The position numbers and the translations under genes are program-made. Below the pieces are notes generated by a model. The model ran no database searches, was not told the origin of the DNA, and worked only from the letters and a program-made list of their open reading frames with translations. A stretch of DNA of 64,000 nucleotides, taken from assembly GCF_008629685.1 (NCBI RefSeq), contig NZ_VWSF01000012.1, forward strand, positions 1 to 64,000. The letters are read 5' to 3'. This document shows positions 1 to 64,000 of this stretch, one piece after another (the first letter of the stretch is position 1; every line of letters starts with the position of its first letter). This DNA comes from Adhaeribacter rhizoryzae. Its GTDB lineage: Bacteria; Bacteroidota; Bacteroidia; Cytophagales; Hymenobacteraceae.

Positions 1-339
1 TTAGTGCAACTCACGCTGCTGGCTTTGTTTGCCGCTAGCAAGATAATGCTCTTGCACCTGGCTTCTAAACAGAAAGAAGCCGTGCCGCTGGCAGAAAGCT
101 TTACCCGGCAAGAAGTCGCTTGTCTGCAGGCTTTACAAAAACGTTATGAAGGAAAAACAGCCAAGCAGCGGAATCCTTACCCCCAAGACTCTTTACAATG
201 GTGCTACTGGATAATAGCCAGATTAGGCGGGTGGAAACCCCACGAAAAGCAGGCGGGGGTGATTACCCTTTTGCGCGGTTGGAATTACTTCCAGCATATC
301 TTGCACGGGTGGACCCTGGCCCAAAAATTTGTGTCCTAA
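1..339 (+). CDS. IS4-type transposase, C-terminal end (partial, cut by window edge)
   Basis: The frame is open from base 1, so the gene begins outside the window and only its last ~112 residues are visible. They carry the C-terminal pattern of IS4/Tn5-like transposases: a Trp-rich stretch ending in IARLGGW, then a charged linker, then LLRGWNYFQHI and a final GW-x-LA. In that family this region follows the catalytic Glu and folds against the DDE core; the catalytic residues themselves lie upstream and are not visible. It would be part of an insertion sequence, but I could not identify the right terminal inverted repeat in the next 250 bases. The family call rests on a short tail and could be a close DDE relative. 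Confidence 0.65.
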   Translation, partial: LVQLTLLALFAASKIMLLHLASKQKEAVPLAESFTRQEVACLQALQKRYEGKTAKQRNPYPQDSLQWCYWIIARLGGWKPHEKQAGVITLLRGWNYFQHILHGWTLAQKFVS

Positions 340-693
340 TCGTAGCCCTAATTTAGGGAAGGTGCCCGGAGGGCGGAAGGGTTAAACTCATCAAGATGAA
401 AAAAGCCGCACCGGCAAAAGCTAAAAAGGCCAAATAAAAGGTGTTACAGGTAAAAACAGTAGAACAAGAATTACCTCCTTTACTTTCTACACAATAGATT
501 TTTCTGAAATTCCTTGAATTCTCCAGCATTACAACCAGGAGATTATTGTATTATTAGGGAAGGGGGTAATTACTATCGGGTATAATACTAGCAAAACGCC
601 AGCCTGCTTTTATTAGCGGCTGGCGTTTTGCTTATTTTTGCCAGGCAGACTTACTGGCCATAGCCTAATTATAGTTTGTAAAAAAACAAAATA
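340..693. other. Intergenic stretch downstream of the transposase tail
   Basis: No convincing gene. A short frame at 396-437 encodes 13 residues rich in Lys, Ala and Pro (MKKAAPAKAKKAK), reminiscent of the basic tail of histone H1-like proteins; it could be a remnant left by the insertion sequence, but nothing upstream in frame supports a whole gene. Bases 346-366 contain a CCCTAATTTAGGG palindrome, which recurs near 61194. The strong hairpin at 591-631 is listed separately. Confidence 0.4.
591..638 (+). terminator. Strong hairpin terminator
   Basis: A perfect 14 bp stem (GCAAAACGCCAGCC at 591-604 with its reverse complement at 618-631) with a 13-base loop, followed by TTATTTTT. It lies between the IS4 tail and the convergent gene ending at 694, so it can stop rightward transcription from the insertion sequence. 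Confidence 0.75.
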
Positions 694-1296
694 TTACTTT
701 GCTAACTGGGCAATTTTCTCCAGCGGAATAGTGCCGGCTAAACGTAAAATATCGGCTTCTTTGGTATCGTCCATTTTAAAAGTAACTAGGGTATTCTGGA
801 GCGGAATCTGTAAATCGTAATTTACTTTTTTGGTTTCGGTATCTTCGTTTTTGTACAACACGCCTTTGTAGCCTTGTACTTTCACTACTTTTTGCTTGCC
901 GTCGCCGGAGTTGCCCACAAACGGAATAGCCAATAAAGTGTTCAGGCTCGTAATCAGCGGTGAATTATTAATAATATCGATGGTGGCGGTTTTGGCGCCG
1001 GTGCCGTAGGTGCGTTGTACAAACAAACCCAAACCGCCGGTGCTGCCGCTGCCGGTAGTATTATCGTCTTTAATATTGGCGGCTAGAGCATCCATTTTGG
1101 GGGGCAATAATTTCAGAATATCTTTTCCAATGGCAGCATCTACTTCGCGCAGCATTTGTTCCATAGCAAAGCGCGAATTGCTCAGGTTGCCGGCAGTGTA
1201 AGCCGTGCGGGCTTCGCCCAGGTTTTTAGAAAAATTTTGGGCCTGCGCCTGATAACAGCATAGGCTTAAAAACAAAAGGATAAATATATTTTTCAT
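694..1296 (-). CDS. Secreted protein of unknown function, paralogue of the gene at 1341-2141
   Basis: Two hundred residues with a clear signal peptide (hydrophobic residues 4-14, cleavage probably after QAQA at about 19), so exported to the periplasm or surface. I do not recognise a named family. The mature part aligns by eye with the neighbouring gene: both have an N-terminal helical stretch with a YTAGNLSNSRFAMEQ / YGEARYAIQQ-like segment, then a shared G-x-x-ILK-x-LP motif, then a V/I-QR-x-Y segment followed by a run of beta-like sequence with an Asn-Asn-x-x-L-(I/M)-T motif. It is separated from its upstream paralogue by 44 bases, so the two are probably co-transcribed. The copy here lacks the central disordered Ser/Thr/Gly linker that the longer paralogue has. 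Confidence 0.85.
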   Translation of the reverse strand: MKNIFILLFLSLCCYQAQAQNFSKNLGEARTAYTAGNLSNSRFAMEQMLREVDAAIGKDILKLLPPKMDALAANIKDDNTTGSGSTGGLGLFVQRTYGTGAKTATIDIINNSPLITSLNTLLAIPFVGNSGDGKQKVVKVQGYKGVLYKNEDTETKKVNYDLQIPLQNTLVTFKMDDTKEADILRLAGTIPLEKIAQLAK

Positions 1297-1340
1297 AGTA
1301 ATAGTGTCTTTTAGTTAAGGAAAATCAGGTTAAATAAATT

Positions 1341-2141
1341 TTATTTCTCACCGAGCATTTTTTTGATGCCATCAATATCCAGGGTGTTAGCTGCCGCCAG
1401 CATATCTTGCTCATTCTTAAAGTTTACGCCTTCGTAAACTACCAACGACGATTGGCCAATGGGTACGCTTACTTTATAGCCGCTGCTTTCGTCGTACTCA
1501 ATAATAGCGCGATTGCCTTTTACTTTGGTTTGTTTCCAGTTTTGCTTGCCGCCCGAGGTTTGCGCCGCAGCACCGCCATTAGCAAAGTACAGGTTTACTC
1601 CGGTCATGAGAGCAGCATTATTGGCTACAACTACCCGTAGTTCTTTGTCGGCGTTGTCTTTGTACGCGCGCTGAATGGTTAAACCTACCCAACCCCAGCC
1701 GGTGCTGGTTACCTGGTCTTGCTCCGTGTCTTTTTTCAGGCCGCTAATGGTTTCGGGCAAAGATTTTAATATTTTCTGGCCAATTTCCATTTCTACGCCC
1801 AACATAGCCTGCTGAATGGCATAGCGGGCTTCGCCGTATTTCCCGGCTTTAAAAGAACCTTCAGCATCGGTTAAATTAACTTTTACATCGGGGGGCGTAA
1901 AAACCAGGCCGGCTCCGCCTTTGTTGCGGGCCCGAGAGGTGCCGTCGGCGCCCGTAGATGTTTCTGTTGAACCAGCGTTATTAACGGGCTGGTTCCGGTC
2001 CATGCCCATGGCTTTGTCAACGGCCTGTTCGGCTTTCTTCTCAATATTGGATCTTACGCGGTTCAGGAGCACCTGTCCCGAAGCAGATTCGTGCAGCAGG
2101 CACAAACCCGCCGCAAGCATAAAACAAGATAATTTTTTCAT
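1341..2141 (-). CDS. Secreted protein of unknown function, first gene of a tandem paralogue pair
   Basis: The product has 266 residues and an N-terminal signal peptide (about residues 1-22, ending SASG-Q). A charged segment with the sequence RSNIEKKAEQAVDKAM is followed by a low-complexity Asn/Ser/Thr/Gly linker (about 50-75). The C-terminal ~190 residues match the downstream paralogue through the GQKILKSLPETISGL segment, the IQRAYKD segment and an ANNAALMTG segment. The shared architecture points to a tandem duplication followed by divergence. An intergenic region of about 165 AT-rich bases upstream must hold the promoter of the pair, but no clear TAnnTTTG box could be picked out. Function is unknown; a role at the envelope is all that export supports. 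Confidence 0.85.
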   Translation of the reverse strand: MKKLSCFMLAAGLCLLHESASGQVLLNRVRSNIEKKAEQAVDKAMGMDRNQPVNNAGSTETSTGADGTSRARNKGGAGLVFTPPDVKVNLTDAEGSFKAGKYGEARYAIQQAMLGVEMEIGQKILKSLPETISGLKKDTEQDQVTSTGWGWVGLTIQRAYKDNADKELRVVVANNAALMTGVNLYFANGGAAAQTSGGKQNWKQTKVKGNRAIIEYDESSGYKVSVPIGQSSLVVYEGVNFKNEQDMLAAANTLDIDGIKKMLGEK

Positions 2142-2307
2142 AGTTTTTTAGTTAATGGTGTTTAGAATATTAGTTTTGCGTAAACTTTAATAAAGTTATA
2201 AAAAATCTTTATTAATGAATAAAAATGCAAGCTATTTATTTTCAGTTTGTTTCACAATCGTTCTAAATATTTCGTTTTGAATATTTTTATTAACCTGAAA
2301 TTATAAA

Positions 2308-2838
2308 ATGCGGAAAGTTATTCTAAACCTGGCAATTAGCCTGGATGGCCTGATTGAGGGACCTAACGGAGAATTTGATTGGTGTTTTACCGACCAAGAT
2401 TACGGCATGACCGAGTTCCTGGAAAGTGTAGATACGATTGTTTTTGGGCGGAAGAGTTATGAGTTAATGTTAGGTTTTGAAGCAGATCCGTATCCGGGTA
2501 AACACAAATACGTGTTTTCGCGCAGCTTAAAAACTGATGCGCCCCAAACCAATTTTGTAAGCGGCAATGTGGCGGAAATAATTAACCAAATACAGCAGCA
2601 ACCCGGCAAAGATATTTGGTTGTTTGGTGGGGCAGATTTAACTACTGCATTTCTGAACGCCAATTTAATTAACGAACTGCAACTATCTATTCACCCGATT
2701 GTACTGGGGCAAGGCAAGCCGCTTTTTGTAAATATTGCGGAGCGAAAACACTTTCGATTAATTAATACTAAAACTTACGAGAGCGGTTTGCTGCAGGCTA
2801 TTTACGAGCGAATTGACGCGCCATTGAATAACGTATAA
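2308..2838 (+). CDS. Dihydrofolate reductase family protein (RibD C-terminal-like)
   Basis: The protein has 176 residues, the usual size for single-domain members of the DHFR/RibD-C superfamily. Visible landmarks are the N-terminal strand with SLDGLIEGPNGEFDW, the VDTIVFGRKSYE segment (about 41-52) that packs on NADPH, the central DIWLFGGADL motif (about residues 101-110) that corresponds to the Gly-rich nucleotide loop, and the C-terminal HPIVLGQGKPLF. These proteins are NAD(P)H-dependent reductases of mostly unknown substrate; a housekeeping FolA role is unlikely because the sequence follows the YyaP/RibD-like branch. It stands alone, transcribed divergently from the secreted pair, and is followed by a bidirectional terminator. 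Confidence 0.9.
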   Translation: MRKVILNLAISLDGLIEGPNGEFDWCFTDQDYGMTEFLESVDTIVFGRKSYELMLGFEADPYPGKHKYVFSRSLKTDAPQTNFVSGNVAEIINQIQQQPGKDIWLFGGADLTTAFLNANLINELQLSIHPIVLGQGKPLFVNIAERKHFRLINTKTYESGLLQAIYERIDAPLNNV

Positions 2839-2845
2839 AACAATA

Positions 2846-2896
2846 GGCAAACTTAAATACGCGCTTAATATTCTTTAACTCGTATTTAAGTTTGCC
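2846..2896. terminator. Bidirectional terminator between convergent genes
   Basis: A perfect 16 bp inverted repeat (2846-2861 with 2881-2896, core GGCAAACTTAAATACG) with a 19-base loop, located between the DHFR-like gene and the convergent membrane protein gene. Confidence 0.75.
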
Positions 2897-2954
2897 CAAT
2901 TGGTTGCTGCTTAAAATTTAAGCTATAACTTTTTTTATTAAAGGTGTTAAAAGC

Positions 2955-3344
2955 TTAATCCGAAAGCATTTGCGGGTTGGTTTCGTCCATTTCCTGGGTT
3001 TGGGTTAATGATCCCACGGCTAAACCAAGCAAGCCTGCTCCCAGAAAAACATTACGGGCGCGCTCGTTTCGGTAAAATCCAAATAACCACGGGGCCGTTA
3101 CGGCCAGGGCATTGGCGGCAAAGTCAATCATTAAATGCGTCTTAAAAGGCATTACCCGGAACAGGCCTAGTTCGTAACGGGTAAAAACGCTGTACATTAA
3201 AGCGCCACTGCCCATAACCCGGCATAAAGTAGTCGCCGTTTTTTCTTCGTCTTTAAAGCCGGCTAATTCTGGTGCCGCCGATACAAGTGCGGCATATTTA
3301 TAATCTATTATCCCGTGTACAAAACGGTTTATTGGTTTTTCCAT
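2955..3344 (-). CDS. Small membrane protein, SPW-repeat-like
   Basis: The 129-residue product begins MEKPINRFVHGIIDY and contains three or four hydrophobic segments: about residues 47-60, 75-93 (including a TAPWLFGF motif) and 100-113. The HGIIDY start and the APWLFGF motif resemble the short SPW-type membrane proteins widespread in Bacteroidota, which are annotated as hypothetical and have no known function. The C-terminus is short and acidic. The gene is monocistronic and its upstream region of nearly 400 bases is non-coding. Confidence 0.75.
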   Translation of the reverse strand: MEKPINRFVHGIIDYKYAALVSAAPELAGFKDEEKTATTLCRVMGSGALMYSVFTRYELGLFRVMPFKTHLMIDFAANALAVTAPWLFGFYRNERARNVFLGAGLLGLAVGSLTQTQEMDETNPQMLSD

Positions 3345-3732
3345 CGTGCTTTCTGTTTAAGTTTAACCATTTCTTTAAAACCAAACCCAGTCAATAATCA
3401 AAAAATTATAACCAGGTTTAAACATACGGCTTGGCGTAATCTGGGTTTTGTCCTAAACCGAAAGAATTTTAGTGATTAAGGGGAAGCCGGTTCTGCTTAT
3501 TTACCAGCATTATCTGGTAAGTTCAGCAATGCTAATTACGGCGAAAGAAGCAGTTGACTTTTAAGCGAATTAAGAGATGGTTTGGGGTAAAATATTGAAC
3601 GGACGAAGGAAAGCAGAGATGGCTTGCCCGACTGAAATTTAACTTAAAGCAGCGCTTATGGGCAACCCGAGAGATAAATTTTGGCCCGAAATCTCCCGGG
3701 TGCCGCTCTGTATACGCATATTGTTGTTATCG
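3345..3732. other. Non-coding stretch
   Basis: No credible reading frame. A 7 bp hairpin (TTACCAG at 3501-3507, CTGGTAA at 3514-3520) is the only structure noted; without a T-run it is not a convincing terminator. Confidence 0.4.
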
Positions 3733-3954
3733 TTAAGATACTAATTCTTCGGCAAGTTCCAGGTGCTGGCGCGTTACAAATTGCCGGCTGCCTTTTACTA
3801 CTCTGCCGTGGCCCAGGTAAACAAAGCAAGGAAATTCATCTTGTGGGCGATTAGCTTCAAATATTAACCGGTAAAAAGAATGTATAATATAAATTTTTCG
3901 GTTTTCGTGGTTAAAAGCTAAAAAATATTCACTGGTATCGTAAAGGTGTTTCAT
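3733..3954 (-). CDS. Small hypothetical protein
   Basis: Seventy-three residues from ATG at 3954, beginning MKHLYDTSEYFLAF, with mixed charged and aromatic residues and no signal peptide or membrane segment. The composition looks like a folded cytoplasmic protein, and the base composition is higher in GC than the AT-rich DNA on its 5' side, which favours a real gene. I recognise no family. A weak purine-rich segment lies upstream. It could still be a chance frame. Confidence 0.45.
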   Translation of the reverse strand: MKHLYDTSEYFLAFNHENRKIYIIHSFYRLIFEANRPQDEFPCFVYLGHGRVVKGSRQFVTRQHLELAEELVS

Positions 3955-4545
3955 GGGAAAATGGTAGGTGCTTAGTAGGAGTATGCTTAAATAACTGTTT
4001 TTAATTTAATTAATGCCTGAATAATATTTGGAATTTTATAAAATTTAAATATTAATGGTTTAATAAAATATATAATATGTTTTAACGAATTAATTAATAT
4101 GGTTTAAACAAGATTAATGCGCTTTAATAACTTTTAATGCGTGTTTTTATATAATGTTATAAAGGTATGGGTAAGAAAAATGTTTTGCAAATTTTTGTAC
4201 AAAATAATGTTTAAGGTTTTTGTAATGGCTTAGGTATACACTAAGTTAAAAGGTTGATGTTGGCCTTGGTAGTAGCAGAATGGCTGTTTTGGATCGTAAA
4301 TATTAGTAATAAATAAGTTTTTCGGTAAGTTGTTATATGTTATAATTATTCCAATATTTGGAAAAAAGATAATTTTTGGTTTTATCCTTGTGAATAAGAT
4401 TGTTGCGTAGGAACTGGTAAGTTGCACTGGTTAATTAGCTGTTAACAATTAACTTGTAAGCTGATGAGGGAGTAAAATATTTTCTCAGTCTTTAAAATAG
4501 AACAACCAGATAGTATATCGGTTTAAAACTGTAAGCAAATAATTA
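3955..4545. other. AT-rich intergenic region
   Basis: About 590 bases, very AT-rich in 4000-4200 with runs of TTTAATAA-type sequence. A 65-codon frame on the minus strand (4230-4427) has biased hydrophobic composition and no start context, and I do not believe it. Nothing else is recognisable; this region must contain the promoter of the GNAT gene. Confidence 0.4.
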
Positions 4546-5070
4546 ATGATGGGAGCCGGCTTTATAACCAGGGAAGTTACTACCGCAGATATTCCGCAAC
4601 TAATAAATTTGTACCAACAGGTGGCTGATACCGGGGCGCTGGGGCGTACGGCCGCCGAAATATCCGAAGCTTATATCCAGGATTTTGTTTCTAAAAGTTT
4701 AGCCCGGGGAATTATTCTGGCAGTTTGCCCAACTGATGCAGCCGCTATAATTGTGGGAGAAATTCATGGGTACACGTTAGGGTTGCAAACCTTTGCCCAC
4801 GTTTTTGAGCAGGTTACCATGGTGGTGCACCCGGCTTACCAGGGTGTTGGTGTGGGTAAATTACTCCTGAACACGTTGCAACACCAGATTCAGGTAAAAA
4901 TGCCGCATATAAAAAAGGTAGAATTAATGTGTTTTGGCAATAACCAACGCGCTTTAAACTTATACTTGCACAATGGTTTTGAGATAGAAGGTCGCCGGAA
5001 AAAGCGGGTGCTTTTGCCAAATGGCACTTTTACCGATGGCATTGCGCTGGCCTGGTTTAACCCGGCTTAA
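4546..5070 (+). CDS. GNAT family N-acetyltransferase
   Basis: The protein has 174 residues, a standard GNAT length. The acetyl-CoA binding motif A is clear: VTMVVHPAYQGVGVGKLLL at about residues 90-108, with the Q-x-x-G-x-G loop that holds the pyrophosphate of CoA. The C-terminal part has the expected LYLHNGFEIEGRRKK (motif B region), as in ribosomal-protein or small-molecule acetyltransferases. The substrate cannot be told from sequence. Two adjacent ATG codons (4546 and 4549) make the exact start uncertain. It is a single gene between two long intergenic regions. Confidence 0.9.
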   Translation: MMGAGFITREVTTADIPQLINLYQQVADTGALGRTAAEISEAYIQDFVSKSLARGIILAVCPTDAAAIIVGEIHGYTLGLQTFAHVFEQVTMVVHPAYQGVGVGKLLLNTLQHQIQVKMPHIKKVELMCFGNNQRALNLYLHNGFEIEGRRKKRVLLPNGTFTDGIALAWFNPA

Positions 5071-5184
5071 CCGGCACGAGCAGGTCAGGTTAAATGCCGC
5101 AAAAAAATAAGCAGGTTCTGTTTCAATTGTCGTGTAGTATTTCTTTATTTAAGGCGCTTACCTTTATATATTCAGAATATAACT

Positions 5185-6066
5185 ATGCTACTCAATAACC
5201 TTAACAGCAATACCGGCGAGCAAAACAGCCCCAATTATTGGGGTAAAATAATAAGGTTCTACTTTTTAGCTGCGTTGTTGTTACTGGCCCAGGTTACGGT
5301 AGGGCAGCAAAAGCAGTTACCATTGGCCAAGCCGCTGGAGCAGGGGCATTCTCATAACGATTACTGGCGGCCGCGCCCGTTGCTGGATGCTTTAGCTTTG
5401 GGGTTTAAAAGTGTAGAAGCCGATGTTTTTTTAGTAGACAATACCTTGTTGGTAGGGCACAGTAAAAACGAATTGCAGCCCGATAAGACTTTGGAAACTA
5501 TGTACCTGAAGCCCATTCAGGAACTAGTGCAGGCAAACAAAAAAATATACCGGCAACCAGGTGTTTTGTATTTATACATCGATTTTAAAAGTGAAGGCAA
5601 AGCTACCTACGACCAGCTAAGCCCTGTTTTAACTAAATATCGGCATTTACTGGTGAGCCCGCAGCAGCAGCATAAAGGCACGGTAAAAGTGATCCTCACG
5701 GGTAATTACCCCGCCGAGCAGGTGCTGGCCGATAAACAACGACTGGTGTTTTTAGACGGGAAAGTAGAACAATTACCGCAAAAGTTAAAGTCAAAAGAAT
5801 ATCCGGTAGTAAGTGGCAACTGGGCCAAATTTTTTAAGTGGCAAGGCGAGGGTGCCATGCCGCCGGCCGAAGCTCGTCAGTTAACCGAATGGGCCAGGAT
5901 AGCCCAGCAAAATGGTCAGCAAATCAGGTTCTGGAACATGCCCGAAAAAAGCCAGGAGCAAATAAACGTAATCTGGCAGGAGTTGCTTAAATATCCGGCG
6001 GTATTAATTGGTACCGATCACCTCGATTGGTTGTCCAAGGCCCTGGCTGAGCAAAAGAAGCCGTAA
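5185..6066 (+). CDS. Secreted GDPD / PI-PLC-like phosphodiesterase
   Basis: The product has 293 residues, with a hydrophobic export segment at about 22-40 (FYFLAALLLLAQVTVG), so it is probably periplasmic or anchored by an uncleaved signal. The mature protein starts with GHSHNDYW (His55, His57, Asn58, Asp59), followed by SVEADVFLV (Glu78, Asp80) and VGHSKNEL (His92). These are the catalytic His pair and metal-binding acidic residues of the PI-PLC/GDPD TIM-barrel superfamily, in the uncharacterised bacterial branch related to yeast AIM6. The expected reaction is metal-dependent cleavage of a phosphodiester such as a glycerophosphodiester or phosphoinositide-like lipid head group. The 20 residues before the hydrophobic segment suggest the true start could be slightly downstream, but no better ATG is available. 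Confidence 0.85.
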   Translation: MLLNNLNSNTGEQNSPNYWGKIIRFYFLAALLLLAQVTVGQQKQLPLAKPLEQGHSHNDYWRPRPLLDALALGFKSVEADVFLVDNTLLVGHSKNELQPDKTLETMYLKPIQELVQANKKIYRQPGVLYLYIDFKSEGKATYDQLSPVLTKYRHLLVSPQQQHKGTVKVILTGNYPAEQVLADKQRLVFLDGKVEQLPQKLKSKEYPVVSGNWAKFFKWQGEGAMPPAEARQLTEWARIAQQNGQQIRFWNMPEKSQEQINVIWQELLKYPAVLIGTDHLDWLSKALAEQKKP

Positions 6067-6924
6067 AGTTTATACCGCATGTGTTTTCTATAAATTATAT
6101 CTGATAGGTAAAGCTCTTGCCAGATCAACCTCTTTTGAGTGTTAAAACAGCCAGCTTAAAAATAGTATTTGGGTAACTAATTCAAAAATATTGCTCTCCA
6201 AAGTAAAATCTACTGTCTCGCCCGTTTCACCAATACCAGCACAAAGGAGATAATTAGAAATCTCAACTAGCTTTTCTGCTGGCGCAGTCTTAATAATTTC
6301 ATAACCTATTTCCTGCCTGGTTTTATAAAACCGTCTTTTACCTTTATTCCACAAAAGTTCTGAAAGTTATCTAACACAGATATTCATCTTTAACTTATTA
6401 GCTATTAATTCATTAAATATTATATTAACATATAGGCTGTATGTTTACAATTTTGTATATCTAAATAATCTTTTTTAAAAAAATTATAGAAGTATTTGTA
6501 ATTAAGAAATTAAATAATATTCTTTAAGCAAAATTAGCAGTATAAAACATGTAGTGCTGTCTGATATTTAATGCAGCATATTTATTTGAGGGACTTTATT
6601 ACTTAAGTAAATATAACGCCGGTCTATAGTTAATCAATTAGTATGAATCAGATTTTATCAGGTTACTATAGAAAATAAGTACTCAGCATTTGGCCTCTAG
6701 GCAATAAGCAGCTAGATGGGCAATTAGCAAAGGTTTAGGAAAACTATGTTTAACAGAATAAACCTGTTTTTGGCAGATTATAAAAATATTATTGAGTATG
6801 TACTTTCTTTAAGTAGCATTTATATAAAAAGATTAAACGGTTTGCCTGTAGTTTGCTGATAGGTACCGGTTTACACAACAGTTTATATTTAGAATACATA
6901 ATCCTGATTTTTTAATAATTAATT
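6067..6924. other. Long AT-rich region upstream of susC
   Basis: There are 858 bases without a convincing gene. On the minus strand an ATG-less open frame of about 70 codons (6142-6354) encodes protein-like sequence (ending SNIFELVTQILFLSWLF) and could be a decayed remnant; interestingly GTTAGAT lies just 5' of it (minus strand, near 6380). The last 250 bases should contain the susC promoter and regulatory sites. Half-sites of the palindrome found upstream of the ROK gene occur here: TACTCA at 6680-6685 and TTGAGTAT at 6792-6799. I see no attenuator or riboswitch-like structure. Confidence 0.4.
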
Positions 6925-9900
6925 ATGCGTAAAATAATACCACCTTTTAAGAGTAAAGGAAGCGCCAACCGCCGGTGTGGCCTTTTGTTAATGGCTCTGT
7001 TGGGTATTGTGCCAATAGAGGGGTTTACCAAAGGGCAGGAGGCTGCTGCTTCTAAATTGTTAGTATCCATTATCCGGGACAGTAATCAGCAGAACGCTAC
7101 GGTTACCGGGCAGGTAAAAGACGGTTCCGGACAGGCGCTGCCAGGCGTTTCGGTTTCTTTAAAAGGAACCAACACCGGTACCATTACCGATGCCGATGGC
7201 CGGTTCAGTTTATCGGTGCCTGATACCGGGCAGCCCGTACTTGTTTTCTCTTATATTGGCTTCGAGAGGCAAGAGGTAGCAGTAACCGGACAAGGTTCGT
7301 TAAATATTATTCTTCGGGAAGATGCCAAAGCTTTGCAGGAAGTAGTGGTGGTAGGTTATGGAACCCAGGAAAAAGTAAACTTAACTGGTGCTGTAGCTGT
7401 AGTTAGCGCCGAGGCACTCGAAAACCGGCCTATTACCAATGCCTCTTCAGCCCTGCAGGGGTTAGCGCCGGGTTTAACGGCCGTTAGTGCATCCGGCTTT
7501 CCGGGCGCATCCGGTGCCAGCCTGCGTATACGGGGAGTCGGAACCCTGAATAATGCCAATCCTTTTGTAGTAGTTGATGGTATTCCCGACGTAGATATTA
7601 ACTCTATTAATCCGGAAGATATAGAAAGTGTATCGGTGCTGAAAGATGCGGCCTCGGCTTCTATTTATGGTTCTAGGGCAGCTAATGGGGTTATTTTAAT
7701 AACCACCAAAACCGGCAAAGCTAACCAAAAGCCTACCATTAGTTACAATGGCTACGTAGGGGTGCAAACGCCAACGGCTCTGCCTAAAATGCTGGGTTCT
7801 GCGGAATACATGGAAATGCTGAATGAATCGCAGCGCAATGTAAATCATACGCTAACTTATTCAGATGAACAAATAAAAATTGCCCGGGAAGGTACCGACC
7901 CCAATTATTTTGCGAATACCAATTGGTCTAAAGCACTTTTTAAAGATTATGCTCCCCAGCAAAGCCACAACGTAAGTTTAAACGGCGGCACTTCCGATTT
8001 AAGTTATTATGCTTCTTACGGCCGCTTAAACCAGGAAGGCCTGGTGGTCGGCGACCAATATACCGGCAACCGGAACAATACTAAATTACGCCTAACTTCT
8101 AAAAATCTGCTTGATTTTATTGATTTAGATGCCAACTTAAATTATATCGATCGCGCGCAGAACCAGCCGGCCGGTGGCACCGATCATAATTCCGGTCCTA
8201 TTTATACCACTTTAACCATGTCTCCGCTAGATCCGGTTAGATTCTCGAACGGTAATTGGGGATATGGTGGCGGATCGAGCAACCCGGTAGCCATTGCCAC
8301 CGATGGCGGCTATAATAATTTCAACTCGCAGGAATTTTACGGAAGTTTATCGGGTACCATCCATTTGTTGAAAAACCTGGATCTGCGGGCACAGTATGGT
8401 ATAAACGCCATTAACCAGCTTCGTTCTACTTTCTCCCGCAAAATTGATTATTTCTATCCTGATTCTGGCAAGCCCTGGTATACCAACCGGACCGCTAATC
8501 AGCTCGAAAACCGCGATTATAAAAGCCGGAAAGAATTATTATCAGGCCAGTTAAACTATGGCATAAACCTGGGTAAACACGATTTTAAAGCTTTGCTGGG
8601 TTATCAGCAGGAAGAATATCGCTACGACTCCTGGTATGCCTCTAAATTGGGCTTTGTGAGCGATGATGTACCGGTATTTAGCTTAGGAACTTTGGACCCA
8701 CGGGCTACTGGTGACGCTTACCAATGGGCTTTGCGGTCTTATTTTGGCCGGTTAAACTACAGCTTTGCCGATAAATATTTACTAGAATTTAATGCCCGTT
8801 ACGATGGCTCATCCCGTTACTTACCAGGCCGGCGTTATGGTTTCTTCCCATCAGCATCGGTTGGCTGGCGCTTTACCCAGGAAAACTTCTTTGCCAATAC
8901 CGGTGCCTTATCCTGGCTGAACGAAGGAAAACTCCGGGTATCGTACGGTGATTTGGGTGGCCAATATGGGGCCGATGGTGTAGCCTATTCTGAATGGTAC
9001 CCGTTTGTGCCGGTGCTTACCTCTATTGCAACCATGCCAATTGGCAATATTTTAACTACCGGGTTGGCGCAGCAAGTACTGGCAAACCCTTACCTGGAGT
9101 GGGAAACCGCCAGTATGGCTAATTTTGGTTTAGACTTAGGCTTCTTTAACAACAAACTAACCTTTACCGGCGATATATTCGATAGGAGAACCAAAAATAT
9201 TCAGTTACGGGTACCGCAGCCCGATATTCTGGGATTAGATGTACCTGACCAAAATGCCGGTGAAGTTTCGAACAAAGGTTGGGAAGTAAGTCTGGGCTGG
9301 CGCGAAGACCGAAATACTTTTAAATACGGTTTTACCGCGCAACTCGCTGATGTACGGAATAAAGTAGTGAATTTAGGCGGCGCACCTCCTACTATTTCTG
9401 ATAGAATCCGGCAGGTAGGGTATCCGATAGATGCTTACTACGGCTACAGAACCGATGGTTTGGCCCAGGCAGAAGATTTTGAAACCAACGATAAAGGCGT
9501 GCTGGTACCTAAGTTTCCGATTTTTGATGCCGATGCTGGCAAAGTAGGTCCCGGGGATCTTAAATTCAGAGATTTGGATGGCGATGGCAAAATTACTGCC
9601 GATAAAGACCGGGTAGTAATTGGCGATGCTTTCCCGCGCTATACCTATGCTTTAAGAGGCGATTTTGGTTACAAAGGTTTCGATTTCTCTTTCTTCCTGC
9701 AAGGCGTGGGCAAAGCCAATGGCTATGTATCCGGGCCGGGTATTCATACCTTTCACGTAAATGGTGCTTTCCCGCAAGAAGTTCACCGCGACCGCTGGAC
9801 CCCCGAAAATACCGATGCTTGGTACCCTCGTTTTACTTACTCTGATACCCGCAACTCAACCATGCGCCTATCTGATTACTGGCTGCAGAATGCCGCTTAC

Positions 9901-10131
9901 TTACGCCTGAAAAATATTCAGTTGGGTTACACCATTCCGCAGCAGCTTTTAAGTAAGTTCCGGATTGATCATTTGCGGTTATATGTTTCGGCCGAAAACC
10001 TGTTTACTAAATCAAAATACTTTTATGCCTACGATCCGGAAACAGCGGGTTCCGGCGGTTCCGCCATTAATGGTGGTATGTATCCGCAGGTGAAAACAGC
10101 TATTTTCGGTATAAATTTCAGGTTTAAATAA
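6925..10131 (+). CDS. SusC/RagA-type TonB-dependent outer membrane transporter
   Basis: The protein has 1068 residues, normal for SusC. Domains in order: signal peptide (hydrophobic 19-30), a CarboxypepD_reg-like beta-sandwich at about 58-131 (starting VTGQVKDGSGQALPGVSV), the TonB-box-like segment QEVVVVGYGTQEK (138-150), a plug domain at about 150-265 with the family hallmarks SLRIRGVGTLNN, NPFVVVDGIP and VSVLKDAASASIYGSRA, then the 22-strand barrel ending in VKTAIFGINFRFK with an aromatic C-terminal strand. It imports an oligomer bound by the SusD partner encoded 95 bases downstream. No upstream extracytoplasmic sigma factor/anti-sigma extension (STN domain) is present, so regulation is probably by a dedicated regulator rather than by sigma/anti-sigma signalling. 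Confidence 0.97.
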   Translation: MRKIIPPFKSKGSANRRCGLLLMALLGIVPIEGFTKGQEAAASKLLVSIIRDSNQQNATVTGQVKDGSGQALPGVSVSLKGTNTGTITDADGRFSLSVPDTGQPVLVFSYIGFERQEVAVTGQGSLNIILREDAKALQEVVVVGYGTQEKVNLTGAVAVVSAEALENRPITNASSALQGLAPGLTAVSASGFPGASGASLRIRGVGTLNNANPFVVVDGIPDVDINSINPEDIESVSVLKDAASASIYGSRAANGVILITTKTGKANQKPTISYNGYVGVQTPTALPKMLGSAEYMEMLNESQRNVNHTLTYSDEQIKIAREGTDPNYFANTNWSKALFKDYAPQQSHNVSLNGGTSDLSYYASYGRLNQEGLVVGDQYTGNRNNTKLRLTSKNLLDFIDLDANLNYIDRAQNQPAGGTDHNSGPIYTTLTMSPLDPVRFSNGNWGYGGGSSNPVAIATDGGYNNFNSQEFYGSLSGTIHLLKNLDLRAQYGINAINQLRSTFSRKIDYFYPDSGKPWYTNRTANQLENRDYKSRKELLSGQLNYGINLGKHDFKALLGYQQEEYRYDSWYASKLGFVSDDVPVFSLGTLDPRATGDAYQWALRSYFGRLNYSFADKYLLEFNARYDGSSRYLPGRRYGFFPSASVGWRFTQENFFANTGALSWLNEGKLRVSYGDLGGQYGADGVAYSEWYPFVPVLTSIATMPIGNILTTGLAQQVLANPYLEWETASMANFGLDLGFFNNKLTFTGDIFDRRTKNIQLRVPQPDILGLDVPDQNAGEVSNKGWEVSLGWREDRNTFKYGFTAQLADVRNKVVNLGGAPPTISDRIRQVGYPIDAYYGYRTDGLAQAEDFETNDKGVLVPKFPIFDADAGKVGPGDLKFRDLDGDGKITADKDRVVIGDAFPRYTYALRGDFGYKGFDFSFFLQGVGKANGYVSGPGIHTFHVNGAFPQEVHRDRWTPENTDAWYPRFTYSDTRNSTMRLSDYWLQNAAYLRLKNIQLGYTIPQQLLSKFRIDHLRLYVSAENLFTKSKYFYAYDPETAGSGGSAINGGMYPQVKTAIFGINFRFK

Positions 10132-10226
10132 TTTACAAAAACCAGGAATAAAGCTTGCCGGATTTAATAAAATAAGATTAAATCCGGCGGCCATTCGGCT
10201 AAAAGATCAAAGCATAATTTATTATC

Positions 10227-11945
10227 ATGAAACAAAAACATAAATATAATTTTAGCAAAGTTGCCTGGCGCAAGACTTCTCTTACCTTTGCTACTATCGC
10301 AATTCCCGTATTTTTAGGTACGGCGCTTACCAGTTGTGAAGACGATTTTTTAGAGCGTAAGCCGCTTGATGCCATTACCGACGTTACCTTCTGGAAAACC
10401 GAAGAGCAGCTGCAACAAGCCGTAAATGGCACTTACGCTTCGCTGAAAGGCAAGAACTTTGCCGATATGGAAAACTTAGCCGATAATACTATTTATCCGC
10501 CTCGTTCCGATTATCAGGCTATTTCCAGTGGTAATTTCGATTTTACTTCGGGTACCCTTAATAGCGAATGGACGGCGCAGTTTGATGGTATACGCCGTTG
10601 CAACCACTTTTTAGAAAATTATACCAAAGCACAAGGCGTAGTAAACGAAGCCAAATTAAACCAATTTGTGGGCGAAGTACGGTTTATGCGCGCCTTTTTG
10701 TACAGCTACCTCTCTTTCTTCTTTGGCGATGTGCCTTTGATTACCAAAACCTTAAATATAGGCGACCCTGAAATATACGGCCCGCGTACGCCGCGTAAAG
10801 AAGTAGTAGATTTTGTTTTAAATGAATTAGAAGCCGCTGCGCAGGGCTTGCCCAATACTTATGGCGCCGCCGATTTAGGCCGCATTACCAAAGGTGCTGC
10901 TTTGGGTTGGAAAGCCAGGGTTGCCCTGTTTTACGGCCGTTACGATGTGGCCGAAGTTGCTGCCAAAGCCGTAATGGATTTAGGTGTTTACCAGCTTTAT
11001 TCTAATGGCAACCCCGCTACCAGCTATAATGAGTTGTTTACCGATGCCGGAAAACTGGCTGCGGGTAAAAACAAAGAAACCATGCTGGCCAGATTATTTG
11101 TGCAGAACGTAGCAGAACATAACATGAGTCGCGAAACGCAGGTACCTGACCAAACCTCGCGCTTTAGCCCTACTAAATCGTTAGTAGATGCGTATTTGTG
11201 TATCGATGGCTTGCCCATTAACAAGTCGCCGTTGTACAAAGAGGAAACCTACGAAGATATCTTTAAAAACCGCGATCCGCGCATGAGCCAAACCATTCTG
11301 GCGCCGGGAGCTGCCTGGGGCGGTTTAGATGATGGCGACCAGGACGATAAGCCTAATGCCATATTTAACCTGCCTAAATTTAATGCCGATAAAAAAGGCA
11401 GTATTACCGGTACTGGTTATTATTTTACTAAATACGTAGATATTCCGGCGGTTGGTATTTTTAATAAAGATGATAACGATATTCATCTGCTCCGTTACGC
11501 CGAAGTGCTTTTAACTTATGCCGAAGCCCGTTTAGAACAAGGTAAACTTACCCAGGCCGACGTGGATATGACCATTAATAAAATAAGAGAAAGAGTGGGT
11601 ATGGTGCCCATGAATATTGATGAACTGGCAGCTAATGGTCTTGATTTGCGGGAAGAAGTACGGCGTGAGCGCAGAATAGAATTGGCCCGGGAAGGTCAGC
11701 GCTATTTCGATATTTTGCGCTGGAAACAAGGTGAGCTTCTGGCCCAGGATGTAAAAGGTGTAAAGAAAAGCCTTATTCCTAGCTGGAGCCAGAGCTTTGT
11801 TAAAAGTATTCCAACCGATGCGGATGGTTACTTAATTATAAACACCGGCAGACGCTTCGAGCCCGGTAAGAATTACCTGTGGCCCGTGCCTTTTACCCAA
11901 TTGCAACAAAACCCGAATTTAGGACAGAACCCTGGTTGGGAATAA
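10227..11945 (+). CDS. SusD/RagB-type nutrient-binding outer membrane lipoprotein
   Basis: The product has 572 residues and a lipoprotein signal peptide whose lipobox is LTSC with the acylated Cys at residue 37; the next residues, EDD, fit the surface-exposure signal of Bacteroidota lipoproteins. The N-terminal mature region FLERKPLDAITDVTFW and the C-terminal RRERRIELAREGQRYFDILRW (split by family as TPR-like helices) and YLWPVPFTQLQQNPNLGQNP are diagnostic for SusD. It caps the SusC barrel and captures glycan or other oligomeric substrate at the surface. It follows SusC in the same operon and precedes the EEP-family lipoprotein gene by 27 bases. Confidence 0.97.
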   Translation: MKQKHKYNFSKVAWRKTSLTFATIAIPVFLGTALTSCEDDFLERKPLDAITDVTFWKTEEQLQQAVNGTYASLKGKNFADMENLADNTIYPPRSDYQAISSGNFDFTSGTLNSEWTAQFDGIRRCNHFLENYTKAQGVVNEAKLNQFVGEVRFMRAFLYSYLSFFFGDVPLITKTLNIGDPEIYGPRTPRKEVVDFVLNELEAAAQGLPNTYGAADLGRITKGAALGWKARVALFYGRYDVAEVAAKAVMDLGVYQLYSNGNPATSYNELFTDAGKLAAGKNKETMLARLFVQNVAEHNMSRETQVPDQTSRFSPTKSLVDAYLCIDGLPINKSPLYKEETYEDIFKNRDPRMSQTILAPGAAWGGLDDGDQDDKPNAIFNLPKFNADKKGSITGTGYYFTKYVDIPAVGIFNKDDNDIHLLRYAEVLLTYAEARLEQGKLTQADVDMTINKIRERVGMVPMNIDELAANGLDLREEVRRERRIELAREGQRYFDILRWKQGELLAQDVKGVKKSLIPSWSQSFVKSIPTDADGYLIINTGRRFEPGKNYLWPVPFTQLQQNPNLGQNPGWE

Positions 11946-11972
11946 TGCTGATAAGTAAGTTAAAAGATAAAT

Positions 11973-12785
11973 ATGAAGTACTTTTTTTTAAGCTTTATAA
12001 TAGGAGCCACCTTTTTGGTGGCTTCCTGTTCTAAAGCCATTAATCCGGTAAAAAACGCCGCTGAAGCGGCTTCGCTGCGGGTAATGGCCTACAATATTCA
12101 TCACGCCAATCCGCCTTCGCGTCCCGATTTTATAGATATTGATGCTATTGCCAACGCTATTAAAGCGCAAAATCCTGACTTAGTGGCGTTGCAGGAGGTA
12201 GACGTAAATACTGAACGCTCGGGTAAGTTTAACCAGGCCGAGGAAATAGCTAAGCGGTTAAACATGCATTTTTACTTTGCTAAAGCCATCGACCACCAGG
12301 GGGGCGATTATGGTGTAGCTATTCTGTCTAAATATCCTTTAACCGAAACCCAGGTGCACCGGCTACCCAGCAAACCCGAAACTAAAGGCGAGCCCCGTGT
12401 GCTGGCAACCGCTAAAATTACCTTACCCAATGGTGCCGCAATCCGGTTTGGCAGCACCCACCTGGATGCGCAAAAAGCCCCGGTAAACCGACAGATTCAG
12501 ATAGAAGAAATTGGTAAAATTGCCGCTACAGAACAACTTCCTTTTATTATTGCCGGCGATTTTAATGCCACCCCAGATTCTGAGGTAATTGCGGGCCTGG
12601 ATAAATATTTTACCCGAACCTGCCAGAACTGCGCCCCAACTATTCCAGTAATTAACCCCAGCAAAACCATCGATTTTATTGCCTACAAACATCCCAAAAA
12701 TAAAATACGTGTGGCTAGCCACCAGGTAATAAACGAGCAGTACGCCTCAGACCATTTACCGGTATTGGTAGTGCTTAATTTATAA
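11973..12785 (+). CDS. Endonuclease/exonuclease/phosphatase (EEP) family lipoprotein
   Basis: The product has 270 residues, with lipobox LVASC and acylated Cys19. The EEP fold markers are all present: MAYNIHHA (about 38-45, active-site Asn), LVALQEVD (about 69-76, metal-binding Glu), STHLDA (His), GDFNATPDS (about 195-203, catalytic Asp-x-Asn) and SDHLP (Asp260-His261). This superfamily hydrolyses phosphodiesters in nucleic acids, inositol phosphates and sphingomyelin; a surface or periplasmic lipoprotein in a SusCD operon is more likely to attack a phosphorylated glycan or lipid than DNA. It ends the operon, immediately before a hairpin terminator. Confidence 0.92.
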   Translation: MKYFFLSFIIGATFLVASCSKAINPVKNAAEAASLRVMAYNIHHANPPSRPDFIDIDAIANAIKAQNPDLVALQEVDVNTERSGKFNQAEEIAKRLNMHFYFAKAIDHQGGDYGVAILSKYPLTETQVHRLPSKPETKGEPRVLATAKITLPNGAAIRFGSTHLDAQKAPVNRQIQIEEIGKIAATEQLPFIIAGDFNATPDSEVIAGLDKYFTRTCQNCAPTIPVINPSKTIDFIAYKHPKNKIRVASHQVINEQYASDHLPVLVVLNL

Positions 12786-12838
12786 ACCAAAACTACCTGA
12801 AAGCCGGTTTAGTAGCATTCATTAGCAAAGTAAGTAGG

Positions 12839-12881
12839 TAAGCAGCCTGTTTAGGATTATAGGCCCTAAATAGGTTGCTTA
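12839..12881 (+). terminator. Terminator of the SusCD-EEP operon
   Basis: An inverted repeat of 17 bases (12839-12855 with 12865-12881; left arm begins TAAGCAGCCTG) pairs at 15 of 17 positions with a 9-base loop, 54 bases after the EEP stop codon. Confidence 0.6.
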
Positions 12882-13070
12882 ACTGCTATTTTAAAAAACG
12901 GCCTTTACTTTTAGCTAAATAATTGGTTGACTTTGCTTTAAGCAGAAACAAATTATTTTACCTTCGCCCAGTATATTTTAATTACGATATAGTTATCTTA
13001 CAAACAGCTATTATGCGAAAGTAAAAATTAACCGTTGGTAGAATATTCTTAGCAGGGAACTACTTATACC

Positions 13071-13217
13071 ACTATCAAATAGAGAATGCGCTTAAAAACC
13101 AATTTTGGTCATCCTGAGCTTGTCGAAGGATCTATAACAGCATTGTAAAATAAAGTCAGCTATTTCGACAAGCTACCTATGACTACAATAATGTAAGCGC
13201 TTTAATTAATTGATAGT
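13071..13217. repeat. MITE-like palindromic repeat, copy 1
   Basis: The terminal arms 13071-13094 (ACTATCAAATAG...GCGCTTA) and 13194-13217 are inverted repeats matching at 19 of 24 positions. Inside lies a second imperfect palindrome, GGTCATCCTGAGCTTGTCGA at 13108-13127 and its partner TTCGACAAGCT..TATGAC at 13164-13182. Related copies are at about 43114, 44214, 55467 and 56552. Confidence 0.65.
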
Positions 13218-13352
13218 AGTATAATAAAAGTATTTATCAGGGCAGATTAGGAAAAAACGATAGAATGATTTACTTGTTTTTTGCCCAATATTAGTGCTTG
13301 CGAAAGGTTAGGTTTTAGTGCAGATGGGCAGCATAAGCTTCAATAATAAAAA

Positions 13353-13371
13353 AATACTCAAATTGAGTATT
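13353..13371. promoter_or_regulatory. Candidate operator upstream of the ROK regulator
   Basis: AATACTCAA-A-TTGAGTATT is a perfect 9+1+9 palindrome about 100 bases before the ROK start. It is AT-rich and has no T-run, so it fits a dimeric repressor site better than a terminator. Similar half-sites occur upstream of susC. That the ROK protein binds it is inference. Confidence 0.55.
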
Positions 13372-13472
13372 CGGATTTTCGCTAAAAATTTATGTAATTG
13401 TTTTTACTTCTTAAAAAAAATAATCAAAGTATTTGGAGGTAAGCAGAAAAAAGAAGTAATTCAACTTTATAA

Positions 13473-14774
13473 ATGCAACACGAAACCATGAGCACGTTGT
13501 TACTGGAAGATACATACATAAAAAAACTTAATAATATTGATAGGAAAAAGCATCTGCTTAAAATAAAGATTATTAAGCACTTGTATCTTAAAGGCGCTAA
13601 ATCTAACACGGATATTTGCAATCGGTTTAATATTAGTTCGCCTACCTCCATGACTTTAATTAATGAGTTAATAGCCGAAGGTCTGGTTGAAAAGCAGGGC
13701 CGGGGCAACTCATTGGGTGGCCGGAAACCAGATTTGTACGGGCTGCGCGATAATTCTTTGTTTGTGTTGAGCATTGCCATGGAGCGGTTTAAAACCCAAA
13801 TGGCTATTTTCGATAACAACAACAATAATATTACTGGTATCCAGGATTATCCAATCCGGATTTCCGGCGACCTGAGTGCTGTAGAGCAGTTATACGAGTA
13901 TGCCAGCAATTTAATTAGTAATTCCGGCATTAACCCCGATAAATTAATGGGTATTGGCATTAGCATGCCGGGCCTGGTGGCTTCCAAAGAAGGCAATAAC
14001 TACACCTACTTACTTACGCATCAGGAATCGGAATCGCTGCTGCAAATATTAGAAGCTAAATTTAAAAAGCCGGTTTACATACAAAACGATGTTAAAAGTG
14101 CTGCCCTGGCCGAATATCGTTTTGGTTTGGCCCACGGTCGTAGAGATGTCCTGGTTTTGTCTATGGATTGGGGTATTGGTTTGGGTATTATTTCGGACGG
14201 TAAATTACGCAACGGAGCTTCGGGTTTTGCCGGTGAGTTTGGACATATTCCTATGGTAACCGATGGTGCTTTGTGTTACTGCGGCAAGCGGGGCTGTCTC
14301 GAAACCATTGCTTCGGGTATTGCGCTGGCCCAAATGGCCAAAGACGGTATTAAATCAGGGCAACGCTCTATTTTAAACGAACTCTCGGACCGCGAAATAG
14401 ACAAAATAGAACCCCAACTGGTAATAGATGCGGCCAACCGCGGCGATCAATATGCTATTAATATTTTGTCGGAGATTGGCGTAAACCTGGGCAAAGGTAT
14501 TGCCATGCTAATTCAGTTGTTTAATCCGGAACTAATAATATTAGGTGGCAAAATTGCCGAAGCCCGCCAATATATAACAACGCCTATTCAATATTCTATT
14601 AATAAATATTGCATGGCGCAACTACGCGAAAGAACTACCATTTCCTTATCAGATTTGGGACCTAATGCCGGTATTCTAGGCTCAGTGGCCCTGGTAATGG
14701 AAAATATTTTCGAAAATTACCTGGAGTTAGTCGAAGAAAACCGCCAGTTACCGGTAGCGCCAGGAGTAGATTAA
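13473..14774 (+). CDS. ROK family transcriptional regulator (NagC/Mlc-like)
   Basis: The protein has 433 residues. An N-terminal winged helix-turn-helix (about 30-85, containing ISSPTSMTLINELIAEGLV) is followed by a ROK sugar-binding domain with the phosphate/sugar loop GIGISMPGLV, the GASGFAGEFGHIPM signature and the zinc motif CYCGKRGCLE (about 266-275, with the preceding His). This is the build of NagC and Mlc repressors, which sense amino sugar phosphates or glucose. The next gene is glucosamine-6-phosphate deaminase, so amino-sugar control is the likely job, with GlcNAc-6-P or GlcN-6-P as candidate ligand. An in-frame ATG at 13488 is an alternative start. A perfect palindrome upstream suggests autoregulation. 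Confidence 0.92.
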   Translation: MQHETMSTLLLEDTYIKKLNNIDRKKHLLKIKIIKHLYLKGAKSNTDICNRFNISSPTSMTLINELIAEGLVEKQGRGNSLGGRKPDLYGLRDNSLFVLSIAMERFKTQMAIFDNNNNNITGIQDYPIRISGDLSAVEQLYEYASNLISNSGINPDKLMGIGISMPGLVASKEGNNYTYLLTHQESESLLQILEAKFKKPVYIQNDVKSAALAEYRFGLAHGRRDVLVLSMDWGIGLGIISDGKLRNGASGFAGEFGHIPMVTDGALCYCGKRGCLETIASGIALAQMAKDGIKSGQRSILNELSDREIDKIEPQLVIDAANRGDQYAINILSEIGVNLGKGIAMLIQLFNPELIILGGKIAEARQYITTPIQYSINKYCMAQLRERTTISLSDLGPNAGILGSVALVMENIFENYLELVEENRQLPVAPGVD

Positions 14775-14913
14775 CCCATAACCCAATATTAGCAGAAAAG
14801 CCTTAATCTGATTAAAGCCAGATTACCAGTGCAATAGCAATCTTAAATTTTGTAATTAATAGTTCCACATTATTATAGTACAATTATAAACCGCCCAAAA
14901 GAAAAAATAAGCT

Positions 14914-16833
14914 ATGGCCCGATTAAATCTGTTAGAAGAAACCCGGTATGAGAAACTGCCGGTAGTTGTTTATGAAAATGCTGCCCTTGCCTCCCGGCAG
15001 GTAGCCCAGCGTATTGCAACGCTCATTAAAAGTAAACAACAACGCGGCGAAAAAACAATTTTGGGTCTCGCTACCGGTTCTACTCCCATCCGGATGTATG
15101 CCGAACTGGTAAGAATGCACCGCGAAGAAGGGTTGAGCTTCCGCGATGTAGTAACTTTTAACCTGGACGAATATTATCCCATGCGGCCCACGGCACCCCA
15201 GAGCTACGTGACCTTCATGAACGAAAATTTGTTCGACCACATTGATATTGATCCGGAAAATATTAACATACCCAACGGTACACTGGCGCAAGAAGAAATA
15301 CCGGCTTTTTGTTTGGCTTACGAGCGTAAAATAGAAGAACTGGGTGGCCTGGATCTGCAAATATTAGGTATTGGCCGTACCGGTCACATTGGTTTTAACG
15401 AACCTGGTTCGGCACCCAACTCCGGTACCCGCCTGGTAACCCTCGATGACCTGACCCGCTGGGATGCGGCCCGCGATTTTGGGGGAAAAGAAAATGTGCC
15501 GACCAAAGCCATTACTATGGGTATTGGTACCATTTTTAAAGCCCGCGAAATTATTCTGATGGCTTGGAATGGGAAAAAAGCGCCCATCGTAAAAAAAGCG
15601 GTAGAAGGCGAAATGTCCGGCGAAGTACCTGCCACTTACCTGCAGCTTTCCGATAATGTAGAGTTTATTCTGGACCAGGATGCTGCCGCCGACCTTACCC
15701 GGTTTAATACGCCGTGGCTGGTAAAAGATTGTGTTTGGGATACGCCGTTAACCAAAAAAGCGGTAATCTGGCTGTCGCAAACCGTAAATAAACCTATTTT
15801 AAAACTAACCGACGAAGATTATAATAACCACGGCATGGCCCAACTGGCTACCGAAAAAGGGCCGGCTTATAATATTAATATCGATATTTTTAACCAGCTG
15901 CAACATACCATTACCGGCTGGCCGGGCGGTAAACCCAATGCCGACGATTCGCAGCGGCCCGAAAGAGCCGACCCGGCACACAAACGGGCTATTATTTTCT
16001 CGCCACACCCCGATGACGATGTTATTTCGATGGGCGGTACGTTTATCCGGCTCGTAGACCAAGGCCACGAAGTACACGTGGCTTACCAAACTTCTGGTAA
16101 TACGGCTGTGTGGGACGATGACGTACTGCGTTACATGGAGTTTGCCATTGATTTTAACCAAAGCATTGGCCAGGATGGGAAAAGGCTGCAGCAGATCTAC
16201 GACGATATGCGCCAGTTTTTCGTAACCAAGCAGCCCAACCAGATAGATACACCGGAGGTGCGCAACGTAAAAGGCTTTATCCGGAAAACCGAAGCCATTG
16301 CAGCTGCCCGTTACGCCGGCTTACCCGACGAAAATATTCATTTTATGGCGCTGCCTTTTTACGAAACCGGCAAAACCCAGAAAAACCCGGTTTCGGATAT
16401 TGATGTAGAGCTCACCATGGAGTTACTGCAGCAGGTAAAACCCCACCAGGTATACGCCGCCGGCGATTTTGCTGACCCCCACGGAACCCACATTGTAGCC
16501 TTTAATATTATTGTGGAAGCCCTGGAACGCTTGCGTAAAACCGAAGCCTGGGTGCAGGATTGCTGGCTATGGATGTACCGCGGCGCCTGGCATGAGTTTG
16601 AAACCCACGAAATTGAAATGGCGGTACCTTTATCGCCGCAGGAAGTAATTCGCAAACGCAACGCAATTTATAAACACCAGTCGCAAAAAGATACGCCGGT
16701 ATTTCCGGGTGAAGATTCGCGCGAATTTTGGGTACGTGCCCAGGACCGCAACAGCGAAACCGCCAAAATATACGACAAACTGGGCTTAGCCGATTACGAG
16801 GCCATGGAAGCTTTTGTGCGCTGGAAGTTTTAG
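14914..16833 (+). CDS. nagB: Glucosamine-6-phosphate deaminase fused to a PIG-L (LmbE-like) deacetylase domain
   Basis: The protein has 639 residues. Residues ~1-290 are NagB: LGLATGSTP (phosphate loop), FNLDEYYPM (catalytic Asp-Glu) and GIGRTGHIGFNEPGS (proton-transfer His). This domain converts glucosamine-6-phosphate to fructose-6-phosphate and ammonia. After a linker, residues ~355-610 are a PIG-L domain with SPHPDDDVISMGGT (zinc ligands His365, Asp368 and neighbours) and a second ligand motif DPHGTH (about 522-527). PIG-L enzymes remove N-acetyl groups from GlcNAc conjugates, so the fusion could couple deacetylation to deamination; such fusions are common in Bacteroidota, and activity of the second domain has to be assumed. 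The gene follows the ROK regulator by 139 bases and ends before a hairpin. Confidence 0.95.
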   Translation: MARLNLLEETRYEKLPVVVYENAALASRQVAQRIATLIKSKQQRGEKTILGLATGSTPIRMYAELVRMHREEGLSFRDVVTFNLDEYYPMRPTAPQSYVTFMNENLFDHIDIDPENINIPNGTLAQEEIPAFCLAYERKIEELGGLDLQILGIGRTGHIGFNEPGSAPNSGTRLVTLDDLTRWDAARDFGGKENVPTKAITMGIGTIFKAREIILMAWNGKKAPIVKKAVEGEMSGEVPATYLQLSDNVEFILDQDAAADLTRFNTPWLVKDCVWDTPLTKKAVIWLSQTVNKPILKLTDEDYNNHGMAQLATEKGPAYNINIDIFNQLQHTITGWPGGKPNADDSQRPERADPAHKRAIIFSPHPDDDVISMGGTFIRLVDQGHEVHVAYQTSGNTAVWDDDVLRYMEFAIDFNQSIGQDGKRLQQIYDDMRQFFVTKQPNQIDTPEVRNVKGFIRKTEAIAAARYAGLPDENIHFMALPFYETGKTQKNPVSDIDVELTMELLQQVKPHQVYAAGDFADPHGTHIVAFNIIVEALERLRKTEAWVQDCWLWMYRGAWHEFETHEIEMAVPLSPQEVIRKRNAIYKHQSQKDTPVFPGEDSREFWVRAQDRNSETAKIYDKLGLADYEAMEAFVRWKF

Positions 16834-16931
16834 TTCTCTTTAAGTAACAATCGGGTATATTAATACAAAACAACTTAATTTTATTATATACCTTTTAATA
16901 TATATTAAACGTATATACACCAGGAGTTAAT

Positions 16932-16976
16932 CCTGCCCGGGCAAAACTTTACAGTGGTTTTGTTCGGGCAGGTTTC
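16932..16976 (+). terminator. Hairpin between nagB and the phospholipase-like gene, abutting its start codon
   Basis: CCTGCCCG-GG-CAAAAC (16932-16947) pairs with GTTTTG-TT-CGGGCAGG (16957-16972), a 14 bp stem with a 2x2 internal loop, followed by TTTCTG. It looks like the nagB terminator but ends only 6 bases before the ATG at 16979, so it may also act in the leader of the next gene. Confidence 0.65.
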
Positions 16977-16978
16977 TG

Positions 16979-18250
16979 ATGTATATGCGAAAACCAACCC
17001 GTAATTTTTATTCTGTTTTACTTACTTGCTTTTTCCTGTTTGGCTATGTAGCGCCGGCTAAAAGTTACAGTGTGCTTACCCATCAGGCCATTATTGATGT
17101 GGTCTGGCAGGATGCCCTAGTGCCGGTACTAAAAAAGAAATATCCGAATGCTACGCCGGAGCAATTACGTTTAGCTCACGCCCACGCTTATGGGGGCGCC
17201 ATTATCCAGGATATGGGTTATTACCCGTTCGGGAGCAAGTTTTTTACCAATGTGGTACATTATGTACGCACCGGCGATTTTATTTTAAACCTGATTACAG
17301 AAGCCCAAAGCCTGAACGAATATGCTTTTGCACTGGGTGCGCTGGCGCATTATTACGCCGATAACAACGGTCACCCTTTAGCCACAAACAAAGCAGTGCC
17401 GCTGGTTTATCCTAAGTTAAAAAAAGAATACGGCAATGTAATTACCTATGAGCAGGACCCGCTGGCCCACGTAAAAATGGAATTGGGTTTTGATGTACTG
17501 CAGGTAGCCCGCGGCAATTACGCCCCCGAAAATTACCACGATTTTATTGGCTTTAAAGTAAGCAAAGAAGTGCTGGAGCGCGCTTTCCGGAGAACTTACG
17601 GGCTAGAGTTAAATAAACAGTTTATGAGCCTTGACTTAGCCATTGGTACTTACCGGCGTACAGTAAGCAATTTTTTTCCGGCCCTTACCAAAGCGGCCTG
17701 GAACATGAAAGCCGACGAGATTCAAAAGGCAAAACCCGGCGCAACCCGGCGCCAGTTTCAGTACCGCATTAGTAAAGCCAGTTACACCAAAACCTGGGGA
17801 AATAATTACCGGGAGCCAACCTTATGGGAAAAGTTTTTGAGCTGGATGCTGCGCCTGTTGCCTAAAATTGGCCCGCAACGGCCGCTAACCTTTAAGCCGC
17901 CCACTCCCGAAGCCGAAAAATTGTTCATGCAAAGTTTTACCGCTACCGTAGACAAATACAGCGTGGGCTTAAAAGCTACTGCTACGCAAACGCTCCAGCT
18001 ATCCAACACCGATTTTGATACCGGCCAGCCAATTAAACCCGGCGATTACGGCAAAGCCGATGAAACCCACCTGGAACTGTTACTAGAACTGGCCAAAATT
18101 GAGTTTAAAACCCTTACGCCGGAATTAAAAAAAGCTTTGCTGCAATATTATGCCAAGCCCGAAATTGCCCTGAAAAAAGAAGAAGACAAAAAAGATAAAC
18201 AAGCCGTTAAGGTTGCTTTGCAGCAGTTACATGCAGCCGTTGCTCATTAA
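16979..18250 (+). CDS. Secreted zinc-dependent phospholipase C family protein
   Basis: The product has 423 residues with an N-terminal signal peptide (hydrophobic 12-25, ending PAKS). The mature N-terminal half has the His/Asp pattern of bacterial zinc phospholipase C: LTHQAI (His35), IIQDMGYYPFGS (Asp78), VVHYVRTGD (His94), LAHYYADNNGHP (His124, Asp128, His132). These ligate a trinuclear zinc centre in Bacillus PLC. The C-terminal ~150 residues are helical and charged with no match I recognise. Substrate is unknown; phospholipid or phosphoester cleavage outside the cytoplasm is the family expectation. ATG 16985 is an alternative start. The gene begins right after a strong hairpin, which leaves no room for a normal ribosome-binding site. 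Confidence 0.88.
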   Translation: MYMRKPTRNFYSVLLTCFFLFGYVAPAKSYSVLTHQAIIDVVWQDALVPVLKKKYPNATPEQLRLAHAHAYGGAIIQDMGYYPFGSKFFTNVVHYVRTGDFILNLITEAQSLNEYAFALGALAHYYADNNGHPLATNKAVPLVYPKLKKEYGNVITYEQDPLAHVKMELGFDVLQVARGNYAPENYHDFIGFKVSKEVLERAFRRTYGLELNKQFMSLDLAIGTYRRTVSNFFPALTKAAWNMKADEIQKAKPGATRRQFQYRISKASYTKTWGNNYREPTLWEKFLSWMLRLLPKIGPQRPLTFKPPTPEAEKLFMQSFTATVDKYSVGLKATATQTLQLSNTDFDTGQPIKPGDYGKADETHLELLLELAKIEFKTLTPELKKALLQYYAKPEIALKKEEDKKDKQAVKVALQQLHAAVAH

Positions 18251-18385
18251 TAGCTAAATAATTAGCCGTAAAGGTCTTAAATAAGCCGCTAAGGTGTGAG
18301 CATGCGCTTGAACCAGGTTATTAAAACAGCATCAGGCCGTTGCGGCAATTAGCTATCAGTACTCTACAGCTAGGTAAAGGCTAAC

Positions 18386-19075
18386 TTAAAGTTGCGTCTG
18401 CTTTCTGAGTAAAGCAATTTCCTGCTTTAATTCTTCTACCCGGTTTATTTCGGTTTGCAGTTCTCTTTTAATTTTCAGCTCTTTATCGCGGGCGGTTTGT
18501 TTATGATTTTTAAATTCCTGCTCTATGTCGTTGTAAGATCTTACTTTTTCGTCGGCAACATACTTGCTGTTTTTATACAGGTAAAACAAAATTCCCAAGC
18601 CTATCAGCAAAAATGCAATAATGCCCCAGCTTAATATTACAAAGGTAATTTTGTTCATATCCAGGCCTAAAAAAGAAATATTGGCTACGTTGTGCGCACT
18701 TTGCTGCACAGCCAGTTCTTTTTGGGCATTTTCCTGCTTTAAAATTTGCAGTTGTTTCTCCTGGTCTTGCAGGCTTTGCTTGGCTTGCAACAATTCCTTT
18801 TCTATGTCTTTGCGGGCATTTTTTAATTTTATTTCCCGGGCCTTTAAGGTATCGGCAACGTTTCGCCAGAAACCATCTAAACGGTTGAGCTTAACTACTT
18901 TGTAGTCTTGGTTAAATTCTTTGTGGGTAGAAGAAAGGTATTTTAACGAATTAAATTGCTGTTGTAAGGTGTTGTTTTTAGGCTGGGCAGCGGTAGCTTT
19001 TTGGGCAGGTGCCTGGGCAAAAACAACGCCCGCAGAAAATAATAAAATAGAAGAAAGAAGAAAGATGGCCTTCAT
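18386..19075 (-). CDS. Membrane protein with two coiled coils, function unknown
   Basis: The product has 229 residues: signal peptide (1-20, ending FAQA), a Gln/Ala-rich linker, a segment with SSTHKEFNQDYKVVKLNRLDGFW, a first coiled coil (about 75-127), one membrane span (about 143-167) and a C-terminal cytoplasmic coiled coil (about 178-229). Homologues of this layout are widespread in Bacteroidota and, as I recall, often carry the label tRNA (guanine-N1)-methyltransferase, which nothing in this sequence supports: there is no SAM-binding fold. A structural or envelope role is more plausible. The gene is transcribed alone and towards the phospholipase-like gene. Confidence 0.85.
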   Translation of the reverse strand: MKAIFLLSSILLFSAGVVFAQAPAQKATAAQPKNNTLQQQFNSLKYLSSTHKEFNQDYKVVKLNRLDGFWRNVADTLKAREIKLKNARKDIEKELLQAKQSLQDQEKQLQILKQENAQKELAVQQSAHNVANISFLGLDMNKITFVILSWGIIAFLLIGLGILFYLYKNSKYVADEKVRSYNDIEQEFKNHKQTARDKELKIKRELQTEINRVEELKQEIALLRKQTQL

Positions 19076-19286
19076 AAATAAGTACTAAAGTTCAACAATT
19101 TTACCAGGTCAGATATAAAAGTAAGGAATTATTTAGTAGGGGAAAAGCTGAATTTAAGCGGAACAGGTTTAGAATATTCTTTTAAACGCAAAAAAATTAG
19201 CTTGTGGTATATATTCCACGACTAATTGCGTATAACTTTTTGGTGTAAAGAAGGTTATTTTTATTTAAATTGTAGTTAGCAGGTAC

Positions 19287-19727
19287 ATGCAAGAAGGAAT
19301 AAATGAAGTAGTAGTAAGTGCCGAAGCGGCAACCGGTTTGGTAGCTACTATCCGGGCCGAGGAACAAGAAATAATTATTGATGAATCGGGTTTGGTGAGC
19401 GGCAGCAAAACCGGCCCCGACCCTTACGATCATATTCTGGGCGCTTTGGGAGCTTGTACCGTAATTACGCTGCACATGTATGCGCAACGTAAAAAATGGC
19501 CTTTAGAGCGGGCCGAAGTACGCCTGAAGCACGAACGTGTTTATGCCGATGATTGTGTTGGCTGCGAAAAAGAAGATACTAAAATTAACCAGGTTACCAA
19601 AAAGCTTTATTTGCAAGGGCCTTTAACGCCGGAACAGCGCCAGCGCCTGGAAGATATTTCGGCCCGGTGCCCGGTACAAAAAACGCTGGAGGCCGGCCTG
19701 AAAGTAAAAACTATTCTGGTGCCCTAA
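19287..19727 (+). CDS. OsmC family protein (hydroperoxide reductase-like)
   Basis: A single OsmC/Ohr domain of 146 residues. The two redox cysteines are in LGACTVITL (Cys57) and ARCPVQKTL (Cys128), the usual pair that reduces organic hydroperoxides. A further pair, Cys90 and Cys93 in ADDCVGCEKE, marks the YhfA/OsmC-like subgroup often found fused to or beside hydrolases. The catalytic Arg expected near the N-terminus is probably one of the two in TIRAEEQE. Cytoplasmic; probably a general thiol-dependent stress enzyme. It runs convergent to the HTTM gene with only 11 bases between stops. Confidence 0.93.
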   Translation: MQEGINEVVVSAEAATGLVATIRAEEQEIIIDESGLVSGSKTGPDPYDHILGALGACTVITLHMYAQRKKWPLERAEVRLKHERVYADDCVGCEKEDTKINQVTKKLYLQGPLTPEQRQRLEDISARCPVQKTLEAGLKVKTILVP

Positions 19728-19738
19728 AATATTGCCAG

Positions 19739-21250
19739 CTAAGGATTTACCCCACAGCTACACAACACCTCACGGGTGGGCGGCGAAACCTGGTAATCGG
19801 GTAAGGTAACTTCTTTCATGTATATTACTTCCAGGTTGGTAACCGGCTCACCGGGGTGGTTTTCGTTCCAGATGCGCAACATATAATTGCAGTAATAAGG
19901 GCGCATAAAACTGTTGTGCACAAATAAATAATTTTCTGAATATTTTCGCCACCTATCATTTTTAAACAACGCCATTACCGACGGCGGCTTGGCGTAATTA
20001 GCTTCGCGACCTTTTTGGTTTAAATCTACTAACCGGTTTTGGGTAGTGGTGCCTTCTAAAATATACCAGCCATCGTCTTTAAAAACGGCCGGCGCAAACA
20101 TACCCCAATATTGGTCGATGCGCAGGAAAGTGCCCACCCAGCGGTTCCCCGGCGACATAGCATTGCCTTTAAAAACCGTTACATCCAGGTTCCACCAGAG
20201 TATATAAGCCAAAAAGAGCAATACGGTTGTCTCCCGTAATATTAGTTGCCGGGAGTTAGAGAACCAGGAAGGACGGTTAAATTTTACTTCTACCGCAACC
20301 GGTACCGGATTGCGGAGATGTATATGCATTTGTTTAAGGCGCAGGTAAATGCGGCTGTAAAGCGGCAAAACTTTAGTATCTATCCAGTCCATGGCTTTGG
20401 CCGGTAACATGCCCGCCAGCGAAGCAAAATTTATGAGATAAAACAGCCCCACAAAAAGCGTTAAGCTAATGCCTACGTGGAAAGAAGCCAGCACCCCCAC
20501 AAACACCAGCCGGAAAAAGGTGGTATACACCGGAATAAGCAAAATCAAGGGCAGCAATAACTCAGTATAGAAAGTAATATGGGTGAGGTATTTAAGTAAA
20601 AGCGGGTAAGGATAAATTAAATTACCCATTGGCATTAAAACCTGATCCAGGCTGAGGGCATAATAAAGCGCCGTGCCTTCGGTGCGCCACTCGGGGCTGG
20701 TTTTAATTAAGGCGGTAAAAATATACATGAAGCAAACCTGCAATATGTATGCCGCTGTAGCTACACTTACATAAGGGGCAGGTCGCGGGGCATTTTCTTT
20801 GCTCCGGATAGCATCTACGGAATAATATTTACCCCAGGGCAAAAAAATAGCCCAGAACAAGAGCATGCGCAATAAATCGTCGCCGCCCTGCGAAATAAGC
20901 GTGTTGCGATTGTGCAGCGATACCAGCAGTACCCACGAAATAATAGTAGCCGCCCGGGTTTTATAACCCAATAATAAACAAAAAGCAACTACTGCGGCCA
21001 GCAAAAACAGCAAGGCCTGTACCTGCCACAAACCACTAAGCGTATGAAACGAAAAGTAAAACGGGTCCCAGGTGTGCTGGAACATAACATGCAAAGGTAA
21101 AACTCCCATGTTAGAATAATGGGCTTCCAGGTCGGAAGCCCGGATAGCCAGATCCGTTAAAATAATGCCTGCAATCCAGATTCGCATAAAGGCCAGCGCC
21201 CGCAAATCAATGGTAAATATTTTTTTAAAATATAGTAACAGGTACTTCAT
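19739..21250 (-). CDS. HTTM (horizontally transferred transmembrane, VKGC-like) protein
   Basis: An integral membrane protein of 503 residues with at least six spans in the first 300 residues. The N-terminal half has the HTTM landmarks of the vitamin K-dependent gamma-carboxylase superfamily: DLRALAFMRIWIA, the SNMGVLPLH segment after the first span, and ISQGGDDLLRMLLFWAIFLPWG, where the family has conserved Asp/Arg residues. The C-terminal part (about 340-503) is a soluble domain with many Trp and aromatic residues. Bacterial members have no established reaction. In this window a DCC-family gene, a frequent partner of HTTM proteins, lies 870 bases away on the other strand. Confidence 0.9.
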   Translation of the reverse strand: MKYLLLYFKKIFTIDLRALAFMRIWIAGIILTDLAIRASDLEAHYSNMGVLPLHVMFQHTWDPFYFSFHTLSGLWQVQALLFLLAAVVAFCLLLGYKTRAATIISWVLLVSLHNRNTLISQGGDDLLRMLLFWAIFLPWGKYYSVDAIRSKENAPRPAPYVSVATAAYILQVCFMYIFTALIKTSPEWRTEGTALYYALSLDQVLMPMGNLIYPYPLLLKYLTHITFYTELLLPLILLIPVYTTFFRLVFVGVLASFHVGISLTLFVGLFYLINFASLAGMLPAKAMDWIDTKVLPLYSRIYLRLKQMHIHLRNPVPVAVEVKFNRPSWFSNSRQLILRETTVLLFLAYILWWNLDVTVFKGNAMSPGNRWVGTFLRIDQYWGMFAPAVFKDDGWYILEGTTTQNRLVDLNQKGREANYAKPPSVMALFKNDRWRKYSENYLFVHNSFMRPYYCNYMLRIWNENHPGEPVTNLEVIYMKEVTLPDYQVSPPTREVLCSCGVNP

Positions 21251-21293
21251 CTAACACACAATCAGGTATTTATAAACTACGGGAAAGAAAAAC

Positions 21294-21329
21294 AAAAAGG
21301 CAAGATCCTTTAGAGAAAATTGCCTTTTT
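21294..21329 (-). terminator. Terminator of the Gly/Thr-rich lipoprotein gene
   Basis: AAAAAGGCAA at 21294-21303 and TTGCCTTTTT at 21320-21329 form a 10 bp stem that ends in a T-run on the minus strand, 33 bases after the stop codon. Confidence 0.7.
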
Positions 21330-21361
21330 GCATTAATGAAAATGTAAGTTTCTATATTGGC

Positions 21362-21832
21362 CTAACGACCAGTAGTGCTTCCGGCGGTAGTGCCAGCAGT
21401 AGTTCCGGTTGTGGTACCACTGGTAGTGCCAGAGGTTGTACCGGTGGTAGTTGTACCACTAGTAGTGCCAGAAGTTGTACCGGTGGTAGTACCACCTGCG
21501 GTAGTGCCGGTAGTGGTTGTACCTGAAGTTGTACCTGATGTAGTGCCAGTAGTAGTGGTTCCGGAAGTTGTACCAGAGGTGGTTCCGGTTGTTGTTCCGC
21601 CGGTAGTGGTGCCATCGGTGGTGCCGCTGGTAGTGCCAGCAGTAGTTCCGGTTGTAGTGCTACCGGTAGTAGTACCATCAGTAGTGCCAGATGTTGTACC
21701 GCTGGTAGTGCCATCCATTGTGCCAGAGGTTGTTCCTTCGGTGGTGTCTGCTCCGGTATTAGTAGAGGAACAGGCAAACATGAAAGAGCCCATCATACAG
21801 GCTGCTGCGATTATAAGATTCCTTTTTTTCAT
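21362..21832 (-). CDS. Gly/Thr-repeat lipoprotein
   Basis: The product has 156 residues. A lipoprotein signal (MKKRNLIIAAACMMGSFMFA, then Cys21) is followed by about 130 residues made almost only of Thr and Gly with some Ser, Ala and Asp, in units such as TSGT, TDGT and TTGT. The signal peptide and the terminator decide the strand: two other long frames over the same DNA (Pro/Val-rich on the plus strand, Leu/Pro-rich on the minus strand) have no such support. No folded domain is present, so it is probably an extended, envelope-anchored linker or surface filament. The repetitive DNA makes length variation by slippage likely. Confidence 0.75.
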   Translation of the reverse strand: MKKRNLIIAAACMMGSFMFACSSTNTGADTTEGTTSGTMDGTTSGTTSGTTDGTTTGSTTTGTTAGTTSGTTDGTTTGGTTTGTTSGTTSGTTTTGTTSGTTSGTTTTGTTAGGTTTGTTSGTTSGTTTTGTTSGTTSGTTTGTTAGTTAGSTTGR

Positions 21833-22115
21833 AGTTAATTTTGTTTCTGTTTTGTATTATTTAATTACCCCTATGATAATTAATTGACCTTAATACGACA
21901 CATATATAAATAAAGGTTAAACTTCTTGTAAAATTTTCTCTGGGCGATGTTAAAGATCTGGATTTTACTGTATTTTTTTAAGTATTTATACGGATGGCTT
22001 AACGCGCGAATATTTGCTTTTAAAACTTAACTTCTAGCCTTGATACTTATAAAACCAAGCGTTAAAAACATGTGAAGTACTTATGCGTAAAAAATATTTA
22101 AAATAATTTTTATGC

Positions 22116-22517
22116 ATGAAATCTAAATCGGCAGTAATACTTTTTGATGGGGTTTGTAATTTATGTAATGGTTTTGTGCAGTTTGTTATCAGCCACGATC
22201 CGGCCGGCCGGTTTAAGTTTGCGGCGTTGCAATCCGAAACTGGTCGGCAATTGCTCCAAAAATTTCAACCCGGTGTCTACAACCTCGATACCGTAATTCT
22301 AATCGAAAATAATAAACTTTATCACCGCTCTACTGCTGCCCTGCGCATCCTACGGCACTTATCGGGGGCGTGGCCGCTGTTGTACCTGGCAATTATACTG
22401 CCCGTCTTTTTCCGGGATTGGGGGTATAATTTTGTAGCCCGCAACCGCTACCGTTGGCTGGGGCAGCGCGAAAGCTGTTTAATGCCTACTCCTGGTTTAA
22501 AAGCCCGTTTTTTGTAG
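22116..22517 (+). CDS. DCC family thiol-disulfide oxidoreductase-like protein
   Basis: The protein has 133 residues, with the family name motif near the N-terminus: LFDGVCNLCN (Asp10, Cys13, Cys16), a CxxC redox pair in a thioredoxin-like fold, and the characteristic C-terminal WGYNFVARNRYRWLGQRESC. Members are predicted redox proteins without a proven partner and are frequently encoded beside or fused to HTTM proteins. The ATG at 22116 sits just before the core strand, leaving a 5-residue lead, which fits the family. Confidence 0.92.
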   Translation: MKSKSAVILFDGVCNLCNGFVQFVISHDPAGRFKFAALQSETGRQLLQKFQPGVYNLDTVILIENNKLYHRSTAALRILRHLSGAWPLLYLAIILPVFFRDWGYNFVARNRYRWLGQRESCLMPTPGLKARFL

Positions 22518-22665
22518 CGTACCAGATTAGGTTATAACCAAGTTTATATTCCTGATTGATTATTTATAAACAGAAATTTTTGTTTTAAGTCGGATAAAGC
22601 GTGTCCGGTAATTAGGAAAATATCAAAACTCTCAACTTTAAATTATAAACTTTTAACTTTTTGCC

Positions 22666-22673
22666 TACCTTTG
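22666..22673 (+). promoter_or_regulatory. Bacteroidota -7 box upstream of carB
   Basis: TACCTTTG matches TAnnTTTG exactly and lies 24 bases before ATG 22697. No clear -33 TTTG is visible at the right distance. The position overlaps the only upstream start candidate (TTG 22661), which argues for the downstream ATG. Confidence 0.55.
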
Positions 22674-22696
22674 CGCAATTTATTCATACAGCTAGC

Positions 22697-25510
22697 ATGC
22701 CCAGAGACAACAGTATAAAATCCGTTTTAATTATTGGTAGTGGCCCCATCATTATTGGTCAGGCCGCCGAATTTGATTACTCCGGCACCCAGGCCGCCCG
22801 CTCTTTGCGCGAAGAAGGGATAGAAGTTACCCTTATTAACTCCAATCCGGCTACCATCATGACCGACAGTGTTACCGCTGATAACGTGTACCTGAAGCCG
22901 CTGGAGAAAAAATACATCATCGAGATTCTGGAAAAACACAAGATTGATGCGGTATTGCCAACCATGGGTGGCCAAACGGCCCTGAACCTGGCCATTGAGT
23001 GCGATAAAGCCGGTGTCTGGAAAAAATACGGGGTGCGCATTATTGGGGTAGATATTAAAGCCATCGAAACCACCGAAGACCGTGAGAAATTCCGGTTAAA
23101 AATGTTGGAACTGGGTGTAAATGTGTGTAAAGGCTACACCGCTACTTCGTTTTTAGAAGGAAAAGAAATTGCCCAGGAAATTGGCTTCCCATTGGTTATC
23201 CGGCCTTCGTTTACCTTGGGTGGTACCGGTGGCGGCTTTGTGAATGACCCCGCCGATTTTGATAAAGCCTTAACCCGCGGCCTCCACGCTTCGCCAACGC
23301 ACGAAGTACTGGTAGAGCAAAGCATTATGGGCTGGAAAGAATACGAACTGGAATTACTCCGCGATAATAACCAAAATATTATTATTATCTGCTCCATCGA
23401 GAACTTCGACCCGATGGGCATTCATACCGGCGACTCGATTACAGTGGCACCGGCCATGACTTTACCCGATACCATTTACCAGCAAATGCGCGACTTAGCC
23501 ATTAAAATGATGAATGGTATTGGTCAGTTTGCCGGCGGCTGTAACGTACAGTTTTCGGTAAATCCGGAAAACGACGATATTATTGCGATTGAAATTAACC
23601 CCCGCGTAAGCCGCTCATCAGCGTTGGCTTCCAAAGCTACCGGTTACCCGATTGCTAAAATTGCCGCCAAACTGGCCATTGGTTATAATTTAGATGAGCT
23701 GAAAAATGCCATTACCAAAACCACTTCGGCGTTTTTTGAGCCGGCTCTGGATTACGTAATTGTAAAAATTCCTCGTTGGAACTTCGATAAATTTAAGGGT
23801 GCCGATAAAAAGTTGGGTCTGCAAATGAAATCGGTTGGCGAGGTAATGGGTATTGGCCGCACATTCCAGGAAGCGCTGCAAAAGGCTTGTCAGAGTTTGG
23901 AAATTAAGCGCAACGGTATTGGCGCCGACGGCAAAGAAATGACCAACTACGACCAGCTCATCGACAGCCTGACAAATGCGAGCTGGAACCGTTTGTTCTC
24001 TATTAAAGATGCCATGCGCTTTGGTATTCCTACTTCTACCATCCAGAAAATAACCAAAATAGACCCTTGGTTCCTGCATCAGATAGAAGAGTTGAACGAC
24101 ACGGAGAAAACGCTGCGTAGCTACTCTTTAGAAACCGTGCCGGTAGATATTCTGCGCCGGGCTAAGCAACAGGGCTACGCCGACCGCCAGATTGCTTACC
24201 TCTTTGGTTGCAAAGAAAGCGAAGTACACCGCAAGCGTACCGAAATGGGCATTCACCGGGTATTTAAACTTGTAGATACCTGCGCCGCCGAGTTCGAAGC
24301 CAAAACACCTTATTATTACTCTACTTTTGAAGGCGAAAACGAATCTGCTGTTTCGGACCGCAAAAAGGTAGTAGTGCTGGGCTCTGGTCCGAACCGCATT
24401 GGTCAGGGTATTGAGTTCGACTATAGCTGCGTGCACGGTGTACTGGCGGCTCGTGAGTGCGGCTACGAAACTATCATGATTAACTGTAATCCCGAAACGG
24501 TTTCTACCGATTTTGATATTTCGGATAAGCTGTATTTTGAGCCGGTATTCTGGGAGCACGTTTATGATATTATTCTGCACGAAAACCCAGTAGGCGTAAT
24601 TGTGCAGCTTGGTGGTCAGACCGCCCTAAAAATGGCCGAGAAACTGGAACGCTACGGCATTAAAATATTAGGTACCAGTTTCGAAGCTTTAGATTTAGCC
24701 GAAGACCGCGGTGCTTTCTCTAGCTTGCTGCGCGATAATAATATTCCGTACCCGCCGTTTGCCTCGGTTACCAGCGCCGAAGAGGCTTTAGAAGTTTGCA
24801 AAGACCTGAAGTTCCCGCTATTGGTACGCCCTAGCTACGTATTGGGTGGCCAGAGCATGAAAATCGTAATCAACGAAAAGGAACTCGAAGCCCAGGTAGT
24901 AGACATCGTAAAAGACAACCCCGGCAATAAAGTATTGCTCGACCACTTCCTCGACCACGCCATTGAAGCCGAAGCCGATGCCATTTGCGACGGCGAAGAC
25001 GTTTACATTATTGGTATCATGGAGCACATTGAGCCGGCGGGTATCCACTCCGGCGATTCTTACGCCGTGCTTCCGCCCTTTGATTTAAGCGCAGATGTCA
25101 TCCGGCAGATAGAAGAGCATACCAAAACCATTGCCCTGGCCTTGAGAACGGTAGGTTTAATAAATATTCAGTTTGCGATAAAAGATGGTTTGGTTTATAT
25201 TATAGAAGCTAATCCACGCGCCAGCCGCACGGTGCCGTTTATTGCCAAAGCCTACCAGGAACCTTATGTTAATTACGCCACCAAGGTAATGCTGGGCGAG
25301 AAGAAAATTAAAGACTTTGATTTTAAACCTTATAAAAAAGGTTTTGCCATTAAAGTACCGGTATTCTCGCACCACAAGTTCCCGGAAGTAAACAAAGAGC
25401 TCGGCCCGGAAATGAAATCAACCGGCGAAGCGATTTACTTCATCGATAACCTGGAAGATGAATATTTTACCAAAGTTTACGCTGAGCGGAATTTGTATCT
25501 GAGTGTATAG
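22697..25510 (+). CDS. carB: Carbamoyl-phosphate synthase large subunit
   Basis: The product has 937 residues from ATG 22697 (MPRDNSIKSVLIIGSGP). It makes carbamoyl phosphate from glutamine-derived ammonia, bicarbonate and two ATP for pyrimidine and arginine synthesis, with CarA. Two homologous ATP-grasp halves are visible: IGSGPIIIGQAAEFDYSG and LGSGPNRIGQGIEFDYS (the duplicated start), each followed by MGGQTALN / LGGQTALK and the ATP-binding RPSFTLGGTGGG / RPSYVLGGQ loops. It ends at ERNLYLSV, about where the E. coli protein continues into its ~135-residue methylglyoxal synthase-like regulatory domain; that allosteric domain is therefore absent, so control by UMP, IMP or ornithine of the usual kind is not expected. 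The ORF could begin at TTG 22661, but a -7 box covers that codon. Confidence 0.97.
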   Translation: MPRDNSIKSVLIIGSGPIIIGQAAEFDYSGTQAARSLREEGIEVTLINSNPATIMTDSVTADNVYLKPLEKKYIIEILEKHKIDAVLPTMGGQTALNLAIECDKAGVWKKYGVRIIGVDIKAIETTEDREKFRLKMLELGVNVCKGYTATSFLEGKEIAQEIGFPLVIRPSFTLGGTGGGFVNDPADFDKALTRGLHASPTHEVLVEQSIMGWKEYELELLRDNNQNIIIICSIENFDPMGIHTGDSITVAPAMTLPDTIYQQMRDLAIKMMNGIGQFAGGCNVQFSVNPENDDIIAIEINPRVSRSSALASKATGYPIAKIAAKLAIGYNLDELKNAITKTTSAFFEPALDYVIVKIPRWNFDKFKGADKKLGLQMKSVGEVMGIGRTFQEALQKACQSLEIKRNGIGADGKEMTNYDQLIDSLTNASWNRLFSIKDAMRFGIPTSTIQKITKIDPWFLHQIEELNDTEKTLRSYSLETVPVDILRRAKQQGYADRQIAYLFGCKESEVHRKRTEMGIHRVFKLVDTCAAEFEAKTPYYYSTFEGENESAVSDRKKVVVLGSGPNRIGQGIEFDYSCVHGVLAARECGYETIMINCNPETVSTDFDISDKLYFEPVFWEHVYDIILHENPVGVIVQLGGQTALKMAEKLERYGIKILGTSFEALDLAEDRGAFSSLLRDNNIPYPPFASVTSAEEALEVCKDLKFPLLVRPSYVLGGQSMKIVINEKELEAQVVDIVKDNPGNKVLLDHFLDHAIEAEADAICDGEDVYIIGIMEHIEPAGIHSGDSYAVLPPFDLSADVIRQIEEHTKTIALALRTVGLINIQFAIKDGLVYIIEANPRASRTVPFIAKAYQEPYVNYATKVMLGEKKIKDFDFKPYKKGFAIKVPVFSHHKFPEVNKELGPEMKSTGEAIYFIDNLEDEYFTKVYAERNLYLSV

Positions 25511-25532
25511 TAAATAATTATTTTAATTTTTG

Positions 25533-25577
25533 CCGCCCGTGGTCCCCCAACGAAAGTACAGGAGTTACCACGGGCGG
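25533..25577 (+). terminator. carB terminator hairpin
   Basis: CCGCCCGTGGT (25533-25543) and ACCACGGGCGG (25567-25577) form a perfect 11 bp stem with a 23-base loop, 22 bases after the carB stop; followed by TTTG. Confidence 0.6.
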
Positions 25578-25599
25578 TTTGTTTAAATATTGTTGGTTA

Positions 25600-25831
25600 T
25601 GCGGAGAGTTAGCGCAGCGCTCTCCGCATTTTGGGAAAGCCAATCTCCTGATTGGCGTAATCCGAAAATAGCAAATATTCTACAGCGTTACTTTCTGATA
25701 TAATATAACGGCTGCGTCAGCGGCCTTGCCACTAGATACCTCTTTTTGTTAACTGAATACGTCTTTACTTATTAAGCCAATCAGAGATTGGCTTTCCAAA
25801 AGTGCAGAGAGCGCTGCGCTAACTCTCCGCA
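25600..25831. repeat. MITE-like element with long terminal inverted repeats
   Basis: The left arm 25600-25656 and right arm 25776-25831 are inverted repeats of 56-57 bases with about five differences. Each arm itself contains nested short palindromes (GCGGAGAGTTAGCGCAGCGC followed by TCTCCGC; and GCCAATCTC..GATTGGC). The 119-base interior has no reading frame. This is the form of a non-autonomous transposable element; no target duplication was identified. It lies between the carB terminator and the FkbM promoter. Confidence 0.7.
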
Positions 25832-25853
25832 CAACAGTCGCTAGCACGGGCAG

Positions 25854-25882
25854 TTTGGTTTATTTAAATATTATTAACTTTG
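25854..25882 (+). promoter_or_regulatory. Promoter of the FkbM methyltransferase gene
   Basis: TTTG at 25854-25857, a 17-base spacer and TAACTTTG at 25875-25882 match the Bacteroidota sigma consensus TTTG-N17..23-TAnnTTTG. It lies 23 bases beyond the right arm of the MITE-like element. Confidence 0.65.
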
Positions 25883-25914
25883 TGCTGTTATCAAAACATA
25901 CCAATTACCGGCCT

Positions 25915-26664
25915 TTGAAAGAACTGCGCAAATTTTTAGTTAAAACCCTGGGTTTTAAAAATTACATCCGGCTGGTGAGCCGGGTATACCTGCTGATGGT
26001 GCGGGCCGGCCTGATGCAGAAAAAATATCCCGAAATATTCTTCCTCAAAAAAATAATTCAGCCGGGTTTTACCTGCATCGATATTGGCGCTAACCTGGGC
26101 TATTATTCTACTATTTTGTCGCGGCTGGTGGGCCCGGCGGGCAAAGTGCTGGCCGTAGAACCGGTTCCGGTATTTCAGGAAATCTGGAAGCAGAACGTAA
26201 AGCTGAGCGGCGTTTCTAACTTAACCATGTGGCCTTATGCGTTGGGCGGCCAAAATACCCGCATTAAAATGGGTACACCCGAACGCGATGGCCTCTTGCA
26301 CCACGGCATGACCAAAATCATGAGTTCGGCCAAAGATTCTTACGCCCGCACCTACGACGTAGAAATGAAAATTCCAGACGAGTTATTTATAAACCTGAAC
26401 CGGCTGGATTTTGTTAAATGCGATGTAGAAGGCTATGAGTTTGAGGTGTTCCGGAACATGCAGGAAACCTTGCGCAAGTTTAAACCAATTATTCAAACCG
26501 AACTGAATGGTACCGAAAACCGGCAGCAGGTAGCAGCTTTATTAACGGCAATTGGTTACGGTACTTATATTTTATCCCCAAATCAAACGTTATTGCCTTG
26601 TAATAATGTTGTATTAATGTCGCATCAGGGCGACTTTTATTTTAAATTTTCTGCCGATGACTAA
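25915..26664 (+). CDS. FkbM family methyltransferase
   Basis: The product has about 249 residues from the TTG at 25915 (MKELRKFLVKTLGF). The SAM-binding motif I is CIDIGANLGYYSTILSRLVG, followed by the acidic strand-2 end VLAVEPVP and the FkbM-typical VKCDVEGYEFEVFRNM. FkbM enzymes O-methylate sugars or other hydroxyl groups in glycans and natural products; here the substrate is unknown. The open frame extends to TTG 25855, but that codon is part of the -33 box and the -7 box is inside the extended frame, so I moved the start downstream; no ATG is available. It overlaps the DUF4834 gene by 8 bases. Confidence 0.88.
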   Translation: MKELRKFLVKTLGFKNYIRLVSRVYLLMVRAGLMQKKYPEIFFLKKIIQPGFTCIDIGANLGYYSTILSRLVGPAGKVLAVEPVPVFQEIWKQNVKLSGVSNLTMWPYALGGQNTRIKMGTPERDGLLHHGMTKIMSSAKDSYARTYDVEMKIPDELFINLNRLDFVKCDVEGYEFEVFRNMQETLRKFKPIIQTELNGTENRQQVAALLTAIGYGTYILSPNQTLLPCNNVVLMSHQGDFYFKFSADD

Positions 26665-26926
26665 ATTTCTGATAACCATATTTCTGATATATTTATTTAT
26701 GCGCTTTGTGTTCCCGATTTTATTGCGTTGGGCCATTAAAGCGTTTATTAAAAAAAATATTCAAAACGGACGTTTTACCAATATCGACCCCAACGCCTTC
26801 CGGCCGGCAAATGAGCCCCAGCCTGAAGGCGAAGTAAAAGTGAATTACATCCCGAAACAGCCACAACCCAACCAGGCCAAAGACTTTCCCGGAGGCGAGT
26901 ACGTGGATTATGAAGAAGTAAAATAA
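26657..26926 (+). CDS. DUF4834 family small membrane protein
   Basis: A protein of 89 residues. A single membrane span (about 2-20, FLITIFLIYLFMRFVFPILL) is followed by a basic amphipathic stretch (AIKAFIKKNIQNG) and a Pro/acidic tail ending GGEYVDYEEVK, the conserved C-terminus of this Bacteroidota-only family. Function is not known. Its ATG lies inside the end of the FkbM gene (8-base overlap), indicating translational coupling. A terminator follows directly. Confidence 0.88.
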   Translation: MTKFLITIFLIYLFMRFVFPILLRWAIKAFIKKNIQNGRFTNIDPNAFRPANEPQPEGEVKVNYIPKQPQPNQAKDFPGGEYVDYEEVK

Positions 26927-26954
26927 TTAACTAACTTTCCTGCCTAACCCTAAG

Positions 26955-27008
26955 TTAATCCGGGTTTTATGCCTGCGGCTAGCAGGAGTAGAATCCGGAT
27001 TAATTTTT
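26955..27008 (+). terminator. Terminator after DUF4834
   Basis: TTAATCCGG (26955-26963) pairs with CCGGATTAA (26995-27003), with a second stem CCTGC/GCAGG inside the loop, followed by TTTTT. Confidence 0.7.
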
Positions 27009-27031
27009 AAGAATTAAAACAAACCTGTTTC

Positions 27032-29479
27032 ATGCCCAAATTTAATTTTAAGGCGCACGTGCTGCCCCATGTACTGGCGGTCCTTTTCTTTTTAGCCTTA
27101 ACGGCGGCCTATGTTTCGCCCATCTTATTCGAAGACAAAAGCCTGGTGCAGAACGATATTCTGCAATCGAAAGGCATGGCCAAAGAAATTATAGATTACC
27201 GCGAACGTACCGGTAAAGAGGCCCTCTGGACCAATTCGATGTTTGGGGGCATGCCGGCTTACCTGATTAACACCGCTTTCCCCGGCGACTTAACGGTTTA
27301 TATTCACAAAGCAATAACGCTGAATTTACCAGCCGTGGCCGCCAATATTTTCCTGACTTTGCTGTGTGCTTATATTTTATTTGTAGTCATGGGCATGAGT
27401 ATTTGGTTGTCGCTGGTGGGGGCCATTGCTTTAAGTTTTACCTCTTATAACCTCATTATTCTGGAAGCCGGGCATAATACCAAATCGCTGGCTATTGCCT
27501 ATATACCGCTGGCCCTGGCGGGCTTGTTTTACGCTTTCCGACCGGGCACCCGGCACCTGGTTTTGGGTACTTCTTTGTTTACTTTTGGGCTGGCGATGCA
27601 CATCCGGGCCAACCATCCGCAAATTACTTATTACCTGCTGCTGCTGGTGCTGGTATTTGGGATAGTGCAATTAATATTTGCTATTCGCGAAAAATGGCTG
27701 GGTAGCTTTTTTAAACGGGTAATAATATTGGGTGTAGCGGCCATTATTGCGGCCGGCGTAAGTTTCGGGCGTTTATATACGGCTATGGAGTATGGTAAAT
27801 ATTCTATCCGGGGCAAATCCGAATTAAAGCCCAGCACTACCGGCGAAGTTAGCTCCGGCGGCCTGGACCGTACGTATGCTTTCGACTGGAGCTACGGCGT
27901 AAGCGAAACCATGACCTTGCTCATTCCAAACTTTTACGGTGGTGCGAGCCAGGGCAGCCTCGACGAGGATTCCCAAACGGCTAAAGCTTTTAGCCAATTA
28001 GGTGTGCCACCGGGGCAAATGCAGGAATTACTGGGCGCTTTGCCGCTGTACTGGGGCGACCAGCCTTCTACCAGCGGCCCGGTTTACGTAGGGGCTATTA
28101 TTTGCTTTTTGTTTGTACTGGGGCTTTTTATTGTCGAGAAACGTACGCGCTACTGGCTGCTGGGAGCAACCATCCTCTCTATTATGCTGGCCTGGGGCCG
28201 CAACTTCGAAGCGTTTAATTATTTTATGTTCGATTACTTTCCGGGGTATAATAAATTCCGGGCGGTATCGATGGCGCTGGTAATTGCGCAGGTAACCATG
28301 CCTTTGCTGGCCATGTTTGCTTTGTACCGGTTATTACAGAACGGAAGCAAGCAACAGAATATTCAGAAAAAATTATGGTATGCGGCTGGTATTACGGGTG
28401 GCATCTGCTTGCTCGTGGCATTATTTGCCGGTATGGCCAGTTTTGCGGGCCGCGTAGATGCGCAGTTGCAGCAAATGCAATGGCCGGTAGATGCGTTGCG
28501 CGCCGACCGCGAAAGCATGATGCGCGGCGATGCCTTCCGGTCTTTAATATTTATTTTATTAGCTGCCGGCGTCCTGTATTTTTATTTAAAGCAAAAATTA
28601 TCGGCGGCTTCGGCTACTTTGGCTGTTGGCTTTTTAATTTTAATCGACCTTTGGACCGTTGACAAACGCTACCTCGATAACGGTGATTTCCAGAAACGGT
28701 TGGTTGAAACGCACTTTGAACCAACCCCCGCCGACCAGGCCATTTTGCAGGACAAAGATTTAAGTTACCGGGTTTTTAATATGTCTAATCCGTTTAACGA
28801 GGCCCGCACTTCTTACTTTCACAAATCTATTGGCGGTTACCACGGCGCCAAGTTGCGGCGCTACCAGGATGTAATTGAAAAGCATATATCGCAGAATAAT
28901 ATTGAGGTGCTGAACATGCTGAACACCCGCTATATTATTACTACTGATCCGCAAAACCCAGTGCAACGCAACCCGCAGGCGCTGGGCAACGCCTGGTTTG
29001 TGCAGCACTTAATGCCCGTTAACAGCCCCGACGAGGAGTTGGCCGCGCTCACGAACCTGACGCCAGTAAACGAAGCGGTAGTAGATGTAACTAAATTCCC
29101 GATAAAACAAAAAGAATTTAAAAACGAAGGTTCTACGGCAAAACTAACAGCTTACGAACCTAATTATTTAAAATATCAGGTTAACGCGGCCCAAGATGGT
29201 TTCTTAGTATTCTCCGAAATTTATTACAAAGATGGCTGGAATGCTTACCTGAGCGGTAAACCGGTAGAGCACATTCGGGTAAATTACATTTTACGGGGCA
29301 TGCAGGTACCAGCCGGTCAGCATACCATCGAGTTTAAGTTCGAGCCGAAAGAATACACCTTAGGTAATACGGTTTCGCTAGTTTCCTCTATTTTGATGTT
29401 GCTAATCGTTTTCGGGGGTATATTTTATGCTTTCCGGACCGAACCGAAAAAAGTACAGGCTGAGCTGGTTAACAAATAA
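27032..29479 (+). CDS. YfhO family multi-pass membrane protein
   Basis: The protein has 815 residues. An N-terminal half of roughly a dozen membrane spans starts with a short cytoplasmic tail and LAVLFFLALTAAYVSPI. The first large loop contains ALWTNSMFGGMPAYLINT, the acidic/aromatic region typical of the GT-C-like YfhO family, and a later loop has FPGYNKFRAVSMALVIAQV. A C-terminal extracytoplasmic beta domain (about 640-775, including ILRGMQVPAGQHTIEFKF) and a final span close the protein. In Bacillus the family is linked to teichoic acid glycosylation; in Bacteroidota the substrate is unknown. It is bounded by terminators on both sides and is therefore monocistronic. Confidence 0.9.
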   Translation: MPKFNFKAHVLPHVLAVLFFLALTAAYVSPILFEDKSLVQNDILQSKGMAKEIIDYRERTGKEALWTNSMFGGMPAYLINTAFPGDLTVYIHKAITLNLPAVAANIFLTLLCAYILFVVMGMSIWLSLVGAIALSFTSYNLIILEAGHNTKSLAIAYIPLALAGLFYAFRPGTRHLVLGTSLFTFGLAMHIRANHPQITYYLLLLVLVFGIVQLIFAIREKWLGSFFKRVIILGVAAIIAAGVSFGRLYTAMEYGKYSIRGKSELKPSTTGEVSSGGLDRTYAFDWSYGVSETMTLLIPNFYGGASQGSLDEDSQTAKAFSQLGVPPGQMQELLGALPLYWGDQPSTSGPVYVGAIICFLFVLGLFIVEKRTRYWLLGATILSIMLAWGRNFEAFNYFMFDYFPGYNKFRAVSMALVIAQVTMPLLAMFALYRLLQNGSKQQNIQKKLWYAAGITGGICLLVALFAGMASFAGRVDAQLQQMQWPVDALRADRESMMRGDAFRSLIFILLAAGVLYFYLKQKLSAASATLAVGFLILIDLWTVDKRYLDNGDFQKRLVETHFEPTPADQAILQDKDLSYRVFNMSNPFNEARTSYFHKSIGGYHGAKLRRYQDVIEKHISQNNIEVLNMLNTRYIITTDPQNPVQRNPQALGNAWFVQHLMPVNSPDEELAALTNLTPVNEAVVDVTKFPIKQKEFKNEGSTAKLTAYEPNYLKYQVNAAQDGFLVFSEIYYKDGWNAYLSGKPVEHIRVNYILRGMQVPAGQHTIEFKFEPKEYTLGNTVSLVSSILMLLIVFGGIFYAFRTEPKKVQAELVNK

Positions 29480-29497
29480 TGCTTTCAATATTTAGTT

Positions 29498-29527
29498 AAG
29501 AGCGGCGGGTAATCCACCGCTCTTTTT
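29498..29527 (+). terminator. yfhO-like gene terminator
   Basis: AAGAGCGG (29498-29505) pairs with CCGCTCTT (29517-29524), followed by TTTAT, 18 bases after the stop codon. Confidence 0.7.
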
Positions 29528-29546
29528 ATTCCCAGTCCCGAACTTC

Positions 29547-30455
29547 ATGAAAGAATCAGCCCCGGTTCAGCTCCTGCACGACCCACTTTTTGCAACGAAA
29601 GGCGTGCAGGTATATTTAAAGCGGGAAGATTTATTACATCCAACCATATCGGGTAATAAATGGCGGAAGCTTAAATATAATTTACAGGCAGCCCGGGAAC
29701 AGAAGAAAGATACGTTGGTAACCTTTGGCGGCGCTTACTCCAACCACATTGCGGCGGTAGCGGCCGCCGGTAAGGAATATAATTTCCGTACTGTCGGTTA
29801 CATTCGCGGCGAAGCACACCAAGCCTTAAATCCCACCCTAACTTTTGCCATTAGTTGTGGCATGCAACTACATTACCTCGACCGCGAAACGTACCGCCTA
29901 AAAAATACTGCTAACTTTTTAGAAGAGCTGCAACATAAATATCCATCCGCTTATTTGCTTCCGGAAGGCGGTACCAATTTATTAGCCCTGAAAGGTTGCA
30001 CCGAAATATTGCAGGATATAGCAGTAGACTATGATTATATTATTTGTGCCGCCGGCACGGGCGGTACGTTGGCGGGCCTAATAGCCGGTTTAGCCGGAGA
30101 GAAGGAAATTATTGGGTTCCCGGCTTTAAAAGGAGGCGCGTTTTTGCAGGAAGATATTTCACAACTAATATTTAGTTACGGCGGGCAGCACTACCATAAT
30201 TGGGAATTGCAAACCCAATATCACTTTGGGGGCTACGCTAAAATTAAACCCGAATTAATCAGTTTTATCCAATATTTTAAGCAGCAGCATCAGGTGCAGT
30301 TAGAACCCATTTACACCGGTAAAATGCTGTACGGCCTGTACGATTTAATCCGGCAGGAATATTTTAAACCGGGTACTGCTATATTGGCTATCCACACCGG
30401 GGGTTTACAAGGCCTGGCCGGCCTGGAAGAACGGCTGGGCCTCAGGCTTACTTAA
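29547..30455 (+). CDS. PLP-dependent 1-aminocyclopropane-1-carboxylate deaminase / D-cysteine desulfhydrase family enzyme
   Basis: The protein has 302 residues, fold type II PLP enzyme. KREDLLHPTISGNKWRKL (about 25-42) holds the Schiff-base lysine, by analogy Lys38 in GNK. GGAYSNHIAAVAAAG binds the carboxylate, and CAAGTGGTLAG is the phosphate-binding glycine loop. The family members open ACC or eliminate sulfide from D-cysteine; the residues that separate the two are not distinguishable with certainty here, and D-cysteine desulfhydrase is the commoner bacterial activity. At ~300 residues it is shorter than classical ACC deaminase (~338). It is followed 47 bases later by the DUF4230 gene in the same direction. 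Confidence 0.92.
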   Translation: MKESAPVQLLHDPLFATKGVQVYLKREDLLHPTISGNKWRKLKYNLQAAREQKKDTLVTFGGAYSNHIAAVAAAGKEYNFRTVGYIRGEAHQALNPTLTFAISCGMQLHYLDRETYRLKNTANFLEELQHKYPSAYLLPEGGTNLLALKGCTEILQDIAVDYDYIICAAGTGGTLAGLIAGLAGEKEIIGFPALKGGAFLQEDISQLIFSYGGQHYHNWELQTQYHFGGYAKIKPELISFIQYFKQQHQVQLEPIYTGKMLYGLYDLIRQEYFKPGTAILAIHTGGLQGLAGLEERLGLRLT

Positions 30456-30502
30456 CTGATTGGTTCGGTTATTGCGTATATACCCCGAAATCCTTAACCA
30501 AC

Positions 30503-31132
30503 ATGTCTTTCCTCGTTTATTTGCTTCGCAAAATATTACCTTATTTAATCGTATTGCTGGCTGCTTTATTTATCTGGCGCAGTTGCAAAGATACCTTGCT
30601 GGGTAAGCCCGAAGAAACGGTGCAGGTAACCCATAGTACGGTGCTGAATAAAATCGAAGGCTTAGGTAAAATGGAACTGGTGCGGTACAATTTTAAAGAC
30701 GTGGTAGAATACAAAAAAGAGTTGTCGCGGTGGCTGCCAAACTCGCGGAGCGTGCTAATTGTGGCCGGCGAAGCAGTTGGCTGCATTGATATGAGCCAGA
30801 TTTCCCGCCAGGATATTCAGTTTACCAACGACTCTACCATTACGATTAAATTACCGGCCCCGGAAATCTGCTATTTTAAAGTAGACCACGAGAAGTCTAA
30901 AATATTTGCGATGGAATATACTTATTTTCAGGATGCGACGCTGGTAGATGAAGCTTACAAGTACGCCGAAAAAAATGTGCGGCAATCGGCTTTAAACGCC
31001 GGAATATTGGAAGAAACCGCCCGCAACGCCGATAAAATATTAAAGCCCATGCTGGAAGGAATGACCGGTAAAACCGTAGTGCTTGTACCAAACCGGAAAA
31101 CCGAAAACCCGGTTTTACCACCAAAAAGATAA
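30503..31132 (+). CDS. DUF4230 domain protein, membrane-anchored
   Basis: The protein has 209 residues. An N-terminal membrane anchor (about 10-25, ILPYLIVLLAALFIW) is followed by the DUF4230 domain with ELVRYNFKDVVEYKK, LIVAGEAVGCIDMSQI and ITIKLPAPEICYFKVDH. This domain is found in many Bacteroidota and Firmicutes envelope proteins; function has not been established. Only a short Pro-rich tail follows. It is probably co-transcribed with the upstream PLP enzyme gene, without an obvious biochemical link. Confidence 0.9.
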   Translation: MSFLVYLLRKILPYLIVLLAALFIWRSCKDTLLGKPEETVQVTHSTVLNKIEGLGKMELVRYNFKDVVEYKKELSRWLPNSRSVLIVAGEAVGCIDMSQISRQDIQFTNDSTITIKLPAPEICYFKVDHEKSKIFAMEYTYFQDATLVDEAYKYAEKNVRQSALNAGILEETARNADKILKPMLEGMTGKTVVLVPNRKTENPVLPPKR

Positions 31133-31171
31133 ATTTTATTGTACCACGATTAAGGCACGCCTAAATGAGCT

Positions 31172-31672
31172 TTAGTTGTTTGACCTTAGTTTTATTCTGA
31201 TTAAGTTGTTTTCTACATCATCGATAGTTGAAAATTTAACCGCTATGGTTTTTAAACTACTTTCTATCTTGTTCCAGTAAAATTTATAATCGTCCATTTT
31301 CCAGATTTCGAAACCCTCAAAAGTGGTTTCAGTATCCACTTGTATTATTGTTTCATCTAATGTATTTCCCTGTATTTGGACCCTTTTTAATCTGAATAGA
31401 TTAGGCTCGTTGAATTGGATAACTTGGTTAAATATTTCTAATGGTATGTCGTTTTCAAGGAGAGTAGAGTCAATATTTTCAATTTCTTTGATTTCAAAAT
31501 CTGCCAGGAAATTAGATTCTAAAAGTGATTCTAGTTCTTTTAAATAAATTGGTTCTGTTATTAAATAGGTATTAGGTGCTTCTGTCCAAACGTTTATGGT
31601 CAAAGTGCTACTAGGAAAAACTAACCAACAGTCTGAGGTTATATCCTTATATTCTTTTTCTCCTATTTTCAT
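31172..31672 (-). CDS. AT-rich orphan gene, hypothetical cytoplasmic protein (possible decayed cassette)
   Basis: The product has 166 residues from ATG 31672, acidic, without signal peptide or membrane span; no family recognised. It is clearly AT-richer than the genes on either side (AAT, ATT, TTT and GAT codons dominate). GTTAGGC (minus strand; GCCTAAC at 31683-31689) lies 10 bases upstream of the start and 22 bases after the recX stop codon, the same placement as at the orphan gene 41733-42065. No full attC-like site follows: only a short imperfect palindrome with GCCTTAA is found at 31151-31166. It may be a gene cassette that has lost its recombination site, or simply an acquired gene; the product might be an immunity-type protein, but that is a guess. 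Confidence 0.75.
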   Translation of the reverse strand: MKIGEKEYKDITSDCWLVFPSSTLTINVWTEAPNTYLITEPIYLKELESLLESNFLADFEIKEIENIDSTLLENDIPLEIFNQVIQFNEPNLFRLKRVQIQGNTLDETIIQVDTETTFEGFEIWKMDDYKFYWNKIESSLKTIAVKFSTIDDVENNLIRIKLRSNN

Positions 31673-31711
31673 TCTTAATTGAGCCTAACTTATGTAAAAG
31701 AAAACACTGGT

Positions 31712-32194
31712 TTAATCACTTTGGCCCTTTATAGCGTCCTGAATTAAATCGTTTTCGTAGCCTTTGCTCATCAGGTAATAAGAAAGCTTTTGTTTGCGGA
31801 GCATCGGGTTCTTTTCTTTTTCGGTACGGGCCTTTTTTTCGAGTAAATATTTCAAGTTTTCTTCGTAAACCTCCGGGTCAATTTCTTTTAGGCCCTGCTT
31901 CACACAATAATCCGAAATGCCCTGAGCTTTTAAACCTTGCAATATTTTGCGGCGGCCCCACCGCTTCAGGCTATATTTGCCCCGTACATACGATTTGGCG
32001 TACCGTTCTTCGTCCAGCAGTTTTTCGCCCGATAGCTGAATAATAAGCTCGTCTACTTCGTCGGGATCGAGGCCGTAACTGAAAAGCTTACTGCGTACTT
32101 CCTGGTGGTTGCGTTCCTGGTAAGCACAATAAGCCGCTATTTTAACCAGGGCTTCCTTTTTAGTATAATTTTTCTTCTTTTTTGGTTCGAACAT
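31712..32194 (-). CDS. recX: Regulatory protein RecX
   Basis: About 160 residues from ATG 32194 (MFEPKKKKNYTKKEAL). RecX is a small helical inhibitor of RecA filament extension. The three repeated three-helix modules are visible, with the hallmarks LLDEERYAKSYVRGK (repeat 1) and WGRRKILQGLKAQGIS (repeat 2) and a final KQKLSYYLMSKGYENDLI. An upstream TTG at 32215 would add seven residues but lies inside a short repeated sequence, so the ATG is preferred. recA is not in this window. Its 3' end is followed closely by the orphan AT-rich gene in the same direction. Confidence 0.93.
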   Translation of the reverse strand: MFEPKKKKNYTKKEALVKIAAYCAYQERNHQEVRSKLFSYGLDPDEVDELIIQLSGEKLLDEERYAKSYVRGKYSLKRWGRRKILQGLKAQGISDYCVKQGLKEIDPEVYEENLKYLLEKKARTEKEKNPMLRKQKLSYYLMSKGYENDLIQDAIKGQSD

Positions 32195-32200
32195 GTTTTT

Positions 32201-32359
32201 AGTATCAGGTAGCAAGTAGTTGGTATCAGGTTTTTGTTTTAATAAATACTTGGTATACCCGCTGCCTTACTTTACAAAAGTATAACGCCTGATTAAGTTG
32301 TTTTGTCCAAAAACTTAAAGCAATATTATCCTGCTACCTGCTACTTGTTACCTGATACT
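32201..32359. repeat. Inverted repeat pair between recX and aguA
   Basis: AGTATCAGGTAGCAAGTAG (32201-32219) and its reverse complement with one mismatch (32341-32359) face each other across 121 bases without a gene. The sequence is built of short GTATCAG/GCTAC units like the repeats at 33409 and 61096. Confidence 0.6.
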
Positions 32360-32362
32360 TAC

Positions 32363-33403
32363 TCAAACTTTGGGCTCCTGCTGGCTCAAACAATGAAAAC
32401 TGCCTAATCCCCAAATAATATCTCTGGAATCAATGCCGATAACCGGCCGATCCGGGAAACAGCCCTGAATTATTTCTAAAGCCCGGTCGTCGTTCTGGTC
32501 CTGGAAAGTAGGGACAATTACGCCGGCGTTGACAATGTAAAAATTAGCATAAGAAGCCGGTAGCTGCTGGTCTTCGTAAATAACCGGCGAAGGCATCGGC
32601 AGTTCTACAATATTTAGTTGCTTGCCATTGAGCAGACGCATTTTTTTCAGTTCGGCTAAATTGGCTTGGAGCGGCGCGTAATTTTCGTCGTGCTGGTTTT
32701 CTTCAATTACGGTTAATACGGTATCGGTATTTACAAAACGGGTAATATCATCGATGTGGCCGTCGGTGTCATCGCCCACAATGCCGTCTTCGAGCCAGAG
32801 TACCTGTTGTACGCCGTAATAATGGATTAAATATTTTTCTATCTGGGCCTGGTTCAGGTGCGGATTGCGGTTTTCGTTTAGCAAACAGGCCGTGGTTGTC
32901 AGCACTGTGCCTTGTCCGTTAAAATCTACCGAACCGCCTTCCATTACAATATTGGGGTAATACACCGGAATATTATAATATCTGCCAATTAAGGTAGGAA
33001 TAGCGCAATCCAGGTCGTGCGGCGGATATTTGCCGCCCCAGGCGTTGTAGTCCCAATCTACAATTACTTTTTTTACTTCGGCGGCCGGGTTAATTAAAAA
33101 GGCCGGACCGTGGTCGCGGCACCAGGCATCGTTAGTGGGGTGGAGAAAGAACTGAATATTTTTTAAATCAGCGCCGGCTTGTTCTAAATACGTGGTGGCT
33201 TGTTGCTGCATGGCTTCGTGCAGAACGTTGATGCAAACTTTTTCGCCGGCGGCTACGGCTGCAATAAATTGGGCATAATACGGGTAAATGGTCTGGATTT
33301 TACCGGGCCAGGAAGCTTCTTTGTGGGGCCAGCTTAACCAGGTAGCTTCGTGCGGGTGCCATTCGGCCGGGAAATAATAACCAAGTTCGGAAGGAGTTTT
33401 CAT
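32363..33403 (-). CDS. aguA: Agmatine deiminase
   Basis: The protein has 346 residues, the usual length. It hydrolyses agmatine to N-carbamoylputrescine and ammonia in the polyamine pathway. The peptidyl-arginine deiminase-like fold is marked by ATWLSWPHKEASWPG near the N-terminus, the substrate-binding WCRDHGPAFL, the MEGGSVDFNGQGTVLTT segment, the catalytic GDDTDGHIDDI (Asp, His) and the nucleophile Cys338 in GLGSFHCLSQQEP at the C-terminus. The next gene upstream on the same strand encodes the following enzyme, so the pair forms the complete agmatine-to-putrescine route. Confidence 0.95.
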   Translation of the reverse strand: MKTPSELGYYFPAEWHPHEATWLSWPHKEASWPGKIQTIYPYYAQFIAAVAAGEKVCINVLHEAMQQQATTYLEQAGADLKNIQFFLHPTNDAWCRDHGPAFLINPAAEVKKVIVDWDYNAWGGKYPPHDLDCAIPTLIGRYYNIPVYYPNIVMEGGSVDFNGQGTVLTTTACLLNENRNPHLNQAQIEKYLIHYYGVQQVLWLEDGIVGDDTDGHIDDITRFVNTDTVLTVIEENQHDENYAPLQANLAELKKMRLLNGKQLNIVELPMPSPVIYEDQQLPASYANFYIVNAGVIVPTFQDQNDDRALEIIQGCFPDRPVIGIDSRDIIWGLGSFHCLSQQEPKV

Positions 33404-33408
33404 TAAGG

Positions 33409-33551
33409 TAAACAGTAATCAATTAGCAGTTATCAGCAATCAGTTAGCAGAAATCAGTTATCAGTAAACAATAATCAGTTATCAGTTATGGAAAAAATAT
33501 TAGATATCTCCCGCATAACTGGCTACTGATAACTGTTTACTGATAACTGTT
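33409..33551. repeat. Degenerate short repeats of ATCAGTTATCAGT type
   Basis: The spacer between aguB and aguA is made mostly of repeated CAGTTATCAG / TCAGTTAGCAG units on one side and their reverse complements (CTGATAACTG) at the aguB side, so it can also fold on itself. Confidence 0.65.
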
Positions 33552-34439
33552 TTAATCCTGGTCGATAAAACGTTTGGTAATAGGTTGGTACGAATCGATG
33601 CGACGGTCGCGGAGGAATGGCCAGTGTGTACGGTAGTCGTCGCTTTTGGCTAAATCCAGTTCTTCTACGTGCAGTTCTTCCTCATCGTGCGAAGCCTGGT
33701 ACAGCAAGCGCCCAAACGGGTTAGCAATAAAGGAGCCGCCCCAGAAACGCATATCGCCTTCTATGCCTACCCGGTTAACGGCTACCACGGGTACGCCGTT
33801 GGCTACCGCGTGGCCGCGCTGAATGGTTTGCCAGGCCTGGTATTGCTCGTTGTTGGTATCTATTTCCTGTAATTTGTGCCAGCCAATTGCGGTTGGGAAG
33901 AATAATATTTCGGCACCCATTAAAGTAGTAATGCGGGCGGCTTCGGGATACCACTGGTCCCAGCAAATAAGCACGCCTATTTTTGCGTATTTGGTATCGA
34001 ATACTTTGTAGCCTAAATCGCCGGGGGTAAAATAAAATTTCTCGTAATAACCCGGGTCGTCGGGGATGTGCATTTTGCGGTATTTGCCCAGGTAAGTGCC
34101 ATCCGCATCGAGCACGGCCGTGGTATTGTGGTAAATGCCGTTGGTGCGTTTCTCGAACAAAGAAGCAATAATCACAATATTGAGTTCGGACGCTAAAGCA
34201 CTTAAGGTATCGGTAGAATGACCGGGTATTTTTTCGGCCAGTTTAAAGTTATCGTACGATTCTACGTCGCAGAAATAAAGCGAGGTAAATAATTCTTGGA
34301 GGCAAACAATTTGTACGTTTTGCTGCGCCAGTTCGCGAATGCGGGCAATGGCTTTATCTAGGTTTTCCTGGGGCACCGCCGAACACGACATTTGCACCAG
34401 GCCTACCCGCACTTTATTTTCTTTGGAGTTTAATGACAT
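33552..34439 (-). CDS. aguB: N-carbamoylputrescine amidase
   Basis: The protein has 295 residues of the nitrilase superfamily. The catalytic triad is seen as Glu in IVCLQELFTSLYFC, Lys in GKYRKMHIPDDPGYYEKFYF and Cys in IGVLICWDQWYPEAAR. The PDDPGYYEKFYFTPGD segment is typical of the AguB branch, which releases putrescine from N-carbamoylputrescine. The product begins MSLNSKENKVRVGLVQMSCSA. It is encoded upstream of aguA on the same strand, separated by 148 bases of repeats, so co-transcription is likely. Confidence 0.95.
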   Translation of the reverse strand: MSLNSKENKVRVGLVQMSCSAVPQENLDKAIARIRELAQQNVQIVCLQELFTSLYFCDVESYDNFKLAEKIPGHSTDTLSALASELNIVIIASLFEKRTNGIYHNTTAVLDADGTYLGKYRKMHIPDDPGYYEKFYFTPGDLGYKVFDTKYAKIGVLICWDQWYPEAARITTLMGAEILFFPTAIGWHKLQEIDTNNEQYQAWQTIQRGHAVANGVPVVAVNRVGIEGDMRFWGGSFIANPFGRLLYQASHDEEELHVEELDLAKSDDYRTHWPFLRDRRIDSYQPITKRFIDQD

Positions 34440-34585
34440 GTAGGTACTTAAAAATTACAGGTTAAATTCAGGTTTGTTTGACTTACCCTAAAGGTAAATT
34501 CGCTCTGAAACAGTATTTGCCCGCAATTTAGTTCTGAATTGCCAGAGTATACTAAAAAATATTAATAGCAGCGTAACCAGATGCT

Positions 34586-35512
34586 TTAGCCGGTAATATT
34601 GGTGTCGTTAATAATATATAAAGGGCGGTTGCGCACATTGTCGCTGAGGCGGCTAATGTATTCGCCAATAATGCCAATGGAAATGAGCTGCACACCACCC
34701 AGAAACAGCACACTCAGCATCAGCGACGACCAGCCCGGTACATAATCTTTTATTACAAACCGTGAATATAAGGTGTACAGCATTAGTAAAAAGGCAACGC
34801 CCGAAACCAGGAACCCGCTGATGGTGGCAATTTTTAACGGCAGGTTCGAAAAAGAAGTAATCGCATCTAACGCTAGCCTTATCATTTTACGATAGGTGTA
34901 GCTGCTTTCGCCGCCGGCGCGTTCGGGCCGGTCGTATTCCAGGTAAGTCTGACTAAAACCAATCCAGGAAATCTGGCCCCGGATAAATTTATGTTTTTCG
35001 GGCATTTGCTTCAGGGCATCGGCTACTTTGCGGCTGATAATCCGGAAATCGCCGGCATCCAGCGGAATAGAAATATGCGTGATGCGGGCGAGCAACCGGT
35101 AAAAATAGCGGGCCGTAATTTTTTTGGCAGCACTTTCGCCGTTGCGGGCCCGGCGTTTGGTGTATACTACTTCGTAACCTGCCTGCCAACGGGCATATAA
35201 ATCTTTAATTAGTTCGGGCGGGTCCTGCAAATCGCCGTCCATTATTATTACGGCTTGGCCTTGGGCTTTATCGATGCCGGCGCTTACGGCTACCTGGTGG
35301 CCAAAATTGCGACTAAAATCGATATATTTTACCCTTGGTTCTTGCCGGGCCAGTTCCCGAATCAGCGATAAAGACGTATCGGTGCTGCCATCGTTTACAA
35401 AAATAAGTTCGTAATTACCAGTGAGGTTAACCAGTACCTCGCGGAGCCGGCTGTGCAGGGGCAAAATATTAGAGGCTTCGTTATAAACCGGAATAATTAC
35501 GGATATATTCAA
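34586..35512 (-). CDS. Family 2 glycosyltransferase with C-terminal membrane spans (DPM1/GtrB-like)
   Basis: The protein has 308 residues. The GT2 domain has ISVIIPVYNEASNI, FVNDGSTDTSL (nucleotide-sugar binding), IMDGDLQDPPELI (DxD-like metal site) and RGQISWIGFSQ. Two hydrophobic spans follow at about 230-253 and 265-290, then RLSDNVRNRPLYIIND. This is the build of enzymes that transfer a sugar from UDP/GDP-sugar to polyprenyl phosphate at the inner membrane (GtrB, ArnC, DPM1). The acceptor and sugar cannot be told. It is a single gene on the minus strand with the AT-rich cassette region divergent on its 5' side. Confidence 0.93.
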   Translation of the reverse strand: MNISVIIPVYNEASNILPLHSRLREVLVNLTGNYELIFVNDGSTDTSLSLIRELARQEPRVKYIDFSRNFGHQVAVSAGIDKAQGQAVIIMDGDLQDPPELIKDLYARWQAGYEVVYTKRRARNGESAAKKITARYFYRLLARITHISIPLDAGDFRIISRKVADALKQMPEKHKFIRGQISWIGFSQTYLEYDRPERAGGESSYTYRKMIRLALDAITSFSNLPLKIATISGFLVSGVAFLLMLYTLYSRFVIKDYVPGWSSLMLSVLFLGGVQLISIGIIGEYISRLSDNVRNRPLYIINDTNITG

Positions 35513-35861
35513 GGTTAAGCTTTTTAAAACTTAAATATAAAGCTTTTGGGGTAATATTAGGAAACCGGCCTGCCAGATTGCGGCTAATTAGCCGGAGTAG
35601 CTGCTTTTGGCAATAAATATTAATAAGAAGCAGGTGTGGTTTTTTTTAACCGTTGCGCTAAGATGCCGTTGCCACCAACTAACCTGTATAGGGTTGATTT
35701 GCAATAGCATATTTATCAGGGGCCAAAAATGGTTCAAACAGGAAAGCAATATTCTAGCTTTCCTTTTATACTTGTTTATATATATAGTATATTCGTTAGT
35801 TTAGGCGCGTTTATATCTTAGGAAATGGATGGCTAAACGCACCACTTACGTTTATAAACAA
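35513..35861. other. Intergenic region preceding the cassette segment
   Basis: No credible gene; a 65-codon frame (35607-35804) has no family likeness. GGCGCGTTTA (35804-35813) and TAAACGCACC (35834-35843) form a hairpin with one mismatch. I looked for an attI- or attC-like left border to the first cassette here and found no convincing one apart from the GTTAGGG core at 35862. Confidence 0.4.
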
Positions 35862-35886
35862 GTTAGGGCACATTTAAAATAGAAAA

Positions 35887-36348
35887 ATGTTATTAGGAAT
35901 ATTAAACTTGCTTTATTTTAGAACAAAGGAAAGTATGGACCCAATAACTAATAATGAATCCATTAAGTCCAGAGTTTTTAAATTCTTCAAGTTTTATTTC
36001 ATTATCTGCATTGTAATTCCGATTGCATTTTTAATCGGATTTTATATTTATGCTCCCTTTGAATTAGCAGGACTAATTACAGAAATATTCCGGACCATAG
36101 GTTATAAAGGAGTAATCATATTTTATCTGCTACTTTTCTTTTTGACTGAATCTCTATTCAATATAAAACTTGTTACTTTTTTATTTCAAGTTCCAATGGT
36201 ATTAACCCGACCAAGCCTTTTAAGAAAGGAAAGAAGGAAAAAAAGATTAATAGAATTAAAAGAAAACTTGTACGGCTTTCTATATGGAATGATTAGAATT
36301 AGCTTGAAAATGGCTTTAATAATAGCTATAATAGATACAGTAAAATAA
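35887..36348 (+). CDS. AT-rich orphan membrane protein (cassette A)
   Basis: The product has up to 153 residues; an internal ATG at 35935 (MDPITNNESIKSR) is an alternative start. Three hydrophobic segments are visible: about 31-58, 78-103 and 134-150, with a very basic loop (RKERRKKRLIELKENL) between the last two. No family recognised. The gene is much AT-richer than its chromosomal neighbours. The segment begins GTTAGGGCAC at 35862-35871, and 8 bases after the stop codon the exact reverse complement GTGCCCTAAC begins an attC-like site. The 25 bases between core and ATG hold no promoter, typical of integron gene cassettes. Confidence 0.75.
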   Translation: MLLGILNLLYFRTKESMDPITNNESIKSRVFKFFKFYFIICIVIPIAFLIGFYIYAPFELAGLITEIFRTIGYKGVIIFYLLLFFLTESLFNIKLVTFLFQVPMVLTRPSLLRKERRKKRLIELKENLYGFLYGMIRISLKMALIIAIIDTVK

Positions 36349-36355
36349 AAATAAC

Positions 36356-36489
36356 GTGCCCTAACAAAAGCTATACGGCAGCTGGGCTTTATTACGGCTG
36401 TTGCTATATTGCTTTCTGCAAGCGGTCATCCGGTCGACATGTCCTGCGGACTGTCTCCCAGCCGACCGCATAGCCGGGAACCGTTATAC
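36356..36489 (+). other. attC-like recombination site of cassette A
   Basis: R'' core CCCTAAC (36359-36365, within GTGCCCTAAC), 4-base spacer, long stem GCTATACGGCAGCTGGG (36370-36386) pairing with CCCAGCCGACCGCATAGC (36457-36474) with one bulge and a few mismatches, 8-base spacer, and R' core GTTATAC (36483-36489). The length is about 131 bases, like the long VCR-type attC. It is visibly GC-richer than the gene it follows. R' deviates from GTTRRRY at one position. Confidence 0.55.
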
Positions 36490-36508
36490 TAAATTTTAAG
36501 AACAGAAA

Positions 36509-37063
36509 GTGGATTTAGACGACTTTAGTTGGCATCAACAAATAGAGAAAAAAATAGCTCTTAGATTAGGGCTTTCAGACCTAACAGTTGGACCCCAAAT
36601 AATAAGGGATGAAAAAGGTTGGAGAGACAATGAAATTAGAATAAAATATATTTGGATTGCTACTGTAAGTCGCTCTTTTGTTGGAAATGGTGGAGTTTTT
36701 AGTTTAAAGTTCGAAGAAACTTCATTCAGAGAGAAAAGAAATCCGGCACGATTAGTACAAGGAGTATTTATAACAGGACAACAGGCTCAAATACCTCATA
36801 TTTACTTTGAGGAAGAACATAAAAATTTTACAGACAATATTAAAGATTTAAAATCCTGGGACTTATTTGAGCCCAATAATGGAATAGCTCTTGATGGTGT
36901 GTCATATAGGTTTCATGTATTAGCTTTAAATTCAGATGTAACAATTACATTAAATAATCCTCAAAGTGAACCTTGGAAGAAATGGGAAGATAATATTTGG
37001 GACCTGGGGAAGAGACTTTCTGCAAATTCTAAAACACAAGAACTTATCGGACTTTTTGAATAA
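36509..37063 (+). CDS. AT-rich orphan protein (cassette B)
   Basis: The product has 184 residues from GTG 36509 (MDLDDFSWHQQ), 19 bases after the attC-like core GTTATAC. It is soluble, with many Trp and acidic residues, and has no signal peptide. No family recognised. There is no ATG near the start and no recognisable promoter in the short leader, so expression would depend on upstream transcription. The core GTACAAC, 8 bases after the stop codon, is complementary at six of seven positions to the GTTATAC at its own left end, the same own-end complementarity as in cassette A. Confidence 0.7.
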   Translation: MDLDDFSWHQQIEKKIALRLGLSDLTVGPQIIRDEKGWRDNEIRIKYIWIATVSRSFVGNGGVFSLKFEETSFREKRNPARLVQGVFITGQQAQIPHIYFEEEHKNFTDNIKDLKSWDLFEPNNGIALDGVSYRFHVLALNSDVTITLNNPQSEPWKKWEDNIWDLGKRLSANSKTQELIGLFE

Positions 37064-37071
37064 AAAACTTG

Positions 37072-37125
37072 GTACAACACAAGCTAAAAAGCATTAAAAC
37101 GCTTCTTAGCCGCGGCCCGTTAGAC
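37072..37125 (+). other. attC-like recombination site of cassette B
   Basis: R''-like GTACAAC (37072-37078), spacer ACAA, stem GCTAAAAAGC (37083-37092) with GCTTCTTAGC (37101-37110; one central mismatch), spacer CGCGGCCC, and R' core GTTAGAC (37119-37125), an exact GTTRRRY. Total 54 bases, the size of a short attC. Confidence 0.55.
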
Positions 37126-37261
37126 AGCACTTTATAAGCATTGTCTATATTAACCTTCAAATAAAGTACCAGGTACAATTTTATTGGAGCTGGTTTTAGC
37201 GCTTTAAAAATTATTTAGCATAATTGTAAAGATAAATTAAACCTAGCATTAAAAAATCTGC

Positions 37262-37615
37262 ATGGTAGAAAATAATAAAGTTATACTGGAAAAGGCGAAC
37301 GAAGCTATTACTAAGGGTGATAATGAAGGGTTTCTGTTTTTCTGCAACGACGACACCGAATGGACTTTTGTAGGTGACCAGACCTTACACGGGAAGGAAG
37401 CCGTTCGGCGGTATATGGCCACGGCGTACCTGGAACCACCCAAGTTTATGGTTGAAAACTTAATTGCCGAAGGTGATTTTGTTACAGCCCTCGGCAAAAT
37501 CAGTCTAAAGGATAGTAACGGAGAAATGGCTGATTATTCGTACTGTGATGTCTGGCAGTTTCGGGATGGTAAGCTGGCTAAATTAACAGCTTTTGTAATC
37601 AGGATTGATTCTTAG
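37262..37615 (+). CDS. NTF2-like / SnoaL-like protein
   Basis: The protein has 117 residues, the length of a single NTF2-like cone fold. It shows the family pattern: an N-terminal helix (KVILEKANEAITKGDNEGFL), DDTEWTFVGDQTLHGKEAVRRYM, then strands VENLIAEGDFVTALGKISL and SYCDVWQFRDGKLAKLTAF. Such proteins are either small hydrolases/isomerases or simple binding modules; nothing specific can be said. Base composition matches the host genome, so it is probably not a third cassette although it follows the GTTAGAC core by 137 bases, and no GTCTAAC core follows it. Confidence 0.88.
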   Translation: MVENNKVILEKANEAITKGDNEGFLFFCNDDTEWTFVGDQTLHGKEAVRRYMATAYLEPPKFMVENLIAEGDFVTALGKISLKDSNGEMADYSYCDVWQFRDGKLAKLTAFVIRIDS

Positions 37616-37754
37616 GAGAAACCACCAACCTGGCAATAATAACCGGCTGTAATTACCTTTAGTTGTAACTAGCTACGAATTAAATTAACGCCTGGCAAAA
37701 GCTGTGGCGCATACACGCACCGGAGCTTACCCCTTAGTACTAAGCAAAATATAT

Positions 37755-38220
37755 ATGGATTTTGAATGCCAATATGAATTTGTTAAATCAGCGCGGGAAG
37801 TTTTGCTGGAATATTGCCAAACCATATCCCCATACAAACTTCTTAGTTGAGAATAGCGCATTCGGGAGGGGTAGTATTCGGAATTTATTAGTGCATATTG
37901 GTAATACCTACGAGTTCTGGATTGGCACCCATGCCTTGCATAAAACTATAAATTTTACACCCTATAACGCTGTAACCAATGCTTTAGCGGCCAAAGAATA
38001 TTTTCTTACAATAGATGCTCTTACAGAGCAGTTTATGCAGGTTTATTCTAGAGAACCCAATAAGGAAATTGAAATAAATATTAACGAGAAAATTTTTCTG
38101 GCAAGTCCTTTAAAATTATTCACGCATGTAATAACGCACGAATTTCATCATAAAGGCCAAATTCTTTCTTTAAGCCGACATTTAGGATATGTGCCGGTTG
38201 ATACCGATATTATCAGGTAA
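37755..38220 (+). pseudogene. DinB family protein, interrupted by a one-base frameshift
   Basis: Two frames together give a complete DinB protein. Frame 1 starts at ATG 37755 (MDFECQYEFVKSAREVLLEY, then CQTIS) and hits a stop near 37850. The downstream frame supplies TNFLVENSAFGRGSIRNLL, VHIGNTYEFWI with a metal-ligand His, and HVITHEFHHKGQI with the other ligands. Removing one C from the CCCC run at 37828-37831 joins them as ...CQTISHTNFLVENS. DinB proteins are four-helix, metal-binding, often thiol-transferase-like proteins of ~155 residues. A downstream TTG at 37762 opens the second frame but gives an N-terminus that does not match the family. Either a real inactivating mutation or an assembly error in a homopolymer. 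Confidence 0.82.
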
Positions 38221-38275
38221 TATTGTTTGCTGCTAATAAAAGCTTTCTGGCAGCCAGACTTAAAATACAATAGTA

Positions 38276-38842
38276 ATGATAGATAAAATGGATTTGCTAC
38301 CACCAGAACAACAGGAAGAACTATTCAGCGTATTAAAAACCCGTTTCCAGAAAAACAAGAACCGCCACCCAGGTATTGCCTGGGCAGCAGTACAAGCAAA
38401 ACTGGAAGCTAATCCGGAAAAACTATGGTCGCTTAATGAAATGGAAATAACGGGCGGCGAACCGGATGTGGTGGGGCAGGATAAAAACACGGGCGAATTT
38501 ATTTTTTACGATTGTGCCGCCGAAAGCCCGAAAGGCCGCCGCAGTGTTTGTTACGATCGCGAAGGGCTGGAATCAAGGAAAGAACATCAGCCGGCAAATA
38601 ATGCGATTGATATGGCGGCGGCTATGGGCATTGAACTATTAACCGAAGAACAATACCGGGAACTGCAACAACTCGGCAACTTCGATACCAAAACATCGAG
38701 CTGGGTAAAAACACCGGCTGAGATTAGAAAGCTCGGCGGGGCGCTCTTTTGTGATCGCCGCTATAATCATGTTTTTGTGTATCATAACGGTGCTCAATCT
38801 TACTATGCCGCCCGGGCGTTTAGGGGTGCGCTAAAAGTTTAA
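38276..38842 (+). CDS. DUF4256 domain protein
   Basis: The product has 188 residues, cytoplasmic. The family features are the LLPPEQQEELFSVLKTRFQKN start, EMEITGGEPDVVGQD, FIFYDCAAESPKGRRSVCYD and the C-terminal GGALFCDRRYNHVFVYHNGAQSYYAARAFRG. DUF4256 is widespread in bacteria and has no known function. Start: an in-frame ATG at 38285 (MDLLPPEQQ) is a reasonable alternative to 38276. The gene follows the DinB locus by 55 bases in the same direction and may share its transcript. Confidence 0.93.
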   Translation: MIDKMDLLPPEQQEELFSVLKTRFQKNKNRHPGIAWAAVQAKLEANPEKLWSLNEMEITGGEPDVVGQDKNTGEFIFYDCAAESPKGRRSVCYDREGLESRKEHQPANNAIDMAAAMGIELLTEEQYRELQQLGNFDTKTSSWVKTPAEIRKLGGALFCDRRYNHVFVYHNGAQSYYAARAFRGALKV

Positions 38843-38996
38843 ATATTGCCACTGCAGCCAGCCGTGCACAACCTTACCGGCCTGGTAGCAGTTATATAAA
38901 AATTTTTATAGGCGGGCAACGTTTAACAGAATAAAAGCTTCTTGTTTATAGATAACGTCATAACTTATCGGAAATAAATATTGGGAAAAGGTAACT

Positions 38997-39034
38997 TAGT
39001 TCCCCGCCTAAGTTTAGGAGGGGTTAGGGGTGGT
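38997..39034. repeat. CCCCGCCTAAG..AGGAGGGG intergenic repeat fragment
   Basis: TAGTTCCCCGCCTAAG followed by TTTAGGAGGGG forms an imperfect hairpin, then GTTAGGGGTGG. This type of CCCCTCC(T)AA palindrome is a common intergenic repeat in Bacteroidota. The rest of 38843-39106 holds nothing recognisable. Confidence 0.4.
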
Positions 39035-39106
39035 TGTTTTCTTAGATTAATTCCGGCAAGTGCTGTTGCTGGCTATAGTAACTTGTAGCTTTTTGGGGTG
39101 GCTTTT

Positions 39107-41698
39107 ATGTTTAAATATATTCTTTTATTTCTTTTTTGTTCTGTTTCGTTAGTTGGGCAGGCAACCGTACTAAAGGGCCGGGTTACCGATGAAAACGGCG
39201 AAGCCTTACCTTTTGCCACCTTGTATATTAAAAATACTACCATTGGCACTGCCACCAACGAGCAAGGATATTACCAGATAAACCTGGAGCCCGGCTCTTA
39301 CCAAATTGTGTTTCAGTACGTAGGTTACCGGGCTAAAACCGAAACGGTAGAAATTTCCGAAGCCGAAGTAGTGCGCAATGTATCGCTGCAACTGGATGTT
39401 TTCAGCCTGAAAGAAGTAGAAATTAAAGCCAACGAAAAAGACCCGGCTTATGCCATTGTAAAAGCCGCGATTAGTCGCCGCAAATATCACCTGAACGAAG
39501 TACTGGCTTATAATTGCCGCGTATATACCAAAGGTATGGGCCGCCTGACCAATGTACCCAATAAAGTGCTGGGCGTACGGGTAAACGACCTGAAGCCCGG
39601 TATTGTGTATTTGTCGGAATCGGTGAGCCAGTTGAGTTTTAGGCAACCTAATAAAATGCACGAGCGCATGATTTCGTCGAAGGTCAGTGGCGATTCTAAA
39701 GGGTTTAGTTTTAACCGGGCTTCGCGCGTAACTTTAAATTTTTACGAAAGTTTATTGCGGGTGCAAGGCCTAAGCGAGCGGGCTTTTGTGTCGCCGATAG
39801 CCAATAATGCTTTGTTGTTTTACCGCTATAAATTAATTGGCGCTACCCAGGAAAACGGCCAGTTTATCAATAAAATTAAAGTAACGCCCATTCGCCGCAA
39901 CGATCCGGCTTTTGAAGGCTATATTTATATTATTGATGATGAGTGGCGGCTCCACAGCCTCGATTTAAAACTAACCCAAGCCCACCAGATAGAATACGCC
40001 GATACCTTGCGCATCCGGCAAAGCTTCGGGCCGGTAGCGAATAATATCTGGATGTTGCTGTCGCAGAAATTAACCCTTAACTTTGATTCTTTTGGGTTTA
40101 AAGGCAATGGTTATTTTACCACGGTTTACTCCAACTACAAAGTAGAACCCGCTCACCGCGCTGCTCCGGAACCAACCGCAACTGCACCAATTGCCGCTGC
40201 CCAACCCGAGCCCCAAAATATTCCTGCGGAAAGCAAACTGGCCGCCCGCAAAAAAGAATTTAAACGCCGCCAAAAAGCGCGGGCCGATGCTTTGTTTAAC
40301 AAAAAAGAATTTAAAAGCGAGGTAATGGTGGTGGAGAAAGACGCCAACAAGCGCGACTCGACTTACTGGGATGAAATTCGCCCCATTCCGCTAACGGAAG
40401 AAGAACAAAAAGATTACGTAGTAAAAGACAGTATAAAGGTTGTGCAGGAATCCAGGCCTTACAAAGATTCGCTGGATAAAAAGAGCAATAAATTTGAGGT
40501 AGCTAATTTGTTTTTATCGGGGTACCGCTACCGCAATACTTTTAAAAGCTACAGTTATGCTTTAGACCCGCTCATTGCTTTTCCGGAAGGCTCGTCGTTG
40601 GTGCAGTACAATACCGTAGAAGGCACCGTAATTAATGCCCGCGTGCAGTACCAGCACTGGAACGAAGAAACGAACAAAAATTACGAAATAACACCTACGC
40701 TCCGGTACGGCTTTGCTAACCAGCGGTGGCAAGCCCAGGTGCGCTATAATTACGACTATAATCCTTTAAAATTCAGCCAGGTTTCGGGGGGCTTTGGCCG
40801 GTTTGTAACGCAGTTTAATAACTCCGACCCGATTGGCCCTTTCTGGAACAGCCTCTATACCTTAGCGCGGGAGCAGAATTATCTGAAATTATACCAGCGT
40901 AATTTTATTACCGCCAACCACCGCACCGAAGTAGCCAACGGTTTATTTATTATTTCGGGCGTAGAATACGCTGACCGCAGCCCGCTCCAGAATGCCGCTG
41001 ATTATACTTTAAAAGATTACCCAAACCGGCAGTTTACGAGCAATATTCCGGTAAATGCCGAGTTAGCCGATGCTTCTTTTACCCGCCACCAGGCCCTGCT
41101 GGCCAGCCTTACGCTCCAGTTCCGGCCCGGACAGCGGTACATTAGCCGCCCCAACGAAAAATGGGTGCTGCGTTCGCGTTATCCTACGTTCCGGCTCAAC
41201 TATACCAAAGGTTTTAATAATATATTAGGCAGCGATGTAAACTATGATCGGGTACAATTGGGTGTAAACGACCGCTTAAATTTTGGTTTGGTAGGCAACA
41301 GTAATTACAGTGTGCAAGCCGGTACTTTCTTAAATAAAAAGCAACTGTATTTTATGGATTACAAGCACTTTGGCGGCAACCGCACTATTTACGCCGGCAA
41401 TTTTGGGGGCTTCCAACTGCTCGATTATTACCGCTACAGCACCGCCCACGCCTACCTCGAAGCCCATTTCAGCCACGAGTTTAACGGCTTTATCTTTAAC
41501 AAAGTGCCTTTGTTCCGGAAGCTGAAGTGGCAGGAAGTAGTAAACCTGAATTATTTACGCACCGAAAAATCGCAGAACTACCTGGAGGTAGGCGTAGGCG
41601 TAGAACACATCTTTAAAATATTGCGGGTCGATTTTGTAACGAGTTTCCAGTCGAAAGAAAAAGTAGGTTCGGGCATCCGGATTGGCTTTGGGTTTTAA
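39107..41698 (+). CDS. DUF5686 family outer membrane protein with carboxypeptidase-like regulatory domain
   Basis: The product has 863 residues from ATG 39107; GTG 39098 would add three. A signal peptide (MFKYILLFLFCSVSLVGQA) is followed by a CarboxypepD_reg-like domain (about 22-100: GRVTDENGEALPFATLYI, FQYVGYRA), then the DUF5686 region starting with DPAYAIVKAAISRRKYHLNE. A charged, Ala/Lys-rich insertion is at about 345-440. The C-terminal ~350 residues look like an outer membrane beta-barrel, ending in a canonical aromatic terminus RIGFGF. Function is unknown, presumably envelope biogenesis or transport without TonB plug. An orphan gene with a GTTAGGC core begins three bases after the stop. 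Confidence 0.9.
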   Translation: MFKYILLFLFCSVSLVGQATVLKGRVTDENGEALPFATLYIKNTTIGTATNEQGYYQINLEPGSYQIVFQYVGYRAKTETVEISEAEVVRNVSLQLDVFSLKEVEIKANEKDPAYAIVKAAISRRKYHLNEVLAYNCRVYTKGMGRLTNVPNKVLGVRVNDLKPGIVYLSESVSQLSFRQPNKMHERMISSKVSGDSKGFSFNRASRVTLNFYESLLRVQGLSERAFVSPIANNALLFYRYKLIGATQENGQFINKIKVTPIRRNDPAFEGYIYIIDDEWRLHSLDLKLTQAHQIEYADTLRIRQSFGPVANNIWMLLSQKLTLNFDSFGFKGNGYFTTVYSNYKVEPAHRAAPEPTATAPIAAAQPEPQNIPAESKLAARKKEFKRRQKARADALFNKKEFKSEVMVVEKDANKRDSTYWDEIRPIPLTEEEQKDYVVKDSIKVVQESRPYKDSLDKKSNKFEVANLFLSGYRYRNTFKSYSYALDPLIAFPEGSSLVQYNTVEGTVINARVQYQHWNEETNKNYEITPTLRYGFANQRWQAQVRYNYDYNPLKFSQVSGGFGRFVTQFNNSDPIGPFWNSLYTLAREQNYLKLYQRNFITANHRTEVANGLFIISGVEYADRSPLQNAADYTLKDYPNRQFTSNIPVNAELADASFTRHQALLASLTLQFRPGQRYISRPNEKWVLRSRYPTFRLNYTKGFNNILGSDVNYDRVQLGVNDRLNFGLVGNSNYSVQAGTFLNKKQLYFMDYKHFGGNRTIYAGNFGGFQLLDYYRYSTAHAYLEAHFSHEFNGFIFNKVPLFRKLKWQEVVNLNYLRTEKSQNYLEVGVGVEHIFKILRVDFVTSFQSKEKVGSGIRIGFGF

Positions 41699-41732
41699 TT
41701 AGTTAGGCTGAAGCAAAAATTGAATTAAATTA

Positions 41733-42065
41733 ATGTTGATTCTTATTCTGGAAATAATAATTTCTGTTGCATTGCTATTATATCCGATAACACAAGTCAT
41801 CAGAAGAGGAATCAGACGCAAAGAAAAAATTTCTGGCTCTATAAAATGGGGTTCTATCCTTTCTATAATATTTGGAATATACTTGTGGCTCAAGAATGGC
41901 TTAACTTTAGATTATGGAACAGCAGAAGAGATAATTGAATCCAAAGCCGAGATCATGTTCTACTTTGGGCTATCTAATATAATTCTCGGACTCTTGATAA
42001 TACTGATTTTGGCGATTGGGTGGATTTCTAGAAAAATAACAAAGCCATTGCCCAATAACAGCTAA
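41733..42065 (+). CDS. AT-rich orphan membrane protein (cassette E)
   Basis: The product has 110 residues with three membrane spans: about 2-22, 38-55 and 74-102; a basic RRGIRRKEK loop lies between the first two. No family recognised. It is strikingly AT-rich next to the DUF5686 gene. The segment starts with GTTAGGC at 41702-41708, only three bases after the DUF5686 stop codon, and an attC-like 61-base site follows the gene at 42082-42142. No promoter is visible between the core and the ATG, so it would be read from the upstream gene, as cassettes inserted behind an expressed gene are. Confidence 0.75.
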   Translation: MLILILEIIISVALLLYPITQVIRRGIRRKEKISGSIKWGSILSIIFGIYLWLKNGLTLDYGTAEEIIESKAEIMFYFGLSNIILGLLIILILAIGWISRKITKPLPNNS

Positions 42066-42081
42066 AAAGTATAAAGGCGCC

Positions 42082-42142
42082 TTTTAACAAACTGTTGCCG
42101 GTAACAACCATGAATTTTGTTTAGCTGCAACTTCCGTTAAGC
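42082..42142 (+). other. attC-like recombination site of cassette E
   Basis: R''-like TTTTAAC (42082-42088), 5-base spacer AAACT, L'' GTTGC (42094-42098), L' GCAAC (42127-42131), 4-base spacer TTCC, R' GTTAAGC (42136-42142, exact GTTRRRY). The 61-base total and the spacer/box geometry are those of a classical attC. Weak points: the inner stem is only 5 bp, and R'' is not a clean complement of the GTTAGGC at the cassette start (three extra T in GCC-TTT-TAAC). Confidence 0.45.
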
Positions 42143-42240
42143 TTAATATTTTCTGCAAACAAAAAAGGTAAATATTACTTAACCCAACTTTTTTTACCTA
42201 ACGCCCGTTATATGATTTTTGCCACAGTCGAAACAAAACT

Positions 42241-42501
42241 ATGAAAAGAATATTGCATATAAACCTGATGCTGGCTTTGGTGGGCACGTTAGCTTTTAGC
42301 TGCGGCACCAAGCAGAATCCGCGCGAAGATTATCCGGAAGGAGAAAAAGGTACTTCAGAAGCTATTGTGGGCGAAGACCCTAACTTAGCCCAGCCCCGGC
42401 CGGCGCCTATTGGCGATACGGCCGAAACAAAAGAACAAGCCGACCAGTTCGGTGAGCACAACGTCCAGAACGTTGATTCCGCAGCAAGAGGCCTGAAGTA
42501 A
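42241..42501 (+). CDS. Small lipoprotein, function unknown
   Basis: Eighty-six residues. A signal peptide with lipobox LAFSC puts the acylated Cys at residue 21; the mature part is Pro/Gly/acidic-rich, intrinsically disordered in appearance (EDYPEGEKGTSEAIVGEDP), and ends in a short NVQNVDSAARGLK helix. No family recognised. The stop codon lies inside the stem of a strong terminator. It lies 98 bases downstream of the attC-like R' core of cassette E. Confidence 0.8.
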   Translation: MKRILHINLMLALVGTLAFSCGTKQNPREDYPEGEKGTSEAIVGEDPNLAQPRPAPIGDTAETKEQADQFGEHNVQNVDSAARGLK

Positions 42502-42515
42502 TTCAGGCTTTTTTT
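42491..42515 (+). terminator. Terminator overlapping a stop codon
   Basis: GCCTGAA (42491-42497) and TTCAGGC (42502-42508) form a perfect stem with a 4-base loop, followed by seven T. The TAA of the small lipoprotein gene is in the loop and the start of the right arm. Confidence 0.85.
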
Positions 42516-42990
42516 ATGATTTATTTATTTGAATAGTGGCTTGCGGGGTTCCGTTAGAAGTGCCCGGATAAGGCATAACCGCCTTAAGAATTAATTCATA
42601 GGAACCATTATTCTCTAACTGCAGCATTACCGTATCGGCGGTTTGGTTTCTTTTGTTCCGCGAATCGTTGGCCATAAAATCGCCAATAAATAAACGTAAG
42701 TTTTGCTTTTCGGCACCTTTGGCTTGAATGGTAAATGAAGCAACAGCGGCTCCCTGCCGCACGCACATCGCATTGGCCGGACACCGGCTGTCGTCGAGTT
42801 GCGTAAAAATAATTTCGCCCAAAACTTTTTGGTTTTCACCGGTTAAGGCGAGCTTCTGGTTTAAGCTTATCTCAAATGCGGTATTTAAGTTAGTAGCCGC
42901 AGCCGGTATTTTCTGTGATTGACATTGCCCCAATAATAGCCCGGCACCGGCGAGCAACCCAATAATATTCCGGCGAAAGTGAGGCATCAT
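42514..42990 (-). CDS. Lipoprotein with a DSRCP...C domain
   Basis: About 158 residues from ATG 42990 or 42987 (MMPHFRRNIIG); the frame extends to a TTG at 43017, which would put nine extra residues before the signal peptide and is unlikely. Lipobox LLGQC, acylated Cys22 counted from the second Met. The mature domain has GEIIFTQLDDSRCPANAMCV and RQGAAVASFTI, a Cys-pair motif seen in many uncharacterised secreted bacterial proteins (the usual form is DSRCP-x4-C-x-x-A/Q-G). Function unknown. Convergent with the small lipoprotein gene; the terminator between them may serve both. Confidence 0.85.
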   Translation of the reverse strand: MMPHFRRNIIGLLAGAGLLLGQCQSQKIPAAATNLNTAFEISLNQKLALTGENQKVLGEIIFTQLDDSRCPANAMCVRQGAAVASFTIQAKGAEKQNLRLFIGDFMANDSRNKRNQTADTVMLQLENNGSYELILKAVMPYPGTSNGTPQATIQINKS

Positions 42991-43113
42991 AGCAGTAGAA
43001 CTAAAAAGTATAAACAAGATATTTTTTTATATGGCCGCAGCAAATTTAGCAAACAGGCCGCGCTGCAACCGCAGAAAAGTTTGTTGGTTAATTTATGCAA
43101 CGTAAATAATCCC

Positions 43114-43275
43114 CTATCAATTTGAAATTGCGTATTAACTTCTTTATTAATATTTTCTCAGGAATCTGCACGCAACCCTGTCATCCCACCCAATGCTGTC
43201 ATTCTGCAGAATGACAGCGTAGGTAGGTACGGCCTTTGCTTTATTTTAAATCATATCAATCATTTGATTTTGGTA
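43114..43275. repeat. MITE-like palindromic repeat, copy 2 (3' side of rarD)
   Basis: Starts CTATCAATTTG like copy 1. The centre is a perfect 24-base palindrome at 43195-43218 (GCTGTCATTCTG and its reverse complement). The sequence on both sides (CTTTATTAATATTTTCTCAGG and GGTACGGCCTTTGCTTT) recurs in the same orientation at 44241-44360. Confidence 0.65.
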
Positions 43276-43300
43276 TTGTATATCTTCGGATGCCAGCCGG

Positions 43301-44203
43301 CTAAGCTGATCGTAGTTTCTTTTTATTTTTAAACTTCAGGTTATACAGAATAACCGATAAAAATATTAAAGCATAGGCCAATCCTTTGTGCAGGGTAGAT
43401 TCCTCCCGGAAATACAGAAAAGCCATTATAAAATTAATAATCGGGTTTATGTACATGAGAATGCCAATGGTGCCGGATTTTAGTTCGGTGAGGGCATACA
43501 AGTTCAAAAACAGCGGAATAATGGTAAAGCCTACGCTGAGAATGGCTATTACCCCAAAAAAGTAGTAATCGGCGCCCAACGTGTGGCCGGCGTTAAAATA
43601 ACTATAAAAGGGCCCCATCAGGGAAAACGAAACCAATAACTGCAAAGTAAGCAGCACCATTTTATCGTAATCTTTCAGGATGCGCTGGGTAATCAGGTAA
43701 AAAGCATAACTGGCCGCTATTAATAAACTGTACAACAGGTTTAGCACCGCGCCCGTGCCCAGCATAAAGCAACTAAGTAAGCTAATAAATATAGCCACCC
43801 ACTGGTTCTTTTTCAGTTTTTCGTTGAGTAGCAAATAACCCAGCAAGGCCGTTAAAATAGGGCAGAGCAAATACGAGAAAGAACCCGTCTGAATATCGAT
43901 GTGGTTGATAACGTAAATAAATACAAACCAATTAACCGTGAGCAAAGCGCCGCCTAAAACGGTAAAGGTTAAAAATTTGGTTTTTTCGGCGGAGGTAGCC
44001 AGTTTTAACGCGGCAAAGGTTTGGGCTATGCTTTTCCGCCGGAACAAAGGCATAATGCCCAGCAGTATCAGCACCGAGCATAAAACCCGGAAGTATAAAA
44101 TCTGTCCGCTTGGGTAGGCTGCCAAGGCTTTTAAAGGGAACGGAATAAATCCCCAGATTACAAAAGCAACAATACCGGCCCCGTAATATTTATTTAGTTT
44201 CAA
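43301..44203 (-). CDS. rarD: RarD family EamA transporter
   Basis: Three hundred residues and ten predicted membrane spans, formed by two EamA repeats. The start MKLNKYYGAGIVAFVIWGFIPFPLKAL is the classic RarD N-terminus (Tyr-x-GxxA-x-x-x-WG-x-x-P), and YILNHxDIQTGSFSYLLCPILTALLGYL in the second part is equally typical. RarD proteins belong to the drug/metabolite transporter superfamily and were named for chloramphenicol sensitivity; the true substrate is not settled. Two copies of a palindromic repeat lie directly downstream and 11 bases upstream of the gene, in the same orientation. Confidence 0.93.
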   Translation of the reverse strand: MKLNKYYGAGIVAFVIWGFIPFPLKALAAYPSGQILYFRVLCSVLILLGIMPLFRRKSIAQTFAALKLATSAEKTKFLTFTVLGGALLTVNWFVFIYVINHIDIQTGSFSYLLCPILTALLGYLLLNEKLKKNQWVAIFISLLSCFMLGTGAVLNLLYSLLIAASYAFYLITQRILKDYDKMVLLTLQLLVSFSLMGPFYSYFNAGHTLGADYYFFGVIAILSVGFTIIPLFLNLYALTELKSGTIGILMYINPIINFIMAFLYFREESTLHKGLAYALIFLSVILYNLKFKNKKKLRSA

Positions 44204-44213
44204 AATAATACTA

Positions 44214-44393
44214 TTATCAAATTAAAAATGCGCCTAAGTTACTTTATTAATATCTTCTCAGGAATACCCCCTCACTCCCGTCATTCTGGAAGAATCTTAT
44301 TCGCAGGTAACCGATAAGATTCTTCCAGAATGACGGCGTTGGGAGGCACGGCCTTTGCTTTGTTTTTAAGCGCAGCAATCATTACAGTTTGAA
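44214..44393. repeat. MITE-like palindromic repeat, copy 3 (5' side of rarD)
   Basis: Starts TTATCAAATTAAAAATGCGCC; the centre is a perfect 22 bp inverted repeat, 44279-44300 with 44314-44335 (CGTCATTCTGGAAGAATC...). The right end reads, inverted, TGCGCTTAAAAAC, identical to the inner end of copy 1's left arm. Confidence 0.7.
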
Positions 44394-44473
44394 GACTGTA
44401 AAATTAGCAGTTTAGGCGCTAATTATTAGTTAAAGAAAAAACTTGCCGTAATAATTCCTTTGTTAAAAGCCGT

Positions 44474-45307
44474 TTATAGGGGCGAGCCGCAGTTGTTACA
44501 GAATTTAGCGCCGGCTTCGTGGTTTTGTTTTAAACAGTTGCTGCAAAACAAGGCCGTGCTGCTGAGGCCAGGATTATCTGGTTGCCGGTTTACGTTGGCA
44601 ATTTCTACCGTAACAATACCCGTGGGTATAGCAATAATGCCGTAGCCCAGCAGCATTACCAGGCCGGCTAAAAATTGGCCCAGCGGGGTTTGCGGGGCAA
44701 TATCGCCGTAACCCACAGTAGTAAGTGTAACAATGGCCCAGTAAATACTTTTGGGAATGCTGGTAAAACCGTTTTCGGCACCTTCTACCACGTACATCAC
44801 CGACCCGATAATAATTACGAGCGTCATTACAGTGCCAATAAAAACTAATATTTTGGGTAAACTGGCCCGCAAGGCGGTTGTAAGTACCCGGCCTTCTTTT
44901 AAAAAATGCGTTAGCTTAAAAATACGGGCAATCCGGAGCAGGCGCAGCACCCGCACTACCAGAAAATATTGGGTACCCAAAATAAATAAACTGAGGTAAG
45001 TAGGCAGCACCGATATTAAATCTACCAGCCCAAAAAAAGAAAAAATATACCGTTTGGGTTTTGGGTAAACCCAAACGCGCAGCAGGTATTCCAGGGTAAA
45101 TAAAATGGTATAAACCCACTCCATGTTCCGGAACTGAGTAAAATATCGCTGGTTCAGGTAAGAAACACTTTCCAGAATTACGGTTATTACGCTTAGTAAT
45201 ATTACCACCAGCAGGGCCACATCAAACAGCTTGCCGGCAAAGGTATCGTTCTGAAAAACAACGGGGTAAAGCCTGGTTCTTAACCTGGCTAAATAATTGG
45301 AACGCAT
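44474..45307 (-). CDS. Voltage-gated potassium channel-like protein with C-terminal zinc ribbon
   Basis: The product has 277 residues: six-span channel architecture with an S4-like Arg-rich helix (LVVRVLRLLRIARIFKLTHFL) and the K+ selectivity filter in AIVTLTTVGYGDIAPQTPLG. After the last span, the tail ends in a four-Cys zinc ribbon, CSNCLKQNHEAGAKFCNNCG, in place of the usual long cytoplasmic domain. It probably passes K+ across the inner membrane; the ribbon may be a redox or metal-responsive gate or an assembly module, which is inference. Divergent from murF-alr, sharing a ~100 bp promoter region. Confidence 0.92.
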   Translation of the reverse strand: MRSNYLARLRTRLYPVVFQNDTFAGKLFDVALLVVILLSVITVILESVSYLNQRYFTQFRNMEWVYTILFTLEYLLRVWVYPKPKRYIFSFFGLVDLISVLPTYLSLFILGTQYFLVVRVLRLLRIARIFKLTHFLKEGRVLTTALRASLPKILVFIGTVMTLVIIIGSVMYVVEGAENGFTSIPKSIYWAIVTLTTVGYGDIAPQTPLGQFLAGLVMLLGYGIIAIPTGIVTVEIANVNRQPDNPGLSSTALFCSNCLKQNHEAGAKFCNNCGSPL

Positions 45308-45404
45308 GGGGTTTTCGTAAACTTTACCGGTAGGTAAACTAGGTAAATATAACCAATAACAAGAGTAATTTTTAACGGGTTTAAACCTTTCCTGAACTGT
45401 TTAG

Positions 45405-45412
45405 TACCTTTG
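45405..45412 (+). promoter_or_regulatory. Bacteroidota -7 box upstream of murF-alr
   Basis: TACCTTTG, exact TAnnTTTG, 24 bases before ATG 45437, the same distance as in front of carB. It contains the only alternative upstream start codon (TTG 45410), so the ATG is the start. Confidence 0.55.
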
Positions 45413-45436
45413 TTCCGGAACCGACACACTGCTTAC

Positions 45437-47917
45437 ATGCTTACTTCCAGAATTGTTGCTGGTATTATTCCGGCCCAGGTACTGCAATATACGCAAGATT
45501 ACACGGCACAGCACTTACTCACCGATAGCCGGAAAATGTTGCACCCGGCCAGTTCGGTATTTTTTGCCATTAAAGGCGCCTTCCATAATGGGCATACATA
45601 CGTGCCGGTTTTGTACGCCAAAGGCGTCCGGCAGTTTATCTTGGAAGATGTCTTGTATATTCCGGAAGTAAAATCGGTAGCAGATTTAAATATTCTGTTT
45701 CCGGAGGCTAATTTCTGGCAGGTAGAAAGCAGTTTGCGGGCGTTGCAGCAACTAGCGGCTTACCACCGCAGCCGGTTTAGTTTGCCGGTTTTTGCTATAA
45801 CGGGCAGCAACGGCAAAACCATTGTAAAAGAATGGCTGGCCCAGTTGTTAAGCCCCGATGAACTGGTTTGTAAAAGCCCGCGCAGTTATAATTCCCAAAT
45901 AGGCGTACCCTTATCGGTGTGGCAACTAAACGAGCATCATACCCTGGGCATATTTGAAGCCGGCATATCCAAACCCGCCGAGATGGAATATTTGCGCCCC
46001 ATTATTAAACCAACCTATGGCATTTTTACGAATATTGGTTCGGCCCACAACCAAGGTTTTGCCTCGCGCCAGCAGAAAATAGCCGAAAAGCTAAAACTGT
46101 TTACAGAAGTTGAATTATTGTTTTATTGCCAGGACCACACCAGTATTCACGAAGCGGTGCAGGCACAAGGCTTACCGGCTTTTACCTGGTCGAGGAGCCA
46201 ACCTGCTAATCTGCAAATTATTAGCTGCCGCGTGGCGGGCGGACAAGCCAATATTACTTTCCGGTTTGCCGGCGAAGAGCAAGGTTTGTTATTACCGTAT
46301 GCCGATGAAGCTTCTATAGAAAATATGATGCATTGTCTGGCGGTTTTGCTGTGGCGCGGCCTGCCAATTGACGAAATTCAACACCGTTTAAATAAATTAT
46401 TACCGGTAGCCATGCGCCTCGAAATGAAAGAAGCCATTAACAATTGCTACCTCATAGACGATACCTACAACAATGATTTAGCCGGTTTGGGAATAGCCCT
46501 GGATTTATTGTTGCACCAGCCCCGCCAAGGTAAAAAGACCTTAATTCTCTCGGATGTGCTGCAATCGGGCTTAAGCGACGAAATATTATACCGCCAGGTA
46601 GCCGACGTGGTTAAATCTAAAAAAATAGACCGGTTAATTGGGATTGGTGCCACCATAAGCCGGCACCAGGATAAATTTGAACAGGAAAGCCAATTTTATA
46701 CCGACACTGACGAGTTTTTAAATGATTTTAAACCCGATAATTTCCGGAACGAAACCATTCTGGTAAAAGGCGCGCGAATATTTCAGTTTGAGCAAATTGT
46801 GGCGGTTTTTCAGCGTAAAGTACACGGTACGGTGCTGGAAGTAAACCTGGATGCGCTGGTACATAACTTAAATTATTACCGCGCCAAACTGCAGCCCGCC
46901 ACCAAAATAATGGTAATGGTAAAAGCTTTTGCGTACGGCAGCGGCTCTTACGAAATTGCCAATATACTCCAGTTCCACCGCGTAGATTATTTAGCCGTAG
47001 CCTACACCGATGAAGGCGTACACCTGCGGGAAAACGGCATTAGCCTGCCCATTATGGTCATGAACCCATCACCGGATAGTTTTGCCAAAATTCAGCAGTA
47101 TCACCTCGAACCCGAAATATATTCGCTGGAAATATTGCAGGCCTGCCTCGCAGCCACGCAAAATAAATCGCAGCCGCTAAATATTCATATAAAACTTGAT
47201 ACCGGTATGCACCGGCTTGGTTTTACACCCGAAGATTTAGCAACCGTAGCGCAAATATTAAAAGCTGCCCCACAACTTCGGGTAGTTAGTACTTTTAGCC
47301 ATTTGGCCGGTGCCGACGAAGCCCTGCACAACAGTTTTTCGCAAGAGCAGGTTAAGCAATTCCGGGAAATGGCCGCCCAACTGGAAGCCGGTTTGGGTTA
47401 TCCGGTGCTGAAGCATATTTTAAACTCGGCGGGTATTGTGCGTTTCCCGGAACACCAGTTAAATATGGTGCGGCTGGGTATTGGCTTGTACGGCGTAGAG
47501 GCCACCGGGCAGGAACAAGAAGGCTTGCGCACGGTGGGTACCCTTAAAACCACTGTATCGCAGGTAAAAGAAGTGCCGGCCGGCGAAACCGTAGGCTACA
47601 GCCGGCGGGGCGTTGCCGCTACTCCCAAAAAAATAGCCACTATTGCCATTGGCTACGCCGACGGCTATGATCGCCGGTTTGGCAACGGGGTAGGGCAGGT
47701 TTGGGTAAACGGCCAGCTAGCGCCCATTATTGGTAATATTTGCATGGATATGTGTATGGTAGATGTTACCGGCTTAAGCGTACACGTCGGCGACGCTGTT
47801 GAAATTTTTGGCGAACACCGGAATATTACCCAACTGGCGCAAACGATTGGTACCATTCCGTACGAGTTGCTCACCAATGTAAGTGCCCGCGTAAAACGAA
47901 TATTCTTTGCCGCGTAA
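45437..47917 (+). CDS. murF: Fused MurF (UDP-MurNAc-tripeptide--D-Ala-D-Ala ligase) and alanine racemase
   Basis: The protein has 826 residues. Residues ~1-445 are MurF: an N-terminal uridine-binding domain, the Walker A loop AITGSNGKTIVKEWL and the ILSDVLQSG segment of the C-terminal domain. Residues ~455-826 are alanine racemase: the PLP lysine in MVMVKAFAYGSGSYE, the barrel segments IKLDTGMHRLGF and IGYADGYDRRFGNG, and GNICMDMCMVDVT. The fusion couples D-Ala production to D-Ala-D-Ala addition in peptidoglycan precursor synthesis and is the rule in Bacteroidota. In the MurF Walker loop the canonical Lys-Thr is kept (GKT). The frame extends upstream to a TTG, rejected because a -7 box covers it. 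Confidence 0.96.
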   Translation: MLTSRIVAGIIPAQVLQYTQDYTAQHLLTDSRKMLHPASSVFFAIKGAFHNGHTYVPVLYAKGVRQFILEDVLYIPEVKSVADLNILFPEANFWQVESSLRALQQLAAYHRSRFSLPVFAITGSNGKTIVKEWLAQLLSPDELVCKSPRSYNSQIGVPLSVWQLNEHHTLGIFEAGISKPAEMEYLRPIIKPTYGIFTNIGSAHNQGFASRQQKIAEKLKLFTEVELLFYCQDHTSIHEAVQAQGLPAFTWSRSQPANLQIISCRVAGGQANITFRFAGEEQGLLLPYADEASIENMMHCLAVLLWRGLPIDEIQHRLNKLLPVAMRLEMKEAINNCYLIDDTYNNDLAGLGIALDLLLHQPRQGKKTLILSDVLQSGLSDEILYRQVADVVKSKKIDRLIGIGATISRHQDKFEQESQFYTDTDEFLNDFKPDNFRNETILVKGARIFQFEQIVAVFQRKVHGTVLEVNLDALVHNLNYYRAKLQPATKIMVMVKAFAYGSGSYEIANILQFHRVDYLAVAYTDEGVHLRENGISLPIMVMNPSPDSFAKIQQYHLEPEIYSLEILQACLAATQNKSQPLNIHIKLDTGMHRLGFTPEDLATVAQILKAAPQLRVVSTFSHLAGADEALHNSFSQEQVKQFREMAAQLEAGLGYPVLKHILNSAGIVRFPEHQLNMVRLGIGLYGVEATGQEQEGLRTVGTLKTTVSQVKEVPAGETVGYSRRGVAATPKKIATIAIGYADGYDRRFGNGVGQVWVNGQLAPIIGNICMDMCMVDVTGLSVHVGDAVEIFGEHRNITQLAQTIGTIPYELLTNVSARVKRIFFAA

Positions 47918-47961
47918 ATAATTGTAATTAAAGCCTGCCTGAAATTTTCTATAGCTAGCCG

Positions 47962-48510
47962 CTAATCGCAGCTTTGGTCGGTTTTACGCAAACGACTTAC
48001 ATTAAACCCTTTTTCGGCGGTTTCCTGCACTAACTTGGCGTACAAAGTAGGCGCTATTACAGGCGTGCGCGATAAAATCCATAAACTTTCCCGGTCGGGG
48101 GTGCCTACTACCACGTAAGAATAATCGTCGGCCAAATCCAGAATCCAGTAATCGCCGTTGAAAGGCCAGAAAAATTGTACTTGCAGTTTGCTGTTGTTAC
48201 TGCCCGGCACAGGAAACGCTTTGCCGTTAATGCTGGATAATTTTCCGGTGGGTTTGTTTTTCCGGCAGGCGTTAAACACCTCTACGTAACCGGCGGGGTT
48301 AACTTTGTATTCGGCGGTAGTGCAATGGCAGCCTTTCTGAAAACGCTGCGGGAAAGCGGCTATTTCGTACCATTTACCAGCGTAGCGGTCTAAATCAACG
48401 GACGGAACGGTGGCCAAGGGTGGGTAGGTTTTGGTTTGGGTAAGCAGCAGGTAAGTGGCACCCAGGGCTACTAAACCGGCCCCTATTATATATTTATTTC
48501 TAGTAATCAT
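47962..48510 (-). CDS. Lipocalin family protein (Blc-like)
   Basis: The product has 182 residues with an N-terminal hydrophobic anchor (about 7-25). The lipocalin signature DLDRYAGKWYEIAAFPQRF starts the barrel, followed by GCHCTTAEYKVNPAGYVEVFN and the conserved LDLADDYSYVVVGTPDRESLWIL, the second and third lipocalin conserved regions. It resembles bacterial lipocalin Blc, which binds lysophospholipids; there is no lipobox Cys at the usual position, so it would be held by an uncleaved span or released. Single gene, convergent with murF-alr. Confidence 0.93.
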   Translation of the reverse strand: MITRNKYIIGAGLVALGATYLLLTQTKTYPPLATVPSVDLDRYAGKWYEIAAFPQRFQKGCHCTTAEYKVNPAGYVEVFNACRKNKPTGKLSSINGKAFPVPGSNNSKLQVQFFWPFNGDYWILDLADDYSYVVVGTPDRESLWILSRTPVIAPTLYAKLVQETAEKGFNVSRLRKTDQSCD

Positions 48511-48785
48511 AACGTATGTTTATTCCGGGTTAATTAAAAATTAAGTAGCCAGAAAATTTAAAGTATATATAAATAAAAGTGCTGGAAGCTTCCTTCCTGT
48601 TTAGGAGGCGCAGTAAATATTTACCTGTTATTTTTTGCCTACTTAGTTTGTACTTGTACTTACCTAAAACAGATTCGGGTGAACAAAAGCCAGAACGGCC
48701 GTTTACTATTTATAAACGCGGCCTGAAAATGAACAAACCTGATAGCGCGTAAAAGGTTTGCTCATTTATAAAAACAGGCCTTGGT

Positions 48786-48902
48786 TTACTTATCCTTTTT
48801 TACACAATTAGGTACTTTTTTACCGTCTTTGGTTTTCATACCATCTTTTTGGTAACCATCCCAGCAAGGGTCTTTTTTAGAACTATCTTTCTTATTTGCC
48901 AT
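48786..48902 (-). CDS. 38-residue conserved peptide with a DPCWxGY...GMKxKxGKxVPNCV motif
   Basis: The ATG at 48900-48902 gives a product starting MANKKDSSKKDPCWDGYQKD and ending in GMKTKDGKKVPNCVKKDK, with stop at 48786. The spacing Cys-Trp-x-Gly-Tyr-x..Gly-Met-Lys-x-x-x-Gly-Lys-x-Val-Pro-Asn-Cys is one I know from very short hypothetical proteins of marine phages and bacteria, where it also occurs at the ends of structural proteins. The two cysteines could bind metal or form a disulfide. Highly Lys-rich. The family has no function known to me. The alternate larger frame on the same strand (48836-49039) is not supported. Confidence 0.7.
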   Translation of the reverse strand: MANKKDSSKKDPCWDGYQKDGMKTKDGKKVPNCVKKDK

Positions 48903-49297
48903 AATCCAAATATTATTAGTTTCTCAAGCATACGTTTAGAAAAGGTAAATCGGTTTATTTTAGAATAAGGCGGGGCTGTTAATAAAATACAGATAAGGGG
49001 TGAACTAGCCGTAATAATTTCGGTACTTGCGGGCAGCATATTTAGAAATATTGCTGCAACGGGCGTTTCTTCAGAAGCGCTGGGCAGGGTAGCCGCCCAG
49101 GCCGGTTTGTAACCGTTGCGCCAGAAAATAGGTACTTATACTTAGTAAGGGTTTGGCGACTATGCATCCTGCGCCTTATTTTTGCCTGTGATGCAAAGAG
49201 AAACCACCCTATTGGGTACCTGATTATTAACCTTATTATTAGAAACGCGCTGTTCTTTTTCTATTTTATTTAAATTACCTAAAACCAATTCTCGCTC
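48903..49297. other. Intergenic region with promoter for the lipoprotein gene
   Basis: No gene is visible in 395 bases. It contains the promoter at 49152-49184 (listed separately), giving a leader of about 105 bases to the gene at 49298. No riboswitch-like fold was recognised in that leader. Confidence 0.5.
49152..49184 (+). promoter_or_regulatory. Promoter of the coiled-coil lipoprotein gene
   Basis: TTTG at 49152-49155, 21-base spacer, TATTTTTG at 49177-49184: an exact match to TTTG-N17..23-TAnnTTTG. Confidence 0.65.
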
Positions 49298-49885
49298 ATG
49301 AAATGGCCCCATTATTTACCGCTACTGTTTATTTTAATGTTGTTTGGCTGCGGCATCCGCGAACGGGAAGAATTGGTGCAAAAACGGGAAGCGGCGCTGG
49401 CCCGGAAAGAGCAGGAATTATTGGTAATGGAAAATAACCTGCAACTAAAAGAAGCAGAACTGATGAAGCGGGAACAGCAACTTAAAACCGCCCAAAAGCC
49501 GGATACCTTAGCACAACCAATAGCCGGAGATATTAATTTGGCGCTGGTTGGTGCCTGGAGTGCCCGCATGGTTTGTACCGAAACCACTTGCTCGGGGTCG
49601 GCGGTAGGAGATACCAAAACCGAAACCTGGGAGCTGTCTTACCAAAATAACCTGGTAATTGCCAAAGCCATGACCGGTGAAAACCTGGCCCGGATTTATA
49701 CGGGTACTTACCATAATAATTTGCTGGAATTAACTGAAAACGTAGAACTTACTGCCGCCAGCCCGGCCACTAAAATGGTGGTTAGGCTTACCTTGTTAAA
49801 CCCAACCACCCTGGTAGGGCAAAGAGAAATTATTCGCGCCGGCGACTGTAGAATTGTGTACGATTTGCAGTTGAATAAACAGTAA
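49298..49885 (+). CDS. Coiled-coil lipoprotein, function unknown
   Basis: The product has 195 residues with a lipoprotein signal (lipobox LFGC, Cys18). A short coiled coil follows (about 22-66, IREREELVQKREAALARKEQ and on), made of repeated KREQQL-type heptads; then a Pro/Ala linker and a beta-rich C-terminal domain (about 80-195) beginning LVGAWSARMVCTETTC with a Cys pair and ending CRIVYDLQLNK. The domain resembles uncharacterised lipocalin-like/DUF-type beta proteins. It precedes the antiporter gene by 36 bases and has its own promoter, so the two may form an operon. Confidence 0.85.
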   Translation: MKWPHYLPLLFILMLFGCGIREREELVQKREAALARKEQELLVMENNLQLKEAELMKREQQLKTAQKPDTLAQPIAGDINLALVGAWSARMVCTETTCSGSAVGDTKTETWELSYQNNLVIAKAMTGENLARIYTGTYHNNLLELTENVELTAASPATKMVVRLTLLNPTTLVGQREIIRAGDCRIVYDLQLNKQ

Positions 49886-49921
49886 TTAAGACTACCTAAT
49901 ACCACCTCTTAAGATAAAAGA

Positions 49922-52093
49922 ATGATATTGTTAAGTGAATTAAACTTCGAGTTGCCTTTACGTAACCCGATTATCATATTTTCGCTGGTACTTTTTATCA
50001 TATTATTTTCGCCTATTTTATTTAATAAAATAAAGGTGCCGCCTATTATTGGGCTAATTGTAGCGGGTATTATTATTGGGCCATACGGCTTAAATTTATT
50101 GCTCCGCGATAGCAGCATTGTGTTATTTGGTACCGTAGGGTTGCAGTACATTATGTTTACCGCCGGTTTAGAAATAGACCTGGAAGAATTTAAGAAAAAC
50201 CAATTCAAAAGCTTAGTATTTGGGCTTTATACTTTTCTTATTCCCATGGTAATTGGTACGGTGGCGGCTTATTACATTCTAGGGTTTAATATTCCTTCGG
50301 CTATTTTGCTTTCCAGTATGTTTGCTACCCACACGTTGCTGGCCTATCCTATTACCAGCCGTTACGGCATAAACCGCATTAGGGCCGTTACGCTTACCAT
50401 TGGAGGCACCATTATTACCGATGTGCTGGCGCTGCTGGTTTTAGCGGCTATTGTGGGCATGTACAAAGGCGATATTAGCAGCGCCTTCTGGATTAGGCTG
50501 GCCGTTTCGTCGGTAATTTTTGCGGCTATTGTTTTCTTTATTTTCCCGTTAATTGCCCGCTGGTTCTTTAAAAAGTTCGACGATAATATTTCGCAGTATA
50601 TTTTTGTATTAGCCATTGTTTTTCTGGGTTGTTTCCTGGCCGAAGTGGCTGGTTTAGAGGCTATTATTGGGGCTTTCTTGTCGGGCCTGGCTATAAACCG
50701 GTTTATACCCCATACCTCTCCGCTCATGAACCGCATCGACTTTGTGGGCAACGCGCTATTTATTCCTTTCTTTTTAATTAGTGTGGGCATGCTGGTAGAT
50801 TTTAGTGTACTGTTTAAAGGATTTGGAGCGCTTAAAGTAGCCGCCGTTATGATTGCCATGGCTGTGGCCGGTAAATATTTGGCAGCTTTGCTTACCCAAA
50901 AAACTTTTAAGCTGGCCAACAACGAACGGCAAATGATTTTTGGCTTAAGCAATGCCCGCGTGGGCGCAACGCTGGCCGTAGTTTTGGTGGGTTATAACGT
51001 AATATTAGGCGAAACGCCTTCCGGCGAACCCATTAGGCTACTGAGCGAAGATGTGCTTAACGGCACCATTTTAATGATTTTGGTTACCTGTACGCTTAGT
51101 TCGTTTACCGTAGAAAAAGCCTCGCAGGAGATTGCCCTCCAGGAAAGTGCCAAGCAGGATGTTGCCGCCGACGAACCCGATGAGAAAATATTAATATCGC
51201 TGGCTTACCCCGAAACTGTAAATAACCTGGTTGATTTAGCTTTGCTGATAAAGCCGCACAAAAGCAAAGCCCCGGTTTATGCCTTACATGTTCGGGACGA
51301 ACAGGATGAGCCGGAGGCTTCTGAAAGTAAACAGGCCACGGGCAAGAAGATGATGGAAAAAGCCATTAACCATGCCGCTGCTACCGATAATACCATTGTG
51401 CCGCTCAACCGGTTCGATTTAAATATTAGTAATGGCATTATTTATACCATAAAAGAGCACAACATAACCGATTTAATTATGGGCCTGCACCGGCTGGCCC
51501 ACGCTGGCGATGGTTTTTTTGGACCCGTAACCGAAACAATATTAGAACGTACGCCCGAAACCATTTTTATTTATAATGCTGCCCAGCCCATAAATACCCT
51601 AAACCGGATAGTAGTGGCCGTGCCGCCAAGAGCCGAGTACGAGCAAGGCTTTCAGCATTGGTTTAACCGCATCCGAACCATAGCCAAGGGCACCGGGCTG
51701 CCGTTATTTATTTACGCCGAAGCCAGAACTTTAAGAATACTGCAGCAACTAAACAGCAGCGATAAAGCGCCTTTAACCATTGTTTTTGAGCCTTTCGATA
51801 ATTGGCAGGAATTTTTAATTTTTAGCCGCGAAGTAAAACCCGACGATTTATTTATTATTGTTTCGTCGCGCAGGGGGCACCTGTCTTATCACCCCGAAAC
51901 GGAGAAGTTGCCTTATTACCTCACCAAATATTTTAAACAGAATAGCTACATTATTTTGTACCCGGAACAATTGGAAGGCCTTACCAACCCTAACCTGCGG
52001 TCGCTGGAAGAAAATGCCGAACTGATAGATAAAGCCGGCCACTACATGCGCAATATTTTTACGCCCGGCGAACCCCGCAACGAAAAGTCGTAG
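49922..52093 (+). CDS. KefB/CPA2-type cation:proton antiporter with C-terminal USP-like domain
   Basis: The protein has 723 residues. About twelve spans (1-400) carry the CPA2 pattern: FNKIKVPPIIGLIVAGIIIGPYG, FTAGLEIDLEEFKK, and GLEAIIGAFLSGLAINR with the ion-site region of the fifth and sixth helices. The C-terminal ~300 residues form a universal-stress-protein-like cytoplasmic pair (DEKILISLAYPETVNNLVDLA and RIVVAVPPRAEYEQGF), which replaces the usual TrkA-N/RCK domain of KefB and probably gates in response to nucleotides. It exchanges Na+ or K+ for H+. It lies just downstream of a lipoprotein gene and convergent to the SIMPL gene. Confidence 0.93.
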   Translation: MILLSELNFELPLRNPIIIFSLVLFIILFSPILFNKIKVPPIIGLIVAGIIIGPYGLNLLLRDSSIVLFGTVGLQYIMFTAGLEIDLEEFKKNQFKSLVFGLYTFLIPMVIGTVAAYYILGFNIPSAILLSSMFATHTLLAYPITSRYGINRIRAVTLTIGGTIITDVLALLVLAAIVGMYKGDISSAFWIRLAVSSVIFAAIVFFIFPLIARWFFKKFDDNISQYIFVLAIVFLGCFLAEVAGLEAIIGAFLSGLAINRFIPHTSPLMNRIDFVGNALFIPFFLISVGMLVDFSVLFKGFGALKVAAVMIAMAVAGKYLAALLTQKTFKLANNERQMIFGLSNARVGATLAVVLVGYNVILGETPSGEPIRLLSEDVLNGTILMILVTCTLSSFTVEKASQEIALQESAKQDVAADEPDEKILISLAYPETVNNLVDLALLIKPHKSKAPVYALHVRDEQDEPEASESKQATGKKMMEKAINHAAATDNTIVPLNRFDLNISNGIIYTIKEHNITDLIMGLHRLAHAGDGFFGPVTETILERTPETIFIYNAAQPINTLNRIVVAVPPRAEYEQGFQHWFNRIRTIAKGTGLPLFIYAEARTLRILQQLNSSDKAPLTIVFEPFDNWQEFLIFSREVKPDDLFIIVSSRRGHLSYHPETEKLPYYLTKYFKQNSYIILYPEQLEGLTNPNLRSLEENAELIDKAGHYMRNIFTPGEPRNEKS

Positions 52094-52177
52094 ATTAGCA
52101 GATATAGCGGGTAATAAGAAGTTAGGCTTTTATTTGCTGTTGTTCGTACCTGGCTGAGGCCCGGTGCGTTCGTAGTT

Positions 52178-52885
52178 TTATTTGAGGGTGAATTTTACAT
52201 TGATGTTAGTGGTAACATTAATTTTTTCAAATTCTATTTTTGGAGATTCTTCTTTAAGCTTACCTTGAGAGGAATAACCTCTAACTACAACCCCCTCAAC
52301 TCGGCCTTGAAGTTGTTGCCTTACATTATAGGCTTCATTGTCTATAATATGAATAGCCGGCCCAATGGTTTGCTTCAAAGGTTTTGTTAAGGCAACCGCT
52401 CTGGCTCTGGCATTTTCCATGGCCATGGTCCGCATCATATTCTTAATTCCTTCCAGGTTCGAATGGTCAACTCTGTCTATAGAAGTGTTAGAAATTTCCA
52501 GCTTTTCTAAGCTAATAAATACCTGGCTGGCTGTGCCTGCATCACCAACTTTTAAGATATACTGCTTAGATTTTAATACATCTTTACTCTTTAGCAAATA
52601 ATTTCTGAAGTTGCTAACCATGTCGCTTGTGGTTAAAGCTTTTTCAATGGGTATTCCCAGGTTCTGCAAAGCATTTACCATTTTGGCTTCCTGTTCTTCA
52701 ACAGAAGATTTGTCCTTAGTGTCTTTTTCTGTAATAAGAATTTTTATATAAATTTCATTGGGTGTTACTAAGGTGTCGGCGCTACCTGCAACTTCTAAAT
52801 AAGATTGGTCCAGAAAGTTCTTTGTTTGGGCTTGGCTTATAAAAGTAGTAAGCAAGAAAATTATTGTTAAGGAAAGTTTTCCCAT
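52178..52885 (-). CDS. SIMPL domain (DUF541) secreted protein
   Basis: The product has 235 residues with a signal peptide (1-19, ending ISQAQ). The SIMPL/DUF541 features follow: SYLEVAGSADTLVTPNEIYI near the N-terminus (family: V-x-G-x-G-x-x-x-V-x-P-D), the central VALTKPLKQTIGPAIHIIDN (family: A-x-x-LG), and an FKLTL-type terminal strand (NVTTNINVKFTLK). It is expected in the periplasm or outer membrane. The mouse homologue binds a signalling kinase, but bacterial roles are poorly defined. Divergent from feoAB with 100 bases between. Confidence 0.9.
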   Translation of the reverse strand: MGKLSLTIIFLLTTFISQAQTKNFLDQSYLEVAGSADTLVTPNEIYIKILITEKDTKDKSSVEEQEAKMVNALQNLGIPIEKALTTSDMVSNFRNYLLKSKDVLKSKQYILKVGDAGTASQVFISLEKLEISNTSIDRVDHSNLEGIKNMMRTMAMENARARAVALTKPLKQTIGPAIHIIDNEAYNVRQQLQGRVEGVVVRGYSSQGKLKEESPKIEFEKINVTTNINVKFTLK

Positions 52886-52963
52886 AAATTAATAAGTTGT
52901 TTTAGATGCCGCGCAAGTATTATATGAGAGTAACAGATTAGTTATTACAAAATAAAAACATAT

Positions 52964-52995
52964 TTTGGAATAACCCGGAACACCTTGTAACTTGC
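52964..52995 (+). promoter_or_regulatory. Promoter of feoA-feoB
   Basis: TTTG at 52964-52967, 20-base spacer, TAACTTGC at 52988-52995 (one mismatch to TAnnTTTG). It supports the feoA start at GTG 53028 over an upstream TTG at 52992, which lies in the -7 box. Confidence 0.55.
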
Positions 52996-53027
52996 AGTTG
53001 TTTGTAATAAGTCTAAATAAGCGAGAA

Positions 53028-53258
53028 GTGCAGGAACCCCAGCGAAGTGTCAAAGATTTAAGAATAGGCGAGAAAGGCGTTATTGGCCACCTGCGCGATC
53101 CGGAAATGTCGTTGAAACTGCTCGAAATGGGTTGTATACCCGGCACCGAAGTAAAGCTCAACAGCAAAGCCCCTTTGGGTGATCCCATAACCATTATTGT
53201 TAATGATTATACCCTTTCTTTGCGTTTAGACGAAGCAGAAAACATTATGCTTAAGTAG
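53028..53258 (+). CDS. feoA: Ferrous iron transport protein A
   Basis: Seventy-six residues from GTG 53028 (MQEPQRSVKDLRIGEKGVIG). A single FeoA SH3-like domain: LRDPEMSLKLLEMGCIPGTEV, then the strands LGDPITIIVNDYTLSLRLDEAENI. FeoA is a small cytoplasmic partner that stimulates FeoB. The start is decided by the promoter; the open frame goes on to a TTG at 52992. feoB begins 6 bases after the stop, so the two are co-translated. Confidence 0.93.
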   Translation: MQEPQRSVKDLRIGEKGVIGHLRDPEMSLKLLEMGCIPGTEVKLNSKAPLGDPITIIVNDYTLSLRLDEAENIMLK

Positions 53259-53264
53259 CAGTCT

Positions 53265-55418
53265 ATGACAGAAGTGATCGGTTCGGTAGCGGCGGCGCCA
53301 GTAAAAACACCTGTAAAAAATAATATCTCCCGGATTGCCCTAATCGGTAATCCTAACTCCGGTAAGTCCTCTTTGTTTAACCAGCTTACCGGCCTTAACC
53401 AGAAAGTAGGTAATTTCCCCGGCGTTACCGTCGATAAAAAAACCGGTTCTTGCCACCTGACGCCCCAGCACAAGGCCCAGATAATTGACTTACCCGGCAC
53501 CTACAGCCTTTATCCCAAATCGCTCGACGAGAAAGTAATTATAGATTTACTGTATAACAAAAAATCGGCACTATACCCCGATGTGTTGGTTATTACGGTA
53601 GATGCCTCTAATTTAAAACGGAACCTGCTGCTGTACACGCAATTGGCAGATTTAGGTATTCCGGCCGTGCTGGGCCTGAACATGACCGATGTAGCCGAAA
53701 CCCACGGGGTTAAAATAGATGTGGGGCAACTGCAACAGGATTTAGGTGTGCCCGTAGTGCCCATGAACGCCCGCAACGGCGTTGGAATTACGGCACTTAA
53801 AATTCTGGTATCGCGGCAACTCGAAAAACCGGCCAAATCTTTTTACGAAATACCCGAAGAACTCATGGTGCTGGTGCGCCAGATTAGGTATTATTTTGAG
53901 CTGAAAAACGACTACCTGGCGCTGCACTACGCCCACCAATACAAAAAACTGTCGTTTTTAAGCGAAGCCGATAAAAGCTATATCGAAGATTTGCGGCAAA
54001 AGTACGGGTTTGATTCTAACACCTTGCAAGCCGCCGAAACCATCGAGCGCTATACTTTAATTAATGATTTGCTCTTGGATTCGGTAAAGGTAACCCGCGC
54101 CGAATCGAACGAAAAATTCAGCAACAAACTCGACCAGGTTTTAACCCATAAAGTTTGGGGCTATTTAATATTCTTCGGGGTATTATTTATGATGTTTCAG
54201 GCCATTTTTGCCTGGGCCACTTACCCCATGGACCTAATTGATACGGGCATTGCTTCTTTAAATGCTTTTATCCAAAGCAAATTTGATGGGCCACTGGTAG
54301 ATTTACTTACCGAAGGCGTAATTGCCGGTTTGGGTGGCGTATTAATATTTATACCCCAGATTGCTTTGCTCTTTGCATTTATTGCAGTACTCGAAGAAAC
54401 CGGTTACATGGCCCGCGTTACGTTTATGATGGATAAAATCATGCGTAAATTTGGCCTGAACGGAAAAAGTATTGTGCCGCTTATTTCGGGTGTGGCCTGC
54501 GCGGTACCCGCCGTAATGGCCGCCCGCAATATTGATAACTGGAAAGACCGGATGATTACAATTTTTGTAACGCCGCTCATGAGCTGCTCGGCCCGGATTC
54601 CGGTTTATACCGTATTAATTGCGCTGGTGGTACCCGAAAAATATTACCTGGGCTTCCTGAATTTGCAGGGTATTGTGCTGATGGGTTTATATTTACTAGG
54701 TTTTTTAGCGGCAATATTTTCGGCTTTGGCCATGAAACTGATTCTGAAAGCCAAAGAACGCAGCTATTTTATTATGGAGTTTCCGGTGTATAAAATGCCC
54801 CGGTGGCCTAATGTGGGCTTAACTATTATTGAGAAAGTAAAAGCTTTTGTGTTTGAAGCCGGTAAAGTAATTGTGGCGATATCGGTTATATTGTGGGTAA
54901 TGGCTTCTTACGGACCGGGCAATGCGCTCGAAGTTGCCGAAACAAAAGCACAACAGGAAGCCGCTGCTAAAAACTTATCCGAAGACGAAACCAGCAGTTT
55001 AGTTTCGTCGCACCAATTAGAGTCTTCTTACGCCGGTGTGTTTGGCCGGGCCATTGAGCCGGCCATTCGTCCGCTGGGCTTCGACTGGAAAATAGGGATT
55101 GCATTGCTTACTTCTTTTGCGGCCCGGGAGGTTTTTGTGGGCACAATTTCTACTATTTACAGCGTGGGCGATGAGGAGAATATTAGTACCATTAAAGAAA
55201 AATTATTAGCCGAAAAAGATGCCGCCGGTAATCCGTTTTTTACGCCGGCCCGTGCTTTTTCGCTATTGATATTTTACGTGTTTGCCATGCAGTGTATGAG
55301 TACGCTGGCCGTGGTTTACCGCGAAACCAAATCCTGGAAATGGCCTGTTATGCAGCTTATTTACATGAGCGGCCTGGCTTACGTTAGTTCCTATATTGTG
55401 TATCAGTTATTTAAATAA
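53265..55418 (+). CDS. feoB: Ferrous iron transporter FeoB
   Basis: The protein has 717 residues. The N-terminal GTPase has G1 GNPNSGKSSLFNQLTG, G3 DLPGTYSLYP and G4 NMTD; the following helical GDI-like domain reaches about residue 260. The membrane part has the two Gate repeats (GLGGVLIFIPQIALLFAFIA and the second near 600), and the conserved Cys in VACAVPAVMAARNI and MSCSARIPVY. It imports Fe(II) across the inner membrane. It is shorter than the E. coli protein (773), a common size in Bacteroidota, and has no FeoC. Iron control by Fur is likely but I identified no Fur box. Confidence 0.97.
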   Translation: MTEVIGSVAAAPVKTPVKNNISRIALIGNPNSGKSSLFNQLTGLNQKVGNFPGVTVDKKTGSCHLTPQHKAQIIDLPGTYSLYPKSLDEKVIIDLLYNKKSALYPDVLVITVDASNLKRNLLLYTQLADLGIPAVLGLNMTDVAETHGVKIDVGQLQQDLGVPVVPMNARNGVGITALKILVSRQLEKPAKSFYEIPEELMVLVRQIRYYFELKNDYLALHYAHQYKKLSFLSEADKSYIEDLRQKYGFDSNTLQAAETIERYTLINDLLLDSVKVTRAESNEKFSNKLDQVLTHKVWGYLIFFGVLFMMFQAIFAWATYPMDLIDTGIASLNAFIQSKFDGPLVDLLTEGVIAGLGGVLIFIPQIALLFAFIAVLEETGYMARVTFMMDKIMRKFGLNGKSIVPLISGVACAVPAVMAARNIDNWKDRMITIFVTPLMSCSARIPVYTVLIALVVPEKYYLGFLNLQGIVLMGLYLLGFLAAIFSALAMKLILKAKERSYFIMEFPVYKMPRWPNVGLTIIEKVKAFVFEAGKVIVAISVILWVMASYGPGNALEVAETKAQQEAAAKNLSEDETSSLVSSHQLESSYAGVFGRAIEPAIRPLGFDWKIGIALLTSFAAREVFVGTISTIYSVGDEENISTIKEKLLAEKDAAGNPFFTPARAFSLLIFYVFAMQCMSTLAVVYRETKSWKWPVMQLIYMSGLAYVSSYIVYQLFK

Positions 55419-55466
55419 AGAATAAGTTCTTACTTAACTGATGTTCTTCAAAAATTTGTCAGTCTA

Positions 55467-55549
55467 AGCAGTCCACCTTTGTCATTCAGGAGGAAACTTG
55501 TTGGCTACCTGCTAAATAGGTTCCTCCTGAATGACAGGAATGGACTGCT
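55467..55549. repeat. MITE-like palindromic repeat, copy 4
   Basis: Arms 55467-55498 (AGCAGTCCACCTTTGTCATT...) and 55518-55549 match as inverted repeats at about 28 of 32 positions. It shares the GTCATTC core with copies 2 and 3, but its outer ends are less clearly related. Confidence 0.6.
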
Positions 55550-55612
55550 CAGAACCCTCTTTTAAATATTGCGGAATAGCAGTTCCAGGTAATCTGATAG
55601 CTTTTTAACCTA

Positions 55613-55656
55613 AATATTACGGGCGCGAACAATCTGTTCGCGCCCGTAATATTTTC
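55613..55656. terminator. Perfect 18 bp hairpin downstream of feoB
   Basis: AATATTACGGGCGCGAAC (55613-55630), loop AATCT, and the exact reverse complement (55636-55653) followed by TTCT. It is the strongest hairpin in this region and lies 195 bases after feoB, before the deacetylase promoter region. Confidence 0.7.
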
Positions 55657-55745
55657 TGAGTTTTCAGTGTTAAATAAAAATCAGCATAAGTTAATTCTAG
55701 CGTAAATATTGTATTTTGGTATCCCAATATTTTATTTAAAACAAG

Positions 55746-56534
55746 ATGTTCCTGAAAAGAACCTTTACTTTTTTACTGTGCTTATTTAGTTTATCGCTGC
55801 AAGCACAAGATTGGAATAAAAAGCAATGCGCGGTAGTGCTTACTTACGACGATGCCTTAAACGTACACCTGGATAAAGTTATTCCGGCCCTGGATGCTTT
55901 AGGTTTAAAAGGTACATTTTACCTCACGGCCTCTTCGGCGGCTTTTACCAAGCGACTCAACGAATGGAAAAAAGTAGCGGCGAATAAACACGAGTTAGCC
56001 AACCATACGCTTTACCATCCTTGCGACGGCAGCTTGCCCGGCCGCAGCTTTGTAAGCCCAGAATACAACCTGGCTACATATTCTGTGCGGCGGTTAACCG
56101 ATGAAATAAGAATGACTAATGCAGTGCTGCAGGCCATTGATGGTAAGCAGGAACGCACCTTTGCTTATCCGTGCGGCGATACCAAAATTAACGGTGTTTC
56201 GTTTGTGGATGCGATTAAAGGAGATTTTATTGCGGCCCGCGGGGTAAAAGGCGAAATGGTAAGTAAAAGCAACCCTGATTTATACAACATCGGCAGTTTC
56301 ATGATTAACGGCCAATCGGGTGAGGAATTGATAGAACTGGTTAAAAAAGCCATGCAAACCAACAGCATGTTGGTATTTCTTTTTCACGGCGTAGGCGGCG
56401 AGCATAACTTAAATGTGTCGTTGGAAGCCCACAATCAACTATTACGTTTCCTGAAAGATAACGAAAAGAAAATTTGGGTTCCTACTTTTGTAGAAGCCAC
56501 TAAATATCTGAAAACTTCCGGAGCGGCTAAATAA
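55746..56534 (+). CDS. Secreted polysaccharide deacetylase (NodB/CE4) family protein
   Basis: The product has 262 residues with a signal peptide (about 1-20, ending LQAQ). NodB motif 1 is TYDDALNVHLD (Asp35-Asp36), motif 2 is HELANHTLYHPC (the His-x3-His zinc pair), motif 3 is TFAYPCGD and a late LFHGVGGEH carries the motif 5 His. The fold removes N- or O-acetyl groups from GlcNAc-containing polysaccharide such as peptidoglycan or chitin oligomers. It is exported, so it acts on the wall or on external glycans. It stands alone, between two repeat elements. Confidence 0.93.
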   Translation: MFLKRTFTFLLCLFSLSLQAQDWNKKQCAVVLTYDDALNVHLDKVIPALDALGLKGTFYLTASSAAFTKRLNEWKKVAANKHELANHTLYHPCDGSLPGRSFVSPEYNLATYSVRRLTDEIRMTNAVLQAIDGKQERTFAYPCGDTKINGVSFVDAIKGDFIAARGVKGEMVSKSNPDLYNIGSFMINGQSGEELIELVKKAMQTNSMLVFLFHGVGGEHNLNVSLEAHNQLLRFLKDNEKKIWVPTFVEATKYLKTSGAAK

Positions 56535-56551
56535 GTAATTTCTAACTTATA

Positions 56552-56699
56552 CTACTTTGAAATAATAACTGCACTATAAGGTAGGTTTTTGTCATCCTGA
56601 GCCTGTCGAAGGATCTATAAAAGCATTACAAAAGTGTAGATTTAGATGTTTCGACAGGCTCAACATGACGCGATATTCTAAGCGTATTAATTGAATATC
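56552..56699. repeat. MITE-like palindromic repeat, copy 5
   Basis: GTCATCCTGAGCCTGTCGAA (56591-56610) and its inverse TTCGACAGGCTCAACATGAC (56650-56669) match copy 1 closely, including GGATCTATAA and AGCATT. The right end (AAGCG.ATTAATTGA) is related to the copy 1 arm; the left end is degenerate. Confidence 0.6.
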
Positions 56700-56708
56700 A
56701 GTGTACGT

Positions 56709-57485
56709 CTACGCACCTTGCCCCATATATTGCGATAGACCACCATCCATAAAATAACTAGACCCGGTTACATAATCAGAATCAGAAGAGGCTAGGAAAA
56801 CGGCCAGCCGGCCAATTTCTTCCGGATTGCCGGGTCGTTTCATGGGAATATGCTGCGATTTTTCTTCTCTTATTGCTTTGTTGTCAACGGCTTCCTGGTT
56901 CATGGGGGTTAAAATCATGCCCGGCGCAATATTATTTACGTTAATGCCTTCCTCGGCTAGCTCTAGCGCCAGCGTACGGGTTAAGTTACGCACGCCTCCT
57001 TTCGAAGCACAATAATCGGCGGTACCCGCCGATACTATTTCTTCGTGCACCGAGGTAACATTAATAATTTTGCCTTTACCGCCATTTTGCTTACGATGCC
57101 GAATAAAGCTGCGGCAGCAGAAAAAAGTACCGTATAAATTGGTGCGAATGGTCCGGTCAAATACTTCGGTATCCATGTCGGCTACGTTTATGCCGGAGCC
57201 ATTTACGGCGGCATTATTTACCAGTATATCTATGGTGCCAAATTCTTTTGTGGCTTGGTTAAATAAATTTTCTACGGCTTGCTCATCGCTAACATCTACC
57301 TGCAGAACTATTCCCTTCCGGTTAAGTTTAGTTACCTCTTGTAGCGTTCCTTCCGCGCCTTCCTTATCGGAGTAATACGTAACAATCACATCGGCTCCTT
57401 CCTGGGCAAACGCAATGGCAGTTGCCCGCCCAATACCTGAATCTGAACCCGTAATCAAGGCTACTTTCCCTGTTAATTTCTGCAT
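56709..57485 (-). CDS. SDR family oxidoreductase
   Basis: A classical SDR of 258 residues. TGSDSGIGRA near the N-terminus is the NAD(P) dinucleotide loop (TGxxxGIG), NNAAVNGSG replaces the usual NNAG at the strand-4 position, the active-site Tyr-x3-Lys is in YCASKGGVRN, and IAPGMILTPMN follows. The C-terminal YVTGSSYFMDGGLSQYMGQG is the typical tail. It resembles glucose 1-dehydrogenase-like members such as YgaC/Gdh, but the substrate is not readable from sequence. It is a single gene whose start is followed upstream by the PfpI remnant. Confidence 0.93.
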   Translation of the reverse strand: MQKLTGKVALITGSDSGIGRATAIAFAQEGADVIVTYYSDKEGAEGTLQEVTKLNRKGIVLQVDVSDEQAVENLFNQATKEFGTIDILVNNAAVNGSGINVADMDTEVFDRTIRTNLYGTFFCCRSFIRHRKQNGGKGKIINVTSVHEEIVSAGTADYCASKGGVRNLTRTLALELAEEGINVNNIAPGMILTPMNQEAVDNKAIREEKSQHIPMKRPGNPEEIGRLAVFLASSDSDYVTGSSYFMDGGLSQYMGQGA

Positions 57486-57598
57486 AACTGCTGGCTATTA
57501 AATGACTGGCTTTATATCTCTTTAAATAAAATTTGCAATTGTTTCATACTAGATGTACCCAGGGAAGGTTCTGTATTAATAGAAAATACAGGTAAGTT

Positions 57599-57829
57599 TT
57601 AAAACTCAACACCTGCGGCTGTTACTGCCAGGTAAGCCGATACGCTTCTGCCTTTTACCACCCCAGCAGCCGTTAAAATCTGAGCCGTGGGGCAAATGCC
57701 GGCAATGGGTTTATCGGCCTCAGCAAAATGACGTACCATGTTCAGGAAACGTTTGTTCAAGCGCAAATATTCCGGTGCCTGGCCACCAGGTGTTACCAAC
57801 GTATTGTTTACCAGCGGAAAGAAGTAATT
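57599..57829 (-). pseudogene. DJ-1/PfpI family remnant
   Basis: A frame of about 76 codons contains the central PfpI motifs [34 protein letters not shown] (family: AICHG, nucleophile Cys) and [13 protein letters not shown]. The family length is ~170-190 residues, so both the N-terminal ~70 residues and the C-terminal tail are missing: the 5' side runs into the end of the rsmI-like gene within 30 bases and the 3' side stops after AAGVEF. No start codon other than TTG exists. Probably a deletion product, without function. Confidence 0.7.
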
Positions 57830-57856
57830 TAAACTAAATAAAATAAGCAGATATAT

Positions 57857-58564
57857 TTACTTATAAAGTAAAAACACCGCAGGTTGCTTATGTAAATCGG
57901 GTAAATTTTTCTTCCAATTCGTAATGGTATCGGTGCGAATAAATTCGTTGGGAGCGGTAATGTTGGCGGCAATGCAGAGGCGGTAAGAAGGGGTGAGGTG
58001 CTGGGTTAAATCCTGGAGGAGTTGGTTGTTGCGGTAAGGCGTTTCCATGAAAATTTGGGTCTGGTCTTTTTGCAGCATTTCTTTTTCTAAACTCCGGATG
58101 GCCTGGATGCGGTCTTTTTTCTCGATGGGTAAATAACCATGAAAAGCAAAGGACTGGCCGTTGAAACCCGATGCCATCAGCGATAATAAAATGGCCGAAG
58201 GACCAACCAGCGGTTTTACTTTAATGCCTTGCCGGTGGGCAAATTTTACTACTTCGGCGCCGGGGTCAGCCACGCCGGGGCAACCGGCTTCCGAAATAAT
58301 GCCTGCACTTACGCCTTGTTGCAGAGGTAGCAAAGCTTTTTTTACTTCGGGCTCCGACGAGTCTTTGTCTATAACAACTATCTGTAATTCCTCAATTACT
58401 TTTGCGGGTACAATGGTTTTAATGTAGCGCCGGGCCGTACGGGCATTTTCTACGATAAAGTAAGACAAACCAGCCACGGCCGCAGTTATTTCGGGAGGAA
58501 TAACGGCCGTGGCCGTGTCCTCGGCCAGTACAGATGGTATAAGGTAAAGCGTACCTGTGGTCAT
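57857..58564 (-). CDS. Tetrapyrrole-methylase-fold SAM-dependent methyltransferase (RsmI-like)
   Basis: About 235 residues from ATG 58564 (MTTGTLYLIPSVLAED); the frame continues to a TTG at 58597 but the ATG starts exactly at the first conserved strand. The COG0313 pattern is visible: GTLYLIPSVLA, AGIISEAGCPGVADPGAEVV (SAM-binding GxPxxxDPG), VGPSAILLSLMASGFNG and FMETPYRNNQLLQDL. RsmI 2'-O-methylates C1402 of 16S rRNA. This short Bacteroidota branch often accompanies a full-length RsmI elsewhere, so a different target is possible. Last intact gene in the run from pdxJ. Confidence 0.88.
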   Translation of the reverse strand: MTTGTLYLIPSVLAEDTATAVIPPEITAAVAGLSYFIVENARTARRYIKTIVPAKVIEELQIVVIDKDSSEPEVKKALLPLQQGVSAGIISEAGCPGVADPGAEVVKFAHRQGIKVKPLVGPSAILLSLMASGFNGQSFAFHGYLPIEKKDRIQAIRSLEKEMLQKDQTQIFMETPYRNNQLLQDLTQHLTPSYRLCIAANITAPNEFIRTDTITNWKKNLPDLHKQPAVFLLYK

Positions 58565-58649
58565 AAATAAGCTGTTAGCCGCTGGCTTTTTAGCCAAAGA
58601 CTTACCAAAAGAATATTTTATCTAATACTGATTATTCAGCGCCAGTAAT

Positions 58650-59414
58650 TTATTTCAGAAATTCGGTAACTAAATTAAAAACCTCCTGCGGGGCTTCGGC
58701 GTGTACCCAGTGACCGGCGTTTTCTACGGTTTTAATTTGGGCCGCCGGAAATAATTTCTGAATCGGTTCGGTGTCGTACTGCGGTTTTATATAACCTGAA
58801 CGAGCGCCTTTGATAAATAATACGGGTTTGGAGAAAGCGGTTTCGGATTGCGTTTCTTTACCAACTTCTTCAATATTGGCTTCAATGGAGGCTAAGTTCA
58901 TGCGCCAGGCAAAAGTATTGTCTTCGGTCCGGTACAAATTCTTCGATAAAAACAGCCGTACTTCTTCTTCCGGAATATACTGGGCCAACGCCTGGTCTAT
59001 CTCGCCCCGGGTTTTAACCCCGGCAATATTCACCGAATTTAAAGCATTAATAATATCCTGATGATGAACGGGATACGCTCTGGGGGCAATATCTACCACA
59101 ATTAGCCTGGTTACCATATGGGGGTAGGTTAAAGCAAATTCCATGGCTACTTTGCCGCCCATCGAATGGCCCATAATGGCGGCCTCGGTTAGTTGCTGGT
59201 CTTGCATAAAAGTATGCAGATCCTCAGCCATCAGGTTGTAATTAAACTCCGTACTGTGGGGCGAGCGGCCATGGTTGCGCAGATCTACCAGAAAAACCCG
59301 GTATTGCTGCGATAAATATTTAGCTAAGGTTTGCCAGTTATCCGATAAACCAAATAAACCGTGCAAAATAACCAGCGGTGAGCCGGTACCCATTTCCCGG
59401 AAGTGTAGTTTCAT
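58650..59414 (-). CDS. Alpha/beta hydrolase (YbfF-like esterase)
   Basis: The protein has 254 residues. The oxyanion HGLFGLSDNW, the nucleophile elbow MGHSMGGKVAMEF (Ser in GHSMGG), the acidic member in KGARSGYI..., and the late His in AGHWVHAEAPQEVF form the catalytic triad. The LRNHGRSPHS segment is typical of YbfF-like esterases that hydrolyse short-chain thioesters or esters. It is cytoplasmic with no signal peptide. It is encoded 10 bases from the neighbouring membrane protein gene in the same direction, part of the pdxJ-mnmH-selD run. Confidence 0.93.
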   Translation of the reverse strand: MKLHFREMGTGSPLVILHGLFGLSDNWQTLAKYLSQQYRVFLVDLRNHGRSPHSTEFNYNLMAEDLHTFMQDQQLTEAAIMGHSMGGKVAMEFALTYPHMVTRLIVVDIAPRAYPVHHQDIINALNSVNIAGVKTRGEIDQALAQYIPEEEVRLFLSKNLYRTEDNTFAWRMNLASIEANIEEVGKETQSETAFSKPVLFIKGARSGYIKPQYDTEPIQKLFPAAQIKTVENAGHWVHAEAPQEVFNLVTEFLK

Positions 59415-59424
59415 AGTGCAGTTT

Positions 59425-60009
59425 TTAAATAAAGCAGATTGATTTATGCTCGACGTAGATGCGGTTGGTGTTTATAAATTTAGTAAGCTTATCCAGCGGC
59501 ATCAGCAGCGACGTTAAGGTTATTAAGCTGCCGTTTTTTATTTCAAAGGTAATATATTCGTAATTGCTCCAGAAAAACTTCTTCGACCCGCATTGTACGC
59601 GGGTGGCCCGCACAATGTCTTCTTTCCGGTAAAAAAGTTTATTCCGGACATCGTAAATTTTAAACGATTCATTTTTCTTATCCACTTCTACCAGCTTCTG
59701 AAAATCGTTAAAGAAATATTGAATATGCAGGGCAAATACCGGTAACGAAAAAGCTGCCAATATTACGCCTACGGTTAAGAGCAAAGCGGCTTCCAGCGGC
59801 GACATACGCGGTGCCGCAATATAAGTAATCACCAACGGACCGGCTATCATCAGGCAAAGCAAAGCCCAGAACAGCATAAAAAAATGCCGGCTGGGGTCGG
59901 GTACATAAACACTCCGTTCTTTGGAGAGCAACGTAATTAAAAACCGCAGCACGTAAAGCGCAGCGGCCACAAAGGCAAGGGTTTTTAGCAGTTTTATATA
60001 GATGGGCAT
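59425..60009 (-). CDS. Membrane protein with PH-like tail, unknown function
   Basis: About 194 residues from ATG 60009 (MPIYIKLLK; the frame's extra upstream residue is a TTG). Hydrophobic spans at about 8-26, 43-66 and 75-99, then a soluble C-terminal domain of ~90 residues beginning QKLVEVDKKNESFKIYDV with a RKEDIVRATRVQCGSKKFF segment, similar in layout to bacterial PH-like domains. No family name is certain. It overlaps the operon from pdxJ by spacing (16 bases from selD). Confidence 0.8.
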   Translation of the reverse strand: MPIYIKLLKTLAFVAAALYVLRFLITLLSKERSVYVPDPSRHFFMLFWALLCLMIAGPLVITYIAAPRMSPLEAALLLTVGVILAAFSLPVFALHIQYFFNDFQKLVEVDKKNESFKIYDVRNKLFYRKEDIVRATRVQCGSKKFFWSNYEYITFEIKNGSLITLTSLLMPLDKLTKFINTNRIYVEHKSICFI

Positions 60010-60025
60010 CAAGGCGGTATCGGGA

Positions 60026-61066
60026 TTATTTTATGGTGATAAATGGTTCCGAAATATTTTGGCGCGGTTGTAATTTACCAAACGGTTTTAAATTTAGGTT
60101 ATAATTCCTGAATACCTGCAACACTTCTTCGCGGCCTTCTGGTTCAACCGCAACGAGCAAACCGCCGCTGGTTTGCGGGTCGCAGAGTACGCCTTTTTGG
60201 TAATCGGTAAGGGCGGTTATTTTGTGGCCGTAGCTGTCGAAGTTGCGGGTAGTACCGCCAGGAAAAGCTTTCTGCGCTAAATATTCGTCTATTTCGGGTA
60301 AGCGGGGTACGGCGTCAAAATATATTTCGGCGGTCAGGTTGCTGCCTTCGCATACTTCGGCCAGGTGGCCTAGCAAACCAAAACCGGTAACATCGGTTAA
60401 AGCTTTTACAAATTTTGATTTTCCCAGGTAAGATCCAATTTTATTTAGCTGCATCATTTGCTGGGGCGCTAAATTGGCATGTTCTGGTTTTAATATTCCT
60501 TTTTTCTGAGCCGTGGTTAAAATACCAACCCCTAAAGGTTTCGTTAAATATAGTTCGCAGCCCGCCGTAGCGGTATTATTTTGTTTCAGGTTTTCGATGG
60601 CTACCATGCCGGTTACAGCCAACCCGAAGATAGGCTCGGGACTATCGATGCTGTGGCCGCCGGCCAGCGGAATACCGGCTTCGGCGCAAATACTCCGGCT
60701 GCCTTCTATCACTTTTTGGGCTACTTCGGGCGGGAGTTTATCAAGTGGCCAGCCTAGTACCGCAATAGCCATTAGCGGCGAGCCACCCATGGCGTACACA
60801 TCGCTAATTGCATTGGCCGAAGCTATCCGTCCGAAATCGTAAGCATCATCCACAATCGGCATAAAAAAATCGGTGGTACTGATAATAGCCCGGCCGTCGC
60901 CGATGGCGTACACGGCCGCATCGTCGCGGGAATGGTTACCGACTAATAAGTTGTGGTTATCGGGTGCTTGGGTAGCGGTTTTAAGAATGGTATCTAATAT
61001 TTTGGGTGAGATTTTGCAGCCGCAACCGGCGCCGTGGCTGTATTGGGTAAGTTTAAAGTCGGTCAT
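60026..61066 (-). CDS. selD: Selenide, water dikinase
   Basis: The protein has 346 residues. It makes selenophosphate from selenide and ATP. The N-terminal [10 protein letters not shown] loop carries the catalytic Cys17, not selenocysteine, and the following Lys. The PurM-like fold is marked by [56 protein letters not shown] and [14 protein letters not shown]. The adjacent gene mnmH is the only obvious user of selenophosphate in the window; neither selA nor selB is present here, so selenium use may be limited to tRNA. It follows mnmH on the same strand across 164 bases that contain heptad repeats. Confidence 0.97.
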
Positions 61067-61095
61067 GTTTGGTTGTTTGTGGTAGATGAAAGTGG

Positions 61096-61145
61096 TTAGT
61101 TATTAGTTGTTAGTTGTTAGTTGTTAGGGCTTAGTTGTTAGTTGT
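61096..61145. repeat. TTAGTTG heptad tandem repeat
   Basis: A run of TTAGTTG/TTAGTTA units (about seven) between mnmH and selD, with one interruption (GGGC). Downstream at 61192-61210 lies CCCTAAATTAGGG, also seen near 346. Confidence 0.65.
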
Positions 61146-61230
61146 GCATGTTTAGTTCTTAACTTTTTATTTATGGAATTAACCTTTCTGCTTTCCCTAA
61201 ATTAGGGAAGGAGTTGCAGAAGAGCCAAGG

Positions 61231-62295
61231 CTAATCAGGCTGGCTAGTTGTTTTAATAGCTGTTTGTTTACGCTGTAGTACTTCTAATATTTGCTGGGTA
61301 TTTTCCGCTGCGTTGGTAGTAGGTAAAGGAATGGTAATAATTTGCTGCGGATTTTTATTTGCTAACTGATAAGAATAAGCTTTGTCGTAATAAACCAGGG
61401 CTAGTTCTACCATTTTCTCCATGTCATCGGTTTCGATGGCTTGCAACGCTTCTTTGGTAGCCAGGCCGCCTAAACGTTTTTTTATACGCAGAATGGCTTC
61501 GGTGAGCAAAGCTTTATCGGCCTGGCAATATTCCCGGGCCAGTTTCCGGATGCGTTCAATTTTGGGAACTTCTATCTTTATTAAAGTAGCGGCTTGCATC
61601 TGTTCGTAAAATGGCTTCGGAATATTTACCTTGCCAATGCTGATACCTTCGTCTTCGAGCCAGAGGCGTTTTGGTTGCCTAATATTTTGCCCGTACAGCG
61701 CCAGGGCAAAGTCGTTTTCGAATTGTTCGGTAGTGGTTTGCGGCGGCTGCCCGATGAGGCCGAAAGACGAACCTTTGTGGTGCGCCAGGTTTTCCAGATC
61801 AATAATGCTTTCGCTGGCTTGTTGCAATTGGTGTAATATTTCGGTTTTGCCGCTGCCGGTCATGCCGCCTAATATTACCAACGGGTATTTTTTCTCGAAC
61901 TGGGCTAGCGCAAAATGGCGGTAATCTTTGTAGCCGTGCTCTAACAGGTTTACGGTAAAACCGGCCAAATCCAGAAGCCAAGCCACGCCGTTGCTGCGCA
62001 TACCACCGCGCCAGCAATGCAGCAGTACTTCTTTCTGGGGCGCCAGCTTGGTAGCCAGTTTCACAAACCCCGACATTTTAGGGCCAAAATAATCCAGCCC
62101 AATTAAAATGGCTTTGTCGCGGCTAATTTGTTTGTAAGCGGTGCCTACCTGCTTGCGTTCCGCATCGGTAAACAACGGAAAACTTATTGCCCCCGGAATA
62201 TGGCCGGCCGTAAATTCCAGGGGGGCACGCACATCCAGCACCGGCAGCGAAGCGGCTTTTTCTAAAAATTGTTCGGTGGTGAGCTTGTTTATCAA
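61231..62295 (-). CDS. mnmH: tRNA 2-selenouridine(34) synthase MnmH
   Basis: The protein has 354 residues. It replaces sulfur by selenium at the wobble 2-thiouridine of tRNAs for Lys, Glu and Gln via a geranyl intermediate. An N-terminal rhodanese domain starts EKAASLPVLDVRAPLEF, with the catalytic Cys in VLLHCWRGGMRS, and is followed by the P-loop domain LVILGGMTGSGKTEIL that is characteristic of MnmH. It starts 3 bases from the pdxJ stop, so the two are translationally linked. It pairs with selD downstream. Confidence 0.96.
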   Translation of the reverse strand: MINKLTTEQFLEKAASLPVLDVRAPLEFTAGHIPGAISFPLFTDAERKQVGTAYKQISRDKAILIGLDYFGPKMSGFVKLATKLAPQKEVLLHCWRGGMRSNGVAWLLDLAGFTVNLLEHGYKDYRHFALAQFEKKYPLVILGGMTGSGKTEILHQLQQASESIIDLENLAHHKGSSFGLIGQPPQTTTEQFENDFALALYGQNIRQPKRLWLEDEGISIGKVNIPKPFYEQMQAATLIKIEVPKIERIRKLAREYCQADKALLTEAILRIKKRLGGLATKEALQAIETDDMEKMVELALVYYDKAYSYQLANKNPQQIITIPLPTTNAAENTQQILEVLQRKQTAIKTTSQPD

Positions 62296-62298
62296 AGG

Positions 62299-63012
62299 CT
62301 ACTGCAACTGTCTTAAATAAAGCTGAATCGTGTTTTCGAGACCAAAATACAAAGCATCGCAAATAAGGGCATGGCCGATAGAAACTTCGAGTAAGCCCGG
62401 AATATGCTGCTTTAAATATTTAAGGTTATCCAGGTCTAAATCGTGACCGGCGTTAATACCCAAGCCCAAAGCTACCGCCCGACGGGCAGCTTCGGCGTAA
62501 GGCGCTACGGCTTTAGCCGGATCTTGCAGGTAATTTTTGGCGTAAGCTTCGGTATACAATTCTATGCGGTCGGTGCCGGTTTGGGCTGCCCCTTCCACCA
62601 TTTCTACCACGGGGTCTACAAATATCGAAACGCGGGTACCAATGGCTTTTAAGTCCGAGATAACTTCTTTTAAATAAGCCTGGTGCTTGATGGTATCCCA
62701 GCCAGCGTTGGAGGTAATGGCATCGGGGGCGTCGGGTACCAGGGTAACTTGTTCGGGTTTAACTTTTTTCACCAGTTCCAGAAAATCTGGCGTCGGGTTG
62801 CCTTCAATATTAAACTCGGTGGTTACTACGGGCTTCAAGTCCAACACGTCCTGGTACCGGATGTGGCGCTCATCGGGGCGGGGGTGCACCGTAATGCCTT
62901 GCGCCCCAAAACGTTCGCAATCCAGGGCGGCTTGTACCACATCGGGTCGGTTGCCGCCGCGGGCATTCCGCAGCGTAGCAATTTTATTTATATTTACACT
63001 CAGCTTGGTCAT
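62299..63012 (-). CDS. pdxJ: Pyridoxine 5'-phosphate synthase
   Basis: The protein has 237 residues, the normal length. PdxJ condenses deoxyxylulose-5-phosphate with 3-amino-2-oxopropyl phosphate in de novo vitamin B6 synthesis. The TIM barrel shows [16 protein letters not shown] at the start, [20 protein letters not shown] (substrate-phosphate binding His and Arg), [22 protein letters not shown] and [15 protein letters not shown] near the end, with [16 protein letters not shown] as the last phosphate site. It is the first gene of the minus-strand run that continues into mnmH. Upstream 63013-63252 holds a palindrome and other short repeats. Confidence 0.97.
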
Positions 63013-63131
63013 AGTTAGTGGTTAGGTTATTGGCGGTTAAGGACTAGTTTTTAATTATTAACTATTAGGATTTTGGTTGAGGAAGAAAAATATTTCCTAA
63101 CATAATTAATTTTATAATCTGTTTATTGGTG

Positions 63132-63148
63132 TTAGTACGGCGTACTAA
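63132..63148. promoter_or_regulatory. Candidate operator between pdxJ and yqeY-like gene
   Basis: TTAGTAC-GGC-GTACTAA is a perfect 7+3+7 palindrome without a T-run, 105 bases before the yqeY-like start and 120 bases before pdxJ. Regulator unknown. Confidence 0.4.
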
Positions 63149-63252
63149 TAAATCAAAATTAATATCTTTTGTTAAGAATATTTATTTGCTTTGTGCTTAT
63201 TCTCTAAACCAGTTTAGGGTATTGTATTGGTATAAGTGTTAAATATAAAACT

Positions 63253-63714
63253 ATGAGTTTAAAAGAAAGAATAGAAGCGGATATAAAACAGGCCATGTTG
63301 GCGAAAGATAAAACCCGCCTGACGGCTTTACGCAGCATTAAGTCTTTAATATTACTGGCTGAAACCGAAAAAGGAGCACCGCAGGCGCTTACGTCCGAAT
63401 CGGAATTAAAATTATTGAACAAAGCTGCCAAGCAACGCCGCGAATCGGCGGAGGTTTATGCCAAGCAGTTCCGCAGCGACCTGGAAGAGGTTGAATTGGC
63501 CGAACTGGCGGTAATTGAAGAATATTTGCCGGCGCAACTCTCAGAAGCTGATTTGGTAGAGAAAATAGTGGAAATTATTCAACGGGTTGGCGCACAAGGT
63601 CCTTCAGATTTAGGCAAAGTAATGGGTGTAGCCGCCCGCGAGCTGAGCGGACAAGCCGATGGCAAAGCTATTTCAGCGGTAGTAAGTCGTTTATTAAACA
63701 ATACCAACGCCTAG
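63253..63714 (+). CDS. GatB/YqeY domain protein
   Basis: The protein has 153 residues, the full length of a free-standing YqeY. MSLKERIEADIKQAMLAKDK and TRLTALRSIKSLILLAE start the two-helix-bundle domain; IEEYLPAQLSEADL and GVAARELSGQADGKAISAVV correspond to the tail domain found at the end of GatB, where it binds tRNA. The free protein is widespread and thought to bind tRNA, but its role is not established. It is followed by the CvpA gene four bases later. Confidence 0.95.
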   Translation: MSLKERIEADIKQAMLAKDKTRLTALRSIKSLILLAETEKGAPQALTSESELKLLNKAAKQRRESAEVYAKQFRSDLEEVELAELAVIEEYLPAQLSEADLVEKIVEIIQRVGAQGPSDLGKVMGVAARELSGQADGKAISAVVSRLLNNTNA

Positions 63715-63718
63715 TACC

Positions 63719-64000
63719 TTGTCAACGTTTGATATTATCCTGTTAATTCCTTTGGCTTACGGCATTTTTCAAGGCTTCCGAAAAGGCTTATTGCAGGAAT
63801 TAGTGGCCATAATTGCACTGGTGCTGGGTTTTATTCTGGGGTTAAAATTATTAACTACGGTAATCCCGGTGGTGCAAGAATATATTGGCAATGCCTACGG
63901 GTTGCTGCCTTTTGTATCGTTTTTGGCAATATTTATTGCCGTTATTGTGGGCGTACGGTTTTTGGGGGTAATGCTGAAAACAGTGCTGGATTTTACCCCC
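63719..64000 (+). CDS. CvpA family membrane protein (start of gene, cut by window edge)
   Basis: A TTG at 63719, four bases after the yqeY-like stop, opens a frame that runs to the window end (94 codons). It encodes MSTFDIILLIPLAYGIFQGF, then RKGLLQELVAIIALVLGFIL, then further hydrophobic spans with IPVVQEYIGNAYGLLPFVSF. The FDIILLIPLAYGIFQGFRKG start is the CvpA signature (D-x(2)-x-L-P-x-x-x-G-x-x-x-G-x-x-x-G). CvpA proteins have four spans and act at the inner membrane in envelope stress and biofilm formation; about half of the gene is missing here. Overlap in spacing with the yqeY gene indicates an operon. Confidence 0.88.
   Translation, partial: MSTFDIILLIPLAYGIFQGFRKGLLQELVAIIALVLGFILGLKLLTTVIPVVQEYIGNAYGLLPFVSFLAIFIAVIVGVRFLGVMLKTVLDFTP

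What the first reader, a model, noticed from the sequence alone, without database searches (positions are those of the whole stretch)
35862..37125. Two AT-rich orphan genes each end in an attC-like site, resembling an integron cassette array
Segment A starts GTTAGGGCAC and its gene is followed by the exact reverse complement GTGCCCTAAC; segment B starts GTTATAC and its gene is followed by GTACAAC (6 of 7 complementary). Own-end complementarity is what integron chemistry produces, because the first bases of a cassette and its R'' core come from one circular attC. Between R'' and the next core sit paired stems (17/18 nt in A, 10 nt in B) with short spacers, and the sites end in GTTATAC and GTTAGAC. 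The two genes lack recognisable promoters and homology. Together this suggests a cluster of attC sites without integrase (CALIN) in a Bacteroidota chromosome.
Basis: partly seen in the sequence, partly recalled or inferred. Interest (0 to 1): 0.72.

Follow-up and report, generated by a model that had tools for sequence, protein, structure and literature searches.

The report
Integron-like cassette array, unusual integrase family
The two odd genes are mobile gene cassettes of an integron-like gene-capture system, seen in many members of one large bacterial phylum, that appears to be run by a different kind of integrase from that of known integrons; it may explain how these bacteria swap small genes.

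Summary
A covariance model built only from sites of a sister genome finds both window sites (57.8 and 21.9 bits). Cassette A's counterpart in another species' array starts at the predicted GTT and ends at R''. A third, decayed cassette (SnoaL gene) follows, and an attI-like hairpin precedes the array (weak score). Of 127 neighbouring site pairs, 82 have fully complementary own ends; 4.4 expected.

Arrays are headed by a ~485-residue tyrosine recombinase with an attI-like hairpin 126-171 nt behind it, then cassettes in the same direction. The window's own genome has one on contig C36. Relatives with sites behind them occur in several Bacteroidota orders and on two plasmids. The recombinase lacks the IntI-specific insert and carries two extra N-terminal repeats in a predicted model; 0 of 390 genomes of the order pass the IntI cut-off.

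Verdict: an integrase-less array of a system that works like an integron but fails its defining protein test. Not found in the papers searched. Recombination itself is inferred, not shown.

The parts
35812..35861 (+). attI-like site: hairpin TAAACG (35834-35839) / CGTTTA (35849-35854) directly before the first cassette's GTT at 35862; decayed
   Evidence: Model R3 from 11 integrase-linked sites hits 35830-35855 (-; palindrome) 18.2 bits E 0.043 and 35813-35868 (+) 11.6 bits E 1.2; these are the first and third of 3 hits in the window: weak by score, but exactly at the array head.
35862..36482 (+). cassette A
   Evidence: Starts GTTAGGGCAC; 76.9% DNA identity over 515 nt to a cassette in G294 (L109), homology starting at the GTT in both and ending 8 nt behind R''.
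35887..36348 (+). gene of cassette A, 153 aa; looks like a membrane protein by eye; no Pfam family over its cut-off
36359..36489 (+). attC-like site A (long form, 131 nt)
   Evidence: R1 21.9 bits, E 0.0016
36483..37118 (+). cassette B
   Evidence: GTTATAC start, GTACAAC R''; 3 of 4 variable own-end positions complementary
36509..37063 (+). gene of cassette B, 184 aa; no Pfam family over its cut-off
   Evidence: relative in G204:C220 with the same GGTACAACAC behind its stop and CCGTTGTGC after it
37072..37125 (+). attC-like site B (short form, 54 nt)
   Evidence: R1 57.8 bits, E 8e-14
37119..37696 (+). third cassette (SnoaL-like gene 37262-37615) with a decayed 3' site; R'' remnant about 37690-37696
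   Evidence: Aligned to G342 (L123), where the same gene lies between a hairpin ending in GTT and an attC-like site: homology starts at the GTT (37119) and ends at GCCTGGC against GCCTAAC; no R2 hit there on the plus strand
41702..42100 (+). separate decayed cassette with gene 41733-42065 and attC-like site 42050-42100
   Evidence: R1 27.5 bits; 78.5% over 344 nt to a cassette of the integrase-bearing array in G383 (L153)
42154..42213 (+). further attC-like site
   Evidence: R1 22.6 bits, R2 23.5 bits (R2's training set holds this site); the gene around it was not studied

Best explanation
The segment is a small array of mobile gene cassettes of an integron-like system of Bacteroidota. A ~485-residue tyrosine recombinase, encoded elsewhere in the genome (contig C36), recognises a hairpin attI site and the folded attC-like site of a circular cassette, and exchanges strands at G/TT; the cassette is thereby inserted with its gene in the reading direction of the array. 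The window's array was once served by such an integrase, in cis or in trans; it keeps the attI hairpin and cassettes A and B, while the third cassette's site has decayed. Shown by comparison: cassette boundaries at GTT, own-end complementarity, conserved and covarying site structure, integrase-attI-array order, cassettes shared between species. Inferred: that this recombinase catalyses the exchange, that the substrate is a folded single strand, and that the N-terminal repeats help to bind it.
For: R1 hits in the window and in 8 of 8 genomes of the genus, best E per genome 4.6e-13 to 1.1e-7. Own ends: of 141 neighbouring site pairs, 14 set aside (8 without GTT/AAC, 6 by distance), 82 of 127 have 4 of 4 variable positions complementary against a mean of 4.4 and a maximum of 12 in 2000 shuffles. 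Integrase loci: of 20 fetched, 10 were chosen because a site lay near; of the 10 chosen for the integrase alone 8 have R1 sites behind it (one only at E 0.44) and 2, near contig ends, have none; over all 20, 73 of 76 hits lie behind the integrase on its strand, the other 3 being partial matches on the opposite strand of such sites. Among the 80 best of 588 loci found by protein alone, 40 of 40 R1 hits (E up to 5) lie on the integrase's strand, 39 behind it, in 19 loci, all Bacteroidota by title or genus. attI-like hairpin 126-171 nt behind the integrase stop, with a first cassette whose own ends match 8-10 of 10, in 11 loci including the window's own genome (the GTT was picked as the best match in the interval); model R3 from these hits the head of 22 of 26 array loci not chosen for an integrase (19 of 26 at E up to 0.01) and of both plasmid systems, neither in its training set. 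Covariation: attC stems 158 double-changed cells against 51.7 shuffled, attI 14 against 5.1 (the attC alignment was fitted to the model). Cassettes shared between species with all four edges within 2 nt of a site boundary in 4 of 42 matches listed, e.g. 92.8% over 640 nt between G177 and Rufibacter. In the family, 22 of 26 genomes with the integrase (E up to about 1e-120) have sites against 3 of 53 without. The tyrosine and the R, K, H, R, H positions (roles recalled) are invariant in 12 rows.
Against: No recombination was observed. The window's attI-like site scores weakly and no integrase remnant was found before it. In single-strand folding the two window sites are not clearly better than shuffles. 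Outside Rufibacter the own-end rule is less clean in the distant loci: 8 of 15 neighbouring pairs with 4 of 4, partly perhaps because sites between them are missed. In the order the link is weaker: 30 of 39 genomes with sites have the integrase family (E up to 1e-75), but so do 140 of the 351 without; R1 was trained on one genome, or many relatives may have other roles. In the family count five genomes with weaker integrase matches (E about 1e-89 to 1e-95, no sites) were put among those without; counted the other way it is 22 of 31 against 3 of 48. 38 of 42 inter-species matches do not have all four edges at site boundaries (many lie in integrase genes or flanks). Loci are related, so shuffles overstate independence.
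Confidence: 0.86

Rival explanations
1. A canonical integron lineage: the sites are ordinary attC sites and the mover is an ordinary IntI that was missed or lies in some members only.
For: Same overall layout (R'', stem, R', own ends, genes in one direction); NCBIfam's XerA model name mentions integron integrase; IntI-bearing integrons are reported in Bacteroidota or the Bacteroidetes/Chlorobi group (passages of PMC8618304, PMC2426708, PMC9024848).
Against: 0 of 390 genomes of the order pass TIGR02249's cut-off (at most 5 candidates scored per genome); the array-heading recombinase has 22 residues where IntI4 has 65; R1 finds no site in two class 1 integron loci; IntI1 stands apart on a long branch (place unsure).
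Confidence: 0.07
2. Cassettes are moved by a host recombinase (XerC/XerD) or by a transposase, and the linked recombinase is a bystander.
For: Many arrays lack an integrase beside them; the own genome has two Xer-like recombinases, and Xer-like hits occur in the other genomes of the genus.
Against: Conserved order integrase-attI-cassettes on one strand in unrelated loci, co-occurrence in the family, integrase fragments beside attI-like sites in G294, G177 and G391.
Confidence: 0.06
3. Chance: AT-rich orphan genes next to unrelated inverted repeats or terminators.
For: Own-end matches of 8 nt are common by chance; folding z-scores are weak.
Against: Independent model hits, 82 of 127 own-end pairs, and cassette A's homology edges.
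Confidence: 0.01

Closest known systems
Integrons (IntI, attI, attC cassettes; class 1 and chromosomal integrons)
   Same: Tyrosine recombinase, attI-like site, tandem cassettes of one gene in one direction, sites bounded by AAC...GTT with paired stems, own-end complementarity, boundary at GTT.
   Different: Integrase lacks the IntI insert, is ~485 residues with N-terminal repeats, and reads in the same direction as the array (IntI1 reads against it in both loci seen); site sequence differs (R1 finds no class 1 attC); 7-18 attI-like matches per genus genome at E up to 1.
[quoted passage not shown]
   Same: Array without integrase beside it.
   Different: Sites are of another sequence family and 22 of 26 array loci show an attI-like site; the IntegronFinder model was not run.
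XerA/XerC-like tyrosine recombinases
   Same: Closest solved structures by sequence (4a8e, 5hxy).
   Different: Those chains are 292 and 317 residues, too short for the N-terminal repeats; that they serve no cassette arrays is recalled, not tested.
Homology-independent uptake of resistance genes in Riemerella anatipestifer (PMC13148043)
   Same: Bacteroidota; gene integrates with 27 bp 5' and 140 bp 3' sequence, the 3' part folding like attC (section 11 read); here the median from GTT to start codon is 27 nt and the long site form is about 131 nt.
   Different: The section read names no integrase; whether that species has this recombinase and attI was not tested here.

Membership tests
Integron | IntI with the IntI-specific additional domain | tested here: not met
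   TIGR02249 cut-off passed in 0 of 390 genomes (at most 5 candidates scored per genome); array-heading recombinase has 22 residues where IntI4 has 65. Definition from PMC9668308 (passages).
Integron | attC sites: R''/R' boxes (AAC...GTT) around paired L''/L' stems | tested here: met
   R1 sites; inner stems 92.4% and 75.2% of cells paired with compensatory changes (alignment fitted to the model); sequence family differs from class 1 attC.
Integron | own-end complementarity of each cassette (first bases match its R'') | tested here: met
   82 of 127 pairs with 4 of 4; shuffled mean 4.4
Integron | attI beside the integrase at which cassettes enter | tested here: met
   Conserved hairpin in 11 integrase loci; three shared cassettes lie first behind attI in one genome and behind an attC-like site in another (L106/L165, L066/L102, L098/L113)
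Integron | cassettes of one, mostly promoterless gene in one direction | tested here: met
   73 of the 82 four-of-four cassettes have the longest ORF in array direction; GTT to start 27 nt at the median. Lack of promoters is inferred from this spacing and was not tested.
Integron | cassette promoter Pc | not tested
   No promoter model for Bacteroidota was applied.
Integron | integrase-catalysed excision and insertion via a folded single strand | not testable with these tools
   Needs an experiment.
CALIN | at least 2 attC sites by the IntegronFinder model, no IntI nearby | not testable with these tools
   Model not held; the window array has 2 attC-like sites by R1 and no integrase was found before it.

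The most novel reading that the evidence does not exclude
A second, separately evolved integron: a XerA-like recombinase of Bacteroidota gained N-terminal fork- or hairpin-binding repeats (HARP-like by one weak Pfam match and perhaps by the predicted topology) in place of the IntI insert, and with them the ability to move gene cassettes through folded attC-like sites between many dispersed attI sites in trans. It would be the gene-capture system of the phylum and the unknown machinery behind homology-independent gene uptake reported in Riemerella.
Probability: 0.4. Interest if true: 0.93.

Novelty: new variant of a known kind. Interest (0 to 1): 0.86.

Why it matters
Integrons are thought to be rare in Bacteroidota (IntegronFinder's authors found only In0 there earlier and then one complete integron, in Salinibacter ruber; passages of PMC9024848), and tools look for IntI and its attC. 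If this reading is right, bacteria of this phylum have a cassette-capture system of their own, carried on plasmids too, with many unannotated small genes. It would offer a test of how single-strand hairpin recombination can arise: with other domains in place of the IntI insert.

Tried and rejected
Canonical IntI in the order: none over cut-off. Rfam: no family at the gathering score in the window, only two weak matches in 35500-37300. Own-end scan without a site model: swamped by chance. Integrase remnant before the window's attI: nothing significant. The idea that the SnoaL gene is a conserved neighbour of the array: rejected, since none of the other flanking window genes was found beside it in the loci held and in G342 it is itself a cassette. 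HARP assignment: of 4 proteins one matches PF07443, below its cut-off (17.8 against 25 bits); none of 11; kept as inference. The best-GTT search placed no attI near the integrase in L154, L157 and L161; R3 later did. In one search four loci (L145, L152, L156, L163) were set aside because the script found no integrase motif; one search places an integrase in each. R3 missed 4 of 26 array loci (L024, L039, L107, L115). In one search, R1 hits that were partial or of higher E-value were not entered. In the tree 4 short rows were dropped, and many of the 80 loci gave no row because no uninterrupted frame met the motif.

Full report
What was checked. Because own-end matches of 8 nt are common by chance in 64 kb, I looked for the same sites elsewhere. 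A pattern taken from site B found near copies in the same-genus genome G177, although its total counts there were no higher than those of the reversed control pattern.

Independent test. Eight G177 sites were aligned and made into covariance model R1. R1 finds window site B (57.8 bits, E 8e-14), site A (21.9 bits, E 0.0016) and two more sites at 42050 and 42154. It has matches in 8 of 8 genomes of the genus and, under stricter filters and E up to 0.001, in 39 of 390 genomes of the order. It finds none in two class 1 integron loci with 8 annotated resistance cassettes between them, so it is not a general attC detector.

Cassettes. In 141 pairs of neighbouring sites, 14 were set aside and 127 scored: 82 match in all 4 variable positions between the start of the segment and its own R'', against a shuffled mean of 4.4 and maximum of 12. 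Of those 82, 73 have their longest ORF in array direction, with a median of 27 nt from GTT to the start codon; mean G+C of the 82 is 0.34. Their proteins are diverse: of 69 scanned, no Pfam family is matched by more than one. Of 42 matches of 250 nt or more and 75% or more between array loci of different genomes, 4 have all four edges within 2 nt of a site boundary: G177 and Rufibacter (92.8%, 640 nt), G393 and G392 (92.1%, 646 nt), and two copies in G392 with one in G393 (83.9%, about 503 nt); a fifth, G392 and G294 (92.3%, 517 nt), starts at GTT in both and ends at R'' in one. The others lie in integrase genes or flanks, or have fewer edges on sites. The window's cassette A has such a counterpart in G294: homology begins at GTTAGGGCAC, ends at R'', and site stems and flanks are unrelated. 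The SnoaL gene behind site B is a third cassette: in G342 the same gene lies between a hairpin ending in GTT and an attC-like site, and the homology begins at the GTT; in the window its R'' has decayed.

The integrase. A search for IntI gave none over the cut-off in 390 genomes (at most 5 candidates scored in each), but its weaker hits included ~485-residue recombinases that lie next to R1 sites. Twenty such loci were fetched, ten of them because a site lay near. Of the ten taken for the integrase alone, eight have R1 sites behind it (one only at E 0.44); two end soon after it. Over all twenty, 73 of 76 R1 hits lie behind the integrase on its strand, up to 14 in one locus (L148), and one in the window's own genome on contig C36; the other 3 are partial matches on the opposite strand of such sites. 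A search by protein alone gave the best 80 of 588 loci with named records; all 40 R1 hits in them are on the integrase's strand, 39 behind it, in 19 loci, all Bacteroidota by title or genus. Rufibacter shows about 15 sites in a row, with 12 of 14 own ends at 4 of 4; the other loci give 8 of 15. Systems with integrase, attI-like site and R1 sites also lie on plasmids of Rufibacter tibetensis and Pontibacter kalidii, annotated as a recombinase and mostly hypothetical proteins. In the family, 22 of 26 genomes with the integrase have sites against 3 of 53 without (five weak matches put among those without; genomes are related, so its p-value is not to be taken literally); in the order the link is weaker (30 of 39 against 140 of 351).

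attI. Behind the integrase stop, at 126-171 nt, lies a conserved hairpin ending in GTT, followed by a first cassette whose own ends match 8-10 of 10 (11 loci, the GTT picked as best in the interval). The hairpin covaries (14 double changes against 5.1). Model R3 from these 11 hits the head of 22 of 26 array loci that were not chosen for an integrase (3 of the 22 only at E 0.16-0.81). In the window its hits at the array head are weak (18.2 bits on the minus strand of the palindrome, 11.6 on the plus strand). The genus genomes have 7-18 R3 matches each at E up to 1. An intact full-length integrase was found in G000, G392 and G394, a copy with one internal stop in G390, broken copies in G177 and G391, a short piece in G294 beside an attI-like site, and none of this type in G393. 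So arrays outlive their integrase, or are served in trans.

The protein. The positions recalled as catalytic are invariant in 12 rows. Between the second and third conserved patches it has 22 residues where IntI4 has 65. Its closest solved relatives by sequence are XerC-like and XerA proteins. A predicted model of the Rufibacter protein (mean pLDDT 79.5, pTM 0.60) shows two N-terminal repeats of the order strand-strand-helix-strand-strand-helix-strand (residues 5-71 and 107-179). One relative has a sub-threshold match to the HARP domain, known (recalled) to bind forked DNA; 11 others have none. This suggests, but does not show, a hairpin-binding role. A tree of 53 rows puts array-linked members within a largely Bacteroidota group, mixed with members whose loci show no site, and needs 8 changes of that label.

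Literature. Seven searches (listings seen) showed no description of this system. Reviews list Bacteroidota among phyla with integrons (passages of PMC8618304; PMC2426708); IntegronFinder 2.0 reports one complete integron in Bacteroidetes proper, in Salinibacter ruber (passages of PMC9024848). PMC13148043 (passages and section 11) reports that a gene enters the R. anatipestifer chromosome by transformation with 27 bp before and 140 bp behind it, without homology, the latter folding like attC, by a mechanism not yet known. That fits cassettes of the kind described here, but no Riemerella genome was examined. Preprints are not held, so prior description elsewhere cannot be excluded.

Verdict. The finding is real. 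It is best called an integrase-less array of an integron-like system that works like an integron; under the definition by the IntI domain it is not a member.

Noticed in passing
window 41702-42213: Two more attC-like sites and a decayed cassette with a small gene, related to a cassette of an integrase-bearing array in G383.
   Followed up: partly
NZ_CP012644.1 (L269) and NZ_CP111080.1 (L270): Integrase, attI-like site and attC-like sites together on plasmids of Rufibacter tibetensis and Pontibacter kalidii, typed as mobilizable.
   Followed up: partly
plasmid records (e.g. H9-H33, H90-H94): Relatives of the integrase's catalytic part (47-53% identity), one named TnpF, on many Acinetobacter and some Klebsiella plasmids; whether they move cassettes is unknown.
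   Followed up: no
G177:C3:10410 and 45712 (L039, L040): Two copies of the same site on one 66-kb contig.
   Followed up: no
L175, L168, L207, L215, L167: In flavobacteria and some others many sites are of the long form (about 131 nt), like window site A.
   Followed up: partly
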